Below, piece after piece: positions 1 through 64,000 of a stretch of 64,000 nt of DNA (positions within the stretch are counted from its first letter, which is position 1; every line of letters begins with the position of its first letter). Source of the stretch: Nocardioides aquaticus (GTDB lineage: Bacteria; Actinomycetota; Actinomycetes; Propionibacteriales; Nocardioidaceae); contig NZ_CP075371.1 in the NCBI RefSeq assembly GCF_018459925.1, forward strand, positions 4,092,001-4,156,000, written 5' to 3'. Position numbers and translations under genes: made by a program. The notes under the pieces were generated by a model. That model ran no database searches and was not told the origin of the DNA. It saw only the letters and a program-made list of their open reading frames with translations.

Positions 1-3
1 CGC

Positions 4-486
4 TCATCGCGCCCAGTCCCCGGACCGGCCGCCGCTCTTGGTCTCCACGCGCACGTCGGTGATCACCGCGGCCTTGTCGACGGCCTTGACCATGTCGACC
101 AGCGTCAGCGCGGCCACCGACACCGCGGTCAGGGCCTCCATCTCGACCCCGGTCCGGTCGGTCGTCCGGACGGTGGCGCCGATCGCGACGGCGTCGTCGA
201 GCACCTCGAGGTCGACGGTGACCCCGGAGATCGCCAGCGGGTGGCACAGCGGCACCAGGGTCGGGGTGAGCTTGGCGCCCATGATCCCCGCGACCCGGGC
301 GACCCCGAGCGCGTCGCCCTTCGGCACGCCCTCGCCGCGCAGCAGCCCGACGACCTCGGCGGAGACCAGGACCCGGCCGGAGGCCCGGGCGGTCCGCGTG
401 GTCACGTCCTTGGCGCTGACGTCGACCATCCGCGCCGCGCCCTGCTCGTCGACGTGGGTGAGACGCGCCGGTCCGTCGTCGTTCAC
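4..486 (-). CDS. moaC: Cyclic pyranopterin monophosphate synthase MoaC
   Basis: 160 residues, a normal MoaC length. MoaC converts the MoaA product to cyclic pyranopterin monophosphate in molybdenum cofactor synthesis, in the cytoplasm. The family core is visible: a LTHVDEQGAARMVDVSAK start, the PLCHPLAISGV segment around residue 75 with the conserved Cys-His pair, and a TGVEMEALTAVSVAALT stretch near residue 115 followed by DMVKAVDK. The GTG start at 486 overlaps the moeA stop by 4 bp (GTGA), so translation is probably coupled. At its own stop the minus strand reads ATGA (7 to 4), so a further gene probably starts at 7 and runs off the left edge. It cannot be identified from two codons. Confidence 0.96.
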   Translation of the reverse strand: MNDDGPARLTHVDEQGAARMVDVSAKDVTTRTARASGRVLVSAEVVGLLRGEGVPKGDALGVARVAGIMGAKLTPTLVPLCHPLAISGVTVDLEVLDDAVAIGATVRTTDRTGVEMEALTAVSVAALTLVDMVKAVDKAAVITDVRVETKSGGRSGDWAR

Positions 487-1766
487 AGCCCCTCCTCGGG
501 ACGGGTCAGCCGGACGACCTGCACCGCGGACCCGGGCTCCAGGACGGTGACGTCCTCGGGGACCACGATCAGCGCGTCGGCCGCGGCGAGGTCGCCGACC
601 AGGTGGGAGCCGGAGCCACCGACCGGCGAGACGCTGAGCGCGACCTCGAGGCCGTCCGCGCGGACGCTGACGGTGCCGCGCAGGAACTGCCGCTTCCCGG
701 GCGGGGAGGTGACCCGCTCGGTGAGCGTGGCGTCGACCAGCGGGCGGCTGACCGGCTCGAGCCCCATCATCGTGCGCAGCGCCGGCCGCACGAAGAGCTC
801 GGTGGAGACGTAGGACGACACCGGGTTGCCCGGCAGGGTGAAGATCGGCAGGCCCTCGACGTGGCCGAAGCCCTGCGGCTTGCCCGGCTGCATCGCGACC
901 GGCCCGAACCACACCGTGCCTAACGGGCGCAGCGCCGCCTTCACGACGTCGAAGTCGCCCTGGCTGACCCCGCCGGAGGTGACGACGGCGTGCACGCCGC
1001 CCTCGGCGCGGAGGCGGGCGAGCACGTCGAGGAACGCCTGCGGCTCGTCGGCGACCAGCCCCAGGCGCAGCGCGGTGGCGCCGGCGGCCTCGACGGCCGC
1101 GGCCAGCAGGTAGGAGTTGCCGTCGTAGATCGCGTCGTCGGGCAGGTCGGCCAGCGCCGTGGCCGGGTCGCGCAGCTCGGTGCCGGTCGAGAGCACCGCG
1201 ACGACCGGGCGCGGACGTACGGGCACCGTGGCGATGCCGCAGGAGGCCAGCAGGCCGACGTGGCGGGGGCCGAGCCGGGTGCCGGCGGCGACCAGCAGGT
1301 CGCCCGCCGTGACGTCCTCCCCCGCGCCCCGCAGGTGCGCGCCCACCGCGGGCGCGCGGGTGATCCGCACGGTGGTGGCGCCGCGGTCGGTCCACTCGTA
1401 GGGCACCACCGCGTCGGCGCCGTCCGGCACCGGCGCGCCGGTCATGATCTTGACGACCTCGCCGCGCGGCACGACCCGGGTGGTGGCCTGCCCGGCCCCG
1501 ACCTCGCCGGCGACCCGCAGCTCGACCGGCGCGGCCTCGGAGGGGCTGCCGAGGTCGGCAGCCCGCACGGCGTACCCGTCCATCGCGGAGTTGGTGAAGC
1601 GGGGCAGGCTCAGCGGCGCGACTTGGTCCTCGACCAGGACGAGGTCGCGGACCTCGTCGAGCGGCAGCCGTACGGGCTCCAGCGGCCCCACGGTCGCGAG
1701 CACCTGCGCGAGGTGCTGCTCGACCGTGAGCGGCGCGCCCGTCCGGTCCGCGCCGGGCTCAGCCAC
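483..1766 (-). CDS. moeA: Molybdopterin molybdotransferase MoeA
   Basis: 427 residues. MoeA inserts molybdate into adenylylated molybdopterin, the last step of Mo-cofactor synthesis. Seen: the N-terminal MoeA region with SAMDGYAVRAADLG near residue 60, the molybdopterin-binding fold with VVTSGGVSQGDFDVVK near residue 265, a PGNPVSSYVS segment near 315, and the C-terminal beta-barrel. The GTG start at 1766 overlaps the 3' end of the uridylyltransferase gene by 8 bp, and the stop overlaps moaC by 4 bp, so the three genes form one transcript. Actinobacteria often carry several MoeA paralogues, so which one this is cannot be settled here. Confidence 0.95.
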   Translation of the reverse strand: MAEPGADRTGAPLTVEQHLAQVLATVGPLEPVRLPLDEVRDLVLVEDQVAPLSLPRFTNSAMDGYAVRAADLGSPSEAAPVELRVAGEVGAGQATTRVVPRGEVVKIMTGAPVPDGADAVVPYEWTDRGATTVRITRAPAVGAHLRGAGEDVTAGDLLVAAGTRLGPRHVGLLASCGIATVPVRPRPVVAVLSTGTELRDPATALADLPDDAIYDGNSYLLAAAVEAAGATALRLGLVADEPQAFLDVLARLRAEGGVHAVVTSGGVSQGDFDVVKAALRPLGTVWFGPVAMQPGKPQGFGHVEGLPIFTLPGNPVSSYVSTELFVRPALRTMMGLEPVSRPLVDATLTERVTSPPGKRQFLRGTVSVRADGLEVALSVSPVGGSGSHLVGDLAAADALIVVPEDVTVLEPGSAVQVVRLTRPEEGL

Positions 1767-3144
1767 TGCGGGTGCCGGTCAGGACCTCGTCGGCCTCCAC
1801 GCGGCGTCCGGTGCCGCCCTCGAGGGCGACGTCGCCCTGGACCCTCACCCCGCGACCGAAGGTCCAGTCGCCCTCGATGCGCAGGGAGGTGGCCTCCTTC
1901 AGCGAGGGGGCGCCCTCGGGGAAGTGCTTGTCGAACTGGCCGACCAGCTTGTAGTGGTCGCCGTCGAGCTCGACGAAGGGCACCTCGGCGACCGGGTCGA
2001 GGACGAAGTCCTGGCCGATCTCGTAGACGTCCGAGCGCAGCACCAGCAGGTCGTTGGTGGTCTTGACCGGCACGAACCGCTCGCGGCCGACCTCGATCAG
2101 CCGGGCGCCCTCGAAAACCTCGATCGCGGCACCCATCGCGGTCTCGACCTGGACCACCTCGGGGCTGGACGGGTCACCGGGGTCGACGTTCTTGACGTTG
2201 CGGATCAGCGGCAGGCCCAGGATGCCGTCGCGGGCGTCGAGGGCCTCCTTCATGGCGTGGGTGTCGAACCACAGGTTGTTGGTCGAGCAGAACCGGTGCC
2301 GGTCGAGGTCGGCGAGCGCCTTCGCGTCCTCGGGCAGGGTCTGCGCGCTCTCGCGGAGCACGATCCGGCCGTCGGCCTTGCGGCGCGCGAAGTGCCCGCC
2401 CTTGCGGTCCGAGGGCGTGCGACGCACGGCCTCGATCGCGAACGGGGCGCCCGACTGGGCGAACCAGCCGGCGACGCGGGCGTCGGGCACGGCGCCGAGG
2501 TTGTCGGAGTTGGAGACGAAGACGTAGCGGTAGCCCTGGTCGATGAGGTCCTGGAGCAGGCCGGTGCCGCGCAGCGCGGTGTAGATGTCGCCGTGCCCGG
2601 GCGGGCACCACTCGAGGTCCGGGTCGGCGTCCCAGCTGACCGGGCTGAGGTCCTTGGTCAGCAGTTTGGGCTCCTTGTTCTGCAGGAACTCCAGCGGCAG
2701 CCCGTCCACGGCGAGGTCGTCGTAGCGCTGCAGCGCGGTGAGGGTGTCGGCGGAGGTGCGGAACGAGTTCATCATCAACAGCGGCAGCGGCGCGTCGTAC
2801 TCGGAGCGCAGGTGCAGCACCTGGCGGGCGATGATGTCGAGGAAGGACAGCCCGCGGCGCACGCAGAGCAGGGACTTGGCACGGTCCATCCCCATCGAGG
2901 TGCCCAGGCCGCCGTTCAGCTTGATCACCGCCGTCTGCCGGACGGCCTCGCGGGCGGTCTCGTCGTCGACCTCGACGTCGTCGAGACGGTCGATGTCGAC
3001 CGGGTCGATGGTCGACTCCGGCACCATCCCCGTCTCCCCGTGCTCGAGGAGTCGGAAGTAGTGCGCGAAGGTCTCCACCGCGACCTCGTCGATGCCGGCC
3101 CCTGCCATCTTCGCCAGGGCCTTCTTCAGTGCTGGGCTACCCAT
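1759..3144 (-). CDS. UTP-glucose-1-phosphate uridylyltransferase (eukaryote-type UGP family)
   Basis: 461 residues. It makes UDP-glucose from UTP and glucose-1-phosphate. It belongs to the UDPGP family (PF01704), which resembles the eukaryotic enzyme rather than short bacterial GalU. Seen: the nucleotide-binding loop KLNGGLGTSMGMDRAKSLL at about residues 75-93, the WCPPGHGDIY motif near 185, VSNSDNLGAV near 215, and the KTTNDLLVLRSDVY segment near 375. The ATG at 3144 was chosen because MGSPALKKALAKM is the usual family N-terminus. It is the first gene of a minus-strand run leading into moeA and moaC. That co-transcription is not an obvious pathway link and may be just spacing. Confidence 0.93.
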   Translation of the reverse strand: MGSPALKKALAKMAGAGIDEVAVETFAHYFRLLEHGETGMVPESTIDPVDIDRLDDVEVDDETAREAVRQTAVIKLNGGLGTSMGMDRAKSLLCVRRGLSFLDIIARQVLHLRSEYDAPLPLLMMNSFRTSADTLTALQRYDDLAVDGLPLEFLQNKEPKLLTKDLSPVSWDADPDLEWCPPGHGDIYTALRGTGLLQDLIDQGYRYVFVSNSDNLGAVPDARVAGWFAQSGAPFAIEAVRRTPSDRKGGHFARRKADGRIVLRESAQTLPEDAKALADLDRHRFCSTNNLWFDTHAMKEALDARDGILGLPLIRNVKNVDPGDPSSPEVVQVETAMGAAIEVFEGARLIEVGRERFVPVKTTNDLLVLRSDVYEIGQDFVLDPVAEVPFVELDGDHYKLVGQFDKHFPEGAPSLKEATSLRIEGDWTFGRGVRVQGDVALEGGTGRRVEADEVLTGTRSG

Positions 3145-3167
3145 GCGGTTGATCGTAGGCTCGACCG

Positions 3168-3782
3168 GTGGCCGGGTCGCAACCTCCTCCTCATCCGCCG
3201 ACCCCGCCCTCGGCGGGGCCGGCCAAGCTGGCGCTGCGCGACCAGGTCCTCGCGGGCCGTCGCAGGCGCCCCCTCGCGTCCCTCGCCGAGGACGCCCGGG
3301 CCACCGCGACGCACCTCCTCGACACCCCGGAGGTACGCCGGGCGGGGACCGTCGCGGCGTACGTCGCCGTCGGCGCGGAGCCGGGCACCTCGGCCCTGCT
3401 GAACGCCCTGCTGGCCTCCCGCCGGCGGGTCCTCCTACCGCTGCTGCAGGCCGACGGCGACCTCGACTGGGCCTCCCACACCGGGGAGAGCCAGCTCTAC
3501 CCCGCCCGCCGGGGCCTGCTCGAACCCCTCGGGGAGCCGCTGGGACGCGACGCCGTCGCCGGCGCCGACGTCGTCCTGGTCCCCGGGCTCGCGGTGGACG
3601 ACACGGGCCTGCGCCTCGGCCGTGGCGGCGGTTCCTACGACCGGGCGCTGGCGCGGGTGCCGGCCGGCACGCTGACCTGCGTGCTGCTCTACCCCGAGGA
3701 GGTGGGGCGCTCGGTGCCGGGCGAGGAGCACGACCGCCGGGTCGGCGCCGTCGCGACCGCCGACGGGGTGCACCGGTTCTGA
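3168..3782 (+). CDS. 5-formyltetrahydrofolate cyclo-ligase
   Basis: 204 residues. It converts 5-formyl-THF to 5,10-methenyl-THF using ATP, which returns storage folate to one-carbon metabolism. Seen: an N-terminal basic region, EPGTSALLNALLASRRRVLLPLL (residues about 71-93) and the diagnostic GRGGGSYDRAL loop at 151-161, followed by the conserved E-E-H-D-R ending. The GTG start at 3168 lies 23 bp from the divergent uridylyltransferase start. The first about 18 residues are Pro-rich and poorly conserved, so a start a little downstream cannot be excluded. Its stop lies 9 bp from the stop of the convergent acylase gene. Confidence 0.92.
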   Translation: MAGSQPPPHPPTPPSAGPAKLALRDQVLAGRRRRPLASLAEDARATATHLLDTPEVRRAGTVAAYVAVGAEPGTSALLNALLASRRRVLLPLLQADGDLDWASHTGESQLYPARRGLLEPLGEPLGRDAVAGADVVLVPGLAVDDTGLRLGRGGGSYDRALARVPAGTLTCVLLYPEEVGRSVPGEEHDRRVGAVATADGVHRF

Positions 3783-3791
3783 GGACCCCGG

Positions 3792-6437
3792 CTATTCCTC
3801 GCCGGGCTCGAGGACCAGCACGTCCTCGGCGGCGTCCTCGACGGCCTCGCGGCTGAACGGCCAGGCCAGCAGGTCCCCCGCGGCCCACGGGTCGAGCTGG
3901 TCGTCGTAGTGCGGGCTCGTCGGGTGCCCCGAGACGCCACCGAGGGTGACCCACCCGGAGGCGTCGAGGTCGCCGAGATCGACCACCATCCGCATCGACG
4001 GGGCGGTGGTCACCCGCCACGGGTCGTCGCCGGGCTCCTCGTCGGGGGCCGCGGCGTCCCAGTCGGTCGCCTCGACCGCGGCGCCCGAACCCCCGGTCGG
4101 CGGGCCGGTGCGGTCCAGGAAGGCCCGGGCCACGTCGCTGCCCCACAGCGGTCCGGTGGCGGCCTCGAGGTCGAGCGCGTGCGCGCGGCCCCAGGTCCAC
4201 TCGTCGGCCTCGAAGGCCTGCCGCGAGGTCAGGTCGTCCCGGGCGTCGAGCAGGGCGTCGCGGAGCACGTCGTCGCGGGACTCGATCTCGCCGTCGGTGC
4301 CCAGGTCGTCCCACCACGGCGAGTCCGGCTCGTCGAGCAGCCGGTCGACCACCGCGACCCAGCGGGCGCCGCCGTCCGGGCGGACCGCCAGGGGCAGCTC
4401 GTCGTCGAAGGCACCCGCGAGCAGGGAGCGCCACACGGCGTTGAAGTAGGCCGCCGCCCCGCTGGTCGGCGGCTGCGTGCCGTCCCAGGTCGCGAGCAGC
4501 CGCTGCCCGTCGGAGGCGTAACCGGCGGGCAGGTCCACGTCGAGCAGCAGCGGCACGAGCCTGTCGGCGAGCGGGTGCAGGTCGTCGCCCTGGATCGAGA
4601 CCATGTCCTGGGCGGAGACGCGGCCTCCTTCGGCGAGCGCGGCGTCGAGCCGCTCGGTGATCCGCGCGGCCCGGTAGCCCGGGTCCGGGGAGGTGGTCAG
4701 CAGGGTCGGGTAGCGCGTCCCCGCCGCGGCCTGGTTGGCCGCGACCAGCACCCCGCCGTCGGGGTCCACGACGCTCGGCAGGCCGGCCGCCGGCACGTCG
4801 CGCCCGGTCCAGTCGGTCTCCGCGCGCCAGCCGGCGACCGGCAGCGACCCGTCGTTGCCGCTCTTGCGCACCGGCACGGCGCCCGCGGCCTGGAACCCCA
4901 CCCGGCCCGCGGTGTCGGCGTAGACCATGCCCAGCGCGGGCAGGGTGAAGCGGGCCGCCGCGGCGCGGAAGTCCTCCCAGTCGGCGGCCCGGTCCAGGGC
5001 CAGGATCGCGTCGGCGGTGGTGCCGGGCTCGAGGCCGGTCCAGCGGACGGCGACGGCGTGGTCCTCGCTCCCGGCGACGTCGGCCACCGGGTCCAGCACG
5101 TCGCTCAGCAGCGGACCGTGGCGCGTCGAGCGCACCTCCACCTCGACGTCGTCGCCGCCGGCGACGCGGATCCGCTCACGGCGCACCCGCAACGGCAGCG
5201 ACTCCCCCTCGAAGCGGTAGGTGTCGCCGTCGACGCGCTCGAGGAACAGGTCGGTGACGTCGGCCCCCAGGCTGGTCACGCCCCACGCCACGTCGGCGTT
5301 GTGCCCGACCACCACCCCGGGCACCCCGGGCAGGCTGGACCCCGCCACGTCGTACGGACAGGCCGCGCTGACCTCGCGGCAGTGCAGACCCACCGGCATC
5401 CACACCCCGGGCAGGGTGGCGTCGAGGTGGGGGTCGTTGGCCAGCAACGGCGCCCCGGTCACGGAGTGGTCGCCGTCGACGACCCAGGCGTTCGACCCGC
5501 GGCCGGCGCCGCTGGCCACCCAGGACGGCAGCCGGTCGAGGGCGGCGTCGGTGCGGCGGAGCTGGTCGAGCACGCCGGGGTCGTCCAACGGCCCGTACGC
5601 CGGGCGCAGCGGGTTGCGGGTCCCGCCGGTGACGGCGTCCTGCTCGAAGACCCCGTCGACCAGCGCGCCCTGGTCGACCACCGGGTCGGCGACCTCGGTG
5701 GAGGGGAACAGGTCGTCGACGACGGCCTCCCCGACGGCGGCGGTGGTCAGCGCCCGGTCGACCTCGGCGTCGAGGTCGCCACCGATCTCCCAGGCCACGG
5801 TCTTGAGCCAGGCCAGCGAGTCAGTCTCGCTCCACGGCTCGGGCGTGTGGCCGACCCCGCCGATCCCGAGCAGCGTGTACTCGACCGCGACCTCGGAGGT
5901 GCCACGGGCCTCGAGGTAGGCGTTGACGCCCGCGGCGTAGGCCGCCAGCGCCGCCCGGGTCTCCGGCTCCACGACGGCCAGCTCCGCGCGGGCCGTCCGC
6001 GCCCAGCCCAGGGTGCGCGCCAGCCGGTCGCCCGGGACCGCGTCGGCACCGAACAGCTCGGCGAGCCGGCCCTCCGCCACGTGGCGACGCACGTCCATCT
6101 GGAAGAACCGCTCGGAGGCCGTGACCCAGCCCTGGGCCCGCATCAGGTCCTCGGTGGTGTCTGCCCAGACCTGCGGCACGCCGTGCGCGTCGCGCAGCAC
6201 CTCCACGTCACCGGTCAGCCCGGGCATCACCTCGGCACCCTCGGTCGGCGGCAGCGGTCGACGGACCACCGTCACCACGAGGACCAGGCCGAGCACGAGG
6301 CTCAGCACGACGCCGAGCGCGACGTAGGAGGTGAGGCGCGCCGCCGGCGGCCAGCCGAGGACGGCCCGACGGGCGCGGGCCAGCGCTCCCGGCCGGGGCG
6401 CCGTGGTGGTCTCGTCGGCCATGGTGGTGCCCATCAT
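3792..6437 (-). CDS. Penicillin-acylase family N-terminal nucleophile amidohydrolase
   Basis: 881 residues from the ATG at 6437; in-frame ATGs at 6434 and 6422 are alternatives. Family PF01804: membrane-anchored or exported amidases cut into alpha and beta chains by autoproteolysis. Seen: a basic N-terminus followed by one hydrophobic segment (LGVVLSLVLGLVLVVTVV), the alpha-chain motif LRDAHGVPQVWA, and the nucleophile site GRGSNAWVVDG, where Ser would become residue 1 of the beta chain. Later come LLANDPHL, GHNADVAWGVTSLGADV and a C-terminal GVSGHPTSPHYDDQ motif. True substrates may be N-acyl homoserine lactones, other acyl amides or beta-lactams, and the sequence does not decide. It is monocistronic, divergent from fmdB. 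Confidence 0.92.
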   Translation of the reverse strand: MMGTTMADETTTAPRPGALARARRAVLGWPPAARLTSYVALGVVLSLVLGLVLVVTVVRRPLPPTEGAEVMPGLTGDVEVLRDAHGVPQVWADTTEDLMRAQGWVTASERFFQMDVRRHVAEGRLAELFGADAVPGDRLARTLGWARTARAELAVVEPETRAALAAYAAGVNAYLEARGTSEVAVEYTLLGIGGVGHTPEPWSETDSLAWLKTVAWEIGGDLDAEVDRALTTAAVGEAVVDDLFPSTEVADPVVDQGALVDGVFEQDAVTGGTRNPLRPAYGPLDDPGVLDQLRRTDAALDRLPSWVASGAGRGSNAWVVDGDHSVTGAPLLANDPHLDATLPGVWMPVGLHCREVSAACPYDVAGSSLPGVPGVVVGHNADVAWGVTSLGADVTDLFLERVDGDTYRFEGESLPLRVRRERIRVAGGDDVEVEVRSTRHGPLLSDVLDPVADVAGSEDHAVAVRWTGLEPGTTADAILALDRAADWEDFRAAAARFTLPALGMVYADTAGRVGFQAAGAVPVRKSGNDGSLPVAGWRAETDWTGRDVPAAGLPSVVDPDGGVLVAANQAAAGTRYPTLLTTSPDPGYRAARITERLDAALAEGGRVSAQDMVSIQGDDLHPLADRLVPLLLDVDLPAGYASDGQRLLATWDGTQPPTSGAAAYFNAVWRSLLAGAFDDELPLAVRPDGGARWVAVVDRLLDEPDSPWWDDLGTDGEIESRDDVLRDALLDARDDLTSRQAFEADEWTWGRAHALDLEAATGPLWGSDVARAFLDRTGPPTGGSGAAVEATDWDAAAPDEEPGDDPWRVTTAPSMRMVVDLGDLDASGWVTLGGVSGHPTSPHYDDQLDPWAAGDLLAWPFSREAVEDAAEDVLVLEPGEE

Positions 6438-6515
6438 GCCGTGCGGCCCCTGTCGTAGGATTGGCAGTCGGGGCGCGCGAGTGCCAGACGGCCCCGGAGA
6501 GAACGAGGAGACCCC

Positions 6516-6881
6516 GTGCCGACCTACCAGTACGCCTGCACCGAGTGCGGACACCGCTTCGAGCAGGTGCAGAGCTTCTCCGACGACGCGCTGACCGAGT
6601 GCCCGCAGTGCCAGGGCCGGCTGCGCAAGCTGTTCAACGCCGTCGGCGTGGTCTTCAAGGGCTCCGGCTTCTACCGCAACGACAGCCGCGAGGCCGCGGG
6701 CAAGGGCGGTTCGACCGCGCCCGCCGGCGGGGGCGACAAGTCCGACAAGTCCGACACGTCCGGCGGGAAGTCCGGGACGTCCGACAAGCCGGCCGAGAAG
6801 TCTGCTGAGAAGAAGCCGGCCGCCGGCGGCGACAAGCCTGCCGCCCCCGCGAAGACCGGCGGGTCCGCCGCGACCGGCTGA
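6516..6881 (+). CDS. FmdB-family small zinc-ribbon protein
   Basis: 121 residues. The FmdB family (PF09723) has a single N-terminal zinc ribbon. Here the ligands are Cys8 and Cys11 in ACTECGH and Cys29 and Cys32 in CPQCQG, followed by the family signature VVFKGSGFYRNDS near residues 46-58. The last about 55 residues are a low-complexity Lys/Ser/Asp/Ala/Pro tail with repeated SDK steps, which is common in actinobacterial members and probably disordered. The GTG start at 6516 has a good upstream GAGGAG. The biological role of the family is unsettled; the name derives from a putative regulator of amidase genes. Its divergent placement beside an amidase-family gene is suggestive but not evidence of regulation. 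Confidence 0.92.
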   Translation: MPTYQYACTECGHRFEQVQSFSDDALTECPQCQGRLRKLFNAVGVVFKGSGFYRNDSREAAGKGGSTAPAGGGDKSDKSDTSGGKSGTSDKPAEKSAEKKPAAGGDKPAAPAKTGGSAATG

Positions 6882-6968
6882 CGTCCACAGGGCGGCCTCG
6901 GCGAGCGCTGCTCCCCAGCTGCTGTCGTGGTGCCGACCCGACCCGGCCGCGCCACCTAGCGTCGAGAC

Positions 6969-7691
6969 GTGCCCCGACGCCCTCCGACCACGCCCGCCGG
7001 TCCCGCGCCACCCGCCCTGCCGTGGCGCCTGCGGCTGCGCCGCGCGCGGCGGACCGCGCGGCGCGTCCTGCTGGCCCGTCGGCGGCTGCTCGCGGCGGCG
7101 CTGACCGGGCTCGCCGTGCTCGCGGCCGTTCGCGCCGTCACCCCGGCGCCGGTCCCGACCGCGGGCGTGGTCGTCGCCGCGCACGACCTGCCGGCGGGCG
7201 CGACCATCGGCACCGACGACGTCGAGGTCCGCACGGTCGCTGCGACGCTGGTGCCGCCGGGCACCGGCCCGCCGGACCCGGGGTCCGTGGTCGGCCGCGT
7301 CGTGGCCGGCCCCGTCGGCGCCGGCGAGCTGCTCGCGGCGACACGTCTGGTCGGTGCGGACCTCGCCGCCGCGGGCCCGGGGCGTACGACCCTGCCGGTC
7401 CGGCTCGCCGACGCCGCGGCGGTGGACCTGCTCGAGGTCGGCGACCGCGTCGACCTGGTGGCCGCCGACCTCCAGGGCGGCCCCGACGCGTCCGGGTCGA
7501 CCGTCGCCACGGGCGTCGACGTGCTGGCCGTCCCGGCGCCCGAGGCGCCCGGTGCCCCCGCTGCGGGCGCCGGGGTCGGCGCCACGCCCCCCGGCTCGCT
7601 GGTGGTCGTGGCCGTCGACCCGGAGGAGGTGGCCGCGCTCACGCAGGCCTCCGCGGCGGGGTTCGTGACTTTCACGTGGGAGGCCCCCTAG
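6969..7691 (+). CDS. SAF-domain protein, CpaB/RcpC-like
   Basis: 240 residues. The N-terminus is an Arg-rich stretch (residues about 20-40), then a hydrophobic segment (LLAAALTGLAVLAAVRAV), consistent with a membrane anchor. Next comes a SAF domain (about 62-120) with VVVAAHDLPAGATIGTDDVEVRTV, and a C-terminal RcpC/CpaB-like beta region with VEVGDRVDLVAA-type strands. CpaB proteins help assemble Flp/Tad pili, but no other pilus gene lies nearby, so the function here is open. The GTG start at 6969 follows an 87-bp gap after fmdB. The stop lies 38 bp upstream of mscL. Confidence 0.8.
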   Translation: MPRRPPTTPAGPAPPALPWRLRLRRARRTARRVLLARRRLLAAALTGLAVLAAVRAVTPAPVPTAGVVVAAHDLPAGATIGTDDVEVRTVAATLVPPGTGPPDPGSVVGRVVAGPVGAGELLAATRLVGADLAAAGPGRTTLPVRLADAAAVDLLEVGDRVDLVAADLQGGPDASGSTVATGVDVLAVPAPEAPGAPAAGAGVGATPPGSLVVVAVDPEEVAALTQASAAGFVTFTWEAP

Positions 7692-7729
7692 CCTGCGTGA
7701 ACCCATCTCAAAGACGTCGAGAGGCCTTC

Positions 7730-8122
7730 ATGTCCGGGTTCAAGAACTTCCTGCTGCGCGGCAACCTGGTCGACCTGGCCGTCGCCGTCATCATCGCCAC
7801 GGCCTTCGGCGCGGTGGTCAGCACCTTCACCAACTGGCTCACCGAGCAGTTGCCCGACAGCACCAGCGAGTACTTCTCCAACCAGCCGAACAGCCTCGGC
7901 GCGTTCCTGAACGCCGTCGTCTCGTTCGTGATCCTGGCCGCGGTCGTCTACTTCTTCGTGGTGCTGCCCTACACCAAGGCCAAGGAGCGGTACTTCCCGA
8001 GCCCCCCGGCCGGCACCCCCGAGGACGTCGAGCTGCTCCGCCAGATCCGCGACCTGCTGGCCGGTTCCGGCCCGGGCGCGACCGGTGCCGTCGGCGGGAG
8101 CCACGCGGGTCCGCCCGCCTGA
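7730..8122 (+). CDS. mscL: Large-conductance mechanosensitive channel MscL
   Basis: 130 residues, normal MscL length. It forms a homopentameric membrane pore that opens under hypo-osmotic tension. Seen: the amphipathic N-terminus MSGFKNFLLRGNLVDLAVAV, first transmembrane helix about 13-33 (with the pore-lining IIATAFGAVVSTFT), a periplasmic loop with YFSNQPNS, second helix about 60-80, then the cytoplasmic ELLRQIRDLL amphipathic helix and a Gly-rich tail. The ATG at 7730 is preceded by GAGAGGCC. It may be co-transcribed with the SAF-domain gene 38 bp upstream. Confidence 0.96.
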   Translation: MSGFKNFLLRGNLVDLAVAVIIATAFGAVVSTFTNWLTEQLPDSTSEYFSNQPNSLGAFLNAVVSFVILAAVVYFFVVLPYTKAKERYFPSPPAGTPEDVELLRQIRDLLAGSGPGATGAVGGSHAGPPA

Positions 8123-8156
8123 CCTGCGCCCGAGGGCCGCGGGACCGCTCGGCGGC

Positions 8157-8333
8157 TCAGCCCCCGTGGTGCGGGGGCACCTGCGCGCGCAGCCAGGCGT
8201 CCGCACCCGGGTCGTCGGTGCCCTCGCCCCGCTCGTCGCTCGTCGTGTCGGGCAGGACGTCGCCGAACACCGCGTCCAGCCGCCGACGGCGCTCGGCCGG
8301 CGTCTCCTCCCGGCCAGGGGTCCGGTCAGGCAC
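8157..8333 (-). CDS. 58-residue acidic micro-protein coupled to the LCP gene
   Basis: A small gene read directly from the minus strand, GTG at 8333 to TGA at 8157. The product begins MPDRTPGREETPAERRRR, continues with LDAVFGDVLPDTTSDE, and ends WLRAQVPPHHGG. Its start overlaps the LCP gene stop (8326-8328) by 8 bp, which points to translational coupling. The Arg-rich amphipathic first half, acidic middle and Trp-containing end look like a real protein rather than chance GC-rich reading. From memory, similar short proteins follow LCP genes in other Nocardioidaceae, but I could not check. No known domain; predicted cytoplasmic. Confidence 0.72.
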   Translation of the reverse strand: MPDRTPGREETPAERRRRLDAVFGDVLPDTTSDERGEGTDDPGADAWLRAQVPPHHGG

Positions 8334-9543
8334 AGAGACCGGCCGCCTCCAGCTGGGCCTCGCGCTCGGGGTCGGCCTGCGGCGGCGCCGAGGCGCCGCC
8401 CGACGGACCCGCCGACGTCCCGTCCGAGGGGCTCGCGGACTCGTCGCTCGAGGTGCCGGGCACGCTGTCGGCGCTGATCACGGTCTCGCCCTCGAGGCGG
8501 CGCGAGAGCGGCTCGTCGGCCGCGATCGCGTCCCAGACGTCGGCGGCCTCGGGGGTCCACACGACGCGGCCCTCGAAACCGGGGCGGGTGTCGTACTCGA
8601 ACGGCACGGTGCTGAACCGGATGTTGGAGAGCCCGATGCCGCTGAAGCCCAGCCCGATCCGGCCGATCTTGAGCACGTTGGACAGACCCGGGTCGACGGT
8701 CAGGGACTCGGTCGCGGCGTCGAGGAAGCCGACCAGCTGGTCGGGACGGGCCAGCATGCCGCCGGAGACGACCTTGTTGGCCATCGCGGCGATGAAGGCC
8801 TGCTGGCGCTTGATCCGGCCGATGTCGGAGCCGTCGCCGAGGGTGTAGCGGGCCCGGACGTAGTTCAACGCCTCGTAGCCGGAGATCTCCCGGGTCCCGG
8901 CCGGGATGTTGATCCCGTGGGCCGGGTCCTCGATGTCCTCGGGGATGCAGACCTCGACACCGCCGATGGCGTCGACCATGTCGCGGAAGCCGTTGAAGTC
9001 GACGACCACGAAGTGGTCCACGAACACGCCGCTGAGCTGCTCGAACTGCTGCACGGTGCACAGCGGGCCACCGACGGTGAAGGCCTCGTTCCACATCACG
9101 TCGGTCTCGGCCGGGATCGCGTCGCCGTCGTCGGTGGTGCACGACGGCCGGTCGACGATGGAGTCGCGCGGGATGCTGATGCCGTAGGCGTTCTCGCGGT
9201 CGGCCGAGAGGTGGAACAGCAGCGTGGTGTCGGAGCCGCCCGCACCGGACTCGTTGTCGATCGCGTTGCCCTCGCCCGCACGGGTGTCGGAACCCATCAC
9301 CAGGATGTTCAGCGGCTCCTGCGGCACCTCGTCGACCGCCTTCTCGGGGCGGTCGGTGAGCTGGCTGCCGGGGTCGAGCACCGTGAGGTTGTCGTTGAGG
9401 TGGCGGTAGAGGAAGACCACGCCGAGCCCGGTCACCATGGCCACGACCACCAAGGAGGAGATGAGCACCTTCGCGACCGTGTGGCGCCGACTGGTGCGGG
9501 CCCGGCGACGCCCGTGCGTCGACTCGGGCGTGGGCTCGGTCAT
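8326..9543 (-). CDS. LytR-CpsA-Psr (LCP) family cell-wall glycopolymer ligase
   Basis: 405 residues. LCP enzymes move undecaprenyl-linked glycopolymers onto peptidoglycan (arabinogalactan or teichoic-acid-like polymers) on the outer membrane face. Seen: a short basic cytoplasmic tail, one transmembrane helix about 24-44 (VLISSLVVVAMVTGLGVVF), then the LCP domain with LNILVMGSDTRAGEGNAID near 100, SDTTLLFHLSADRENAYGISIPRDS near 128 (the Asp and Arg residues that bind the pyrophosphate), a DFNGFRDMVDAIGGVEVCIPE block, and YVRARYTLGDGSDIGRIKRQQ. The C-terminus is a Ser/Pro-rich tail. The downstream micro-protein overlaps its stop. Confidence 0.95.
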   Translation of the reverse strand: MTEPTPESTHGRRRARTSRRHTVAKVLISSLVVVAMVTGLGVVFLYRHLNDNLTVLDPGSQLTDRPEKAVDEVPQEPLNILVMGSDTRAGEGNAIDNESGAGGSDTTLLFHLSADRENAYGISIPRDSIVDRPSCTTDDGDAIPAETDVMWNEAFTVGGPLCTVQQFEQLSGVFVDHFVVVDFNGFRDMVDAIGGVEVCIPEDIEDPAHGINIPAGTREISGYEALNYVRARYTLGDGSDIGRIKRQQAFIAAMANKVVSGGMLARPDQLVGFLDAATESLTVDPGLSNVLKIGRIGLGFSGIGLSNIRFSTVPFEYDTRPGFEGRVVWTPEAADVWDAIAADEPLSRRLEGETVISADSVPGTSSDESASPSDGTSAGPSGGASAPPQADPEREAQLEAAGLCA

Positions 9544-9614
9544 GTGGGGACGTCCTCGGGGCTCGGTCAGGAGGCCTCAGTGTTGCCGACGCCCGCCCCG
9601 GTTCCAAATGTCCG

Positions 9615-9639
9615 GCCCCGGGGGCGAGGCCCCCGGGGC
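9615..9639 (-). terminator. 11-bp perfect GC hairpin after the secreted EEP gene
   Basis: GCCCCGGGGGC (9615-9625) and GCCCCCGGGGC (9629-9639) pair perfectly around a 3-nt GAG loop. It lies 26 bp beyond the stop of the minus-strand gene ending at 9665 and upstream of the LCP start at 9543. There is no T-run, as is usual for intrinsic-type terminators in high-GC actinobacteria. Confidence 0.6.
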
Positions 9640-9664
9640 GCGGCGGGCTGCTCGCCCGCGGTGC

Positions 9665-10606
9665 TCACCAGGTGACGGTGGCGACCGGGACCGTGTGGTC
9701 GGTGATCGCGTTGATGCGGCGGCTGTTCGCGTAGCGGAAGCTGGAGAACGACAGCCGCTTGCCACCAAAGATCCAGTCGATGCGCGCCCCGCCCGGGGGG
9801 CGGCACGAGCCGCGACGCCAGGAGCCGCCGGAGGCCGACAGCAGCGCGGTCTTGGCCCGGACCTGGCAGAAGATCCGCTTGCGGTCGTTCATGTCGCCGC
9901 TGAGCAGCACCGGGTTGCCGGTGGCGGTGAGCCTCTTGACCTGCCGGATGGTCCGCTGCATGCCGATCTCCCGCTCACGGACGGCGGCCTTCGACGACCC
10001 GGACTGCAGGTGGACCGAGACCACCCAGACCTTCTTGCCGCTGGCCTTGTGGCGGAGCAGCACCATCGGCTGCTCGCGGCTGTTGCCGTAGTTGAAGGGG
10101 ATCACGAAGCGGCCGCTGCGCACCTTCGCCCAGACCTGCGGCTTCCACACGACCGACTGCGCGGTCTGGGTGTCGGTGGACTTCCGCCAGGACGGGAAGG
10201 AGGTGAAGCCGCCACGGCGGGTCACGATCCGCATCTGCTCACGCTCGGCCTCGCTCATCCCCAGCACGGAGGTGCCCTCGTTCTTGAGGAACTTCACCGC
10301 GAGCCGGGCCCGCTTCTTGCCGTCGGCGAAACCGCCCGGCCCGGTCGTGTGGTGCGAGCCGAGGATGTTGAAGGAGGCGGTCTTGAACCGGATCCGCGGC
10401 GCGGCCGCGGCAGCCGCAGGAGCAGCGGCGGCGACAGCGCTCGTGCGCGCCGTCGAGGCGGGCGCTGCTGCCGCCGTGGACCCGGGCCCGACGGCGACGG
10501 CCAGTGCCGGGAGGAGCGTGAGGAACGCGGCGTGCACGGCGACGTGGCGCAGCCTGGAGGTGCGGGGCGTGCTGGCGGGAGCGGTGGGGGGCATGTCGAG
10601 ATCCAT
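9665..10606 (-). CDS. Secreted endonuclease/exonuclease/phosphatase-fold protein
   Basis: 313 residues from the ATG at 10606; an in-frame ATG at 10594 is an alternative, and earlier ATGs would put extra charged residues before the signal. Signal peptide: HVAVHAAFLTLLPALAVAVGP, then a long Ala/Ser/Pro linker. The EEP domain shows the family marks in order: RFKTASFNILGSHH, MSEAEREQM, VWVVSVHLQSGS, PVLLSGDMNDR, GARIDWIFGG, and TDHTVPVATV at the very end, matching the metal and catalytic residues (Asn, Glu, His, Asp-Asn, Asp, His). Substrate could be DNA, RNA or a phosphodiester lipid. It is predicted extracellular. Confidence 0.88.
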   Translation of the reverse strand: MDLDMPPTAPASTPRTSRLRHVAVHAAFLTLLPALAVAVGPGSTAAAAPASTARTSAVAAAAPAAAAAAPRIRFKTASFNILGSHHTTGPGGFADGKKRARLAVKFLKNEGTSVLGMSEAEREQMRIVTRRGGFTSFPSWRKSTDTQTAQSVVWKPQVWAKVRSGRFVIPFNYGNSREQPMVLLRHKASGKKVWVVSVHLQSGSSKAAVREREIGMQRTIRQVKRLTATGNPVLLSGDMNDRKRIFCQVRAKTALLSASGGSWRRGSCRPPGGARIDWIFGGKRLSFSSFRYANSRRINAITDHTVPVATVTW

Positions 10607-10713
10607 CCTGAACCGGGGGGCGGGCCGGGCTAGACAATCACGGGACGTCCGCGGCTGGCGAGACGGTCCCACCGCGGGTGGGGGCGCGGTGGGGTCGTAG
10701 CGGCGCTCCTGGG

Positions 10714-11355
10714 TCAGGAGACGAGCAGGGTCTCCATGGCCTCGATCTCACCGGCCTGCGAGTCCGCGATCTCCTCGGCGAGGTCGATGGCGGGCTGGTA
10801 CCGGCCCTGCTGAAGCTCGGCCTGGGCCATGTCGATGGCGCCCGAGTGGTGCTCGATCATCAGCTCGAGCCACCTGTCCTGGAACGCGGAGTCGGGGGCG
10901 TCCTCGAGGGCGGTCATGTCGGCTGCGGACATCATCCCGGGCATGTCCATGGCCCCGGCGTCCATGCCGTCCGTCGCCTCCCCGGCCTCGCCGTCCCCGT
11001 GGTCGGCGTTGGCGTGGTCGCGCACGGTGCTGGGGACCTCCTCGTCCCAGTCGATGAGCCAGTCGGTGAAGGTCTCGATCTCCGGGGCCTGGGCTGCGCG
11101 GATGTCGTCCGCCAGCTGCCGGACCTCGGGGTCGAGCTCGCGCTCCATGGTGAGGTCGACCATGGTGAGGGCCTGGGCGTGGTGCTGGAGCATCTCGGAG
11201 GCGAACGCGACGTCGGCGTCGTTGTGCTCGGTGGCGGACGCCTGGGCACTGGTCTCGCCTCCGGTGTCGCCGCCGCCGCAGGCAGCGGCGGTGAGGGCGA
11301 GGGTCAGGCCGAGGGCGGTCGCGCTGACGGCGCGGGTCGTGCGGTTGCTACGCAT
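10714..11355 (-). CDS. DUF305 lipoprotein (copper-associated)
   Basis: 213 residues. A lipoprotein signal with LTAAAC (lipid-modified Cys26), then DUF305 (PF03713), a ferritin-like four-helix family. Seen: two His-pair helices, EMLQHHAQALTMVDL near 54-68 and LMIEHHSGAIDMAQ near 165-178, and a Met/His-rich middle (MDAGAMDMPGMM, DHANADHGDG) that could bind copper. It lies next to DUF6153 and a CopA-type ATPase, all on the minus strand, which suggests a periplasmic or surface copper-buffering role. Gaps of 78 and 42 bp in this module allow one transcript or separate promoters. The start has a good AGGAGA. Confidence 0.93.
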   Translation of the reverse strand: MRSNRTTRAVSATALGLTLALTAAACGGGDTGGETSAQASATEHNDADVAFASEMLQHHAQALTMVDLTMERELDPEVRQLADDIRAAQAPEIETFTDWLIDWDEEVPSTVRDHANADHGDGEAGEATDGMDAGAMDMPGMMSAADMTALEDAPDSAFQDRWLELMIEHHSGAIDMAQAELQQGRYQPAIDLAEEIADSQAGEIEAMETLLVS

Positions 11356-11433
11356 GGCGGTTCTCCTGGGGGTGGGTGCTGGTCGGTCGGCTGCGTGCCG
11401 CGCGCCGCGTCGCGGGGGCGGCGGGGCTGCCGA

Positions 11434-11859
11434 TCAGCGCCTGATGACGGAGAACGCCCAGACCGGTGGTGGGCCGGTCCCGAGGCGGGGGGTGACCCCC
11501 GTGGTGGTCGTCGTGGTCGTGGCGGCGGGGAGGAGCGCCCAGAACCGCGGGGTGCGCCGCGTGCGGTGGGTGAGGAGCAGGAGTGCAGCAGCGGCGGTGG
11601 CGGCGAGCATGGCGGCACAGAGCATGACCATGCCGCCCGTGTCGTGCCCGCCGACGGCTGGGCTGTCCGCGGGGTCGGAGCTGGCGCCACCGGTGTCGTC
11701 GCCCATGGCGGCGTGCCCGCCGTGGTCGGCCCCGCCCATCACCCCGTGGGTGGACAGGGCGTGCATCCCGAGGATGCCGAGCACGATGGACACGACCACG
11801 GCGGCAAGCAGGCCGGGGACGGCCCCGCCTGTGCTGGTGGTCGGTCGCACGGCGCTCAC
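11434..11859 (-). CDS. DUF6153 membrane protein
   Basis: 141 residues, GTG start at 11859. Two hydrophobic segments: GLLAAVVVSIVLGILGMHAL (about 16-35) and MVMLCAAMLAATAAAALLLL (about 77-96), separated by a His/Met/Gly loop (HGVMGGADHGGHAAMG and GGHDTGGM). The C-terminus WAFSVIRR is the recurrent end of this actinobacterial family, often found beside DUF305 proteins and copper ATPases. Function is not established. The His/Met loop would face outside if the N-terminus is inside, which suits metal binding (inference). Confidence 0.82.
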   Translation of the reverse strand: MSAVRPTTSTGGAVPGLLAAVVVSIVLGILGMHALSTHGVMGGADHGGHAAMGDDTGGASSDPADSPAVGGHDTGGMVMLCAAMLAATAAAALLLLTHRTRRTPRFWALLPAATTTTTTTGVTPRLGTGPPPVWAFSVIRR

Positions 11860-11901
11860 CCCCCTGATCGTACGTTCGCTGGTTCCGGCTGCTCGGCGCG
11901 A

Positions 11902-14283
11902 TCAGTCGAGGCGGTGGGTGCGCAGGCGCAGCGCGTTGCTGATGACGCTCACCGAGGACAGGGCCATGGCGGCGGCGGCGATCATCGGCGAGAGCAGGAC
12001 CCCGAAGACCGGGTAGAGGACGCCGGCGGCGAGGGGGATCCCGGCGACGTTGTAGGCGAACGCGAAGACCAGGTTCTGGCGGATGTTCGACATCGTCGCC
12101 GCCGAGAGCTGGCGGGCGCGGACGATGCCGCCCAGGTCACCGTTGAGCAACGTGACCCCGGCGGACTCGATGGCGACGTCGGTGCCGGTGCCCATCGCGA
12201 GCCCGACATCGGCTGCGGCGAGCGCGGGGGCGTCGTTGACACCGTCACCGGCCATCGCCACCACGCGACCCTCGCCGCGCAGACGGTGGACGACCTCTGC
12301 CTTGCGGTCGGGCATGACCTCGGCCTCGACGCGGTCGATGCCCAGGGAGCGGGCGACGGCCTCGGCGGTGACCCGGTTGTCGCCGGTGAGCATCACGACC
12401 TCGATGCCCTCCGCGTTCAGGGCCCTGACGACGTCGGCGCTGGTCGCCTTGACGGGGTCGGCGATGGCGACGATGCCGGCCACAGCGGTGTCGACGCCGA
12501 TGAAGATGACCGTCGCCCCGTCACCACGGAGCCGGTCCGCCTCGACGAGCAGGCCGGTGGGGTCGAGGTCCCGGGCGCTCATGAAGTCGGCGCTCCCCAG
12601 GGCGACCGTGTGCCCGTCGGCCACGCCGACGACACCGCGTCCGACCGGTGCGTCGAAGTCGGTGACCTCACCGAGGGTGATGCCTCGGTCGTGGGCTGCG
12701 TCGACGATGGCTTGCCCCAGGGGGTGCTCGGAGGCCCGCTCGACCGTGCCAGCGAGCCGCAGGAGGTCGGCGTCCGCGAGAGGTGGTCCGCCTGCGGACC
12801 GGGCGGGGGTTGCCGCGACGATCCGGGTCACCGACGGCCTGCCCTCGGTGAGGGTGCCGGTCTTGTCGACCACGAGGGTGTCGACCTTCTCCATCCGTTC
12901 CAACGACTCGGCGTTCTTGATCAGCACACCCATCTGCGCGCCGCGTCCGACGCCGACCATGACCGAGATCGGCGTGGCCAGCCCGAGGGCACAGGGGCAG
13001 GCGATGATCAGGACCGCGACCGCGACGACGAGGGCGTGCGCCAGTCGCGGGTCGGGGCCCACCAGCGCCCACACGACGAACGCGAGCAGGGCGATGGCGA
13101 TCACGGCGGGCACGAAGACGGCGGCGACCCGGTCGGCCATCCGCTGGATGGGCGCGCGGGAACGTTGCGCGTCGGCGACCATCGCCACGATCCGGGCCAG
13201 CATGGTGTCGCGACCGACCTTCTCGGCGACCATGACCACGGCCCCGGTCTGGTTGACGGTGCCGCCGATGACCGGGTCCCCGGTGGTCTTGGTGACCGGC
13301 ATCGACTCCCCCGTCACCAGGGACTCGTCCACCGCCGAACGGCCCTCGTCGACCACGCCGTCCACGGGGACCTTCTCGCCGGGGCGGACCCGCAGCCGGT
13401 CCCCGATCTGGACCTCGTCGAGGCCCACCTCCTCCTCGGCGCCATCTGCTCCCACGCGTCGGGCTGTCGTCGGACTGAGGTCGAGCAGGGCCTTGATCGC
13501 CCCCGAGGTCTGCTCGCGGGCGCGGAGCTCGAGGACCTGGCCCAGCAGAACGAGGGTGGTGATCACCGCAGCGGCCTCGAAGTAGACCGCGACGACACCG
13601 TCCATCCGGAACGCCTCCGGGAACAGACCGGGCGCGAGGGTCGCGACGATGCTGAAGAGCCAGGCGACGCCGGTGCCCATCGCGATCAGCGTGAACATGT
13701 TCAGGTTCCGGGTCCGGACCGAGGCCCAGCCGCGGACGAAGAACGGCGCCCCGGCCCAGAGCACGACCGGCGTCGCCAGGACCAGCTGCGCCCAGACCGA
13801 GACCTGGGCGTCGACGAGGTCGCGCAGGGCCGGGACGAGGTCGCGGCCCATGCTGAGGATGACGACCGGGATCGACAGGGCCAGGCTCACCCAGAACCGG
13901 CGCGTCATGTCGACCAGCTCCGCGTTCGGGCCCGTCTCGGCGGTCACCAGGACCGGTTCCAGGGCCATCCCGCAGAGGGGGCACGAGCCGGCACCGTCCT
14001 GCCGGATCTCGGGGTGCATCGGGCACGTGTACTCCGCGACCTCGCCCCCCGGCCCGGGCCCTGCGGTGCCACCCGGGGACTGTCCCGGGGCGCGGTCGGG
14101 CCCGGAGTAGCGGTCTGGGTCGGCCTCGAACGTCGCGGCGCAGCCCGCCGAGCAGAAGAAGAACGACTCGCCGTCGTGCCGGACGGTGTGCCCGCTGGTG
14201 GTGGGGTCGACGTCCATCCCGCAGACCGGGTCCGTGGTGTTCGGTGACAGGTGCGCCTCGTGGTGGGCTGAATGGCTGGACAC
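11902..14283 (-). CDS. copA: Heavy-metal P1B-type ATPase, copper exporter CopA-like
   Basis: 793 residues. It pumps Cu(I), or a similar metal, out of the cytoplasm at ATP cost. The N-terminus lacks the classic GMTCxxC domain. Instead it has a YHS domain (about 17-59, PVCGMDVDP and [19 protein letters not shown]) and an HMBD (84-110, [21 protein letters not shown]). The ATPase core is complete: TGES in the actuator domain, the metal-site [11 protein letters not shown], the phosphorylated [18 protein letters not shown] in the nucleotide domain, and [12 protein letters not shown]. The start is GTG at 14283. A CsoR-like palindrome lies 11 bp upstream. No csoR gene is in the window. Confidence 0.93.
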
Positions 14284-14293
14284 ATCTAAACAG

Positions 14294-14308
14294 TACCCCC
14301 CAGGGGTA
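14294..14308 (-). promoter_or_regulatory. CsoR-like operator before copA
   Basis: TACCCCCCAGGGGTA: 6-bp perfect arms around 3 bp. This is the form recognised by copper-sensing CsoR repressors in actinobacteria. On the copA strand it overlaps a possible -10 (TACTGT, 14290-14295). If that -10 is used, the transcript would begin at or next to the GTG at 14283, so the mRNA would be nearly leaderless. The operator assignment is by consensus; the promoter is inference. Confidence 0.7.
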
Positions 14309-14611
14309 TAGCGACAGGTAGCTGGCGGACACCGCCCGTCCAGCGAGTGGGGGTCGGGCCTGCCGGGACCGGCCCCTGGCGCACCGAGGCCGCAGCCCTG
14401 CCCCCGGCCACCACCTCGGACGGGGCCACCCGTGCCCCGCCGCACCCTGGGCAGCGGGCCACTCGTGCAACCCAGGCCAGATCAGGCTGGGCACGCCGCT
14501 CGCCGAAGGACCCGACGACGACGGGCCGGAGGCGCTTTCGACCGCCCGAACCCGGTCCTGACAAGATGGCGACCGCCAGCGCGAGTTCTCCACGGGAACG
14601 TGCGCAGGCCC
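14309..14611. other. 303-bp intergenic stretch with no gene recognised
   Basis: Between the copA operator and the tRNA. Short readable frames exist on both strands (for example 14286-14564 minus), but they show no domain, no coherent start context and Arg/Gly/Pro/Ala-only composition. I see no csoR, copZ or repeat here. Confidence 0.6.
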
Positions 14612-14687
14612 GCCCCAGTAGCTCAGCGGATAGAGCAGCCGCCTCCTAAGCGAAAGGTCGCAGGTTCGACTCCTGCCTGGGGCACCA
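14612..14687 (+). tRNA. tRNA-Arg, anticodon CCU
   Basis: 76 nt with encoded CCA (14685-14687). The acceptor stem GCCCCAG pairs with CTGGGGC, the D-arm GCTC pairs with GAGC, and the T-arm GCAGG pairs with CCTGC around TTCGACT. The anticodon loop CTCCTAA gives CCU, reading AGG. The anticodon stem is GCCGC against GCGAA, so only three of five positions pair. Positions 27:43 (G-A) and 28:42 (C-A) do not. Confidence 0.93.
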
Positions 14688-14728
14688 CCTGCCGGCTGCG
14701 TCCTGCCGGGCTCGTCCTGTTGGGCTCG

Positions 14729-15136
14729 TCAGGTGCCTGCCGCAGTCCCGAAGGTGTGGTGCACCGCCTCGACGTTGTTGCCGTCGAGGTCGCGCAGGAA
14801 GGTGCCGTAGTAGCCGGCGTGGTACTCAGGCCACAGGCGCGGGGCGTGCAGCACCTCGTGCCCCGCGGCCACCGCCGACGCGTGGACGGCGTCGACGGCG
14901 TCGACGGCGTCGCGGTCGGGCGCCGCGAAGGCGACGTGCGCCTCGTGGCGGGTGCCTACGGGTGCTGGGCTGAGCCAGAAGTGGGGGAAGCCGTCAGCTG
15001 CGGCGATCCCGACGACCGGGCCCTGGTCGGTGTCGAAGCGTGCAGCCTCGCGGAACCCCATCGGCGCGAAGACGGTGAGGTAGAAGTCGAGCGACGCGTC
15101 CACGTCGGCGGCCTGCAGACCGAGATGATCCAGCAC
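14729..15136 (-). CDS. VOC (glyoxalase/dioxygenase superfamily) protein
   Basis: 135 residues, one vicinal-oxygen-chelate domain. Seen: an opening LDHLGLQAADVDASLDFYLTVF strand-helix unit (His near residue 4), HEAHVAFAAPDRDAVDAV in the middle, and a closing AGYYGTFLRDLDGNNVEAVHH, which places His/Glu metal ligands in the usual positions. The GTG start at 15136 gives the standard family N-terminus. Substrate is not predictable. It is convergent with the tRNA, 41 bp away. A run of DAV repeats at residues about 78-86 reflects a short GACGGC tandem in the DNA. Confidence 0.88.
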   Translation of the reverse strand: MLDHLGLQAADVDASLDFYLTVFAPMGFREAARFDTDQGPVVGIAAADGFPHFWLSPAPVGTRHEAHVAFAAPDRDAVDAVDAVHASAVAAGHEVLHAPRLWPEYHAGYYGTFLRDLDGNNVEAVHHTFGTAAGT

Positions 15137-15220
15137 CGTCTCAGTGTGGCCGCTCGTTCGTGGCCGCGCCAGCCCTGCGGGCGCCGTCCTGACGGGGCGG
15201 CCGCGCCACCGCGCTCGGTG

Positions 15221-15691
15221 TCAGCGCACGTCGACGAACGCCACCACGTCACCGGTGTCGTGGTCCTCGACCTCGACCGTGCCCGGGGTGGTGAAGGTCA
15301 GCTCCTGGGCCGTCTCGCCGGCCTCGAACTCGACGTACTGCTCGGGCGTCGAGTGCACGTGCAGCTCGCCCGCGCGGTCCGACTCCACGCTGACGGTGAT
15401 CGAGTCGCCCACCCCGACCTCGAGCTCGGCCGCGTTGGGGCTGATGTCGTCGCCGGCGATCTCGACCGCCAGGTCGGCCTCCGGGACCGGCGCCGCCGAC
15501 GCGCTCCCCCGTCCCTCGCCCTTCCCCGCGCTGGGCGTCGGGGTGGGCGTCGGGGTGGCGGACGCGCTCGCCGACGTGCCGCCGGAGGAGGCGGGGTCGG
15601 CCGCGGACTCGTCCTGGCCCCCGCAGGCGGCGAGCGTGGTGAGGGCGGCGAGGCTCAGGGCGGCCAGGCCCAGGCGGGTGCGGTGCTGCAC
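15221..15691 (-). CDS. Lipoprotein with cupredoxin-like C-terminal domain
   Basis: 156 residues from the GTG at 15691, chosen because GAGAA sits 6 nt upstream and the signal peptide then starts properly (HRTRLGLAALSLAALTTLAAC, lipid Cys23). An ATG at 15745 would add a charged leader. After the signal comes a Ser/Thr/Pro linker with TPTPTPTPS, then about 85 residues of beta-rich sequence. That part includes VEIAGDDISPNAAELEVGVGDS, ELHVHSTPEQYVEFEAGE and GTVEVEDHDTGDVVAFVDV. Spacing resembles a cupredoxin fold, but no clear Cys ligand is present, so copper binding is doubtful. Function unknown. Confidence 0.75.
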   Translation of the reverse strand: MQHRTRLGLAALSLAALTTLAACGGQDESAADPASSGGTSASASATPTPTPTPSAGKGEGRGSASAAPVPEADLAVEIAGDDISPNAAELEVGVGDSITVSVESDRAGELHVHSTPEQYVEFEAGETAQELTFTTPGTVEVEDHDTGDVVAFVDVR

Positions 15692-15823
15692 GGCGTTCTC
15701 GATTCGGGGTCGGTTCCCCGGATCGCCCGGGCGGGTCGACCCCATCGTCCCGCCCCGCACAAGCAGGGACGGCACCGCCTCACCCGGCGTGGGGTGGCCC
15801 TGCGTCGGCATCCGGGGACCAGG

Positions 15824-15931
15824 ATGCGCCCCATGCCCCGATTCCCCGCCGAGGACGACCTCTCCGCCGTGGAGCTCGCCGACCCGGAGGACGGCGACGC
15901 GCGCGACACCCCGCCCGCTCCCGGCGCCTAG
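15824..15931 (+). CDS. Possible 35-residue acidic peptide
   Basis: ATG at 15824 (or 15833) to TAG at 15929-15931. The product reads MRPMPRFPAEDDLSAVEL, then ADPEDGDARDTPPAPGA. Its acidic, Ala/Asp/Glu/Pro composition looks more like a real coding end than the Arg/Gly/Pro of shadow frames, and an AGG stands just before the ATG. There is no supporting neighbour overlap. A hypothetical only. Confidence 0.35.
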   Translation: MRPMPRFPAEDDLSAVELADPEDGDARDTPPAPGA

Positions 15932-15950
15932 GACGCCGCGGCCGCGAGCG

Positions 15951-17141
15951 TCAGGTCACGACCTCGAAGGTGATCCCGGCGGCCTGCAGCCGCCCCGTCA
16001 GGTTGTGCCCCATCGCCTGGGCTGTCGTCACGCAGCCCGCGAGGGACGGGTTGTCGTCCAGGGCCAGGCAGAGCGCCGACTCCGCGAGCATCACGGCCGT
16101 CTCGCCGTACCCGGGGTCGCCGCCGCTGACCCGCGTGTGGATGGTGCGACCGTCGCCCTCGCCGACGAAGTCGACGGTGAACCACGACCGCTCGCGGCGG
16201 GCCTCGTCCGGCCCCTCGCCCTGCTTCATCCGACCAAGGAGCAGGTTGCGCACGGGCTTGACCTGGGCGCCGGCGACCAGCGCCATCAGCCCGGCGGCCC
16301 CACCGGCGGCGTAGCGCAGCGTCTTGGTGCCGACGTAGTGGCTGTAACGGAACCTCGGGCCGTACGCCTCGAGCGCCGCCCCGCTCCGCGCGACGACCTG
16401 CGGGTCGATCGTGGGCAGCGGCAGCAGCCAGTAGCCGAGCAGCGTGTCGCGGTGCGGCTTGCCGGCGACCGCGCGCGAGGAGCGGTCGGGGTCGCGCGGC
16501 TCGAGGCGGCGGCGGGCGGCGAGGGCGTCGCGGGCCTGCTTGGGGCGGGAGATCGCGTCCATCGCGGAGTGGAACGTGCCGCCGGAGGCCGTCCCCCCGG
16601 CGCGGACCACCCCGCGCACGCTGACCGGGCCTGCGGCCTTGAGCTGCTCGACGGTGTAGAGCACCCCGAGGTCGTGCGGCACCGAGTCGAAGCCGCAGGC
16701 GTGCACGATGCGTGCGCCCGAGGCCTCGGCGGTGCGGTGGTGGGCCAGGTACATCCGGTCGACGAACTCCGGTTCCCCGGTCAGGTCGACGTAGTCGGTG
16801 CCGGCCTCGGCGCAGGCGGCGACCAGCGGCTCGCCGTACTGCCGGTAGGGCCCGACGGTGGTAACGACCACCCGGGCCTGGCGGGCCAGGTCGGCCAGCG
16901 AAGCCGGGTCGCCGACGTCGGCGGGCAGCAGGTCGAGGTCGGCCAGCGCCGGGTCGATCCCCGCCAGCCGGGCGCGGACGGCCTCGAGCTTCTCGGGGTT
17001 GCGGCCGGCCAGGGCCCAGCGCAGTCCCGAGGGGCCGCTGCGGGCGAGGTACTCGGCGGTCAGCCCGCCGGTGAAGCCGGTCGCCCCGACGAGGACCAGG
17101 TCGTACGCGCGCGTGCCGGATGTCCCGGAGGTGTCAGCCAT
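15951..17141 (-). CDS. Saccharopine dehydrogenase-like / trans-acting enoyl reductase family protein
   Basis: 396 residues. An N-terminal Rossmann fold with YDLVLVGATGFTGGLTAEYL (about 13-32, NAD(P) loop) and GRNPEKLEAVRARL, then VVVTTVGPYRQYGEPLVAACAEAGTDYVDLTGE (about 98-130), the signature of the saccharopine dehydrogenase-like oxidoreductases. Mycobacterial members reduce polyketide or lipid double bonds in trans; most others are unassigned. A weakly hydrophobic patch (AAGGAAGLMALVAGAQV) lies near 310. The ATG at 17141 was chosen for its fit to the Rossmann start. It diverges from the propeller gene, with 52 bp between starts. Confidence 0.87.
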   Translation of the reverse strand: MADTSGTSGTRAYDLVLVGATGFTGGLTAEYLARSGPSGLRWALAGRNPEKLEAVRARLAGIDPALADLDLLPADVGDPASLADLARQARVVVTTVGPYRQYGEPLVAACAEAGTDYVDLTGEPEFVDRMYLAHHRTAEASGARIVHACGFDSVPHDLGVLYTVEQLKAAGPVSVRGVVRAGGTASGGTFHSAMDAISRPKQARDALAARRRLEPRDPDRSSRAVAGKPHRDTLLGYWLLPLPTIDPQVVARSGAALEAYGPRFRYSHYVGTKTLRYAAGGAAGLMALVAGAQVKPVRNLLLGRMKQGEGPDEARRERSWFTVDFVGEGDGRTIHTRVSGGDPGYGETAVMLAESALCLALDDNPSLAGCVTTAQAMGHNLTGRLQAAGITFEVVT

Positions 17142-17193
17142 GCCCGCATGGTGGCAGAGGGAACCGACGCCCGCCCAGCCCCGTCGGACCCGC

Positions 17194-19194
17194 ATGCAGC
17201 GTCCGCCCCGGCCCGTCCTCCTGCCCGTCGCCCTGCTCGCCCTCGCCGGCTCCTTCGCGGCCGGGTCCGCGCTCGCCGACCCGGGGCCCGGGCCCGTCGC
17301 CGCGTCGGCACCGGGCACCTCCTGCGAGGAGGTGCGCGACCACTACGTCGACGCCGCTCTCCCCCTGGTGGGGCCGCGCGGGTGGGTGCGCCGGTCCCCC
17401 GCGCTCGGGGGCCTGCTCCCGGTCGAGGAGCTGGCAGCGCGGGACGCCACCGCCGTCCGGTCCGGCGCGACGGCGCCCGGTACGCCCGGCACGACCCGCT
17501 CGACGGCCAGCAGCACCGGCACCACCGTGCAGGAGGAGGACGTCGACGAGCCCGACTCGGTGAAGACCGACGGCGGGCTGCTGGCCCGCACCGACGAGGG
17601 CGACCTGGTCCTCGCCGACGTGTCGGGCGCCACGGTCCGCGAGACGGCCCGGGTGCCGCTGAACGACCTCGAGGAGGTCGGCGACCCCGGGTCCCCTCCC
17701 GGTCTCGAGCTGGACCCGGCCGCCGCCGAGCGGGCCGAGCTCCTCCTCGTCGACGACGTCCTCGTGGTCCTGGCGCACGACGCCCGCAGCACGCACGTCG
17801 TGTCCCTCGACGTCACCGACGTCACCGACCCGGTGGTCCGCGAGCACGTCGTCCACGACGCGGCGCTCGTCTCCGCGCGCCAGCACGGCGAGGTCGTCCG
17901 GCTCGTCCTCGCCCGCGGGCTGCCCGCGCTGGACTTCCAGGTGCCCGGCGGCGGCCTGGGCCGCGCCTCGGCGCAGGAGGCCAACGAGGCGCTCGTGCGC
18001 GCGGCGCCGGTCGCGGCGTGGCTGCCGACGCGCAGCGTGGACAGGTCCGAGCCGACACCGTTCCTGGACTGTGCCGACGTCGCGGTCCCCACCGCCGACC
18101 TCCCGCTCGGCGCCACCGCGGTCGTCGCGACGACGGCCGACGACCTGGCAGGGACCGGCGCGGAGCAGGCCGCCGGCGCGGTCGCCGTCGCGGGGCGGCT
18201 GCGCCTGGCGTACGAGTCCGGCGACCACCTGTTCCTGGCCACCAGCGACGTGCGGGAGCCCCTCTGGCCGGTGGGGACCTCGGTCCGCTGCCTCGACCGG
18301 TGCGGCTCGATGCTCGACGGCGTCGACGGGCTCGCGCGTCGGCCCGTCCCGCCGGGCACGACCCACGTCCTCGGGTTCACGCTCCGCGGCACGTCGACGA
18401 CGCCGGCCGGCGGCACCGAGGTGGACGGCGTGCTGGCCGACCGGTGGTCCCTCGACGAGCACGACGGCGTCCTGCGCCTGGCCCTGGAGGCCAGCACCGA
18501 GACCGCCGACGCGACCTCGGTGGTCACCCTCGAGCCACGCGGGGGCGCGCTGGTCGAGGTGGGGCGGCTGGACGGCGTCGGCCGCCAGGAGGACCTGACC
18601 TCGGTGCGGTGGTTCGACGACCTCACGGTGCTGGTGACCTTCCGGCAGGTCGACCCGCTGCACACCGTCGACCTCGGTGACCCCGCCCGACCGACCGAGA
18701 TCGGGGTGCTCGAGGTCCCCGGCTTCTCCTCCTACCTGCACCCGCTCGGTCCCCGGCGGCTGGTCGGGATCGGCGCGGGCCCCCAGGGCCCCCAGGGCGG
18801 TCGGGGCGGGTGGGGCGCGCAGGCCGGCCTCTTCGACGTCACCGACCCCACCGACGTGCGCCGCCTCGACGTCGTCGGGTACGGCGCGGGCAGCCGCGCC
18901 GGCGCCGCGAGCGACCCCCGCCAGCTCACCTGGCTGCCGCACGAGCGCACCGTGCTGACCGTGGTCGAGCGCGGCCGGCGCTCCCCCACCGCCTGGGTCT
19001 CCACCCTGGCCCTCGGCGGCGGCCGGATGGAGGCCAGGGAGACGCTCGTCGACCGCGGCTCCGACCTGGACCGGGTGCGGCTGGTGCCGCTGCCCGACGA
19101 CCGGGTCGTGCTGGTCACCGGTGACGGCGCCCGGTTCTTCCCCTCGGCGACCAACCCCGCGGCGACCAACCCGGCACCGACCGACCGGGGGTAG
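17194..19194 (+). CDS. Secreted beta-propeller domain protein (PF09826 type)
   Basis: 666 residues. Signal peptide RPVLLPVALLALAGSFAAGSALADP, then a region with a conserved Cys (TSCEEVRDHYVD). The family hallmark VQEEDVDEPDSVKTDGGLL follows near residues 112-130, and then a long run of short beta strands ending with a WLPHERTVLTVVERG block. A Cys pair (CLDRCGSMLDG, near residue 366) probably forms a disulfide. The extreme C-terminus has a PAATNPAPT repeat. Predicted extracellular. PF09826 proteins are widespread in archaea and actinobacteria but have no assigned activity. The PNPOx-like gene follows 9 bp after its stop, so the two may be co-transcribed. Confidence 0.86.
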   Translation: MQRPPRPVLLPVALLALAGSFAAGSALADPGPGPVAASAPGTSCEEVRDHYVDAALPLVGPRGWVRRSPALGGLLPVEELAARDATAVRSGATAPGTPGTTRSTASSTGTTVQEEDVDEPDSVKTDGGLLARTDEGDLVLADVSGATVRETARVPLNDLEEVGDPGSPPGLELDPAAAERAELLLVDDVLVVLAHDARSTHVVSLDVTDVTDPVVREHVVHDAALVSARQHGEVVRLVLARGLPALDFQVPGGGLGRASAQEANEALVRAAPVAAWLPTRSVDRSEPTPFLDCADVAVPTADLPLGATAVVATTADDLAGTGAEQAAGAVAVAGRLRLAYESGDHLFLATSDVREPLWPVGTSVRCLDRCGSMLDGVDGLARRPVPPGTTHVLGFTLRGTSTTPAGGTEVDGVLADRWSLDEHDGVLRLALEASTETADATSVVTLEPRGGALVEVGRLDGVGRQEDLTSVRWFDDLTVLVTFRQVDPLHTVDLGDPARPTEIGVLEVPGFSSYLHPLGPRRLVGIGAGPQGPQGGRGGWGAQAGLFDVTDPTDVRRLDVVGYGAGSRAGAASDPRQLTWLPHERTVLTVVERGRRSPTAWVSTLALGGGRMEARETLVDRGSDLDRVRLVPLPDDRVVLVTGDGARFFPSATNPAATNPAPTDRG

Positions 19195-19203
19195 ACCGGC
19201 CGG

Positions 19204-19863
19204 ATGAGCGACTTCTACACCGACGCCCAGCGCGACCTCCAACGTCGCCACGACAGCGAGCGGCTGGCCGACCGCCTCGAGCAGGCGATCGTCTCCGACG
19301 TGGTCGACCTGGACCAGCACGGCGCCTTCATCGCCGGCCGGGACTTCTTCTTCCTCTCCACCGTCAACGGCCGCGGCGAGCCGACGGTGTCCTACAAGGG
19401 CGGTGACCCCGGGGTGCTCGCGGTCCTCGACGAGCACACGCTGGCCTTCCCCGACTACGACGGCAACGGCATGTTCCTGTCCCTGGGCAACATCGCGGAG
19501 ACGGCCAAGGTGGGCCTGCTCCTGATCGACCTGGAGACCCCGCACCGGCTCCGGGTCCAGGGCACCGCGTCGGTCGTCGCCGACGACCCGCTCCTGGCGC
19601 GGTGGCCCGGGGCGCGCTCGGTGGTCCGGGTGCGGGTCGACGGGGTCTTCGTCAACTGCGCCCGCTACGTCCACCGCCACGTCCGCACCGACCGCTCGCC
19701 GTACGTCCCGGACACCGACGGCGAGGCGCCGTACCCGTCCTGGAAGCGCCTGGACGTCCTCGCCGACGCGCTGCCGGGACCGGACCAGGGCCGGGCCGAG
19801 GCCGAGGGCGGGCTGATCGACCTGCCGGAGTACGCCGCCCGGTTGGCCGCCGGCGACTCCTGA
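19204..19863 (+). CDS. Pyridoxamine-phosphate-oxidase-like flavin protein
   Basis: 219 residues, split-barrel FMN-binding fold. Seen: GRDFFFLSTVNGRGEPTVSYKGGDPGVL (about 46-73), then DEHTLAFPDYDGNGMFLSLGNIAE, the usual FMN/dimer core of the general-stress or MSMEG-type PNPOx-like proteins, and HRLRVQGTASV further on. It is unlike the true PdxH of this window (32466-33110), which has the PNPOx C-terminal dimerisation segment. Activity is not predictable: flavin- or F420-dependent reductase, or sensor. It lies 9 bp after the propeller gene and 32 bp before the DUF2277 gene. Confidence 0.87.
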   Translation: MSDFYTDAQRDLQRRHDSERLADRLEQAIVSDVVDLDQHGAFIAGRDFFFLSTVNGRGEPTVSYKGGDPGVLAVLDEHTLAFPDYDGNGMFLSLGNIAETAKVGLLLIDLETPHRLRVQGTASVVADDPLLARWPGARSVVRVRVDGVFVNCARYVHRHVRTDRSPYVPDTDGEAPYPSWKRLDVLADALPGPDQGRAEAEGGLIDLPEYAARLAAGDS

Positions 19864-19895
19864 CCCGGCGGCCGGTCCGGACGTACGCTGGCGGC

Positions 19896-20165
19896 ATGTG
19901 CCGCAACATCCGCCCGCTCCACAACTTCGCCCCGCCGGCCACGGAGGACGAGGTGGACGCGGCGGCGCTGCAGTACGTGCGCAAGGTCAGCGGGTCCGCG
20001 AAGCCGTCGCAGGCCAACCAGGCCGCCTTCGACCGGGCGGTGGCCGAGGTCGCCCACGCCACCCGTCACCTGCTGGACTCCCTGGTGACCACCGCGCCCC
20101 CCAAGGACCGCGAGGTGGAGGCCGAGAAGGCGCGCGCCCGGGCGGCCGTGCGCTACGCCCGATGA
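19896..20165 (+). CDS. DUF2277 protein
   Basis: 89 residues. The start MCRNIRPLHNFAPPATEDEV is the invariant opening of DUF2277 (PF10041), followed by AALQYVRKVSGSAKPSQANQ and a predicted helical C-terminus. The conserved Cys2-Arg-Asn-Ile motif is intact. The role is unknown. Its stop overlaps the sirtuin start (ATGA, 20162-20165), so the two are probably made together. Confidence 0.93.
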   Translation: MCRNIRPLHNFAPPATEDEVDAAALQYVRKVSGSAKPSQANQAAFDRAVAEVAHATRHLLDSLVTTAPPKDREVEAEKARARAAVRYAR

Positions 20166-21019
20166 CGGTACGCACCCCCGGCGCGGCCACCGCGCCGACC
20201 GAGGCCCGACGCAGCGGCGACCCCGCCGACGTCGTCCGCGCGCTCGACCTGCTGGCGGGGCGGCGCCTGGTCGTGCTCTCCGGGGCGGGGCTGTCGACCG
20301 ACTCGGGCATCCCGGACTACCGCGGCCCCGGCGCCCCGGCGCGGACCCCGATGACGTACCAGGAGCTGGTCTCCGGGCCGGCTGCCCAGCAGCGCTACTG
20401 GGCCCGCAGCCACCTCGGCTGGGGCCGGATGCGCAGCGCCGAGCCCAACGCGGGCCACCGGGCGCTGGCCGCGCTCGACCCCGACCTGCTGATCACCCAG
20501 AACGTCGACGGCCTGCACGAGCGCGCCGGCTCGCGCCGCGTGGTCGCCCTGCACGGCCGGATCTCCGAGGTGGTCTGCCTGGGCTGCCGCGAGACCACGC
20601 CCCGCGCCGCACTGCACGCGCGGATGGACGCGCTGAACCCCGGCTGGGCGCAGGCTCAGGGGGAGGCCGAGACGCGGCCCGACGGTGACGTCGACCTGGA
20701 CGACACCGCGGGCTTCGTGGTGCCGGCCTGCGCCACCTGCGGCGGCGTGCTCAAGCCGGACGTCGTGTTCTTCGGCGAGAACGTCCCGGCGCCCCGGGTG
20801 CAGCGCTGCTTCGACGCCGTCGACGCGCTCGGCGACGAGGGCGCCCTGCTGGTCGTCGGCTCCAGCCTGACCGTGATGAGCGGGCTGCGGTTCGTGCGGC
20901 GCGCGGCGAAGGCCGGGACGCCGGTGGTCATCGCCAACCGCGGCGTCACCCGCGGCGACGACCTGGCGACGTACGCCGTGGACGTGGGCTGCACGGAGTT
21001 CCTGACCGCGCTGCTCTGA
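20162..21019 (+). CDS. NAD-dependent protein deacylase, Sir2 family
   Basis: 285 residues. A sirtuin: it removes acyl groups from lysine using NAD+. All core motifs are seen: GAGLSTDSGIPDYRGPG (near 40-56), TQNVDGLHERAGS with catalytic His in VVALHGRISEV, zinc Cys pairs CLGC and CATC around residues 140 and 196, VVFFGENVP, and VVGSSLTVMSG near 240. The about 50 residues between the two Cys pairs are longer than in E. coli CobB. It is translationally coupled to DUF2277, an unusual partner that could be a substrate or adaptor (inference). Confidence 0.95.
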   Translation: MTVRTPGAATAPTEARRSGDPADVVRALDLLAGRRLVVLSGAGLSTDSGIPDYRGPGAPARTPMTYQELVSGPAAQQRYWARSHLGWGRMRSAEPNAGHRALAALDPDLLITQNVDGLHERAGSRRVVALHGRISEVVCLGCRETTPRAALHARMDALNPGWAQAQGEAETRPDGDVDLDDTAGFVVPACATCGGVLKPDVVFFGENVPAPRVQRCFDAVDALGDEGALLVVGSSLTVMSGLRFVRRAAKAGTPVVIANRGVTRGDDLATYAVDVGCTEFLTALL

Positions 21020-21067
21020 CCGCGGGCGGGTCGCGGGTCGGCCACCCACCGCCGTGACCCGCGTCTC

Positions 21068-21114
21068 GTTGATTGCATCTGTCAACCATCTGGAATAAAG
21101 TTGCCGTCAGCAAC
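21068..21114 (+). promoter_or_regulatory. Exporter promoter with two inverted repeats (likely MarR operator)
   Basis: A -35-like TTGCAT (21073-21078), 17-bp spacer and TAAAGT (21096-21101). GTTGATTGCATCTGTCAAC (21068-21086) has GTTGA/TCAAC arms and covers the -35. GTTGCCGTCAGCAAC (21100-21114) has 5-bp arms and covers the -10 and start site. Both share the GTTG/CAAC ends expected of MarR-family sites, and a MarR gene is the last gene of this transcript, so autoregulation is likely. Confidence 0.6.
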
Positions 21115-21142
21115 CTTTTCATCCGATGTGAAGCGAGACGAC

Positions 21143-22900
21143 GTGACCCAGCTGGCCGACCCACCCTCCTCCGGATCGTCGGCGCCCGAGGCGCCGGTCG
21201 TCGCGGCGAAGGCGATGACCCACCGCGAGGTGCTCGAGGCGCTCAGCGGCCTGCTGCTCGCGATGTTCGTGGCGATGGTGTCCAGCACCGTGGTCACCAA
21301 CGCCCTCCCACGGATCGTGGCCGACCTCGAGGGCACCCAGACCGGCTACACCTGGGTCGTCGTGGCCACGCTGCTCACGATGACCGCCACCACCCCGCTG
21401 TGGGGCAAGCTCGCGGACCTCTACGACAAGAAGATCCTGGTCCAGTCGGCCCTGGTCATCTTCACGATCGGGTCCCTGATCGCTGCCTTCGCGCCCTCGA
21501 TGGAGGTCCTCATCGGGGCCCGCGCGGTCCAGGGCCTCGGCGTCGGCGGCCTGACCGCGCTGGTCCAGGTCGTCATCGCCTCCATGGTCAGCCCCCGCGA
21601 GCGCGGTCGCTACTCCGGCTACATCGGGGCCGTCTTCGCGCTGGCCACCGTCTCCGGCCCCCTCATCGGCGGCGTGATCGTCGACAGCCCGCTCGGCTGG
21701 CGCGGCTGCTTCTTCGTCCCGATCCCGATCGCCGCCCTGGCCCTCGTCGTCCTCCAGCGCCGGCTGCACCTGCCCCGCGTCACCCGCCAGGTCTCCATCG
21801 ACTGGCTCGGCGCGATGCTCATCGTCGGCGGCGTCAGCATCCTGCTCGTCTGGGTCTCCCTGGCCGGCCAGCAGTACGACTGGGTCTCCGCCACCAGTGG
21901 CCTCCTCGTCGCCGTCGGGGTGCTCGTCATCGCCGCCGCGATCTACGTCGAGGGCCGCGTGGCCACCGAGCCGGTCATCCCGCTGCGCCTGTTCCGCGAC
22001 CGCACCACGGTCCTGGCCACCATCGCCTCGGCGATGATCGGCGTCGCGATGTTCGGCTCCACGGTCTACCTCTCGCAGTACTTCCAGCTGGCCCGCGGGA
22101 TGAGCCCGACCGAGGCCGGCCTGATGTCGATCGCCATGGTCGGCGGCCTCCTCGTCACCAGCATCGTCACCGGACGGGTCATCTCCTCCACCGGCTTCTG
22201 GAAGCGCTACCTGGTCGGCGGCGCCCTGCTGACCACCGTCGGCTTCGCCCTGCTCGCCACCATCGACGACACCACCTCGCTGTGGGTGGTCGGCGGCTTC
22301 ATGGCCCTGATCGGCCTCGGCATCGGCGCCACCATGCAGAACCTCGTCCTGGCCGTGCAGAACAACACCGCCCAGGCCGACATGGGCGCGGCCAGCGCCA
22401 CCGTCGCCTTCTTCCGCTCGATGGGCGGCGCGGTCGGCGTCTCCGCGCTCGGCGCGCTGCTCAACCACCAGGTCAGCGACAAGCTGACCGAGGGCCTGGC
22501 CCGGCTCGGCATCGACGCCGCCGGCCAGGGCGACGGCTCGATCCCCGACATCACGACGCTCCCGGCCCCGGTGCGCGACCTCTACCAGCAGGCGTTCGGC
22601 GAGGCCACCGGACACCTGTTCCTGGTCGCGGTGCCGTTCGCCGCGATCGCGCTGCTGTGCATCCTGGCCATCAAGGAGGTGCCGCTGCGCACCACCGTGG
22701 ACCGGGACGACGAGCCCGTCGCCACCCCGGTCAGCGCCCAGGACGAGGCCGTGGAGGCCGTCGCGCCCGCCGGCACCACGTCGGAGGAGCCCGCGCGTCC
22801 CACCCACGCCGCGCGGTACGTCCCCGAGGAGCCCGACGCCCGCCGCGCCGCCCCCGTGGGCCACCACCGCTCGGCCACCGGGGAGGATGACCCACGATGA
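21143..22900 (+). CDS. MFS multidrug exporter, DHA2 (14-helix) family
   Basis: 585 residues from the GTG at 21143. An upstream TTG at 21101 lies inside the predicted -10, so it is rejected. The transporter starts near ALSGLLLAMFVAMVSSTVVTNALPRIVADL, the family C motif lies in LVQVVIASMVSPRERGRYSGYIGAVFALATVSGPLIGGVIV, and about 14 hydrophobic segments follow. The C-terminus is an 80-residue charged cytoplasmic tail. It should export hydrophobic drugs or dyes by proton antiport. The stop overlaps the MarR start by 4 bp. The extreme Asp in VADLEGTQTGYTWVV is typical of DHA2 helix 1-2. Confidence 0.92.
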   Translation: MTQLADPPSSGSSAPEAPVVAAKAMTHREVLEALSGLLLAMFVAMVSSTVVTNALPRIVADLEGTQTGYTWVVVATLLTMTATTPLWGKLADLYDKKILVQSALVIFTIGSLIAAFAPSMEVLIGARAVQGLGVGGLTALVQVVIASMVSPRERGRYSGYIGAVFALATVSGPLIGGVIVDSPLGWRGCFFVPIPIAALALVVLQRRLHLPRVTRQVSIDWLGAMLIVGGVSILLVWVSLAGQQYDWVSATSGLLVAVGVLVIAAAIYVEGRVATEPVIPLRLFRDRTTVLATIASAMIGVAMFGSTVYLSQYFQLARGMSPTEAGLMSIAMVGGLLVTSIVTGRVISSTGFWKRYLVGGALLTTVGFALLATIDDTTSLWVVGGFMALIGLGIGATMQNLVLAVQNNTAQADMGAASATVAFFRSMGGAVGVSALGALLNHQVSDKLTEGLARLGIDAAGQGDGSIPDITTLPAPVRDLYQQAFGEATGHLFLVAVPFAAIALLCILAIKEVPLRTTVDRDDEPVATPVSAQDEAVEAVAPAGTTSEEPARPTHAARYVPEEPDARRAAPVGHHRSATGEDDPR

Positions 22901-23388
22901 GCAGCCGTACCGCCGACCTCACCGACCGGACCACCGCCACCCGGACGCTGGAGCGGGAGCTCTCGACGTTGATCCGTCGGCTCAAGCGGGTGGTGGCCGA
23001 GCGGGCCGCCGAGGTGCACCCCGAGCTGCAGCCGGCGGCGTACTGGATCCTCACCCACCTGGAGCACCACGGCTCCCAGCGGGCCGCCACAGTGGCCGAC
23101 CACCTCGAGCTCGACAAGGGCGCGGTCAGCCGCCACGTCCAGCACCTGCTCGACCTGGGCCTGCTGGACCGCAGCCCCGACCCCGCCGACGGCCGGGCGA
23201 CGCTGCTGTCGCTCAGCGAGGACGGCGCCCGCCGGCTGTCGACGGTGGACCAGCACCGCCGCCAGTGGTTCGACGAGGTGCTCGGCTCCTGGGACGACGA
23301 CGAGCTCGCCGGGTTCGCCGACGACCTCAGCCGCTACAACCGCACCCTGGAGCAGGCGCGCGCGGCGCGCGACGCGAGCCGGCCCTGA
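22897..23388 (+). CDS. MarR-family transcriptional regulator
   Basis: 163 residues. A winged helix: AAYWILTHLEHHGSQRAATVADHLELDKGAVSRHVQHLLDLGLLDRS (about 48-94, recognition helix GAVSRHVQHL), then the wing with DPADGRATLLSLSEDG, and a helical dimer C-terminus. It overlaps the exporter stop (ATGA), so regulator and pump are made together; it most likely represses the shared promoter at 21068-21114 until a ligand binds. Ligand unknown. Its stop codon lies within the first of three 11-bp direct repeats. Confidence 0.93.
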   Translation: MSSRTADLTDRTTATRTLERELSTLIRRLKRVVAERAAEVHPELQPAAYWILTHLEHHGSQRAATVADHLELDKGAVSRHVQHLLDLGLLDRSPDPADGRATLLSLSEDGARRLSTVDQHRRQWFDEVLGSWDDDELAGFADDLSRYNRTLEQARAARDASRP

Positions 23389-23426
23389 CCCGGCCCTGAC
23401 CCGGCCCTGACCCGAGTCGGGGTCAG
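23379..23426. terminator. Three 11-bp direct repeats and a hairpin between convergent genes
   Basis: CCGGCCCTGAC is repeated three times head to tail at 23379-23411. The last copy leads into CTGACCC (23407-23413), which pairs with GGGTCAG (23420-23426) around a 6-nt loop. Both flanking stop codons lie inside (marR TGA 23386-23388, glucosidase TCA 23423-23425). It probably acts as a bidirectional terminator. Confidence 0.55.
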
Positions 23427-25054
23427 ACCCGCAGCCAGGCCGACGTCGCCGGCGGGAGCACCCCGTCGAGCGGCCCGCTGGACACGAGGACCTCGCCCGC
23501 CGGCAGCTCCGCGGGGGCGTCCCCGCAGTTGAGCACCACCAGCAGGTCGCCCCGGCGTACGCGCAGCACGTCACCGTCGGTGCCGGCCTCGACGGCGTCG
23601 GGCAGGCCGAGCGCGTGCTCACGCCGCGCGGCCAGCGCGGCCTGGTAGAACGTCAGCGTCGAGCCGGGGTCGCCCAGCTGTGCCTCGACGGTCACGCCGG
23701 CCCAGTCGTCGGGCTGCGGCAGCCAGGGCTGGCCGCCGCCGGGCCCGAACCCGTACGGCGGGGCCGTCCCCGACCACGGCACCGGCACCCGGCAGCCGTC
23801 CCGGCCGACCTCGCCGGTGCGGAACCAGGACGGGTCCTGCCGGTGCTCCGGGGCGACCTCGACCTGCTCCAGGCCGAGCTCCTCGCCCTGGTAGAGGTAC
23901 GCCGAGCCGGGCAGCGCCAGCATCGCCAGCGTCGCGGCGCGCGCCCGGTCCAGGCCCAGCGCTCCTCCGCCGTACCGCGTGACGTGGCGGACCACGTCGT
24001 GGTTGCTCAGCACCCAGGTCGGCAGGGCGCCGACGCGGCCGACGGCCTCCGTGGAACCGGTGACGACCTCGGCGAAGGCCGCCGCGTCCCAGGGCGCGAG
24101 CAGGAAGGCGAAGTTGAAGGCCTGGCTCATCTCGTCGGGCCGCACGAAGTCGGCCATCGAGCCCGGGGTCTGCGTCCACGCCTCGGCCACCGTCATCCGG
24201 TCGCCGTCGTACTCCGCCAGCACGTCGTGCCAGCGGCGGTAGACGTCGTGCACCTCCGGCTGGTCCCACATCGGCTCGTCGCGCAGCGTCCGCTCGACCA
24301 TGGACGCCGTCGCGGCGGAGTTCACCGACTCGCTGTCGGGCAGCTCGCCCTCGGCCAGCTCCTGGTCGCGCAGGGACTCCTCCTTGACCAGGCCGTGCGC
24401 CACGTCGACGCGGAACCCGTCGACGCCGCGGTCGAGCCAGAACCGGAGCACCTCGACGAACATGTCGCCGACCTCGGGGTTGCGCCAGTCCAGGTCGGGC
24501 TGGGTGGAGTCGAAGAGGTGGAGGTACCACTGGCCGGGGGTGCCGTCGGCCTCCTCGACGCGGGTCCAGGCGGCGCCGCCGAAGACCGACGCCCAGTTGT
24601 TCGGCGGCTCGTCGCCGCCGGGCCCGCGGCCCTCGCGGAACAGGTAGCGGGCGCGCTCGGGGCTCCCGGGGGCGGCGGCCAGCGCGGCCTGGAACCACCG
24701 GTGCTCGTCCGAGGTGTGGTTCGGCACCAGGTCGACGATCACCTTGAGGCCCAGCTCGTGGGCGCGCGCGAGCATCGCGTCGGCGTCGGCGAGCTCGCCG
24801 AAGAGCGGGTCGACGTCGTGGTAGTCGGCCACGTCGTAGCCGTGGTCGTGCTGCGGGGAGCGGTAGAACGGCGAGAGCCAGACGGCGTCCACGCCGAGGT
24901 CGCGCAGGTACGGCAGCCGGTCGGTCACCCCGGCCAGGTCACCGACGCCGTCGCCGTCCGCGTCGGCGAAGCTGCGCGGGTAGACCTGGTAGACCACGGC
25001 GTGCTCCCACCAACGGCCCGTCGTCGCGGCGATTGGATCGTTCAAAGAACTCAT
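23423..25054 (-). CDS. GH13 alpha-glucosidase (oligo-1,6-glucosidase / maltase type)
   Basis: 543 residues. It hydrolyses alpha-glucosidic bonds in short oligosaccharides, probably in the cytoplasm because there is no signal peptide. Seen: WWEHAVVYQVYPRSFADADGDGVGDLAGV at the N-terminus, VDLVPNHTSDEH (conserved region I), GVDGFRVDVAHG (nucleophile Asp), VAEAWT (acid/base Glu) and VLSNHDVVRH (third catalytic Asp), in the right order. The short C-terminal beta domain ends VLPPATSAWLRV. The ATG at 25054 gives MSSLNDPIAATTGRWW. The photolyase gene lies 32 bp upstream on the same strand; operon membership is possible but not functional. Confidence 0.94.
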   Translation of the reverse strand: MSSLNDPIAATTGRWWEHAVVYQVYPRSFADADGDGVGDLAGVTDRLPYLRDLGVDAVWLSPFYRSPQHDHGYDVADYHDVDPLFGELADADAMLARAHELGLKVIVDLVPNHTSDEHRWFQAALAAAPGSPERARYLFREGRGPGGDEPPNNWASVFGGAAWTRVEEADGTPGQWYLHLFDSTQPDLDWRNPEVGDMFVEVLRFWLDRGVDGFRVDVAHGLVKEESLRDQELAEGELPDSESVNSAATASMVERTLRDEPMWDQPEVHDVYRRWHDVLAEYDGDRMTVAEAWTQTPGSMADFVRPDEMSQAFNFAFLLAPWDAAAFAEVVTGSTEAVGRVGALPTWVLSNHDVVRHVTRYGGGALGLDRARAATLAMLALPGSAYLYQGEELGLEQVEVAPEHRQDPSWFRTGEVGRDGCRVPVPWSGTAPPYGFGPGGGQPWLPQPDDWAGVTVEAQLGDPGSTLTFYQAALAARREHALGLPDAVEAGTDGDVLRVRRGDLLVVLNCGDAPAELPAGEVLVSSGPLDGVLPPATSAWLRV

Positions 25055-25086
25055 GGGAGGCAGCCTACCGACGCCGGCGGGCGGTG

Positions 25087-26451
25087 CTACTTCTTGACCT
25101 GCTCGTAGCGGTCCAGGGCCTCGCGCCGCTCCTCCTTGTGGTCGACCATCGGGCGCGGGTAGCCGACGAGGTCGCGGGTGTCGTCGTCCGGCTCGTGCGG
25201 GTCGGGCACCTGGTCGGGGTCGGCCAGCTCCTCGACCCAGCGGCGCAGGTAGGCGCCGTCCGGGTCGAACTTGCGGCCCTGGGTGGTGGGGTTGAACACC
25301 CGGAAGAACGGGGAGGCGTCGGTGCCGCTGCCGGCCACCCACTGCCAGCCGTGGTTGTTGGAGGCCAGGTCGCCGTCGACCAGCCAGTGCAGGAAGTGCC
25401 GGGCACCGTGCTGCCACTCCAGGTGGAGGTCCTTGACCAGGAAGCTGCCCACGATCATCCGGACCCGGTTGTGCATCCACCCGGTCGCTCGCAGCTGGCG
25501 CATCCCGGCGTCGACGACCGGGAAGCCGGTGCGGCCCTCCTGCCAGGCCAGGAGCTGGTCGCCGGGCTCGTCGTACGGCATCCGGGCGTACTCCGGGCGG
25601 TAGTACTCGCGCGCCGAGTCGGGTCGCTGGAACAGCACGTCGGCATAGAACTCGCGCCAGGCCAGCTCGGTGCGGTAGGTCTGCACGCCCTTGCCGCTGC
25701 GCCCGGCGAGCTCGGTCAGCAGCGTGCGCGGGTGCACCTCGCCGTACTTGAGGTGGCGTGACATCCGCGAGGTGCCCTCGACGCCGGGCTTGTCGCGGTC
25801 GGTGTCGTAGTCCTGGATCCTGTCCAGGAACGTCTCCCACGTCTCGAGCGCCGCCTTCTCCCCGGCCTCGGGCAGCTCGAGGCCGTCGGGGACCTCCACG
25901 TCGGGGATCCCGGTGGTCCCCCCGGCCTCGTCCTCGCCCAGCTCGCGCCACGAGACCCCCGTGGGGGCCTCGATCGCGGCCCGCCAGCCGTGGTCGTTCC
26001 AGGCGCGGGAGAACGGGGTGAACACCTTGTAGGCCGAGCCGCTGCCGTTGACGACGCGTCCCGGGGACACCGCGTACGGCGACCCCGTGCGCACCAGCTC
26101 GATCCCGGCCTCGCCCAGCGCCTGCTCGACCGCCTCGTCGCGCGCCCGGCCGTACGGCGCGAAGTCCTCGGCGACGTGCACGGTCCCCGCGCCCACCGCC
26201 TTCGCGGCCAGCACCACCCGGCGCACCGGGTCCCCACGCAGCACCGAGAGCCGGGTGCGCCGCTGGCGCAGGCTCGCGTCGAGCGCACGCAGCGACGCCG
26301 CGAGGTAGGCCCGGCGCGACGGGCCGGCGGGGTCCCACAGGTGCGGGTCGAGGACGAACAGCGGCAGCACCTCGCCGTCGTCGGCGGCCGCGACCAGGGC
26401 GGGGTTGTCGGCCAGGCGGAGGTCGCGTCGGAACCACATCACGGCTGTCAT
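25087..26451 (-). CDS. phr: Class I deoxyribodipyrimidine photolyase
   Basis: 454 residues. It repairs UV-made pyrimidine dimers with light, using FADH- and an antenna chromophore. Seen: the N-terminal antenna domain beginning VMWFRRDLRLADNPAL with VLPLFVLDP, then the FAD domain with LKYGEVHPRTLL, the WREFYADVLFQRP segment, VDAGMRQLRATGWMHNRVRMIVGSFLVKDL and WQWVAGSGTDASPFFRVFNP, which carry the substrate-site Trp, Met and His/Asn residues typical of CPD photolyases. The ATG at 26451 gives the classic MTAVMWFRRDLR start. It faces ideR across 81 bp. Confidence 0.95.
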   Translation of the reverse strand: MTAVMWFRRDLRLADNPALVAAADDGEVLPLFVLDPHLWDPAGPSRRAYLAASLRALDASLRQRRTRLSVLRGDPVRRVVLAAKAVGAGTVHVAEDFAPYGRARDEAVEQALGEAGIELVRTGSPYAVSPGRVVNGSGSAYKVFTPFSRAWNDHGWRAAIEAPTGVSWRELGEDEAGGTTGIPDVEVPDGLELPEAGEKAALETWETFLDRIQDYDTDRDKPGVEGTSRMSRHLKYGEVHPRTLLTELAGRSGKGVQTYRTELAWREFYADVLFQRPDSAREYYRPEYARMPYDEPGDQLLAWQEGRTGFPVVDAGMRQLRATGWMHNRVRMIVGSFLVKDLHLEWQHGARHFLHWLVDGDLASNNHGWQWVAGSGTDASPFFRVFNPTTQGRKFDPDGAYLRRWVEELADPDQVPDPHEPDDDTRDLVGYPRPMVDHKEERREALDRYEQVKK

Positions 26452-26532
26452 CGGTCCCTCACTGTGCCACCGGCCGGGGACCGCCCTCCTCACCCGAGCG
26501 GCGCCCTCCCCTCGATGGGTCACAATGGGGTC

Positions 26533-27219
26533 GTGAGCGACCTCATCGACACCACCGAGATGTATCTGCGGACCATCTACGAGCTCGACGAGGAGGGCAT
26601 CGTGCCCCTGCGGGCGCGGATCGCCGAGCGCCTCCACCAGTCGGGTCCGACCGTCTCCCAGACCGTGGCCCGGATGGAGCGCGACGGCCTGCTCACCGTC
26701 GAGGGCGACCGGCACCTGGAGCTGACCGAGGACGGCCGCCGCCTGGCCACCCGCGTGATGCGCAAGCACCGGCTCGCCGAGCGGCTGCTGGTCGACGTGA
26801 TCGGCCTGGACTGGGAGCTGGTCCACGAGGAGGCATGCCGCTGGGAGCACGTCATGTCCGAGACCGTCGAGCGGCGCCTGCTGACGCTGCTGGAGAACCC
26901 GACCGAGTCGCCGTACGGCAACCCGATCCCCGGGCTCGACGAGCTCGGCCAGAACCACGTGGTCGAGGAGTTCATGACCGGCGTCGAGTCGCTCTCGTCG
27001 GTCGCCGGGGCCGAGGAGGGCCGGGTGCTGGTGCGCCGGATCTCCGAGGAGATGCAGAAGGACGAGCACCTGATGAGCGCGCTGCGCCGCGCCGGCGCGA
27101 CCCCCGACAAGACCGTCACCGTGATCTCGACCGGTGCCGGCGTGCTGATCGGCTCCGGCGGAGAGACCGCCGAGATCGTCCCCGAGGCCGCCGACCACAT
27201 CTTCGTCTCCCGCGTCTGA
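26533..27219 (+). CDS. ideR: DtxR/IdeR-family metal-dependent repressor
   Basis: 228 residues from the GTG at 26533; an ATG at 26515 would add six residues not found in the family. IdeR with Fe(II) represses siderophore and iron-uptake genes. Seen: the HTH region SDLIDTTEMYLRTIYELDEEG and IAERLHQSGPTVSQTVARMERDGLL (1-60), the metal-binding and dimer domain with MRKHRLAERLLVDVIG and EEACRWEHVMSE (metal ligands near Cys/Glu/His around residues 98-106), and a C-terminal SH3-like domain. The Cys-Arg-Trp-Glu-His cluster is as in M. tuberculosis IdeR. It is transcribed towards the convergent small transcript ending near 27239. Confidence 0.95.
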   Translation: MSDLIDTTEMYLRTIYELDEEGIVPLRARIAERLHQSGPTVSQTVARMERDGLLTVEGDRHLELTEDGRRLATRVMRKHRLAERLLVDVIGLDWELVHEEACRWEHVMSETVERRLLTLLENPTESPYGNPIPGLDELGQNHVVEEFMTGVESLSSVAGAEEGRVLVRRISEEMQKDEHLMSALRRAGATPDKTVTVISTGAGVLIGSGGETAEIVPEAADHIFVSRV

Positions 27220-27238
27220 CGAGTCCCACGGCGATCGC

Positions 27239-27355
27239 CGGACGTCATACGACCCGGACCGTGGCCGAGCGGCGCCACGTATGACGTCACGTAGGTGGGG
27301 AGCCGGACGTCATACGACCCGGGCCCGGGCCGGGCGGCGCGACGGATGACGTCCC
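27239..27355. repeat. Tandem palindromic repeat, two copies, probable terminator
   Basis: Two copies start 65 bp apart. In each, GACGTCATACG is followed about 27 bp later by its reverse complement: 27241-27251 with 27278-27288 (11 of 11), and 27306-27316 with 27343-27353 (10 of 11). Each copy can form a hairpin with a GC-rich top. They lie between ideR (plus) and the minus-strand candidate RNA, so a two-way terminator fits. The arm ends in the self-complementary GACGTC. Confidence 0.7.
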
Positions 27356-27536
27356 GCGGGCGCCACCCCCGAAATGCACGCAGCCCGCAGGTGTGGCGCT
27401 CCGGGTCCCGAGGAGGGACCGGTGCGACCGCCCCCGGTGGACGTGAACTGCTGACCGGGGCACCTGCGGGCCGGGTGACTGCTGTGGATTCGCCAGCAGC
27501 CGGTCGGTCACTGGACCGACGGGTGGTGCTGGGCTG

Positions 27537-27575
27537 CTAGCGGGCAGCCACCTCACGCGTCCTAGAAGAATGCAT
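27537..27575 (-). CDS. 12-residue peptide ORF with near-perfect Shine-Dalgarno
   Basis: ATG 27575-27573, TAG 27539-27537, product MHSSRTREVAAR. The leader GAAAGGAGGTGGTCC (27581-27595, minus strand) can pair with the 3' end of 16S rRNA over 15 nt with one G-U wobble, the strongest ribosome-binding site in the window. The start lies in a 12-bp palindrome (AGAATGCATTCT). Three Arg in twelve residues. It may be a translated sensor or leader, or a decoy for ribosomes; it does not resemble any known protein. Confidence 0.6.
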   Translation of the reverse strand: MHSSRTREVAAR

Positions 27576-27607
27576 TCTCCGGACCACCTCCTTTCCCGTG
27601 TCCGATC

Positions 27608-27636
27608 ACCGTAGATCGGCCCCGCCCGTCGTTCAA
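27608..27636 (-). promoter_or_regulatory. Housekeeping-type promoter of the candidate RNA
   Basis: On the minus strand TTGAAC (27636-27631) and TACGGT (27613-27608) are separated by exactly 17 bp. Start is predicted near 27601, only 6-7 nt before the extended Shine-Dalgarno. Nothing comparable points at ppc on the plus strand. Confidence 0.65.
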
Positions 27637-27736
27637 GGGGTTTCCCGCCGACCTGTGGACGGCCGGCCTGCACGCCCGGCGGACGCACCCGTGGACGCGC
27701 AACACCGATGTCACCTCTGCACGCCACACTGCCCCC

Positions 27737-30598
27737 ATGACCAGCTCCACGACCCCCGGCCGGGCGCCGCTCAGCACCGAGCAGATGATCGCCGCCGACC
27801 GCCGCGACCCCGACGTCGCGACGTTCGCCGGGGGCGTGTCCTCCGACGAGCACCACGCCGCCCTGCGGTCCTCGGTACGCCAGCTCGGGCGGCTGCTCGG
27901 GGAGGCGCTGACCCGGCACGAGGGTCCCGAGCTGCTCGCCCTCGTCGAGCAGGTCCGCGCGCTGAGCCGTGAGCCCGACGACGGCGCCCTGCACGAGCTG
28001 CTCGACGCCACCGACGACGCGACCGCGATCGTGCTGGCGCGGGCGTTCACGGCGTACTTCCAGCTGGTCAACGTCACCGAGCAGCTGCACCGCTGGCAGG
28101 AGCTGACCTCGCGCGAGTCCGGCCCGCTGGCCGACGCCGTCGGCCGGATCGGCGCGGCGCTCGAGGACGGCAGCATCGACCGGGACCTGGTCGTCGACGT
28201 GCTCGGACGCCTGGAGTACCGCCCGGTCTTCACCGCCCACCCCACCGAGGCCAGCCGACGCTCGGTGCTGGTGCTGCTGCAGAAGATCGCCGAGGAGACC
28301 TACGTCGCCGAGGACCCCCGTGGCCGCCCGGCCGACCGCGCGCGCAGCGAGCGCCGGCTGGCCGAGCTGGTCGACCTGCTCTGGCAGACCGACGAGCTGC
28401 GGGTCGAGAAGCCGGAGCCGGCCGACGAGGCCCGCACGCTGCTCTACTACCTCCAGTCGTTGGCCGCCGAGGTCGTGCCGGGCCTGCTCGAGGAGCTGGA
28501 CCGCTGCCTGGCCGGCATCGACGTCGTGCTGCCCGCGACCGCGCGTCCGCTGCGCTTCGGCACCTGGGCCGGTGGCGACCGCGACGGCAACCCCAACGTC
28601 ACCCCGCAGGTGACCCTCGACGTGCTCGGCCTGCAGCACGACGTGGGCCTGCGCGAGCTGGTCCGCGGTGTGGAGGAGCTGCTGGGCGAGGTGTCGTCCT
28701 CGACCCGGGTGGTCACCCCGAGCGACGGGCTCGCCGCCAGCCTGGAGGCCGACGCCGAGGCGCTGCCGATCACCTACTCCACGATCCGCCGGCTGAACGC
28801 CGAGGAGCCGTACCGGCTCAAGCTCAGCTTCGCCCGGGTGCGCCTGCTCCGCACCCGCGACCGGCTCGCCGAGGGCCGCGCGCACGAGCCCGGCCGCGAC
28901 TACCTGACCCTCGACGGGCTGCTCACCGACCTCGCCCTGGTGCGCGACTCGATGCTGGCCGACGGCGACCACCTCACCGCCGACGGCGGCGTGCTCCGCC
29001 TGCTCCGCACCGCGACCGCGATCGGGCTCGGCCTGGCCACCCTCGACGTCCGCGAGCACAGCGAGAAGCACCACGCCGCGCTCGAGGTGCTCGTCGACCG
29101 CCTCGGCGAGCACCCCGAGCCGTACGGCTCCCTCGACCGCCCGGCGCGGATCCGGCTGCTCTCGGCGGAGCTGGCGAGCCGGCGCCCGCTGACCGGCGCC
29201 TGCACCCCCGGCCTGCGCGAGGACCCGGACAGCCCGGTGGCCGCCTCCCTGTCGCTGATGGACGCGATCCGTGAGGCGCTGGACACCTTCGGGCCCGACG
29301 TCGTGGAGACCTACATCGTCTCGATGACCCACGACGTCGACGACCTGCTGGCCGTGGTCGTGCTGGCCCGGGAGGCCGGCCTGGTCGACCCCGGCACCGA
29401 GGACACCCCGGCCACCGCCCGGATCGGGTTCGCGCCGCTGTTCGAGACCGTCGCGGAGCTGGAGGCCGCGGAGCCGCTGCTCGAGGCCCTGCTGGGCGAC
29501 CCGGCGTACCGCCGCGTGGTCGCCGCCCGCGGCGACGTGCAGGAGATCATGCTCGGCTACTCCGACTCCTCCAAGGACGCCGGGATCGCGGCCTCGCAGT
29601 GGCAGATCCACCGCGCCCAGCGCGCGCTGCGCGACGTCGGGCGCCGGCACGGCGTCGTGATGCGGCTCTTCCACGGCCGCGGCGGCTCCGTCGGGCGCGG
29701 CGGCGGCCCCACCGGGGAGGCGATCCTGTCCCAGCCCTACGGCAGCCTCGACGGGCCGATCAAGATCACCGAGCAGGGCGAGGTGATCAGCGACAAGTAC
29801 ACCCTGCCCCAGCTCGGCCGGGAGAACCTCGAGCAGGCGCTCGCAGCCGTCCTGGAGGCCTCGGTGCTGCACCGCACCTCGCTGCTGCCGCCCGACGTGC
29901 TCGACGGCTGGAACACCACCATGGCCCGGGTCGCCTCGGCCGGCCAGGAGGCGTACCGCGGCCTCGTGCGCGACCCCGGCCTGGTGCCGTTCTTCGTCTC
30001 GGCCACCCCGGTCGACGAGCTCGGCGGGATGAACATCGGCTCCCGCCCGGCCAAGCGCCCCGGCGGGGCCGGCGGCCTCGACGACCTCCGCGCGATCCCG
30101 TGGGTCTTCGGCTGGACGCAGTCGCGGATGATCCTGCCCGGCTGGTACGGCGTGGGCTCGGGCCTGGCGGCCGCGCGCGAGGACGGGCGCGGGGAGACGC
30201 TGCGCGAGATGTACGGCTCGTGGGCGTTCTTCCGCACCTTCGTGTCGAACGTGCAGATGACGCTGGCCAAGACCGACCTCGACATCGCCGCGCGCTACGT
30301 CCGCTCCCTGGTGCCCGAGGACGCCGCGGGGCTGTTCGACCAGGTGCGCGCCGAGCACGAGCGGGCCGTCGAGCAGGTGCTGTGGGTGACCGGGCAGGAC
30401 TCGCTGCTCGCGGGGTCCCCGACGCTGCGGCGCACCCTGGAGACCCGCGACGCCTACCTCGCGCCGCTGCACGCCCTCCAGGTCTCGCTGCTCGGCCGGG
30501 TGCGCGCGGCCGGCGAGGACGAGCGCCACCCGGACCTGCAGCGGGCGCTGCTGCTGACCATCAACGGGATCGCGGCCGGCCTGCGCAACACCGGCTGA
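27737..30598 (+). CDS. ppc: Phosphoenolpyruvate carboxylase
   Basis: 953 residues. It fixes bicarbonate onto PEP to give oxaloacetate, refilling the TCA cycle. Seen: the catalytic His loop FTAHPTEASRRSVL (near residue 170), LRFGTWAGGDRDGNPNVTP (near 275), the LMLGYSDSSKDAGI segment with the essential Lys (near 600), FHGRGGSVGRGGGPT (near 650), and the C-terminal GLRNTG with the invariant Gly end. Actinobacterial PEPCs are usually activated by acetyl-CoA; sites are not obvious here. The ATG at 27737 has a poor upstream SD. Its stop is 2 bp from a triplet of 22-bp repeats. Confidence 0.97.
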   Translation: MTSSTTPGRAPLSTEQMIAADRRDPDVATFAGGVSSDEHHAALRSSVRQLGRLLGEALTRHEGPELLALVEQVRALSREPDDGALHELLDATDDATAIVLARAFTAYFQLVNVTEQLHRWQELTSRESGPLADAVGRIGAALEDGSIDRDLVVDVLGRLEYRPVFTAHPTEASRRSVLVLLQKIAEETYVAEDPRGRPADRARSERRLAELVDLLWQTDELRVEKPEPADEARTLLYYLQSLAAEVVPGLLEELDRCLAGIDVVLPATARPLRFGTWAGGDRDGNPNVTPQVTLDVLGLQHDVGLRELVRGVEELLGEVSSSTRVVTPSDGLAASLEADAEALPITYSTIRRLNAEEPYRLKLSFARVRLLRTRDRLAEGRAHEPGRDYLTLDGLLTDLALVRDSMLADGDHLTADGGVLRLLRTATAIGLGLATLDVREHSEKHHAALEVLVDRLGEHPEPYGSLDRPARIRLLSAELASRRPLTGACTPGLREDPDSPVAASLSLMDAIREALDTFGPDVVETYIVSMTHDVDDLLAVVVLAREAGLVDPGTEDTPATARIGFAPLFETVAELEAAEPLLEALLGDPAYRRVVAARGDVQEIMLGYSDSSKDAGIAASQWQIHRAQRALRDVGRRHGVVMRLFHGRGGSVGRGGGPTGEAILSQPYGSLDGPIKITEQGEVISDKYTLPQLGRENLEQALAAVLEASVLHRTSLLPPDVLDGWNTTMARVASAGQEAYRGLVRDPGLVPFFVSATPVDELGGMNIGSRPAKRPGGAGGLDDLRAIPWVFGWTQSRMILPGWYGVGSGLAAAREDGRGETLREMYGSWAFFRTFVSNVQMTLAKTDLDIAARYVRSLVPEDAAGLFDQVRAEHERAVEQVLWVTGQDSLLAGSPTLRRTLETRDAYLAPLHALQVSLLGRVRAAGEDERHPDLQRALLLTINGIAAGLRNTG

Positions 30599-30600
30599 GC

Positions 30601-30661
30601 CGAGATGACGCTCGCGGACAGCCGAGATGACGCTTGCGGCGCCTCGAGGTGACGGTTCCGG
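30601..30661. repeat. 22-bp repeat triplet (same family as 50448-50616)
   Basis: Three direct units at 30601-30622, 30623-30644 and 30645-30661 (last one cut short), each beginning CGAGRTGACG and continuing with a G/C-rich half such as CTCGCGG. The spacing is exactly 22 bp. It fills the whole gap between the convergent ppc (stop 30598) and methionine-synthase-like (stop 30662) genes. Confidence 0.85.
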
Positions 30662-31795
30662 TCAGCCCCAGACCTCGTCGGCGACCTCGACGAGCAGCCG
30701 CAGCTTGGCGGCCTCCTCCTCGATCGTCAGGGCGTTGCCCTCGACGGTGGAGGAGAAGCCGCACTGCGGCGACAGGCAGAGCTGCTCGAGCGGCACGTGC
30801 TTGGCGGCCTCGTCGATCCGGCGCTTGAGGACGTCCTTGTCCTCCAGCCGACCGTGCTTGGTGGTGACCAGCCCGAGCACGACCTGCTTGCCGGCCGGCA
30901 CGTGCCGCAGCGGCTCGAAGCCGCCCGAGCGCTCGTCGTCGTACTCCAGGAAGAAGCCGTCGACCTCGAGCCCGCCGAAGACGGCCTCGGCGACGAAGTC
31001 GTAGCCACCCTCGGCCGCCCACGACGAGCGGTAGTTGCCGCGGCACAGGTGGGTGGTCACGTGCAGGCCCTCCGGGCGGCCGGCGATCGCGTCGTTGATC
31101 GTGCGGACGTACCGCTCGTGCTGGTGCTCGGGGTCGCCGCCCTGGGCGCGCAGCTGCTCGCGCTGCGCCGGGTCGTTGAGGTAGGCCAGCGACGTGTCGT
31201 CGAGCTGGAGGTAGGTGCAGCCCAGGCCCGCCACGGCGCGGACCTCCTCGGCGTACGCCCCGGCGAGGTCGTCCCAGAACGCGTCGAGGTCGGGGTAGAC
31301 GCCGTCGTCGATCGCCGCCCGGCCGCCGCGGTAGTGGACCATGTTGGGCGAGGGGATGGTCAGCTTCGGCGTCATCCCCGGCGCGATCTCGGCCGCGGTG
31401 TCACGCAGGAAGGTGTACGCCTCGGTGAAGATGGGCTCCCCCAGGCGCACCCGGTCGTGCACCGACAGCGCGGCGGAGGAGAAGTCGAGGTCGCCGTCGG
31501 CGTTGCGGAAGTGCACCGCCATCGTCTCCTCGGTCGGCGAGACGCCCTCGAGCTGGTAGAGGAAGTCCATGTGCCACGACGTACGGCGCAGCTCGCCGTC
31601 GGTGACGGTCTGCAGACCGGCGTCGCGCTGGAGCGCGACCACCTCGCGGATGGCGGTGTCCTCCGCGGCGCGCAGGCCGGCGTCGTCGAGCGTGCCGGCG
31701 GCGTGCCGGGCGCGGGCGTCGACCAGCGCGGGTGGGCGCAGCAGGCTCCCGACGTGGTCGGCGCGGTACGGGGGCTGCTGGCGGTCGGTGCTCAT
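30662..31795 (-). CDS. Cobalamin-independent methionine synthase-like protein (MetE C-terminal type)
   Basis: 377 residues, about half the length of full MetE, with only the C-terminal catalytic barrel. Seen: ADHVGSLLRPPALV at the start, the ITDGELRR-like VTDGELRRTSWHMDF, LQLDDTSLAYLND (near 190), the metal-binding VTTHLCRGNY (His, Cys) near 240, GFFLEYDDERSGGFEPL and the LSPQCGFSST loop with the third metal Cys near 345. These short homologues move methyl groups to thiols, and some serve methionine or methylthio metabolism. The folate-binding half is absent, so the methyl donor is uncertain. Its stop abuts the 22-bp repeats. Confidence 0.9.
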   Translation of the reverse strand: MSTDRQQPPYRADHVGSLLRPPALVDARARHAAGTLDDAGLRAAEDTAIREVVALQRDAGLQTVTDGELRRTSWHMDFLYQLEGVSPTEETMAVHFRNADGDLDFSSAALSVHDRVRLGEPIFTEAYTFLRDTAAEIAPGMTPKLTIPSPNMVHYRGGRAAIDDGVYPDLDAFWDDLAGAYAEEVRAVAGLGCTYLQLDDTSLAYLNDPAQREQLRAQGGDPEHQHERYVRTINDAIAGRPEGLHVTTHLCRGNYRSSWAAEGGYDFVAEAVFGGLEVDGFFLEYDDERSGGFEPLRHVPAGKQVVLGLVTTKHGRLEDKDVLKRRIDEAAKHVPLEQLCLSPQCGFSSTVEGNALTIEEEAAKLRLLVEVADEVWG

Positions 31796-31852
31796 CCCCC
31801 GACCGTAGGCCGACACCCACCCCACCCGCACCGCCCGGGCAGGATGAGGCTC

Positions 31853-32446
31853 ATGCACCTCGACCCCGCCGACCCGGACGTCAACACCTACCCGCTGCTG
31901 AACAGCATCGTGGTCCCCCGCCCGATCGCCTGGGTCTCGACCCGGTCGGCGGCCGGGGTCGGCAACCTGGCCCCGCACTCGTTCTTCACCGTGGCCTGCG
32001 TCGACCCGCCGCTGGTCTCGATCACCTCGGTCGGCGCGAAGGACACGCTGCGCAACGTGCAGGAGACCGGCGAGATGGTGATCAGCCTGGCCAACCGGCC
32101 GCTGCTGGAGCGGATCAACGGCACCAGCGCGCCCTACGACCCCGACGTCGACGAGGCCGAGGCGGAGGGCCTGGAGATGGCGCCGAGCACGAACGTGTCG
32201 GTCCCCCGCGTCGCGGCGTCGCCGGCCTCGCTGGAGTGCACGCTGCACTCGGTCCAGGAGCTCGGCAACTCGTGGCTGATCCTCGGTCGGGTCGTCGGCA
32301 TCCACGTCGACGACGCCGTCATGCAGGACGGCCACCCGGAGTTCGAGCTGATGGAGCCGCTCTCGCGGCTGGGCCGCAACGAGTGGGGCCTGCCCAACGA
32401 GGTCGTCAGGATCGACCGGCCCACGAAGGCGCCCGGGCGCGACTGA
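31853..32446 (+). CDS. Flavin reductase family protein
   Basis: 197 residues from the ATG at 31853; an ATG at 31844 adds three residues but has its AGG too close. FMN-binding split barrel of the flavin-reductase-like family. Seen: NSIVVPRPIAWVSTRSAAGVGNLAPHSFFTVACVDPPLVSIT (about 17-58), the core binding stretch, ETGEMVISLA, and SLECTLHSVQELGNSWLILGRVVGIHVDD. The C-terminus holds the PLSRLGRNEWG signature. Such proteins reduce flavins for partner oxygenases or detoxify small molecules; none is adjacent, and the divergent neighbour is the methionine-synthase-like gene. Substrate is not predictable. Confidence 0.9.
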   Translation: MHLDPADPDVNTYPLLNSIVVPRPIAWVSTRSAAGVGNLAPHSFFTVACVDPPLVSITSVGAKDTLRNVQETGEMVISLANRPLLERINGTSAPYDPDVDEAEAEGLEMAPSTNVSVPRVAASPASLECTLHSVQELGNSWLILGRVVGIHVDDAVMQDGHPEFELMEPLSRLGRNEWGLPNEVVRIDRPTKAPGRD

Positions 32447-32465
32447 GAGGTCCCGCCGGCCGGGG

Positions 32466-33110
32466 TCAGGGGGCGAGCCGGCAGGTCCGCCAGTCCTGCT
32501 CCTGGGGGTCGCGCTCGTAGACCAGCCGGTCGTGCAGCCGGCTCGGCCGGCCCTGCCAGAACTCCACGACCTCCGGCCGCACGACGTAGCCGCCCCAGTC
32601 GTCGGGGACCGGCACGTCCTCGCCGAAGCGGTCGTCCGCGGCGGCGTACGACGCCTCGAGCGCGGCGCGGTCGGCGACCGTGCTCGACTGCCGCGAGGCC
32701 CAGGCCCCGATCCGCGAGCCGCGGGGGCGGGAGGCGAAGTACGCCTCGACCTCCTCGCGCGGCAACGGCTCGGCCGGGCCCTCGACGCGGACCTGGCGCT
32801 CCAGGGCGTGCCAGGGGAAGAGCAGCGCGGCCCACGGGACGTCGGCCAGCTCGCCGCCCTTGCGGGAGGCGAGGTTGGTGAAGAAGACGAACCCGCGCTC
32901 CGAGACCCCCTTGAGCAGCACGATCCGCGACGAGGGCCGCCCGTGCGCGCCGGCGGTCGAGAGCACCATCGCGTTCGGCTCGTGCACGCCCTGGTCCACC
33001 GCCTGGTCGTACCACCGCTCGAACATCGTGACCGGGTCGGCGGCCAGGTCGGCCTCGTCGAGGCCGCCGCGGGCGTACTCCTCGCGGGCGGAGGAGAGGT
33101 CTCGGCTCAT
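32466..33110 (-). CDS. pdxH: Pyridoxamine 5'-phosphate oxidase
   Basis: 214 residues. It oxidises pyridoxine- or pyridoxamine-phosphate to PLP with FMN and O2. Seen: DPVTMFERWYDQAVDQGVHEPNAMVLSTAG (about 25-54), RPSSRIVLLKGVSERGFVFFTNLASRKGGEL (FMN site), PWAALLFPWHALERQVRVEG, RGSRIGAWASRQSS (near 128) and the C-terminal EFWQGRPSRLHDRLVYER dimer and FMN segment that marks true PdxH. ATG at 33110. It is divergent from citrate synthase across 110 bp and convergent with the flavin reductase gene. Confidence 0.96.
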   Translation of the reverse strand: MSRDLSSAREEYARGGLDEADLAADPVTMFERWYDQAVDQGVHEPNAMVLSTAGAHGRPSSRIVLLKGVSERGFVFFTNLASRKGGELADVPWAALLFPWHALERQVRVEGPAEPLPREEVEAYFASRPRGSRIGAWASRQSSTVADRAALEASYAAADDRFGEDVPVPDDWGGYVVRPEVVEFWQGRPSRLHDRLVYERDPQEQDWRTCRLAP

Positions 33111-33220
33111 GCCTCGAGGCTACGGCGCGACGGGGCGCCCACGGCCACCCGGCGCGGTGCGGCACAATGCCGAGCCAGAGCAGATCCACGACGAAGGTCC
33201 CGACGAAGGAGTCGTCACGC

Positions 33221-34324
33221 ATGGTTGAGGTACACCACGGACTCGAGGGCGTCGTCGCCTTCGAGTCGGAGATCGCGGAGCCCGACAAGGAGGGCTCGGC
33301 GCTGCGCTACCGCGGCGTCGACATCGAGGAGATCGTCGGCCGGGTGCCGTTCGAGAACGTCTGGGGCCTGCTCATCGACGGCTCGTACGACCCGGGCCTG
33401 CCGCCCGCGGAGGCCTACAACATCCCGGTCCACACCGGCGACGTGCGCGTCGACGTCCAGGCCGCGATCGCGATGCTCGCCCCGGCCTTCGGCTTCCGCC
33501 AGACCTACGACATCTCCGACGAGCAGGCCCGCGCGGACCTCTCCCGGGTCGCGGTCATGGTGCTGTCCTACGCCGCGCAGTCCGCACGCGGGCTGAACAA
33601 CGCCGTCGTCCCGCAGTCCGAGGTCGACCAGGGCGGCACCCTCGCGGAGAAGTTCCTGATCCGCTGGAAGGGCGAGGCCGACCCCAAGCACGTCAAGGCG
33701 ATCGACGCCTACTGGAGCAGCGCGGCCGAGCACGGCATGAACGCCTCCACCTTCACCGCCCGCGTGATCACCTCCACCGGCGCCGACGTGGGCGCCGCCT
33801 TCTCCGGCGCCATCGGCGCGATGAGCGGCCCGCTGCACGGCGGTGCGCCCTCGCGCGTGCTCGGCATGATCGGCGACGTCGAGGAGTCCGGCGACGCCGA
33901 GGGCTACGTCAAGGGCCTGCTGGACCGCGGCGACCGCCTGATGGGCTTCGGCCACCGCGTCTACCGCGCCGAGGACCCCCGCGCCCGCGTGCTGCGCCGC
34001 ACCGCCAAGGAGCTGAACGCGCCCCGCTACGAGGTCGCCGAGGCCCTCGAGAAGGCCGCGCTGAAGGAGCTCAAGGAGCGCCGCCCCGACCGCGTGCTCG
34101 AGACCAACGTCGAGTTCTGGGCCGCGATCGTCCTCGACTTCGCCGAGGTCCCGCCGCACATGTTCACCTCGATGTTCACCTGCGCGCGCACCGGCGGCTG
34201 GTCGGCGCACATCCTGGAGCAGAAGCGCACCGGGCGCCTGATCCGCCCCTCGGCCGTCTACACCGGCCCGGGCGAGCGCAGCGCCAGCGACATCGAGGGC
34301 TGGAAGAGCGCCTGGGGCGAGTGA
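33221..34324 (+). CDS. Citrate synthase (type II, short form)
   Basis: 367 residues. It condenses acetyl-CoA and oxaloacetate to citrate. The short, non-NADH-sensing length resembles citrate synthase 2 of actinobacteria. Seen: VEVHHGLEGVVAFESEIAEPD at the start, ALRYRGVDIEEIV, catalytic EHGMNASTFTARV (His near 176), SGPLHGGAPSRVLGM (His near 205), GFGHRVYRAEDPRARVL (His near 250, with the Asp), and RPSAVYTGPGER at the end. GAAGGAG precedes the ATG at 33221. Since 2-methylcitrate synthases share this fold, a propionate role is possible but less likely. A 23-bp perfect hairpin follows the stop. Confidence 0.93.
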   Translation: MVEVHHGLEGVVAFESEIAEPDKEGSALRYRGVDIEEIVGRVPFENVWGLLIDGSYDPGLPPAEAYNIPVHTGDVRVDVQAAIAMLAPAFGFRQTYDISDEQARADLSRVAVMVLSYAAQSARGLNNAVVPQSEVDQGGTLAEKFLIRWKGEADPKHVKAIDAYWSSAAEHGMNASTFTARVITSTGADVGAAFSGAIGAMSGPLHGGAPSRVLGMIGDVEESGDAEGYVKGLLDRGDRLMGFGHRVYRAEDPRARVLRRTAKELNAPRYEVAEALEKAALKELKERRPDRVLETNVEFWAAIVLDFAEVPPHMFTSMFTCARTGGWSAHILEQKRTGRLIRPSAVYTGPGERSASDIEGWKSAWGE

Positions 34325-34329
34325 GCCCC

Positions 34330-34379
34330 AGGTCGTGGGTCGGAGGACGCGCCCTGGCGCGTCCTCCGACCCACGACCT
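34330..34379 (+). terminator. 23-bp perfect hairpin after citrate synthase
   Basis: 34330-34352 pairs perfectly with 34357-34379 across a 4-nt CCTG loop. It lies 5 bp after the citrate synthase stop and 13 bp before the GNAT start, with no T-run. The stem is longer than most intrinsic terminators here and could equally be a mobile palindrome. Confidence 0.65.
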
Positions 34380-34391
34380 CCTCCCTCCACC

Positions 34392-34955
34392 ATGAGCAGA
34401 CCCGTCCTCACCACCGAGCGGATGCGCCTCGAGCCGTTGACGGCCGCGCACACCGACCTCCTGGTCGAGCTCGACGCCGATCCGGAGGTGCTCCGGCTCG
34501 TCCACGGTCGTGCGCTCGCCCGGGATGAGGTCGTCGGTACCTTCATGCCGCGGCGCACCCGGCCCGACGCCGACGCCCGTGGTCTCGGTTTCTGGGTCGG
34601 ATGGTCGCGCACCGACCCGACCCGGTGGCTCGGGTGGTGGTGCCTCATCCCGGACGGGACCGACCGTGGCTCCGCCGAGCTCGGCTACCGCCTCCGACGC
34701 ACGGCGTGGGGACACGGCCTCGCCACCGAGGGTGGCCGGGCGCTGCTGGCGCACGCCTTCGGCACGGCCGGGCTCGACCGGGTGTGGGCCGAGACCATGA
34801 CGGTCAACACCGGGTCGCGCGGCGTGCTGCGGAAGCTCGGCCTCACCGAGCGCAGGATCCGGGTGGACGAGGAGAAGCGGGCGATCCCGGGCTGGGAGCA
34901 CGGCGTCGTGACCCTCGACCTCGACGCGCCGCGCCCGGGCCCCCGGCGGACCTGA
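34392..34955 (+). CDS. GNAT-family N-acetyltransferase (RimJ/RimL-like)
   Basis: 187 residues. It acetylates an amine, in this subgroup often protein N-termini or an amino sugar. Seen: LTTERMRLEPLTAAHTDLLVELDADPEVLRLV (first strand and helix), FWVGWSRTDPTRWLGWWCLIP, AELGYRLRRTAWGHGLATEGGRALLAHAFGTAGLDRVWAETM (the acetyl-CoA P-loop, R-x-x-G-x-G/A variant RRTAWGHGLA, near 102-112), and NTGSRGVLRKLGLTER. The ATG at 34392 sits after the hairpin. It is convergent with DUF2252, 3 bp between stops. Confidence 0.9.
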   Translation: MSRPVLTTERMRLEPLTAAHTDLLVELDADPEVLRLVHGRALARDEVVGTFMPRRTRPDADARGLGFWVGWSRTDPTRWLGWWCLIPDGTDRGSAELGYRLRRTAWGHGLATEGGRALLAHAFGTAGLDRVWAETMTVNTGSRGVLRKLGLTERRIRVDEEKRAIPGWEHGVVTLDLDAPRPGPRRT

Positions 34956-34958
34956 CGG

Positions 34959-38895
<3,937 letters not shown>

Positions 38896-38997
38896 ACGTC
38901 GTCCGGGGCCGATTACCCCCGGAGGTGTGCCCTGCCACGCGCGCGGCACGCAGGGTGGTGGGTCCGGCGCGACGAGGCGTCGGGCGGAGGAGACCCG

Positions 38998-39549
38998 ATG
39001 AGCCCGATCAACGCCGTGCTCGGCGCCGCCACCCGACCGGCCCAGGCCGCGGCCGACCTGGTCGGGTCCGCCTGGCGGATCGTGGGTCGCGTCGACGAGG
39101 CCCTGGAGCGGGTCGAGAGGCTCATCGACGACGTCGCCGCCACCAACGCCCACGCCCAGGCGGTCGTCGACCGGGTCGACGCGACCAGCCTCCAGGCGGC
39201 CGAGGCGGTCGACCTGGGCACGGCCGAGCTGCGGCGCGCCGTCGGCGCGCTCGCGGAGCACCGCGCGACGCTGGAGCGGGCCGGGACCACCGCCGGCCAC
39301 GCCGCCGACGTGCTCGGCGCCCAGCACGTCGACGCCGTCGCCCACCTGCTCGAGCTGGTCCCGGACCTGCTCGACCTGGTGCTCCCCGCGCTGCGCGGGA
39401 TGGCCGACCTCACCCCCGAGCTCGACCAGCTCACCGAGCGCTTCGACAGCGTCGGGCAGATCGTCGAGGGGCTGCCGGGGGCGCAGCGGCTGCGCCGCCG
39501 CGGCGAGGAGCGCGAGCAGGACGCCGCCGACGAGCAGCAGCCGGTCTAG
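38998..39549 (+). CDS. Predicted helical protein of unknown function
   Basis: 183 residues, ATG after GGAGGAG. Almost entirely helical: Ala/Val/Asp/Glu/Leu heptad-like stretches such as VDEALERVERLIDDVAATNAHAQAVVDRVDATSLQAAEAVDLG, then HLLELVPDLLDLVLPALRGMADLTPELDQLTERF (residues about 120-153), and a charged Gln-rich tail. Similar actinobacterial proteins look like membrane-peripheral coiled-coil or apolipoprotein-like helices. I do not recognise a family. It shares a CTAG with the convergent macro-domain gene: both stop codons overlap at 39546-39549. Confidence 0.72.
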   Translation: MSPINAVLGAATRPAQAAADLVGSAWRIVGRVDEALERVERLIDDVAATNAHAQAVVDRVDATSLQAAEAVDLGTAELRRAVGALAEHRATLERAGTTAGHAADVLGAQHVDAVAHLLELVPDLLDLVLPALRGMADLTPELDQLTERFDSVGQIVEGLPGAQRLRRRGEEREQDAADEQQPV

Positions 39550-40073
39550 TCCCCTGCTGCATCCCCGGGTGCGTCGCCCAGGGCGTCCCGCAGCAGCGCC
39601 GCGGCCGCGGCGTCGTACGCCACCAGCCGCGCCTCGGTGACGCCGGTCGTCGCCGCCACCGAGCGCAGCGCCTCGACGGCCGCGGCCGCCGCGTCCTCGC
39701 GCGGCCAGCCGTAGACCCCGGCCGAGACCAGCGGGAAGGCGAGGGTGCGGGCACCGACCTCGTCGGCCACCTCGACCGCCCGTGTGTAGCAGGACAGCAG
39801 CAGGGCCCGGTCGGTCTCGCCTGCGCGGTGGTCGGGCCCGACGACGTGGACGACCCAGCGGGCCGGCAGGTCGCCCGCCGTCGTCCAGCCGGCGTCGCCG
39901 GTGGCCAGGCCGTGCGGGAAGCGACGTACGCAGTCCTCCAGCACGGCCGGTCCCCCAGCGCGGTGGATCGCCCCGTCCACCCCGCCGCCGCCGCGCAGGT
40001 GCCGGTTGGCGGCGTTGACGACCGCGTCGACGTGCTGCTGCGTCAGGTCGCCCTCGACCACCGTGATCTCCAT
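39546..40073 (-). CDS. Macro-domain protein (O-acetyl-ADP-ribose deacetylase-like)
   Basis: 175 residues from the ATG at 40073, which has GAGGGG upstream; a longer reading from 40109 is less likely. The macro domain binds ADP-ribose and often hydrolyses O-acetyl-ADP-ribose, the sirtuin by-product. Seen: MEITVVEGDLTQQHVDAVVNAANRHLRGGGGVDGAIHRAGG (1-41, substrate Asn and Asp and the GGGGVDGAIH loop), WVVHVVGP, and FPLVSAGVYGWP (near 120-131). A sirtuin is encoded 19 kb away, so a functional link is possible but not shown. The tail is Ala/Gly/Asp repeats. Confidence 0.92.
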   Translation of the reverse strand: MEITVVEGDLTQQHVDAVVNAANRHLRGGGGVDGAIHRAGGPAVLEDCVRRFPHGLATGDAGWTTAGDLPARWVVHVVGPDHRAGETDRALLLSCYTRAVEVADEVGARTLAFPLVSAGVYGWPREDAAAAAVEALRSVAATTGVTEARLVAYDAAAAALLRDALGDAPGDAAGD

Positions 40074-40162
40074 GCCGGTCCCCTCGTCGTCGCGACGCGC
40101 CGCGATCACTGCTGCGCGGCGCGGGTCAGCCTCAGCGTGGCACGCACCCGCCGCGCCAGCCG

Positions 40163-40236
40163 GCTGTAACGCTGTGTTACTTCATCTGGTGCAGCGCCAC
40201 GACGGTGCACCAGAGGAAGTAACACAGCGTTACAGC
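40163..40236. repeat. 31-bp near-perfect inverted repeat with embedded small palindromes
   Basis: 40163-40193 pairs with 40206-40236 with one mismatch, across a 12-nt centre. Each arm contains a GTAAC-N5-GTTAC palindrome (40166-40180 and its mirror). The sequence is clearly richer in A/T than its surroundings. It lies between the macro-domain start (40073) and the propeller-like gene stop (40281), both on the minus strand. Confidence 0.85.
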
Positions 40237-40280
40237 GCGGGCCGGGCGCCACCAGCCCGCCCACCGCGCGTTACGCCCCG

Positions 40281-41315
40281 TCAGCGCGGCCTGAGCGAGC
40301 GGAGCAGCACGACGAGCACGCCGACCAGGAACACCCCGCCGACCAGCCAGGGGCCGACGCCCGGGCCGCGGTCGAGCGCGTCGGTGGCGACCGGCGCGTC
40401 GTACGCCCCCGGCGGGGTGACCACGGCCGGGTCCTCGGGCTGCGCCGCCGGCGACCCCTCCGGCAGTGGCGCGACCGCCTCGGCGAGGGCCTGCGGCATC
40501 GGGGCGCGCAGCACCTGGCTGTCCGCGCCCTCGCTGCTGACGAGCACCTGGAACTCGCCGTCGACCTCGTCGACCGCGATCCCCTCGCCCTGCTCCTGCT
40601 CGGGCAGGTCGAAGGAGCCGACGTCGCGCAGGTCGGGCCAGGAGTAGACGGTGGCCGAGCCGTAGTCGCGCACCACGAGGTGCCGGCCGTCGGGGAAGAA
40701 CGCCCCGTCGGTGGCGAAGCCGCGGACGTCGCCGAGCTCGCGCAGCCGCACCGGCTCGACCGGTGCCGGCGCCCCGACCGACGGCGGCACGGCGTCCGGC
40801 GGGACCTCGTAGAGCGCCCCGCCCAGCACGACCTTGCTCGCCACCAGGACCCGCCCGGAGACGGGGTCGACCATCAGGGTCTCGGCGTCGCGGGGCCCGT
40901 CGGGGTAGACCAGCTCGACCGCGGAGGCGGCGTCGACCTCCTGCTCGCCCGGCCCGACCGGCACCCGCAGGATGCTCACCGAGTCGCGCACGCCGCCGTT
41001 GTCGCCGATGTCGCCGACGAGGACGTCGTCCTCCAGCGGGGCCAGCGCCTCGACGTCGCGGGCCTCGCCCCACGTCGTGGTCCCGACGGTCCGACCGTCG
41101 GCGTCGACGGTGAAGACCCGGCCCTCGTCGCCGGAGTCGTTGGTCGTCACGACCCGGCCGCCGTCGAGGGCGACCAGCCCGCTCGACTCGACGATCGCCG
41201 GGTCGGCGAACGTCAGCACGACCTTGCGCTCGACCTCGGGCGTGATCGCGAGCGCGCCGCCGACCAGGAAGGGCACCGCGACGGCGACCCCCAGGTAGCG
41301 GCGGAGCTCAAGCAC
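40281..41315 (-). CDS. Membrane-anchored beta-propeller-like protein
   Basis: 344 residues, GTG start at 41315, overlapping the methyltransferase stop by 8 bp. N-terminal hydrophobic anchor LGVAVAVPFLVGGALAI, then repeated short beta motifs of a propeller-like outside domain: SSGLVALDGGRVVTTNDSGDEGRVFTVDADGRTV, ARDVEALAPLEDDVLVGDIGDNGGVRDSVSILRV, DAETLMVDPVSGRVLVASK, and GFATDGAFFPDGRHLVVRDYGSATVYSW. A C-terminal transmembrane helix WLVGGVFLVGVLVVLLRSLR ends in RPR. I do not know a function. It is the last gene of the long minus-strand operon. Confidence 0.8.
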   Translation of the reverse strand: MLELRRYLGVAVAVPFLVGGALAITPEVERKVVLTFADPAIVESSGLVALDGGRVVTTNDSGDEGRVFTVDADGRTVGTTTWGEARDVEALAPLEDDVLVGDIGDNGGVRDSVSILRVPVGPGEQEVDAASAVELVYPDGPRDAETLMVDPVSGRVLVASKVVLGGALYEVPPDAVPPSVGAPAPVEPVRLRELGDVRGFATDGAFFPDGRHLVVRDYGSATVYSWPDLRDVGSFDLPEQEQGEGIAVDEVDGEFQVLVSSEGADSQVLRAPMPQALAEAVAPLPEGSPAAQPEDPAVVTPPGAYDAPVATDALDRGPGVGPWLVGGVFLVGVLVVLLRSLRPR

Positions 41316-42543
41316 CAGGCGTCCCGAGCAGCTCCCCGAGCCGCGGGCGCACGCCCCACGTCCTGACCAGCTCGTCGTACTCCTCGCGCTGCTCCCCCGC
41401 CACCGGCGCACCGGTGCGGGTGGCACGCAGCAGCGTGTTGCGCGGCGTGTGCTCGCTGCCCACGAACTCCACGACCTCGACGCGGTAGCCCTCCAGGCGC
41501 AGCAGCGAGGCGCGCAGCGCGTCGGTGAGGGTGTCGGCGAAGCGCTCGCGGAGGATCCCGTGCCGGGTCAGGGCGGCGTACGGCGCGGGGGTCGCCGCCG
41601 CGCGCAGCTGCGCGGCCACGTCGTGGTGGCAGCACGGCGCGGCCAGCGCGACGGGCGCCTGCCAGGCAGCGGCGCGGGCCAGGGCGTCGTCGGTCGCGGT
41701 GTCGCAGGCGTGCAGCGCGAGCACCACCTCCGGGGCGGGGGCGAGCGCGACGTCCTCGATGCTGCCGACCACGAACTCCGCACGGCCGTCGCCGAAGGCG
41801 CCGGAGGCGGCCAGCCGCTCCGCCACGGCGGTGTTGTGCTCGCGGGACTGCTCCTTGACGTCCACCCCGGTGACGACCACGGGCAGGCCGCGCACGCCGG
41901 CGAGGTAGCGCAGCGCGGCAAAGGTCAGGTACGCGTTGCCGCACCCGAGGTCGACCACCCGCAGCGGGTCCTCCACGGTCGGGCGGCGCAGGTGGCCCTT
42001 GTCGAGGGCGTCGGTGACCGTCGTCTCGAGCAGCCGCAGGAACTCCTCGACCTGCCGGTGCTTGGCGACCCGGGTCGGCTTGACCCGGCCCCGCTCGTCG
42101 GTGATCCCCAGCGCGGCGAAGACGGGGTCGCCGTCGTCGAGCAGCCGCGCCTTGTCGCGGTCGTGGCCGCGGTCGACCTCGACCGGGGTCTCGCGCCGCT
42201 CGGTGCGGACCAGCGCCTCGAGCTTCTTGGTCGCCCGGCCCTGGTAGGTCTGGGTCGTCGTCTCGACCAGCCAGTTCCCGTACCCCTGCGCGAGGAGCGC
42301 GTCGACGGCGTCGTCGGCGGCCCGCCCCGGCTCGTGGTTGCTGGTGTGGGCCTGCGTGGCGTCGTACGCGGTCACCTGCAGGCGGCGCCCGGCGCGCAGG
42401 TCGACCCAGCGCAGCTCGACGCGACGCCACGACGGCGGCTCCTGGCCCCGCCGGCGCCCGGACAGCACGGCGCGGACGAGCGTGTCGGGGTCGAGGACGT
42501 CGGCGCGGACCCGCTCGAGGGCGCCCGCCAGCGGCTCGGCCAC
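41308..42543 (-). CDS. SAM-dependent methyltransferase (class I, PF13679-like)
   Basis: 411 residues, GTG start at 42543. An N-terminal about 175-residue domain with WRRVELRWVDLRAGRRLQVTAYDATQAHTSNHEPG, then the Rossmann methyltransferase: RVVDLGCGNAYLTFAALRYLA (SAM loop, near 206-226), VTGVDVKEQSREHNTAVAERL, FVVGSIEDVALAP, VVLALHACDTATDDALARA (near 285-303) and VALAAPCCHHDVAAQL. The His-Ala-Cys-Asp and PCCHH motifs resemble the METTL25/RRNAD1-type family. Such enzymes modify rRNA or proteins; the target is not shown. It is coupled to the membrane micro-protein (1 bp gap) and to the propeller gene. Confidence 0.88.
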   Translation of the reverse strand: MAEPLAGALERVRADVLDPDTLVRAVLSGRRRGQEPPSWRRVELRWVDLRAGRRLQVTAYDATQAHTSNHEPGRAADDAVDALLAQGYGNWLVETTTQTYQGRATKKLEALVRTERRETPVEVDRGHDRDKARLLDDGDPVFAALGITDERGRVKPTRVAKHRQVEEFLRLLETTVTDALDKGHLRRPTVEDPLRVVDLGCGNAYLTFAALRYLAGVRGLPVVVTGVDVKEQSREHNTAVAERLAASGAFGDGRAEFVVGSIEDVALAPAPEVVLALHACDTATDDALARAAAWQAPVALAAPCCHHDVAAQLRAAATPAPYAALTRHGILRERFADTLTDALRASLLRLEGYRVEVVEFVGSEHTPRNTLLRATRTGAPVAGEQREEYDELVRTWGVRPRLGELLGTPGA

Positions 42544-42544
42544 C

Positions 42545-42637
42545 TCAGAACCTGCCCGACACAGCCGAGACCACGACCACCAGCAGCAGCGCGACCAGGG
42601 CCAGGGGGATGACGAGGCGGCGGTGGCGCGGGTTCAC
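42545..42637 (-). CDS. 30-residue single-pass membrane peptide
   Basis: Read from the minus strand: GTG at 42637 to TGA at 42545. Product MNPRHRRLVIPLALVALLL, then VVVVSAVSGRF. The shape is textbook for a small membrane protein: a positive Arg/His head, one 20-residue hydrophobic helix and a short tail, so it should sit in the plasma membrane with the head inside. The start overlaps the upstream dehydrogenase stop (GTGA 42634-42637) and the next GTG is 1 bp after its stop, a pattern that does not arise by accident. Function unknown. Confidence 0.7.
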   Translation of the reverse strand: MNPRHRRLVIPLALVALLLVVVVSAVSGRF

Positions 42638-45600
42638 CGCCGGCCCCGGCTGCTGCGGCGCCCGCGCAGGCGGGTGCGGAGCGACGGACGGGCCGTGGAC
42701 TGGTCCGCGGGGGCACCGAAGGCCAGCAGCTCGGACAGGTGCAGCGCCCGCAGCTGCTCAAGGTCGTCGAGCTGGACCCGGCAGGAGACGCCGTCGGCCA
42801 GCACGACCTTCGATCCCCGTGCGCGGACGGCCGGGAGCAGGTGCGTCTCGGCGACGGCGACCGACGTCTCGTAGTGCCCCTTCTCCATCCCGAAGTTGCC
42901 GGCCAGCCCGCAGCAGCCGGCCACGACGGTGACCGCGGCGCCGCAGCGCTCGAGGAGCGCCTTGTCGGCGTCGAAGCCGAGGATCGAGGCCTGGTGGCAG
43001 TGCGGCTGCACCAGCACCTCGACGTCCGACAGGTCCGGCAGCGCCAGCCGGCCCTGGTCGGCGAGGTCGGTCAGCACCTCGGCGAGGGTGCGGACCCCCT
43101 CAGCGACGACGGTGGCCTCCGGGGAGTCCACGAGCTCCTCGGCGTCCGAGCGCAGGGTCGCCAGGCAGGACGGCTCGAGGCCCACGACGGGCACGCCGGA
43201 GCCGACGTACGCCGAGAGGGTCGCCACGGTCCGGCCGACGATCCTGCGGGCCTGGTCGAGCTGGCCGGTGGTCACCCAGGTGAGCCCGCAGCACGCCGGC
43301 TCGGGGATGACCTCGGCCCGCAGGCCGGCGGCGCGCAGCAGGGCCAGGGCCGCCTGGCCGGTGTGCGGCGAGAGCTGGTCGGTGAAGGAGTCCGCCCAGA
43401 TCCAGACGTCCGGCGTGCCGGTGCCGCCCGGCGCCTCGCGCGCGGTCCGACGCAGGCCGCGGGCGGCCACGGTGGGCAGCGAGCGGCGGTGGTCGACGCC
43501 GGCGGCGGCGGTGGCCAGGCGCGCGGTCGGCGCGAAGCGGCCCGCGGCGTTCAGCACGGGCGCCAGCGGGGGCACCCGGCCGATCAGGGCGAGCCAGGTG
43601 GGCAGCCGACCCAGCGTGTAGTGGCTGAGCGGGCGGGTGCGGCCGCGGTAGGTCTGGTGCAGCACCTCGGACTTGTAGGTCGCCATGTCGACCCCGGTCG
43701 GGCAGTCCGAGGCGCAGCCCTTGCAGGACAGGCAGAGGTCGAGCGCCTCGTGCAGGGCGGGGTCGCGCAGGCCGGTCAGCGTGCCGCCCGGCCCGGCGTC
43801 GAGCGCCTCCTGGAGCACGCGGGCGCGGCCCCGGGTGCTGTCCTTCTCGTCCCGGGTGGCCTGCCACGAGGGGCACATCACGCCGGTCGACGACGCGGCG
43901 ACGCACTTGCCGACGCCGGTGCAGCGGTGGGCGGCGGTGGCGAGGTCGCCACCGTCGTGGAGCAGCCGCAGGCCCGCGTTGACCCGGGTGCGCGGGCGCG
44001 CGGGGCGGACGTCGGCCTCGACGGGCCGGGGGTCGACCAGGACGCCCGGGTTGAGCAGCCCGTCGGGGTCGCAGGCGTGCTTGACGGCGCCGAACAGGTC
44101 GATCGTGTGCGGGTCGTACATCAGCGGCAGCAGCGCGGAGCGGGCCCGGCCGTCGCCGTGCTCGCCCGAGAGCGAGCCTCCGTACTTCACCAGGCCGGTG
44201 GCGCTGGCCTCGAGGAACTCGCGGAAGGAGCGGCCGCCGTCGTCGAAGCGGAAGTCGATGCGGACGTGCACGCACCCGTCGCCGAAGTGGCCGTAGGGCA
44301 CCCCGTCGAGGCCGTGCTCGCGCAGCAGCGCGTCGAAGTCGCGCAGCCAGGACCCGAGGTGCTCGGGCGGTACGGCGGCGTCCTCCCACCCGGCGTGGGC
44401 GGGGCGGCTCAGGCTGCGCGCGGCCAGGCCGGCGCCGTCGTCGCGGATCCGCCACAGGGCGGTGGTCTCGCGGGGGTCGGTGATCAGCCGCGACTCCAGC
44501 GCGCCGGACTCCGCGCGCAGGCGGGCGACGAGGTCGGCGGCACCCTCGCCGGCGACCTCGGCGAACAGCCAGCCGCCGCCGCGGGGCAGGTCGGGGACGC
44601 TGCCGTGGCGGGCGCGGACCAGGTCGACGATCCGGGAGTCGAGGCCCTCGCAGGCCACCAGGCGGGCCCGGTCGTCGGGCGTGCCCGCGCCGCGCTCGGC
44701 GCCGAGGGCGAGCAGGGTCGGCACGGCGTCGGCGGCCTCGATCATCGAGGCGTAGCCCAGGACCAGCAGCAGCCGCTCGGGGTGGTCACGCACCAGGGAC
44801 ACGGTGGCCTCGCGGACCAGGGCCAGGGTGCCCTCGGAGCCGGTGACCAGGCGGTCCAGGCGGCGGCCGCGCTCGGGGAGCAGCTGCTCGAGGGCGTAGC
44901 CGGAGACCTGGCGGGAGAACTGGCCGAACGTCTGCCGCACGTGCGCGAGCTCGGCGTCGACGATCGCGGCGAGGCGGCGCTCGACGTCGCTGCCGTCGGG
45001 GTGGTCCAGGGACACGCCGTCGCGCACCCGGACCCGCTCGCCGGCGCCGGTGAGCAGGTCGAGGCCGACCACGTTGTCGGAGGTGCGGCCGTAGCCCAGC
45101 GCGCGCGAGCCGCAGGCGTTGTTGCCGATCATCCCGCCGATGGTGCAGCGGGTGTGGGTCGAGGGGTCGGGGCCGAAGCGCAGGCCGTGCTCGTGGGCGC
45201 GGGCCTGGAGCCGGGCGTGCACGACGCCGGGCTGCACCGTCGCGGTCTGCGCCTCGGAGTCCAGGGCCAGGATGCGGTTCAGGTGGCGGCCGGTGTCGAC
45301 CACGATCCCCGGCCCGACCGCGTTGCCGGCGATCGAGGTGCCGGCGCCGCGCATCGTGACCGGGACGCCGGTGGCGCGGGCCGCGTCCAGGACGGCGTCG
45401 ATCTCGTCGACGTGGCGCGGACGGGCGACCACCTGCGGGACCACGCGGTAGAGCGAGGCGTCGGCGGCGTAGAGCGAGCGGGTCAGGGCCGAGTCGTCGA
45501 CGTCGCTGACGCCACGCGCGCGCAGGGCGGCCGCGACGTCGCTGCCCGCCGCGTCGGTGGTGCCGGCCCCGGTGGTCGGGGGCAGGTCGACGGTCGTCAC
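42634..45600 (-). CDS. FAD/Fe-S D-2-hydroxyacid dehydrogenase (D-2-hydroxyglutarate dehydrogenase type)
   Basis: 988 residues, GTG start at 45600 (overlaps the upstream stop by 4 bp). Seen: the FAD-binding PCMH domain with VTMRGAGTSIAGNAVGPGIVVDT (about 71-93) and RCTIGGMIGNNACGSRALGYGRTSDNV (about 143-169), the FAD-oxidase C-terminal domain with GHFGDGCVHVRIDF and SLSGEHGDGRARS, and a ferredoxin-type pair of clusters CTGVGKC...MCPSW and CLSCKGCASDCPTGVDM. Then come two CCG domains (ACCGLTW, GCCGLAGNFGMEKG). This matches the YdiJ-like D-2-hydroxyglutarate oxidoreductases that pass electrons to quinone. It follows a hydroxyacid-oxoacid transhydrogenase gene, a meaningful partner. Confidence 0.9.
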   Translation of the reverse strand: MTTVDLPPTTGAGTTDAAGSDVAAALRARGVSDVDDSALTRSLYAADASLYRVVPQVVARPRHVDEIDAVLDAARATGVPVTMRGAGTSIAGNAVGPGIVVDTGRHLNRILALDSEAQTATVQPGVVHARLQARAHEHGLRFGPDPSTHTRCTIGGMIGNNACGSRALGYGRTSDNVVGLDLLTGAGERVRVRDGVSLDHPDGSDVERRLAAIVDAELAHVRQTFGQFSRQVSGYALEQLLPERGRRLDRLVTGSEGTLALVREATVSLVRDHPERLLLVLGYASMIEAADAVPTLLALGAERGAGTPDDRARLVACEGLDSRIVDLVRARHGSVPDLPRGGGWLFAEVAGEGAADLVARLRAESGALESRLITDPRETTALWRIRDDGAGLAARSLSRPAHAGWEDAAVPPEHLGSWLRDFDALLREHGLDGVPYGHFGDGCVHVRIDFRFDDGGRSFREFLEASATGLVKYGGSLSGEHGDGRARSALLPLMYDPHTIDLFGAVKHACDPDGLLNPGVLVDPRPVEADVRPARPRTRVNAGLRLLHDGGDLATAAHRCTGVGKCVAASSTGVMCPSWQATRDEKDSTRGRARVLQEALDAGPGGTLTGLRDPALHEALDLCLSCKGCASDCPTGVDMATYKSEVLHQTYRGRTRPLSHYTLGRLPTWLALIGRVPPLAPVLNAAGRFAPTARLATAAAGVDHRRSLPTVAARGLRRTAREAPGGTGTPDVWIWADSFTDQLSPHTGQAALALLRAAGLRAEVIPEPACCGLTWVTTGQLDQARRIVGRTVATLSAYVGSGVPVVGLEPSCLATLRSDAEELVDSPEATVVAEGVRTLAEVLTDLADQGRLALPDLSDVEVLVQPHCHQASILGFDADKALLERCGAAVTVVAGCCGLAGNFGMEKGHYETSVAVAETHLLPAVRARGSKVVLADGVSCRVQLDDLEQLRALHLSELLAFGAPADQSTARPSLRTRLRGRRSSRGRR

Positions 45601-46864
45601 CAGAGCTCCATCGAGTCGCCGACGACCCCGGCGAGGTCGTCCCCGGAGACCGGGCGCGGGGCGGTGGCGAGCAGCCGCTGCTGCTGCAGCGCGCCCTCGA
45701 CGATGCCGTCGACGTCGGCCGCGCCGTACCCGATCTCGGCCAGGCCGTTGGGGATGCCGATGTCGCGCATGATCCGGGTCAGCACGCCCGGCAGCGCGTC
45801 GGGACCGCGCTCGTCGGCCGACAGGTCGGGCTCGAGCAGCCGCGCGGCGCGCAGGTGCCGCTCGGGGTCGCCGTCGAAGGTGAACCGGAAGGCCGCCGGC
45901 GCGGTGAGGGAGACGGCCATGCCGTGCGGCACCATCGCCTCGTCCTGGGGGTAGCCCGCCGGCCGGTAGTCGCGCACGCGCCCGGCGATCGGGTACGCGT
46001 TCGCGTGCGGGATGTGCACGCCGGCGTTGCCGAACCCGAGGCCGGCGAAGGTCGCGGCCATCGCCATCTGCTCGCGGGCGACCGCGTCCTCGGGGTCGCG
46101 CACGGCCCGCCGGAAGGCGGTCGCCAGCAGCGACATCGCCTTCTCCGACCACATGTCGGCGACCGGGTTCGCCCCGCAGTACGGGACCCGCTGCTCGGGG
46201 GTCTTGGCGTCGAAGTCGGCGTACCAGCGCGCGGTCCAGCTCTCCAGGGCGTGGCACAGGATGTCCATCCCGGACGCGGCGGTGACCATCGCGGGCTGGG
46301 TCGCCGTCAGCGACGGGTCGACCACGGCCAGGCGCGGGCGGAGCGCGACGTGGCTGATCCCGGTCTTGACGTGCAGCGAGAGCACGTCGAGCACGCAGAT
46401 CGTGGTGCTCTCGCTGCCGGTGCCGGTGGTGGTCGGCACGGCCACCAGCGGCAGCAGCGGGTTGACCGGCGCGAGGGCCTTGCCCACCGGGGCGTTGACG
46501 TAGTCCATCAGCTCGCCGGGGTTGGTCGTGAGCAGGTTGACCGCCTTGGCCGTGTCGATCGCCGAGCCGCCGCCGACGGCGACCACGGCGTCGAACGGGC
46601 CGGCGTCGCGGCCGAACTCGACGGCCTCGCGCAGGGAGACGTCGGTCGGCTCGACGTGGGCCTGGTCGAAGACGACGACCTCGATCCCGGTGGCGCGGAC
46701 CGACTCGGCGATGCGCTCGGGGTGCCCGGTGGCGGCCACGCCCGGGTCGGTGACCAGGAGCACGCGGCGCGCGCCGTACTGCCCGAGGTCGTGGCCGATC
46801 TCGGCGGAGGCGCCCGGTCCGAACTTCAGGGCGGGGCGGCGTAGGTGAAGACGGTCTCGCTCAC
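45597..46864 (-). CDS. Iron-containing hydroxyacid-oxoacid transhydrogenase (frameshifted near its start)
   Basis: Family PF00465 iron alcohol dehydrogenases, ADHFE1/HOT subgroup: it moves hydride from 4-hydroxybutyrate (or a similar hydroxyacid) to 2-oxoglutarate, making D-2-hydroxyglutarate. Seen: VAVGGGSAIDTAKAVNLL, VPTTTGTGSESTT, the metal-binding region AAASGMD-like TAASGMDILCHALESWT, and FAGLGFGNAGVHIPHANAYPI. GTG at 46864 starts MSETVFTYAAPP, then TGA (46826-46828). Adding one C at about 46829 joins it to LKFGPGASAEIGHDLGQYGARRVLLVTDPG, giving 422 residues and the full family N-terminus. Without that, the usable start is GTG at 46763, which loses 33 residues. It is 9 bp after Nudix, so the start at 46864 is right. 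Confidence 0.9.
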
Positions 46865-46873
46865 CAGCCCAAC

Positions 46874-47782
46874 CTACCGACCGGGGGGCTCATCCCCCAC
46901 CGAGGCCAGGGCGACCCGCACCACGTCGAGCACCGGGCGCGGGTCCGGCCCGGCCAGCTCGGGCAGCGGCACCCACGCCACCTGCGAGGTGGTGCCGCCG
47001 ACCTCGGTGACCCGTGGCTCCGCGGCCGGGTCGGCCGCGGTGGCGGCGAAGAGGAGGTGGACGCCGTGGAAGTCCTCGTCGCGGCCGCTGGGGGCCGTCC
47101 CCCGCAGGTGGACGTCGTGCACGTCGAGGACCCGCCCGACCTCGACCTCGAGGCCGCACTCCTCACGCACCTCGCGGCGCAGGGCCTCGCGCGGGGGCTC
47201 GCCGTGGTCGACGCCGCCTCCGGGCAGCGTCCAGGAGCCCGCGTGGAAGCCCCGGGCGGAGATCTCGGTCAGCAGGACGGCCGGCTCGGGCTCGGCGCGG
47301 ACCAGGACGGCGTACGCCGCCAGCCGCTGCAGGCGGGCCGGGCGGTGCTCGGCGAGCGCCTCGGTGACCAGCGCGGTCGTCGGCAGGGACCCGTCCAGCA
47401 CCCGGTCGAGGGGGTGCCAGGCCGCGTCGACCGTGGACCCGTCGACCTCGACCACCCGTGGGGCCGGCGCGTCCTTGGCCGCCCAGCCCTCGTAGACCAG
47501 CCGGACGCCGTGGGCGTCGCGCACCTCGCCGTCCCAGACCCGCTCGGGCTGGTGCCAGGAGTAGGTCCGCGCGGTCGGGCCGACCTCGACGTCGAGACCG
47601 GTCTCCTCGTGGACCTCGCGGACCACCGCCTGGCGAGGGTCCTCGCCGTGGTCGATCCCGCCGCCGGGCAGGGTCCACAGCTCGGTCCCGCTGATCCGGG
47701 GCGCCAGGCGGCTGAGCAGGATCTCACCGTTGCGGAGCACCACGGCGTAGGCGCCCCAGCGCTGCCAGCGCGGCGGGCTCAC
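46874..47782 (-). CDS. Double Nudix hydrolase
   Basis: 302 residues with two complete Nudix boxes in one chain. First: [28 protein letters not shown] (about 40-67), second: [28 protein letters not shown] (about 186-213), both matching GX5EX7REUXEEXGU. Each half starts with a [14 protein letters not shown] or [20 protein letters not shown] strand and ends in a W-x-P or WVPLPEL segment. The second box's Glu set (EVREEC) is intact. The family removes nucleoside-diphosphate-linked waste. GTG start at 47782 overlaps the acyltransferase stop (GTGA). Substrate is not predictable. Confidence 0.88.
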
Positions 47783-48633
47783 CGGCCGGCCCCGGTCGTG
47801 GCTGCTGCGGTGGCGGGCGTGAGGCCCGGGCCCCAGGTCGGACGGACGGCCGAGCGGGGCACCGGGTCCAGGGCCAGGGACGCGCGGCGGTCCAGGGCGT
47901 CTCCGCCGAGGTGCGCGGGGTGCCAGGGCGCCGGCTCGCCGGGCAGCGGGCGGTGCTCGGGGAGCCGCTGCAGCGCCTCCAGCCCGTCGTGCAGGCGGTG
48001 GCCGAGCATCCTGGTGGCGGCCACCAGGTCGGCGTCGGGGGCGACCAGACCGGGGCGGCCGACGCGCACGTCGACGAGCCGGCCGCGCTGGGGCGTCGGC
48101 CGCGGGAACGGGTCCTCGGCGTGGTGCTTCTGCGGCCACAGCCGCTGCCCGCCCCAGACCGAGACCGGCACGAGCGGGGCCCCGGTCTCCCGGGCCAGCG
48201 CGGCGGCGCCGGGCATCAGGGAACGGACGACGTACGCCGCCGAGATCCCGGCCTCGGGGAAGACGCAGACCACCTCACCGGCGCGCAGGTGGTCGCGGGC
48301 CCGGAGGTAGGCCGCCGCGGGCGCCTCGCGGTCGACCGGGACGTGCCCCATCGCGTCCATCGCCCGTCCGACCGCGCGGACGCCCCAGACGTCGTGCCGG
48401 CACAGGAAGCGGACCCGTCGGCCGCTGGCCAGCAGCGCCCGGCCGATCAGCAGGAAGTCGGGGAAGGAGACGTGGTTGGCGGCGAGGACGACCGGCCCGG
48501 TGGGCGGCACGTGGCCGGCTCCCCCGCCGCGCACGGTCAGGTCGAGGCCGCGCAGCAGCGCGTGACCGAGACCGACGGCACCGGCGTAGACCGGCTCCCG
48601 CCGCCGGCGGGGCCGGGCAGCGCCTGCCCTCAC
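47779..48633 (-). CDS. Lysophospholipid (1-acylglycerol-3-phosphate) acyltransferase
   Basis: 284 residues, GTG start at 48633, GTGA overlaps on both sides. It esterifies a lysophospholipid with an acyl chain at the membrane. Seen: [20 protein letters not shown] (HX4D replaced by NHVSFPDF, near 57-76), [44 protein letters not shown] (FPEA instead of FPEGTR), and [14 protein letters not shown]. The C-terminus carries a 70-residue Pro/His/Leu-rich tail. The two motif substitutions (His-Val-Ser-Phe-Pro-Asp keeps His and Asp; PEAGI lacks the usual Gly-Thr-Arg) keep the catalytic pair. Role: a lipid enzyme beside a geranylgeranyl reductase. Confidence 0.86.
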
Positions 48634-49877
48634 GTGAACGGCGGGCGGTGGTCCACCGCGAGCGACCGTCGCCCGGCCCAGCGCCAGGCCCGCGCCGCGG
48701 TGTCGCGGTCCTCGTCGGTGACCAGGTTGCCCATCCACCGCAGCGCGAGCGTCATCAGCAGGTCCGAGCGCATCCCGACCGGGCCGAGCGCGGGCAGCAG
48801 CCGCGGGACGGTCACCAGCCCGGCCATCCGCCGGGCGATCGAGAACGCCTCGCCGTACTGCTGGCGCAGCACGACCGGCCAGGACCGGGACAGGTCCGCG
48901 TCGCGGCCCTCGAGCATCATCTCGGCGACCAGGCGGCCGGTCTCGAGGCCGTAGTCGATGCCCTCGCCGTTGAGCGGGTTGACGCAGCCGGCGGCGTCGC
49001 CGACGAGCGCCCAGTTCCGCCCGGCGACCCCGGACACGGCGCCGCCCATCGGCAGCAGCGCGCTGGTGGGGGCGCGCAGGTCGCCGTCCAGCTCGAACTC
49101 GTCGCGGCGCTGGTCGGCGTAGAACTCCATCAGCGGCTTCAGGGCGATGTTCGCGGGCCGCTTCGAGGTGGCCAGGGTGCCGACGCCGACGTTGACCTCG
49201 CCGGCGTCCTTGCCCAGCGGGAAGATCCAGCCGTACCCCGACAGGATCTCGCCCTCGGTGCCGCGCAGCTCGAGGTGGGAGGAGATCCAGGGGTCGTCGC
49301 TGCGCGTGGAGGAGACGTACGCCCGCCCGGCCACGCCGTAGACCGTCTCGCGGTGCCACTCGCGACCGAGCACCTTGCCGAGCCCGGAGCGGACGCCGTC
49401 GGCGACCACGAGCCGCTTGCAGGCCACCTCGTGCGTCTCGGACCCGCGCCGGAACACCACGTGGGAGACCCGGTCGCCGTCGCGGCGCACGTCGACGGCC
49501 TTGACCCCGTCGACGGCGCGGGCGCCGGCCTTGACCGCCGTCGTGCGCAGGTGGTCGTCGAGCTCGGTGCGCGGCACCGCGCTCCCCCAGTCCGGCAGCG
49601 TGCCGCCGGGCCAGGGCAGGTGCAGGACCTGGCCGAACCCGTGCGCGCGCAGGCCCTTGCTGGTGGCCCGGGCGGCGAGCCAGTCCTCCAGCCCGAGGCG
49701 GGCGAGCTCGTGCACGGCGCGGGGGGTGAGGCCGTCGCCGCAGGTCTTGTCGCGGGGGAAGACCGCCGCGTCGGCCAGGACGACGTCGGCGCCGCCCTGC
49801 GCCGCCCAGGCGGCCGCCGCCGACCCGGCGGGACCGGCGCCCACGACGAGGACGTCGGTCTGCGCGGGGAGGTTCAC
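48630..49877 (-). CDS. Geranylgeranyl reductase family FAD enzyme (menaquinone-type)
   Basis: 415 residues, GTG start at 49877. It reduces isoprenoid double bonds; in mycobacteria the homologue MenJ saturates one isoprene unit of menaquinone. Seen: DVLVVGAGPAGSAAAAWAAQGGADVVLADAAVFPRDKTCGDGLTPRAV (7-54, FAD loop and the CGDGL motif), GYGWIFPLGKDAGEVNVGVG (near 218-237), and ALVGDAAGCVNPLNGEGIDYGLETGR (near 289-314). It is the first gene of the minus-strand operon running to 40281, 50 bp from the divergent carbonic anhydrase. The partner reductant is unknown. Confidence 0.92.
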   Translation of the reverse strand: MNLPAQTDVLVVGAGPAGSAAAAWAAQGGADVVLADAAVFPRDKTCGDGLTPRAVHELARLGLEDWLAARATSKGLRAHGFGQVLHLPWPGGTLPDWGSAVPRTELDDHLRTTAVKAGARAVDGVKAVDVRRDGDRVSHVVFRRGSETHEVACKRLVVADGVRSGLGKVLGREWHRETVYGVAGRAYVSSTRSDDPWISSHLELRGTEGEILSGYGWIFPLGKDAGEVNVGVGTLATSKRPANIALKPLMEFYADQRRDEFELDGDLRAPTSALLPMGGAVSGVAGRNWALVGDAAGCVNPLNGEGIDYGLETGRLVAEMMLEGRDADLSRSWPVVLRQQYGEAFSIARRMAGLVTVPRLLPALGPVGMRSDLLMTLALRWMGNLVTDEDRDTAARAWRWAGRRSLAVDHRPPFT

Positions 49878-49927
49878 GCCCCCAGTCTCTCAGGCACGCC
49901 CAACGCCCTCTCGGTAGCGTCCCGGTC

Positions 49928-50455
49928 GTGACCGACCCCCTCGTGCTGCCCCTCGGCGACCTCCGCCCCGCCCTCGACCCGACCGCGTTCGTCGCCCCCG
50001 GGGCGGTGGTGGCCGGCGACGTCGTCGTCGGCCCCGGCAGCGGGCTCTGGTACGCCGTCGTCGTGCGTGGCGACGCCGAGCGGATCCGCATCGGCGCCCG
50101 CAGCAACGTCCAGGACGGCTCGGTCCTGCACGCCGACCCGGGCTTCCCGCTGACCGTCGGTGACGGCGTCTCGGTGGGCCACCGCGCGGTGCTGCACGGC
50201 TGCACGATCGAGGACGACGTGCTGGTCGGGATGGGCGCGATCGTGATGAACGGCGCCCGGGTCGGGGCCGGGAGCGTCGTCGGCGCCGGCGCCTGCGTGC
50301 CCCAGGGCATGCAGGTCCCGCCCCGCTCGCTGGTCCTCGGCCTCCCGGCCAAGGTCCGCGGCGAGCTCGACGACGCCCAGGTCGACGGCGTGCGGGAGAA
50401 CGCGGCCACCTACGTCGCCCTCGCCGCCCGCCACCGCGCCGCCCTGCCGAGATGA
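49928..50455 (+). CDS. Gamma-class carbonic anhydrase family protein
   Basis: 175 residues, GTG start. A left-handed beta-helix of hexapeptide repeats: FVAPGAVVAGDVVVGPGSGLWYAVVVRGDAERIRIGARSNVQDGSVLHAD (about 19-68), with zinc-type His in VLHAD, and two more in VGHRAVLHGCTIEDDVLVGMGAIVMNGARVG (about 78-108). These three His match the YrdA/gamma-CA site. Several YrdA-like proteins are not active anhydrases. Its TGA stop lies inside the first unit of the repeat array at 50448. Confidence 0.92.
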   Translation: MTDPLVLPLGDLRPALDPTAFVAPGAVVAGDVVVGPGSGLWYAVVVRGDAERIRIGARSNVQDGSVLHADPGFPLTVGDGVSVGHRAVLHGCTIEDDVLVGMGAIVMNGARVGAGSVVGAGACVPQGMQVPPRSLVLGLPAKVRGELDDAQVDGVRENAATYVALAARHRAALPR

Positions 50456-50616
50456 CGCTCGCGGACAGCCCAGATGACGGTTCCGGCGCCTCGAGGTGAC
50501 GTCTCCGGCGCGCCGGGCGGGCCGGCGCCGGTGCGCCGGACGGACGCTGGTGTGACCGCAACCGTCATCTGGAGGCGCCGCGAGCGTCACCTCGGCTGTC
50601 AGCGAGCGTCATCTCG
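50448..50616. repeat. Two facing triplets of 22-bp repeat units
   Basis: Direct units at 50448-50469, 50470-50491, 50492-50513, and inverted units at 50551-50572, 50573-50594, 50595-50616; the centre (50514-50550) is 37 bp. Units follow CGAGRTGACG with a G/C-rich second half. First and last units match 21 of 22 after inversion. The array fills the gap between the convergent carbonic anhydrase and rpoC genes, and unit 1 supplies the anhydrase TGA. No spacer sequence separates units, so this is not a CRISPR array. Confidence 0.88.
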
Positions 50617-50706
50617 GCGGGACGCAGCGGACCCCCGCCACCCTGGTGCGGGTGACGGGGGTCCGGGTGCTGCGGTCGTGCGGGTGCTGCGGGTGCTGCG
50701 GGACTG

Positions 50707-54576
<3,870 letters not shown>

Positions 54577-54631
54577 GATGGCTGCAACCCTTCAGTTGTT
54601 CTTAGAAAAAGCGGGGTGGGGGGCGCGGAGG

Positions 54632-54666
54632 CCGCGTCCGCCGGCCACGAGGGCCGGCGGACGCGG
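54632..54666 (-). terminator. 15-bp hairpin in the rpoB-rpoC gap, followed by a T-run
   Basis: 54632-54646 pairs perfectly with 54652-54666 around a 5-nt loop. On the minus strand a TTTTT (54605-54609) follows 22 nt after the stem, which is too far for a classic intrinsic terminator. It may partly attenuate, pause or process the rpoBC message. Confidence 0.5.
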
Positions 54667-54670
54667 GCCC

Positions 54671-57600
54671 TCACACCTCTTCGACCGTGTTGGGCTCGCG
54701 CCGGGAGAGGTCGATGCCGAGCTCCTCGGCTGCACGGAAGACGTCGTCCTCCGCGTCGCGCATCTCGATGGCCGTGCCGTCCTGGGACAGCACCTCCACG
54801 TTGAGGCACAGCGACTGCATCTCCTTGACGAGCACCTTGAACGACTCGGGGATGCCCGAGTCCGGGATGTTCTCGCCCTTGACGATGGCCTCGTAGACCT
54901 TCACGCGACCGGGCACGTCGTCGGACTTGATCGTCAGCAGCTCCTGCAGGGCGTACGCGGCGCCGTACGCCTCCATCGCCCAGACCTCCATCTCGCCGAA
55001 CCGCTGGCCACCGAACTGGGCCTTACCGCCCAGGGGCTGCTGCGTGATCATCGAGTACGGACCCGTCGAGCGCGCGTGGATCTTGTCGTCGACGAGGTGG
55101 TGGAGCTTGAGGATGTACATGTAGCCCACCGAGACCGGGTCCGCGAACGGCTCGCCGGAGCGGCCGTCGAACAGGTCGGCCTTGCCGGTCTCGTTGATCA
55201 TCCGCACACCGTCGCGGTTCGGGGTGGTCGACCCGAGCAGCCCGGTGATCTCGTCCTCGCGCGCACCGTCGAAGACCGGGGTGGCGACCTTCGAGTTGCC
55301 CGGGGCCTGGGCGGCGTTGATCCGCGTCAGGCGCTGCTTCCAGTCGGCGTCGGCGGGGTCGTCGGACAGGTTGAGGTCCCAGCCCTGCTTGGCCAGCCAG
55401 CCCAGGTGCAGCTCGAGGATCTGGCCGACGTTCATCCGGCGCGGGACGCCGAGCGGGTTCAGCACGACGTCGACGGGGGTGCCGTCCTCCATGAACGGCA
55501 TGTCCTCGACCGGCAGGATCTTGGCGATGACGCCCTTGTTGCCGTGGCGCCCGGCGAGCTTGTCGCCGACCGAGATCTTGCGCTTCTGCGCGACGTAGAC
55601 GCGGACCAGCTGGTTCACGCCCGGCGGCAGCTCGTCGCCCTCCTCGCGGTCGAAGACGCGGACGCCGATGACGGTGCCGGACTCGCCGTGGGGGACCTTC
55701 ATCGAGGTGTCGCGCACCTCGCGCGCCTTCTCGCCGAAGATCGCGCGGAGCAGGCGCTCCTCGGGGGTCAGCTCGGTCTCGCCCTTGGGCGTGACCTTGC
55801 CGACGAGGATGTCGCCGGTGGTGACCTCGGCGCCGATGCGGATGATCCCGCGCTCGTCGAGGTCGGCCAGGCCCTCCTCGGAGACGTTCGGAATGTCCCG
55901 GGTGATCTCCTCGGGGCCCAGCTTGGTGTCGCGGGCGTCGACCTCGTGCTCCTCGATGTGGATCGAGGTGAGGACGTCCTCCTGCACCAGGCGCTGGGAG
56001 AGGATGATCGCGTCCTCGTAGTTGTGGCCCTGCCACGGCATGAACGCGACCAGCAGGTTCGTGCCCAGCGCCATCTCGGCGTCGTCGGTGCACGGTCCGT
56101 CGGCCACGGGGGTGCCGAACTCGAGCCGGTCGCCCTCGGCCACCAGCGGGCGCTGGTTGATGCAGGTGCCCTGGTTGGAGCGCTTGAACTTCGAGAGCCG
56201 GTAGCTGGAGTACGTGCCGTCGTCGTTGAGGGTCTCGACCAGGTCGGCCGAGACCTCCTTGACCACGCCGGGCTTCGTCGCGGTGACGACGTCGCCGGCG
56301 TCCACCGCGGCACGGAACTCGATGCCGGTGCCGACGATCGGGCTGTCGCTGCGGATCAGCGGGACGGCCTGACGCTGCATGTTGGCGCCCATGAGCGCAC
56401 GGTTGGCGTCGTCGTGCTCGAGGAACGGGATCAGCGCGGTCGCGACCGACACCATCTGGCGGGGCGAGACGTCCATGTAGTCGACCTCGCCGGCCAGCAG
56501 CTCGGAGACCTCGCCGTCGCGCTGGCGGACCAGCACGCGCTCGTTGGTGAAGGTGCCGTTCTCGTCGATCGCCGCGTTGGCCTGCGCGATGACGAAGTGG
56601 TCCTCGTCGTCGGCGGTGAGGTAGTCGATCTGGTCGGTGACCCGGCCCTCGACGACCTTGCGGTACGGCGTCTCGACGAACCCGAACGGGTTGATCCGGC
56701 CGAAGGAGGCCAGCGACCCGATCAGGCCGATGTTCGGGCCCTCCGGGGTCTCGATCGGGCACATCCGGCCGTAGTGGCTGTGGTGGACGTCGCGGACCTC
56801 CATGCCGGCGCGGTCGCGCGAGAGACCGCCGGGGCCCAGCGCGGACAGGCGACGCTTGTGCGTCAGGCCCGCGATCGGGTTGGTCTGGTCCATGAACTGG
56901 CTGAGCTGGGAGGTCCCGAAGAACTCCTTGAGCGCGGCCACGACCGGGCGGATGTTGATCAGCGACTGCGGCGTGATGGCCTCGACGTCCTGGGTGGTCA
57001 TCCGCTCGCGCACCACGCGCTCCATGCGGGCCAGGCCCGTACGCAGCTGGTTCTGGATGAGCTCGCCGACGGTGCGCATCCGGCGGTTGCCGAAGTGGTC
57101 GATGTCGTCGGAGGCGATCTCCCAGGTGCCCTGGGGGCCTCGACGTCGGCCTTGCCGTCGTGCAGCGCCACGATGTAGCGGATGGTGTTGACGACGTCGC
57201 TGATGGTCAGCGTCTGCTTGTCGAAGGCCTCGACCAGGCCGAGCTTCTTGTTGATCTTGTAGCGACCGACCTTGGCCAGGTCGTAGCGCTTGGGGTTGAA
57301 GTAGTAGTTCTTCAGCAGCGTCAGCGCGGCCTCGCGGGTGGGCGGCTCGCCCGGGCGCAGCTTGCGGTAGATGTCGAGCAGCGCGTCGTCGGGACCCTGG
57401 GTGTGGTCCTTCTCCTCGGTCAGCTGGATCGACTCGTAGCCGCGCAGCTCGGCCATCACGGCCTCGTAGTCGTACTCCTCGCCGGTGTCCTCGGCGACGG
57501 CCTGCAGGGCCTTGAGCAGGACGGTGACGTTCTGCTTGCGCTTGCGGTCCAGGCGGACGCCGACGAGGTCGCGCTTGTCGACCTCGAACTCCAGCCAGGC

Positions 57601-58167
57601 GCCGCGGGAGGGGATCAGGCGCGAGGTGTAGATGTCCTTGTCGGACGTCTTGTCGGCCGAGCGCTCGAAGTAGACGCCCGGGCTGCGGACCAGCTGGGAG
57701 ACGACGACGCGCTCGGTGCCGTTGATGACGAAGGTGCCCTTGTCGGTCATCAGGGGGAAGTCGCCCATGAAGACCGTCTGGCCCTTGATCTCACCGGTGT
57801 CGTTGTTGGTGAACTCCGCCGACACGTAGAGGGGCGCGGAGTAGGTGAAGTCCTTCTCCTTGCACTCGTCCACGGTGTACTTGGGGTCGTAGAAGACCGG
57901 GTTCTCGAACGAGAGCGACATCGTCTCGGAGAAGTCCTCGATCGGCGAGATCTCCTCGAAGATCTCCTGGAGCCCCGACTTGCGGGACGAGTCCTGGCCC
58001 TCGGCCAGGCGCTGCTCGACGCGGGCGTCCCAGGCCTCGTTGCCGATCAGCCAGTCGAAGCTGTCGGTCTGCAGGGCCAGGAGCTGCGGGAGCTCGAGCG
58101 GCTCGTCGATCTTGGCGAACGAGATGCGACGGGGGTGGGAGGAAGCGGTGGTGCTGCGCGCGGCCAA
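54671..58167 (-). CDS. rpoB: RNA polymerase beta subunit (with a single-base frameshift)
   Basis: 1165 residues after repair. TTG start at 58167 ([27 protein letters not shown]), preceded by AAGGA. The reading frame breaks at a five-G run (57133-57137, plus strand). Before it: [18 protein letters not shown]; after adding one C on the coding strand it continues [27 protein letters not shown]. The rifampicin region [29 protein letters not shown] is intact, with Asp516, His526 and Ser531 (E. coli numbers) unchanged. The catalytic [14 protein letters not shown] is near residue 900. Since rpoB is essential, the missing base is almost surely a sequence error. Confidence 0.97.
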
Positions 58168-58268
58168 GAGGAGTCCTTCGAGAGGGTCGTCGGTTGGCGG
58201 CGCCCACCGACCACTGCTCCGGTCATCCGGACAGAGCGGAGAGCATCTGAGGGCAGGCGCAATGCGCC

Positions 58269-58297
58269 ACGATACAGCCAACAGGGGCGCGTGACAA
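58269..58297 (-). promoter_or_regulatory. Likely rpoB promoter
   Basis: On the minus strand TTGTCA (58297-58292), 17-bp spacer, TATCGT (58274-58269) preceded by TG. Start near 58262, giving a leader of about 95 nt before the TTG at 58167. A second, weaker pair TTGACC (58364-58359) and CATGAT (about 58340-58335) lies upstream. The rest of 58168-58479 holds no gene. Confidence 0.6.
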
Positions 58298-58479
58298 GGC
58301 CGTCCGCGCCGCACCCGGAGCGTGCGCCGATCATGCTCCCCCGCCGGGCGGCAGGTCAAGCACCTCCGGGGCGGGTCGTGGACGGACCAGACCGCCGTAC
58401 GGGCGTGGCGGCGCACCGGGTCGGGCGCCGGCGGGGGGACGACTCCCCGGTCCGCGACTCGTGGGCCGGACGAGGTGCG

Positions 58480-59250
58480 CTACTCCGGGGCGGGCGTGGT
58501 CTGGAGCCGGTCGACGCGCCACTCGTCTCCCTCGCGGACCATGGTCACCGTGACCTGGTCGCGGTAGACCACCGGCTCGGTGACCTGCTTGTTGGTGGTC
58601 GGCCGGTTGACGAACAGCAGCACCTCGACGGCGTCCGGGGAGGTCCGCACCACCGAGGAGGCGATCACCTCGGCGCGGACGACCGCCTCGGTGCGCGGGG
58701 CGTTGTCGGAGATCACCGTGAAGAGCTGGGTGTACTCCTCCTGGTAGTCCTCGGTCAGGTACGACCGCGCGGCCTCGGCGTCCTCCTCGAGCTCGCGGTA
58801 GTCGTAGGACAGCACCGGCACGATCGCCTGCTCGGCCGCGGACTGGGCGGTGTCGACCTCGTCGGGGTCGACGTGCGGACGGAACCACACCACGGCGGCC
58901 AGGACGACCGTCGCGACGGCCAGCACGCCGACCACGGCGAGCAGCAGCACCGGCAGCCGCCGCCCGGACCGACCGGCCGGGTCCTCCCCCGTCGTCGACC
59001 GCTCGTCGGCCCGGGTCGCGGCGACGGGCACCGGCTCCGGGACCGGGACGGGCTCCTCCCCGGCCGGCAGCGAGGCGTCGTACGCCCGGCGCCGGTCGGC
59101 GTCGAGGAGCACCTCGGCGGCCTCGTTGGCCGAGCGGAACCGGCGGTCGGAGGGGTCGAGGTCGGCGATGCTGCGGCGCCAGGCGCTGCGCACCTCGTCC
59201 GGGGTGGCGTCGCGGTCGACGCCCAGGACGTCGTACCAGGTCGGGCTCAT
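58480..59250 (-). CDS. Mce-associated membrane protein with an N-terminal J-like domain
   Basis: 256 residues, ATG at 59250 overlapping the previous stop (ATGA). Residues 1-60 are a J-like domain: TWYDVLGVDRDATPDEVRSAWRRSI, then RFRSANEAAEVLLDADRRRAYDAS. The HPD motif of real J-proteins is absent: the loop reads ADLDPSDR, so Hsp70 activation is not expected. Then a charged linker, one transmembrane helix (LLLAVVGVLAVATVVLAAVVWF, about 100-121), and an NTF2-like domain with SYDYRELEEDAEAARSYLTEDYQEEYTQLF. The last part is the Mce-associated protein type, which supports Mce lipid transporters. The J-like part is an unusual addition. Confidence 0.85.
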   Translation of the reverse strand: MSPTWYDVLGVDRDATPDEVRSAWRRSIADLDPSDRRFRSANEAAEVLLDADRRRAYDASLPAGEEPVPVPEPVPVAATRADERSTTGEDPAGRSGRRLPVLLLAVVGVLAVATVVLAAVVWFRPHVDPDEVDTAQSAAEQAIVPVLSYDYRELEEDAEAARSYLTEDYQEEYTQLFTVISDNAPRTEAVVRAEVIASSVVRTSPDAVEVLLFVNRPTTNKQVTEPVVYRDQVTVTMVREGDEWRVDRLQTTPAPE

Positions 59251-59948
59251 CGGCCCCTCCCGCCGTTGCCGCCGCCGCCACCGGCGCCCGGGACCTCCGT
59301 GGGGACCTCCGAGGGCACCTGCTGCGGCGCCTCGGTGGCCTCGCCGGTGACCGGCACGAAGTCGTCGACCAGCCACTCGCCGCCGGTGCGCACCAGCGCC
59401 ACCTCGACCCGGAACGGCGCCGGCTCGTCCTCGACCCGCTCGGCGTCCTGCACGTCGGCGCCGCGCCCGGCGGTGGCCGGGTAGGAGTTCACGAACGACC
59501 CCGCGACCAGCACCCGGGCGGAGTCGGCGTCCAGGGAGCTGACCCCGGTCGCGAAGACCTCGGTGGTCCGCGCCAGGCCCGCGCCCGAGACGGTCTGCTC
59601 CGCGGCGACCACGCCCTGCTCGAACGAGGCCTGGAACTTGGGCGTGATGACCTCCTCGACCCCGGCCCGGTAGTCCGGCATCGTCCCGTCCTCGGCCAGC
59701 AGGTCGGGCCCGTAGGTGTTGATCCGCAGCATGAACTGACGGGCCTGGCTCATCACGACCTCGCGCTCGGGCTGCACCGGGTCGTCCCCCGAGACCAGGG
59801 CACCGACCCGCTCGGTCACGGAGCCGTCGGCGCCGCTGGTGCGCTGGGCGTAGGCCACCGCGAGGACCGCCAGGGCCAGCACCAGGAGCAGCACCAGGCC
59901 CCCGAGGACGAGCCCGCGGACGCGGTTCGCACGGCTCGTCGCGGTCAC
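59247..59948 (-). CDS. Mce-associated membrane protein
   Basis: 233 residues from the GTG at 59948 (GTGA overlap with the previous Mce gene); an ATG upstream at 59990 would overlap more and adds no signal. One transmembrane helix near the start (VLGGLVLLLVLALAVLAVAYA, about 16-36), then an NTF2-like outside domain: VVMSQARQFMLRINTYGPDLLAEDGTMPDYRAGVEEVITPKFQASFEQ and PFRVEVALVRTGGEWLVDDFVPV. The C-terminus is a Gly/Asn/Pro-rich tail. Mas proteins stabilise Mce complexes. Its stop overlaps the J-like protein start. Confidence 0.88.
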   Translation of the reverse strand: MTATSRANRVRGLVLGGLVLLLVLALAVLAVAYAQRTSGADGSVTERVGALVSGDDPVQPEREVVMSQARQFMLRINTYGPDLLAEDGTMPDYRAGVEEVITPKFQASFEQGVVAAEQTVSGAGLARTTEVFATGVSSLDADSARVLVAGSFVNSYPATAGRGADVQDAERVEDEPAPFRVEVALVRTGGEWLVDDFVPVTGEATEAPQQVPSEVPTEVPGAGGGGGNGGRGR

Positions 59949-61234
59949 TCCCGACCCGAGGCCAGGGGCTGGAGGTACAACCACTTCCACGAGTCCTTTC
60001 CGAGTGAGCGCGGGGCCACGCTACCCGGCTGCCCGGCCTCGAGCGCGGCCGCGTCGACGTCCCAGTCGACCTGCTCGGTCGCGGGGTCGTACGACGCCAC
60101 GACCTGCTCCTCGTAGTCGGCCGGGGCGCGGGGGATGTTCTGCGCACCGCGGGCGTTGCTCTCGGCCGCGGACTCGGTGCAGCGGGCGTCGGTGTTCATC
60201 GGCAGGTCGGCACGCTCGTCGGGCGACCGCTTCTCGGTCCCCTCGTACCCCCGGTTGCACACCGGCTGGTCGGTGATGATCAGCCCGAAGTGGGCGTCCA
60301 TCAGCCCGGTGTCGGGGCTGCGGGCCACGACGGTCAGCCCGCCCTCGACCACGTACGGGTAGAGGATCAGCAGCTGCTCGATGCCGTCCAGGTTCTTCAC
60401 GACCACCTCGCCCGTGGTCACCAGCCGGTTCAGCAGCTGGCCGAGCTCGACGCGGTTGTCCTCGATCAGGCCCCGCAGCTGCAGCGCGGTCCCCGAGCCG
60501 GTGTCGATGATCTGGCGCAGGTCGCCGTCGGCGTCGACCAGCGTGTCGCTGACCAGCTCCAGGTCGTTCGAGAAGCTGCGGATCGCCGACTCCGAGTCCA
60601 CCTGGGTCCGGAGCACGGTGTTGCCGTCGCGCAGCAGCCGCTGGGTGGTGTCGAAGTTGGCGTCCGCGGTCTCCAGGAAGGAGCTGCCGGAGTCGATGAT
60701 GCGCTGCAGGTCGGGCCCGGTGCCGGCGAAGGCCGTGCCGAGCTCCAGCACGGTCGTGCGCAGCGCCTTGCGGTTCACCGAGCCGACGGTCGTGGAGACG
60801 CTCTCCAGCAGGGTCTCGGTGGCCACCGGGGTCCGGGTGTCGCCCATGGCGATCTCCGAGTCCTCGGTCAGGTACGGCTTCTCGTCGCTCTGCGGCTGGA
60901 GCTCGACGTACTGCTCGCCGACCGCGGACCGGTTGCCGACCACGGCGAGGCTGTCGGCCGGGATGTCGTCGTAGTCCTTCTCGATCGAGAGGTAGGCGTC
61001 GACACCGCCCTCGACCAGCTCGAGCTTCTCGACGCTGCCCACGCCGACCCCGCGGTAGGTGACCTCACCGGCGGCGAAGGTGCCGCCGGACTCGGCGAGG
61101 TGCGCCACCACGGTGTAGGTGTCGTCGTAGAAGATCCGGTCCAGCCGGGCGTAGCGGGCCCCGACGAACGAGACCCCGACCATCGTGATGATCGCGAACA
61201 CGATCAGCTGCATCTTCGTGCGGCGCGTGATCAC
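59945..61234 (-). CDS. MCE-family protein (MceF position)
   Basis: 429 residues, GTG at 61234 overlapping the previous gene (GTGA). One N-terminal helix (KMQLIVFAIITMVGVSFVGARYA), then the MCE (MlaD) domain of about 100 residues: TVVAHLAESGGTFAAGEVTYRGVGVGSVEKLELVEGG (about 41-77), GNRSAVGEQYVELQPQSDEKPYL (about 100-122), then a long coiled-coil helical region and a C-terminal tail with CNRGYEGTEKRSP. It is a pore-like subunit of an actinobacterial lipid or sterol importer. It is the sixth (last) Mce gene by position. Confidence 0.93.
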   Translation of the reverse strand: MITRRTKMQLIVFAIITMVGVSFVGARYARLDRIFYDDTYTVVAHLAESGGTFAAGEVTYRGVGVGSVEKLELVEGGVDAYLSIEKDYDDIPADSLAVVGNRSAVGEQYVELQPQSDEKPYLTEDSEIAMGDTRTPVATETLLESVSTTVGSVNRKALRTTVLELGTAFAGTGPDLQRIIDSGSSFLETADANFDTTQRLLRDGNTVLRTQVDSESAIRSFSNDLELVSDTLVDADGDLRQIIDTGSGTALQLRGLIEDNRVELGQLLNRLVTTGEVVVKNLDGIEQLLILYPYVVEGGLTVVARSPDTGLMDAHFGLIITDQPVCNRGYEGTEKRSPDERADLPMNTDARCTESAAESNARGAQNIPRAPADYEEQVVASYDPATEQVDWDVDAAALEAGQPGSVAPRSLGKDSWKWLYLQPLASGRE

Positions 61235-62952
61235 TGGGTCACCATCCCGGGGACGAGGAGCGTGGTCAGGGCGGGGTCGTAGACGTCGACGAGCTGGGCG
61301 AGGGTCGGGCCGGACGCGGCCGTGGGAGCCGCACGGGTGGGACCGAACGCGGCACGGTTGCCGAGGATGCCGCCGAGCAGGCCGCCGTTGCCACCGCCGT
61401 TGCCACCGCCGTTCCCGCCACCGCCGTTGTTCCTGCCGCCGCCGTTGTTGCCGCCCCCGCCGTTGTCGTTGCCGCCGAGGAGACCGCCGCCACCGAGGAG
61501 CCCGCCGCCGCCGCCGTTGCCGCCGCCCAGCAGACCGCCGCCGCCGCCGCCGAGCAGGTCAGGCAGACCACCGAGGAGGTCGTCGAGGACCCCGGGGAGC
61601 AGGTCGCCGTTCTCGTCGCAGAACGGCAGGTCGAGACCGGTCGTGCCTGAGACCGCGTCGCAGATGTCGGAGAGCAGGTTGGTGCAGGCCTCCGGGAGCT
61701 GCTCGTTCAGGCCGTTGGCCACGCAGTCCTGGACGACGTCGTTCAACGCCTCGCAGGCGCCCTCGGGGTCGATCTGCTTGAGGACTTGCGCCAGGGCCTT
61801 CTCGAGCGCGTCGCCGAGCGGCAGGTTCGGCTGGTTCTTCTGGATCTGCTCGAGGATCGGTCCCAGCGCCTGACCGAGCTGCGCGCTGCCGTCGCCGACG
61901 ATGTTGCACGGCAGCCCCGGGATGTCCGGCGGGTCGGTCAGCGGGTCGCTGAGGTCGAGGTCGAGCTCGATGGACAGGTTGGTGTAGTCCCCCATGTGCA
62001 GGTTGCGGGCGACCTGCGGGTCGCGACCGACGACCTCGTCCACGAACGGGTAGGTCAGGAAGACGTTGAAGGCGTTGACGAAGTCGTCGCCGGAGTTCGC
62101 GAGCTGGGTGAGGACCGGCTGGAGGTTCTCCAGCGTCTCGATGGTCACGGCCTTGGAGCGGCGGATGACGCCGACACCGACGTCGCCGAGGTCCTCGAGC
62201 GCGGTCAGCATCCGGACCAGGTCGTCGCGCTGGCGGTCGATCGAGTCCAGGGCGCTGGGCAGCTGCTCGAGGGCGTTGTCGATGCTGGGCTGCTGCTCGC
62301 GCACGGCGAGCGAGAGCTCGTTGAGCTTCTCGATGGCGGTGACGATGTCGGCCTTGTTGGCGTCCAGCTGTCCGGTGAACGAGTCCAGCTGCTGCAGCAG
62401 CTGCTTGGTGGTGCCCTCGCGACCCTCGAGGGTCTTGTTCAGCTCGACGGTGATCGTCTTGAGCTGGCCGACGCCGCCGCCGTTCAGGATCAGGCTGAGC
62501 GCGCCCAGCACCTCCTCGACCTCGGGGTTGCGCCCGGTGCGCGACAGCGGGATGTCCTCGCCGTCCTCGAGCTCGCCGGTGGCGCCGGCGGGCGGCGGCG
62601 CGAGCTCGACGAACTTCTCGCCGAGCAGGCTGGTCTGGCGGATCTCGGCCACCGCGTTGTCCGGCAGGTCGAGGTCGTTGCGCAGCACGAGGTCGACCTC
62701 GGCGCTGAACCCCTGGAGCCGGATGTCGCTGACCTGGCCGACGTTGACGTCGTTGACCTTGACCGTCGACTTGGGCACCAGGTCGAGGACGTCGCGGAAG
62801 GCCACGGTCACCGTGATCGGGTCGTCCCCGACGTCGGCGCCGCCGGGCAGCGGCAGCTCGTAGACGTCGAACTCGGCTCCGCCGCAGCCGGTCAGCAGCA
62901 GCGTGCCGGCCAGGCCGAGCGCCACGCGCCGCAGGATCCGTCGGGTGCTCAT
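61231..62952 (-). CDS. MCE-family lipoprotein (MceE position)
   Basis: 573 residues. Lipoprotein signal [18 protein letters not shown] (lipid Cys23), the feature that marks MceE. MCE domain: [38 protein letters not shown] (about 45-82) and [13 protein letters not shown] (about 109-121), then an extended helical stretch to about 330. The last third is unusual: a Cys-containing block, then Gly-rich repeats ([16 protein letters not shown] and [16 protein letters not shown]) over about 70 residues (61360-61565). The lipid anchor should keep it outside. Overlaps with both neighbours show one operon. Confidence 0.93.
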
Positions 62953-64000
62953 CGGGTGCCCTCCACCAGTCCGCCGAGGCTCGGGTCGAAGCGCTCGCCG
63001 TAGGACGTACCGGTCCCTGCCCCGAGGAACGGGGCGCGGTTGTTGCCCTGCTGGAGGATGTCGTCGACCAGCAGCTGGATCGCGTCGCAGGCCCCGCCGT
63101 CCGTGGGGTCGTTGGGCTCCACCAGGCCGCAGAGGAACCGGCTGGGATCATCGAGGATCTGCTCCGGGAGCATCCCGAGGTTCGCGTTGGTGTCGAGGGT
63201 GCCGGCCTCGGGGTTGTAGGTCAGGGCGAGGTTGTTCAGCGCCACCGGGGCCACCTCGAGCACCTCGTCGAGCGCCGCCCGCCGGTCCGAGAGGATCTTC
63301 GCGACGTCGTTCAGCCCGGCGATGTCCTCGGTGAGGATGTCGCGGTTGTCGCGGACGAACCGGCCGACCTCGGTCAGCGCGGTCGCCAGGTTGGACAGCG
63401 CGGCGCGCAGCTCCTCGCGCTCGCCGGAGAGCACCGAGGAGACCTGCGCCAGGGACTGGTTGAAGTCGCGGACGGTCTGGTCGTTGTCGGCCAGGGTCTC
63501 GACGAACTGACCGAGCTCGGCGGTGGCTCCGAAGAGCTCCTCCTTGTTGTCGTCCAGCGTCGTGGTCAGGGTGCTGAAGTCGCGGATGGTCTGGTTGAAC
63601 GACTCCCCCTGGCCGGCGAAGTTGTCCGCGGTCGACTCGAGCAGGTCGGTCAGCGCGCCGTCGGCGTTGGCCCCGTCGGGGCCGAGCGCGACCGACAGGT
63701 CGTTCAGGCTGGAGTAGATCTGGTCCAGCTCGATCGGCACCGACGTGCGGTCCAGCCCGAGCTCGGCCCCGTCGGGCAGCGTGTCGGTGCTCGCGCCCTC
63801 ACGCCCGTACGGCGGGGTGAGCTGCACGAACCGGTCCCCCACGATCGAGGGCGCCACGATCACCGCGGTCGCGTCGGCCGGGATGTCGGTCGAGGACTCG
63901 TAGCTCATCTCGACGCGCACGGCGGTGCCCTCGGGGGTGACGGTGTCGACGGTGCCGACCGGCACCCCGAGCACGCGCACGTCGCTGCCCTCGTAGACCG
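62949..64000 (-). CDS. MCE-family protein (MceD position), 5' end outside the window
   Basis: At least 350 residues, continuing beyond 64000. The visible part begins within the MCE domain ([25 protein letters not shown]), then [21 protein letters not shown], followed by a long helical region of Leu/Asp/Asn heptads ([39 protein letters not shown]) and the C-terminal [32 protein letters not shown], where two Cys may form a disulfide. Its stop overlaps the MceE start (ATGA). MceA-C and YrbE permeases should lie to the right. Confidence 0.93.

Follow-up and report, generated by a model that had tools for sequence, protein, structure and literature searches.

The closest functional analogue would be the small mRNA rreB of Bradyrhizobiaceae. 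It was reportedly described by Hahn et al. in 2017 as a stand-alone mRNA of ~165 nt with a 14-codon ORF behind a 17-nt extended Shine-Dalgarno (SD) sequence, and is said to be ribosome-associated and weakly translated. The RNA described here resembles this plan (a stand-alone short mRNA, an extended SD and a very short ORF) in its sequence features; we know of no pseudoknot in rreB that connects the ORF to a 3' hairpin. By direct match, the closest described system is the Ms_IGR-5 family, which was reportedly first described by Li et al. (RNA 19:74-84). This family is already catalogued (Rfam RF02471, typed 'Gene; sRNA') as a non-coding sRNA of unknown function, and the output of its model mentions no ORF.

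According to the available excerpts of PMC4974804, ribosomal reads were significant for Ms_IGR-5 homologues of both M. abscessus and M. smegmatis; the same excerpts caution that classical non-coding RNAs also turn up in such data, and raise the question whether such ribosome-protected RNAs are coding. Excerpts of three further reports mark Ms_IGR-5 as RNA-seq validated in S. lividans (PMC8079986), list it, for S. avermitilis, as one of only 2 out of 139 small-RNA units that have a match in Rfam (PMC8780764) and map IGR-5 to ncMSMEG15794c (PMC10454040). The available text of these four sources gives no ORF for Ms_IGR-5, and that of PMC4633059, PMC9094748, PMC11133741 and PMC6429828 does not name it; PMC11133741 reports 9 smORFs in sRNA regions. 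In a search confined largely to openly accessible papers, no report of a conserved ORF or of this pseudoknot in the family was found. As far as these searches show, the conserved 12-codon frame, the pseudoknot between ORF and hairpin loop, the non-leader context and the records beyond the phylum are new.

Two other systems share parts of this plan. In S. aureus, long SD:anti-SD pairing directs initiation at AUU and AUA starts; initiation at these low-yield sites is reduced and sometimes condition-dependent (PMC13009471, available excerpts). Those starts belong to protein genes, whereas the RNA studied here is stand-alone and structured. SgrS/SgrT and SR1/SR1P (named in the available excerpts of PMC11133741) likewise combine a small RNA with an ORF, but there the peptide is an active product, whereas in our RNA conservation of residues beyond what pairing requires is weak or unproven.

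The Rfam search of the window (the whole 64,000-nucleotide stretch of Nocardioides aquaticus DNA that was analysed) gave a single RF02471 match at the gene, 27422-27601 on the minus strand, with 96.2 bits (cut-off 45) over the full model (1-184). The genome contains one copy. The gene is therefore a member of a known family that is catalogued as a non-coding sRNA. An earlier note on this DNA had overlooked this membership, the knot that ties the ORF to the 3' hairpin, and the unrelatedness of the palindromes. The model shares SD, P4, P6 and P7 with the window RNA (Table 1), in a direct match of sequence and structure over its whole length. However, its structure line is without P1, P3 and the pseudoknot (PK) and pairs the SD with codons 9-11. 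Because the model also misplaces the 3' hairpin in the window, the match stops short of the 3' end of the RNA.

Table 1. Features of the Ms_IGR-5 locus and its surroundings (window coordinates)
Feature	Sequence	Position	Strand	Remarks
-35 element	TTGAAC	27631..27636	-	
-10 element	TACGGT (TAnnnT)	27608..27613	-	17-bp spacer to -35
Whole RNA, RF02471 (Ms_IGR-5) member		27370..27601	-	both ends predicted
P1, 5' strand	CACG	27597..27600	-	pairs with CGUG 27554..27557
Extended SD	GAAAGGAGGTGGTCC (= GAAAGGAGGUGGUCC)	27581..27595	-	pairs with own 16S end GGATCACCTCCTTTCT, one G-U
12-codon ORF	MHSSRTREVAAR + UAG	27537..27575	-	frame conserved across homologues
PK, 5' strand (codons 5-6)	GGACG	27558..27562	-	covaries with 3' hairpin loop
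P1, 3' strand	CGUG	27554..27557	-	final G is first base of GAGGUG
SD-like motif (codons 8-9)	GAGGUG	27549..27554	-	9 nt before stop; invariant in 111/111 Rfam-derived loci
P3, 5' strand	GGUGGCUGC	27544..27552	-	inside ORF; covaries with 27482-27474
P4, 5' strand	CGCUAGCAGCC	27532..27542	-	codon 12 and stop; 11 bp in window
P4, 3' strand	GGCUGCUGGCG	27491..27501	-	pairs with 27542-27532
Joint	GAAUCC	27486..27491	-	conserved (A1 alignment), mostly unpaired; mean unpaired probability 0.73
P3, 3' strand	GCAGUCACC	27474..27482	-	covaries with ORF strand
P6, terminator-like helix, 5' strand	GCCCGCAGGUG	27461..27471	-	changes on both sides in 10/12 pairs
P7 hairpin loop, PK 3' strand	CGUCC	27439..27443	-	P7 nested inside P6
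P6, 3' strand	CACCUGCGGGC	27383..27393	-	pairs with 27471-27461
Palindrome copies	GACGTCATNCG...CGNATGACGTC (46-48-bp repeat)	27237-27291, 27302-27356		downstream of predicted RNA end
DtxR/IdeR-type gene		26533-27219	+	convergent to RNA
ppc		27737-30598	+	divergent from RNA

The promoter that had been proposed for this locus, with its two elements and exact spacing, was found on the minus strand (27636-27631 and 27613-27608). In 100 of 111 homologues TAnnnT lies 12-13 nt upstream of where the model begins, and 72 of the 89 in-class homologues have TTG 16-18 bp 5' of the -10 element. The A at 27601 is the likely +1, and the RNA probably ends near 27370, past the terminator-like helix 27471-27461 / 27393-27383. 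The tandem palindromes, with which the earlier note had the gene end, were rejected as part of the RNA, as both lie downstream of this end and the repeat is dispersed elsewhere in the genome. Its exact pattern occurs at 10 places, some of them tandem (0 for the reversed control), and it has the appearance of a REP-like repeat, or of a family of operators, in the N. aquaticus genome. Elsewhere in the window ARAGORN called a tRNA-Arg (gcg) at 46951-47038, which was not reported by Rfam at the gathering score.

Since the DtxR/IdeR-type gene is convergent and ppc divergent, no protein gene lies downstream on the strand of the RNA. A short ORF, an SD and alternative pairings do resemble those of attenuators, and with a same-strand gene called downstream in 56 of 109 loci, a leader peptide or attenuator of the downstream gene had to be considered. 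However, the downstream gene in the window is convergent, and the RNA has its own terminator-like helix at its end. Moreover, neighbours differ across families: the four orientations are near equal (30, 28, 26 and 25 of 109 loci, genes being called by a codon-composition heuristic), and from family to family the nearest genes belong to numerous clusters with no relation to one another, the largest of 15 loci with 13 in one family. With such variable neighbours and orientation the RNA is not a leader, in agreement with the stand-alone gene of the earlier note, and we regard attenuation as highly improbable. In the window, genes resembling pdxH and citrate synthase are present at 32466-34324, ~5 kb away from the RNA. 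Protein clusters read from their representatives as citrate synthase-like or PdxH-like (clusters 3 and 4) adjoin the RNA in 17 loci (L024, L026, L027, L028, L029, L030, L035, L038, L041, L042, L081, L089, L093, L094, L096, L098 and L100), which suggests a loose, ancient neighbourhood.

Both the SD and the 12-codon ORF proposed earlier are real on the minus strand, with 15 nt pairing to the 16S end of the same genome. Of all 3,563 start-like codons of the window, this one has the strongest SD duplex (-29.9 kcal/mol, against -20.9 for the runner-up), a strength far beyond chance. An SD of this kind could titrate or park 30S subunits while the short ORF lets the 70S recycle, and the RNA would then be a ribosome or 30S decoy or reservoir. 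The ribosomal reads published for mycobacteria (PMC4974804, available excerpts) and the top rank of the SD both fit such a decoy. Nevertheless, a decoy would require neither the pseudoknot nor the long-range helix, nor a stop at an exact distance; since titration of ribosomes would also demand a very high copy number, we consider it unlikely.

The frame was compared in 111 Rfam-derived loci (our own, the 30 best in-class matches and 80 more). The model that found them takes account of sequence and pairing and is blind to frames; the loci share ancestry, however, so that the counts given here are not independent events. A canonical start is present in frame 8-17 nt past GGAGG in 99/111 loci, versus 33 and 10 in the other two frames; the remaining 12 have CTG, ATT, ATC or ACG at the start position. 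No locus has an in-frame stop inside the ORF (0/111), and in 110/111 the stop is found exactly 9 nt past GAGGTG (TAG 98, TGA 7, TAA 5). The sole exception, L084, has CAG at +9 and TAG one codon later, giving 13 codons. The frame is 12 codons long in 87 of 89 in-class loci and 13 to 15 codons in the 22 outside the class. The distance from GGAGG to GAGGTG varies modulo 3 (59/34/18 of the 111 loci), so it is the frame, not the length of the RNA, that is kept. The homologues thus passed the check set by the earlier note, namely whether ORF, SD and helices are lost among them.

The same plan of SD, frame, GAGGTG and stop was seen in 56 loci kept from a second scan (the HGAY scan, see below), but these had been preselected for SD and GAGGTG and are therefore not counted as evidence for those features. 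In 30 of the 56 the in-frame start behind the very strong SD appears to be AUU (ATT in L147, L154, L157, L161, L173, L176 and L187) or CUG (CTG, 23 loci). Many members outside the class have weak or non-canonical starts, and translation may be rare in them. A stop changed to CAG was also seen in the Nocardioidaceae loci L129 and L140, besides L084/L136 (same genome).

The earlier note had also described a compact fold. Its 11-bp helix is present and encloses a variable domain. The stability of the fold is unremarkable: the Rfam-matched stretch has a z of -1.20, with 23 of 200 shuffles as stable. As stability alone is unexceptional, the evidence for structure is covariation. In alignment A1 (36 in-class sequences) P1, P3, P4, P6 and the PK jointly have 97.4% of cells paired and 18 pairs with changes on both sides; the covariation score is 0.296 against 0.150 in shuffles, 0/500 shuffles reach this score, the paired-cell value or the double-change value, and slid-register controls pair 35-43%. 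The second pair of P1 is A-U in 86 of the 111 loci, G-C in 10, C-G in 10, G-U in 3, U-A in 1 and unpaired in 1, and the third is C-G in 97, A-U in 9, G-C in 3, U-A in 1 and unpaired in 1. Of the aligned helices P4 is the least regular (91.5% paired cells over the 4 pairs counted), and in 22 of 36 rows the base that faces the middle position of the stop codon forms no standard pair with it. The stop is thus retained where pairing does not require it, which argues for coding. The start and the SD core, with mean unpaired values of 0.61 and 0.41, are the most open of the 5' segments that were measured.

GGAC of ORF codons 5-6 is complementary to GUCC in the P7 loop. In the phylum alignment A3 (58 rows), 56 of the 57 rows with letters pair 4/4 at the PK; L084 is misaligned in A3 and pairs in a structure-blind alignment. 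As a test, genomes with deviating ORF cores were sought, so that selection was on the ORF side and not on the loop. Within the family of the window, 69 of 294 genomes have a GGAU core, and 30 such loci were read. The HGAY scan for cores starting with A, C or T (GGAC cores being outside it) gave 63 loci in named genomes, 56 of which were kept; L144, L175, L182, L185, L189 and L198 have no stop at the expected place and L201 is masked.

The 3' halves of 148 loci were then aligned without regard to structure in three sets, the first of which ('noc') also takes in families f10 and f13-f19; 71/71, 45/46 and 26/31 rows paired 4/4, the core of family f47 being read by hand one base earlier (register -9). 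The pairing rows comprise GGAC/GUCC (52), GGAU/AUCC (36 rows, from 32 genomes), UGAC/GUCA (35), CGAC/GUCG (11), AGAC/GUCU (6) and wobble rows (2), counts that include repeats from the same genomes (L114=L031, L128=L090, L134=L088, L136=L084) and two stretches counted twice (L063 = L199 and L163 = L169). As to the failures, L170 is misaligned, UGACC and GGUCA both being present; L168 has a 3-nt codon insertion, with GGAC found upstream; in L179, L203 and L205 the register is off by one (GACC with GGUC); and in L167 one pair is broken, leaving 3/4.

The 3' GUCC of the SD can also pair with GGAC (P2). As the main partner of the ORF, P2 was rejected on three unselected loci with CGAC or CGAU (L052, L053 and L063), where the SD is still GGUCC and the P7 loop follows the ORF. 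In these loci it is thus the loop, not the SD, that tracks changes in the ORF, and the PK is better supported than P2. The HGAY scan required GGAGGTGGTCC and therefore cannot show that the SD stays put. Two of the 8 Rfam-derived GGAU loci (L086 and L088) have GAUCC in the SD, which restores P2 too. P2 and the PK are mutually exclusive; P2 could be an alternative state, and the RNA may make use of the two pairings.

GAG GTG never varies, even silently, in 99 distinct frames of the Rfam-derived set, and the residue before E-V (R, C, S, L, P, G or E) follows helix P1; together these point to constraint on nucleotides and frame. The C-terminal residue varies (R, S, G, C, H or V). By a crude count on 5-24 frames per family, synonymous exceeded non-synonymous rates at codons 2-4 in 3 of 6 families (f5 0.700/0.480, f18 0.776/0.637, f21 0.353/0.102) and at codons 5-12 also in 3 of 6 (f1, f5 and f21), the other 3 being without excess.

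These data bear on the possibility that the 12-residue product (x-T-R/C-E-V-A-x-R/S) is functional and that the RNA structure only tunes its synthesis. The conserved frame, start and stop, the invariant E-V, the common T and the synonymous excess that half of the families show at codons 2-4 and again at codons 5-12, most clearly f21, would be expected of a peptide effector. The E-V codons, however, are without synonymous variation, the residue before E follows P1, the C-terminal residue is variable and the other 3 of 6 families have no synonymous excess, which makes a peptide effector improbable. The nucleotides and the frame are clearly kept in the sequences compared, the residues at most weakly. 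A type I toxin gene was rejected as well: type I toxins are hydrophobic membrane peptides, and the ORF product is a charged peptide of 12 residues.

Three options had been offered earlier: sensing of ribosome occupancy or of the translated peptide, a ribosome decoy, and a dual-function RNA. A dual-function RNA with an active peptide has become less likely. Occupancy is the best fit, given that the residues vary whereas the frame, its start and stop and the distance to the stop are conserved. Ribosome occupancy or passage, rather than the peptide, would then be the function.

Comparison of homologues shows the promoter, the extended SD, the in-register short frame, P1, P3, P6 and the PK, with P4 less regular. 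On this basis we favour, tentatively and at somewhat less than even chances, the view that this Ms_IGR-5 member is a stand-alone small mRNA/sRNA acting in trans as a ribosome-gated RNA switch. In the proposed mechanism, the unusual strength of the SD would hold a 30S subunit, which would open P1/P2, and the 70S reading the 12 codons would break the pseudoknot and then P3 and P4. The ribosome would tend to pause at the stop, as GAGGUG sits at the SD position for codon 12 in the P site; the stretch around it pairs with the 16S tail at -11.4 kcal/mol. We infer this pausing role for GAGGUG, whose invariance could equally serve P3. A ribosome parked at the stop would leave the 3' part (the GAAUCC joint and the CAGUCACC strand) free. 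The ribosome-free RNA would be the locked form and the occupied RNA the open form, and the state of the RNA could report the initiation or termination capacity of the cell and act on a target RNA, a protein or ribosomes; the peptide would be a by-product.

Ordinary base pairing with mRNAs through the C-rich or GAAUCC unpaired segments, the ORF serving only the stability of the RNA, would suit the filing as an sRNA in Rfam, the C-rich 3' half and the conserved, mostly unpaired joint. As it leaves the conservation of frame and stop and the pseudoknot with the ORF unexplained, we think such an sRNA rather unlikely.

If translation is the trigger, a stand-alone RNA would sense the ribosomes themselves, in antibiotic producers and mycobacteria alike. 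In any case, a catalogued sRNA carries a translated-looking frame, conserved throughout the phylum and in a small number of records from outside it, and a pseudoknot linking codons to the terminator-like hairpin. The family thereby becomes directly testable, and RNAs filed as non-coding deserve a second look for very short conserved frames.

RF02471 matches were present in 192 of 296 sampled genomes of the class, one copy each except for G085 (family f14), which has two, the better being L077. Over the phylum, 70 of 396 sampled genomes had a match, 35 of them above the curated cut-off, and none was found in 14 control genomes. In genus g2 of the family of the window 7 of 8 genomes gave no match, and neither did the 5 genomes listed for family f37; lineage loss is possible, or the copies were missed by stricter filters.

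Five homologues came from records titled outside the phylum: Candidatus Eisenbacteria (L150), Candidatus Lindowbacteria (L170 and L205), Leptospiraceae (L203) and an unplaced groundwater bacterium (L179). All are metagenome-assembled genomes in which contamination is possible, but L203 adjoins genes read as ispE/glmU/prs-like and its 8-kb stretch has a GC content of 52%. The search beyond the phylum covered non-GGAC cores in named genomes only. Each of the five has an SD, a frame of 11-14 codons, GAGGTG and a stop at +9; L150 scores 61.4 bits in Rfam (above the cut-off) and the other four 31.4 to 40.8. A run of U comes straight after P6 in three of them (L170, L179, L205), and in L203 the helix is followed by a U-rich stretch, so that P6 looks like an intrinsic terminator there. 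Rather than being an actinobacterial non-coding sRNA, Ms_IGR-5 might belong to an ancient multi-phylum class of bacterial RNAs in which the frame is structural and a pseudoknotted switch, with the ribosome as its ligand, signals in trans the capacity for initiation or termination, a wider reading that we put forward as possible but doubtful.

Phage-borne copies were sought and rejected, as none of 4 viral-contig matches has a stop at the expected place. In the plasmid search a single record matched, one of 2.66 Mb from Nocardia farcinica, and only in part (query 1-66).
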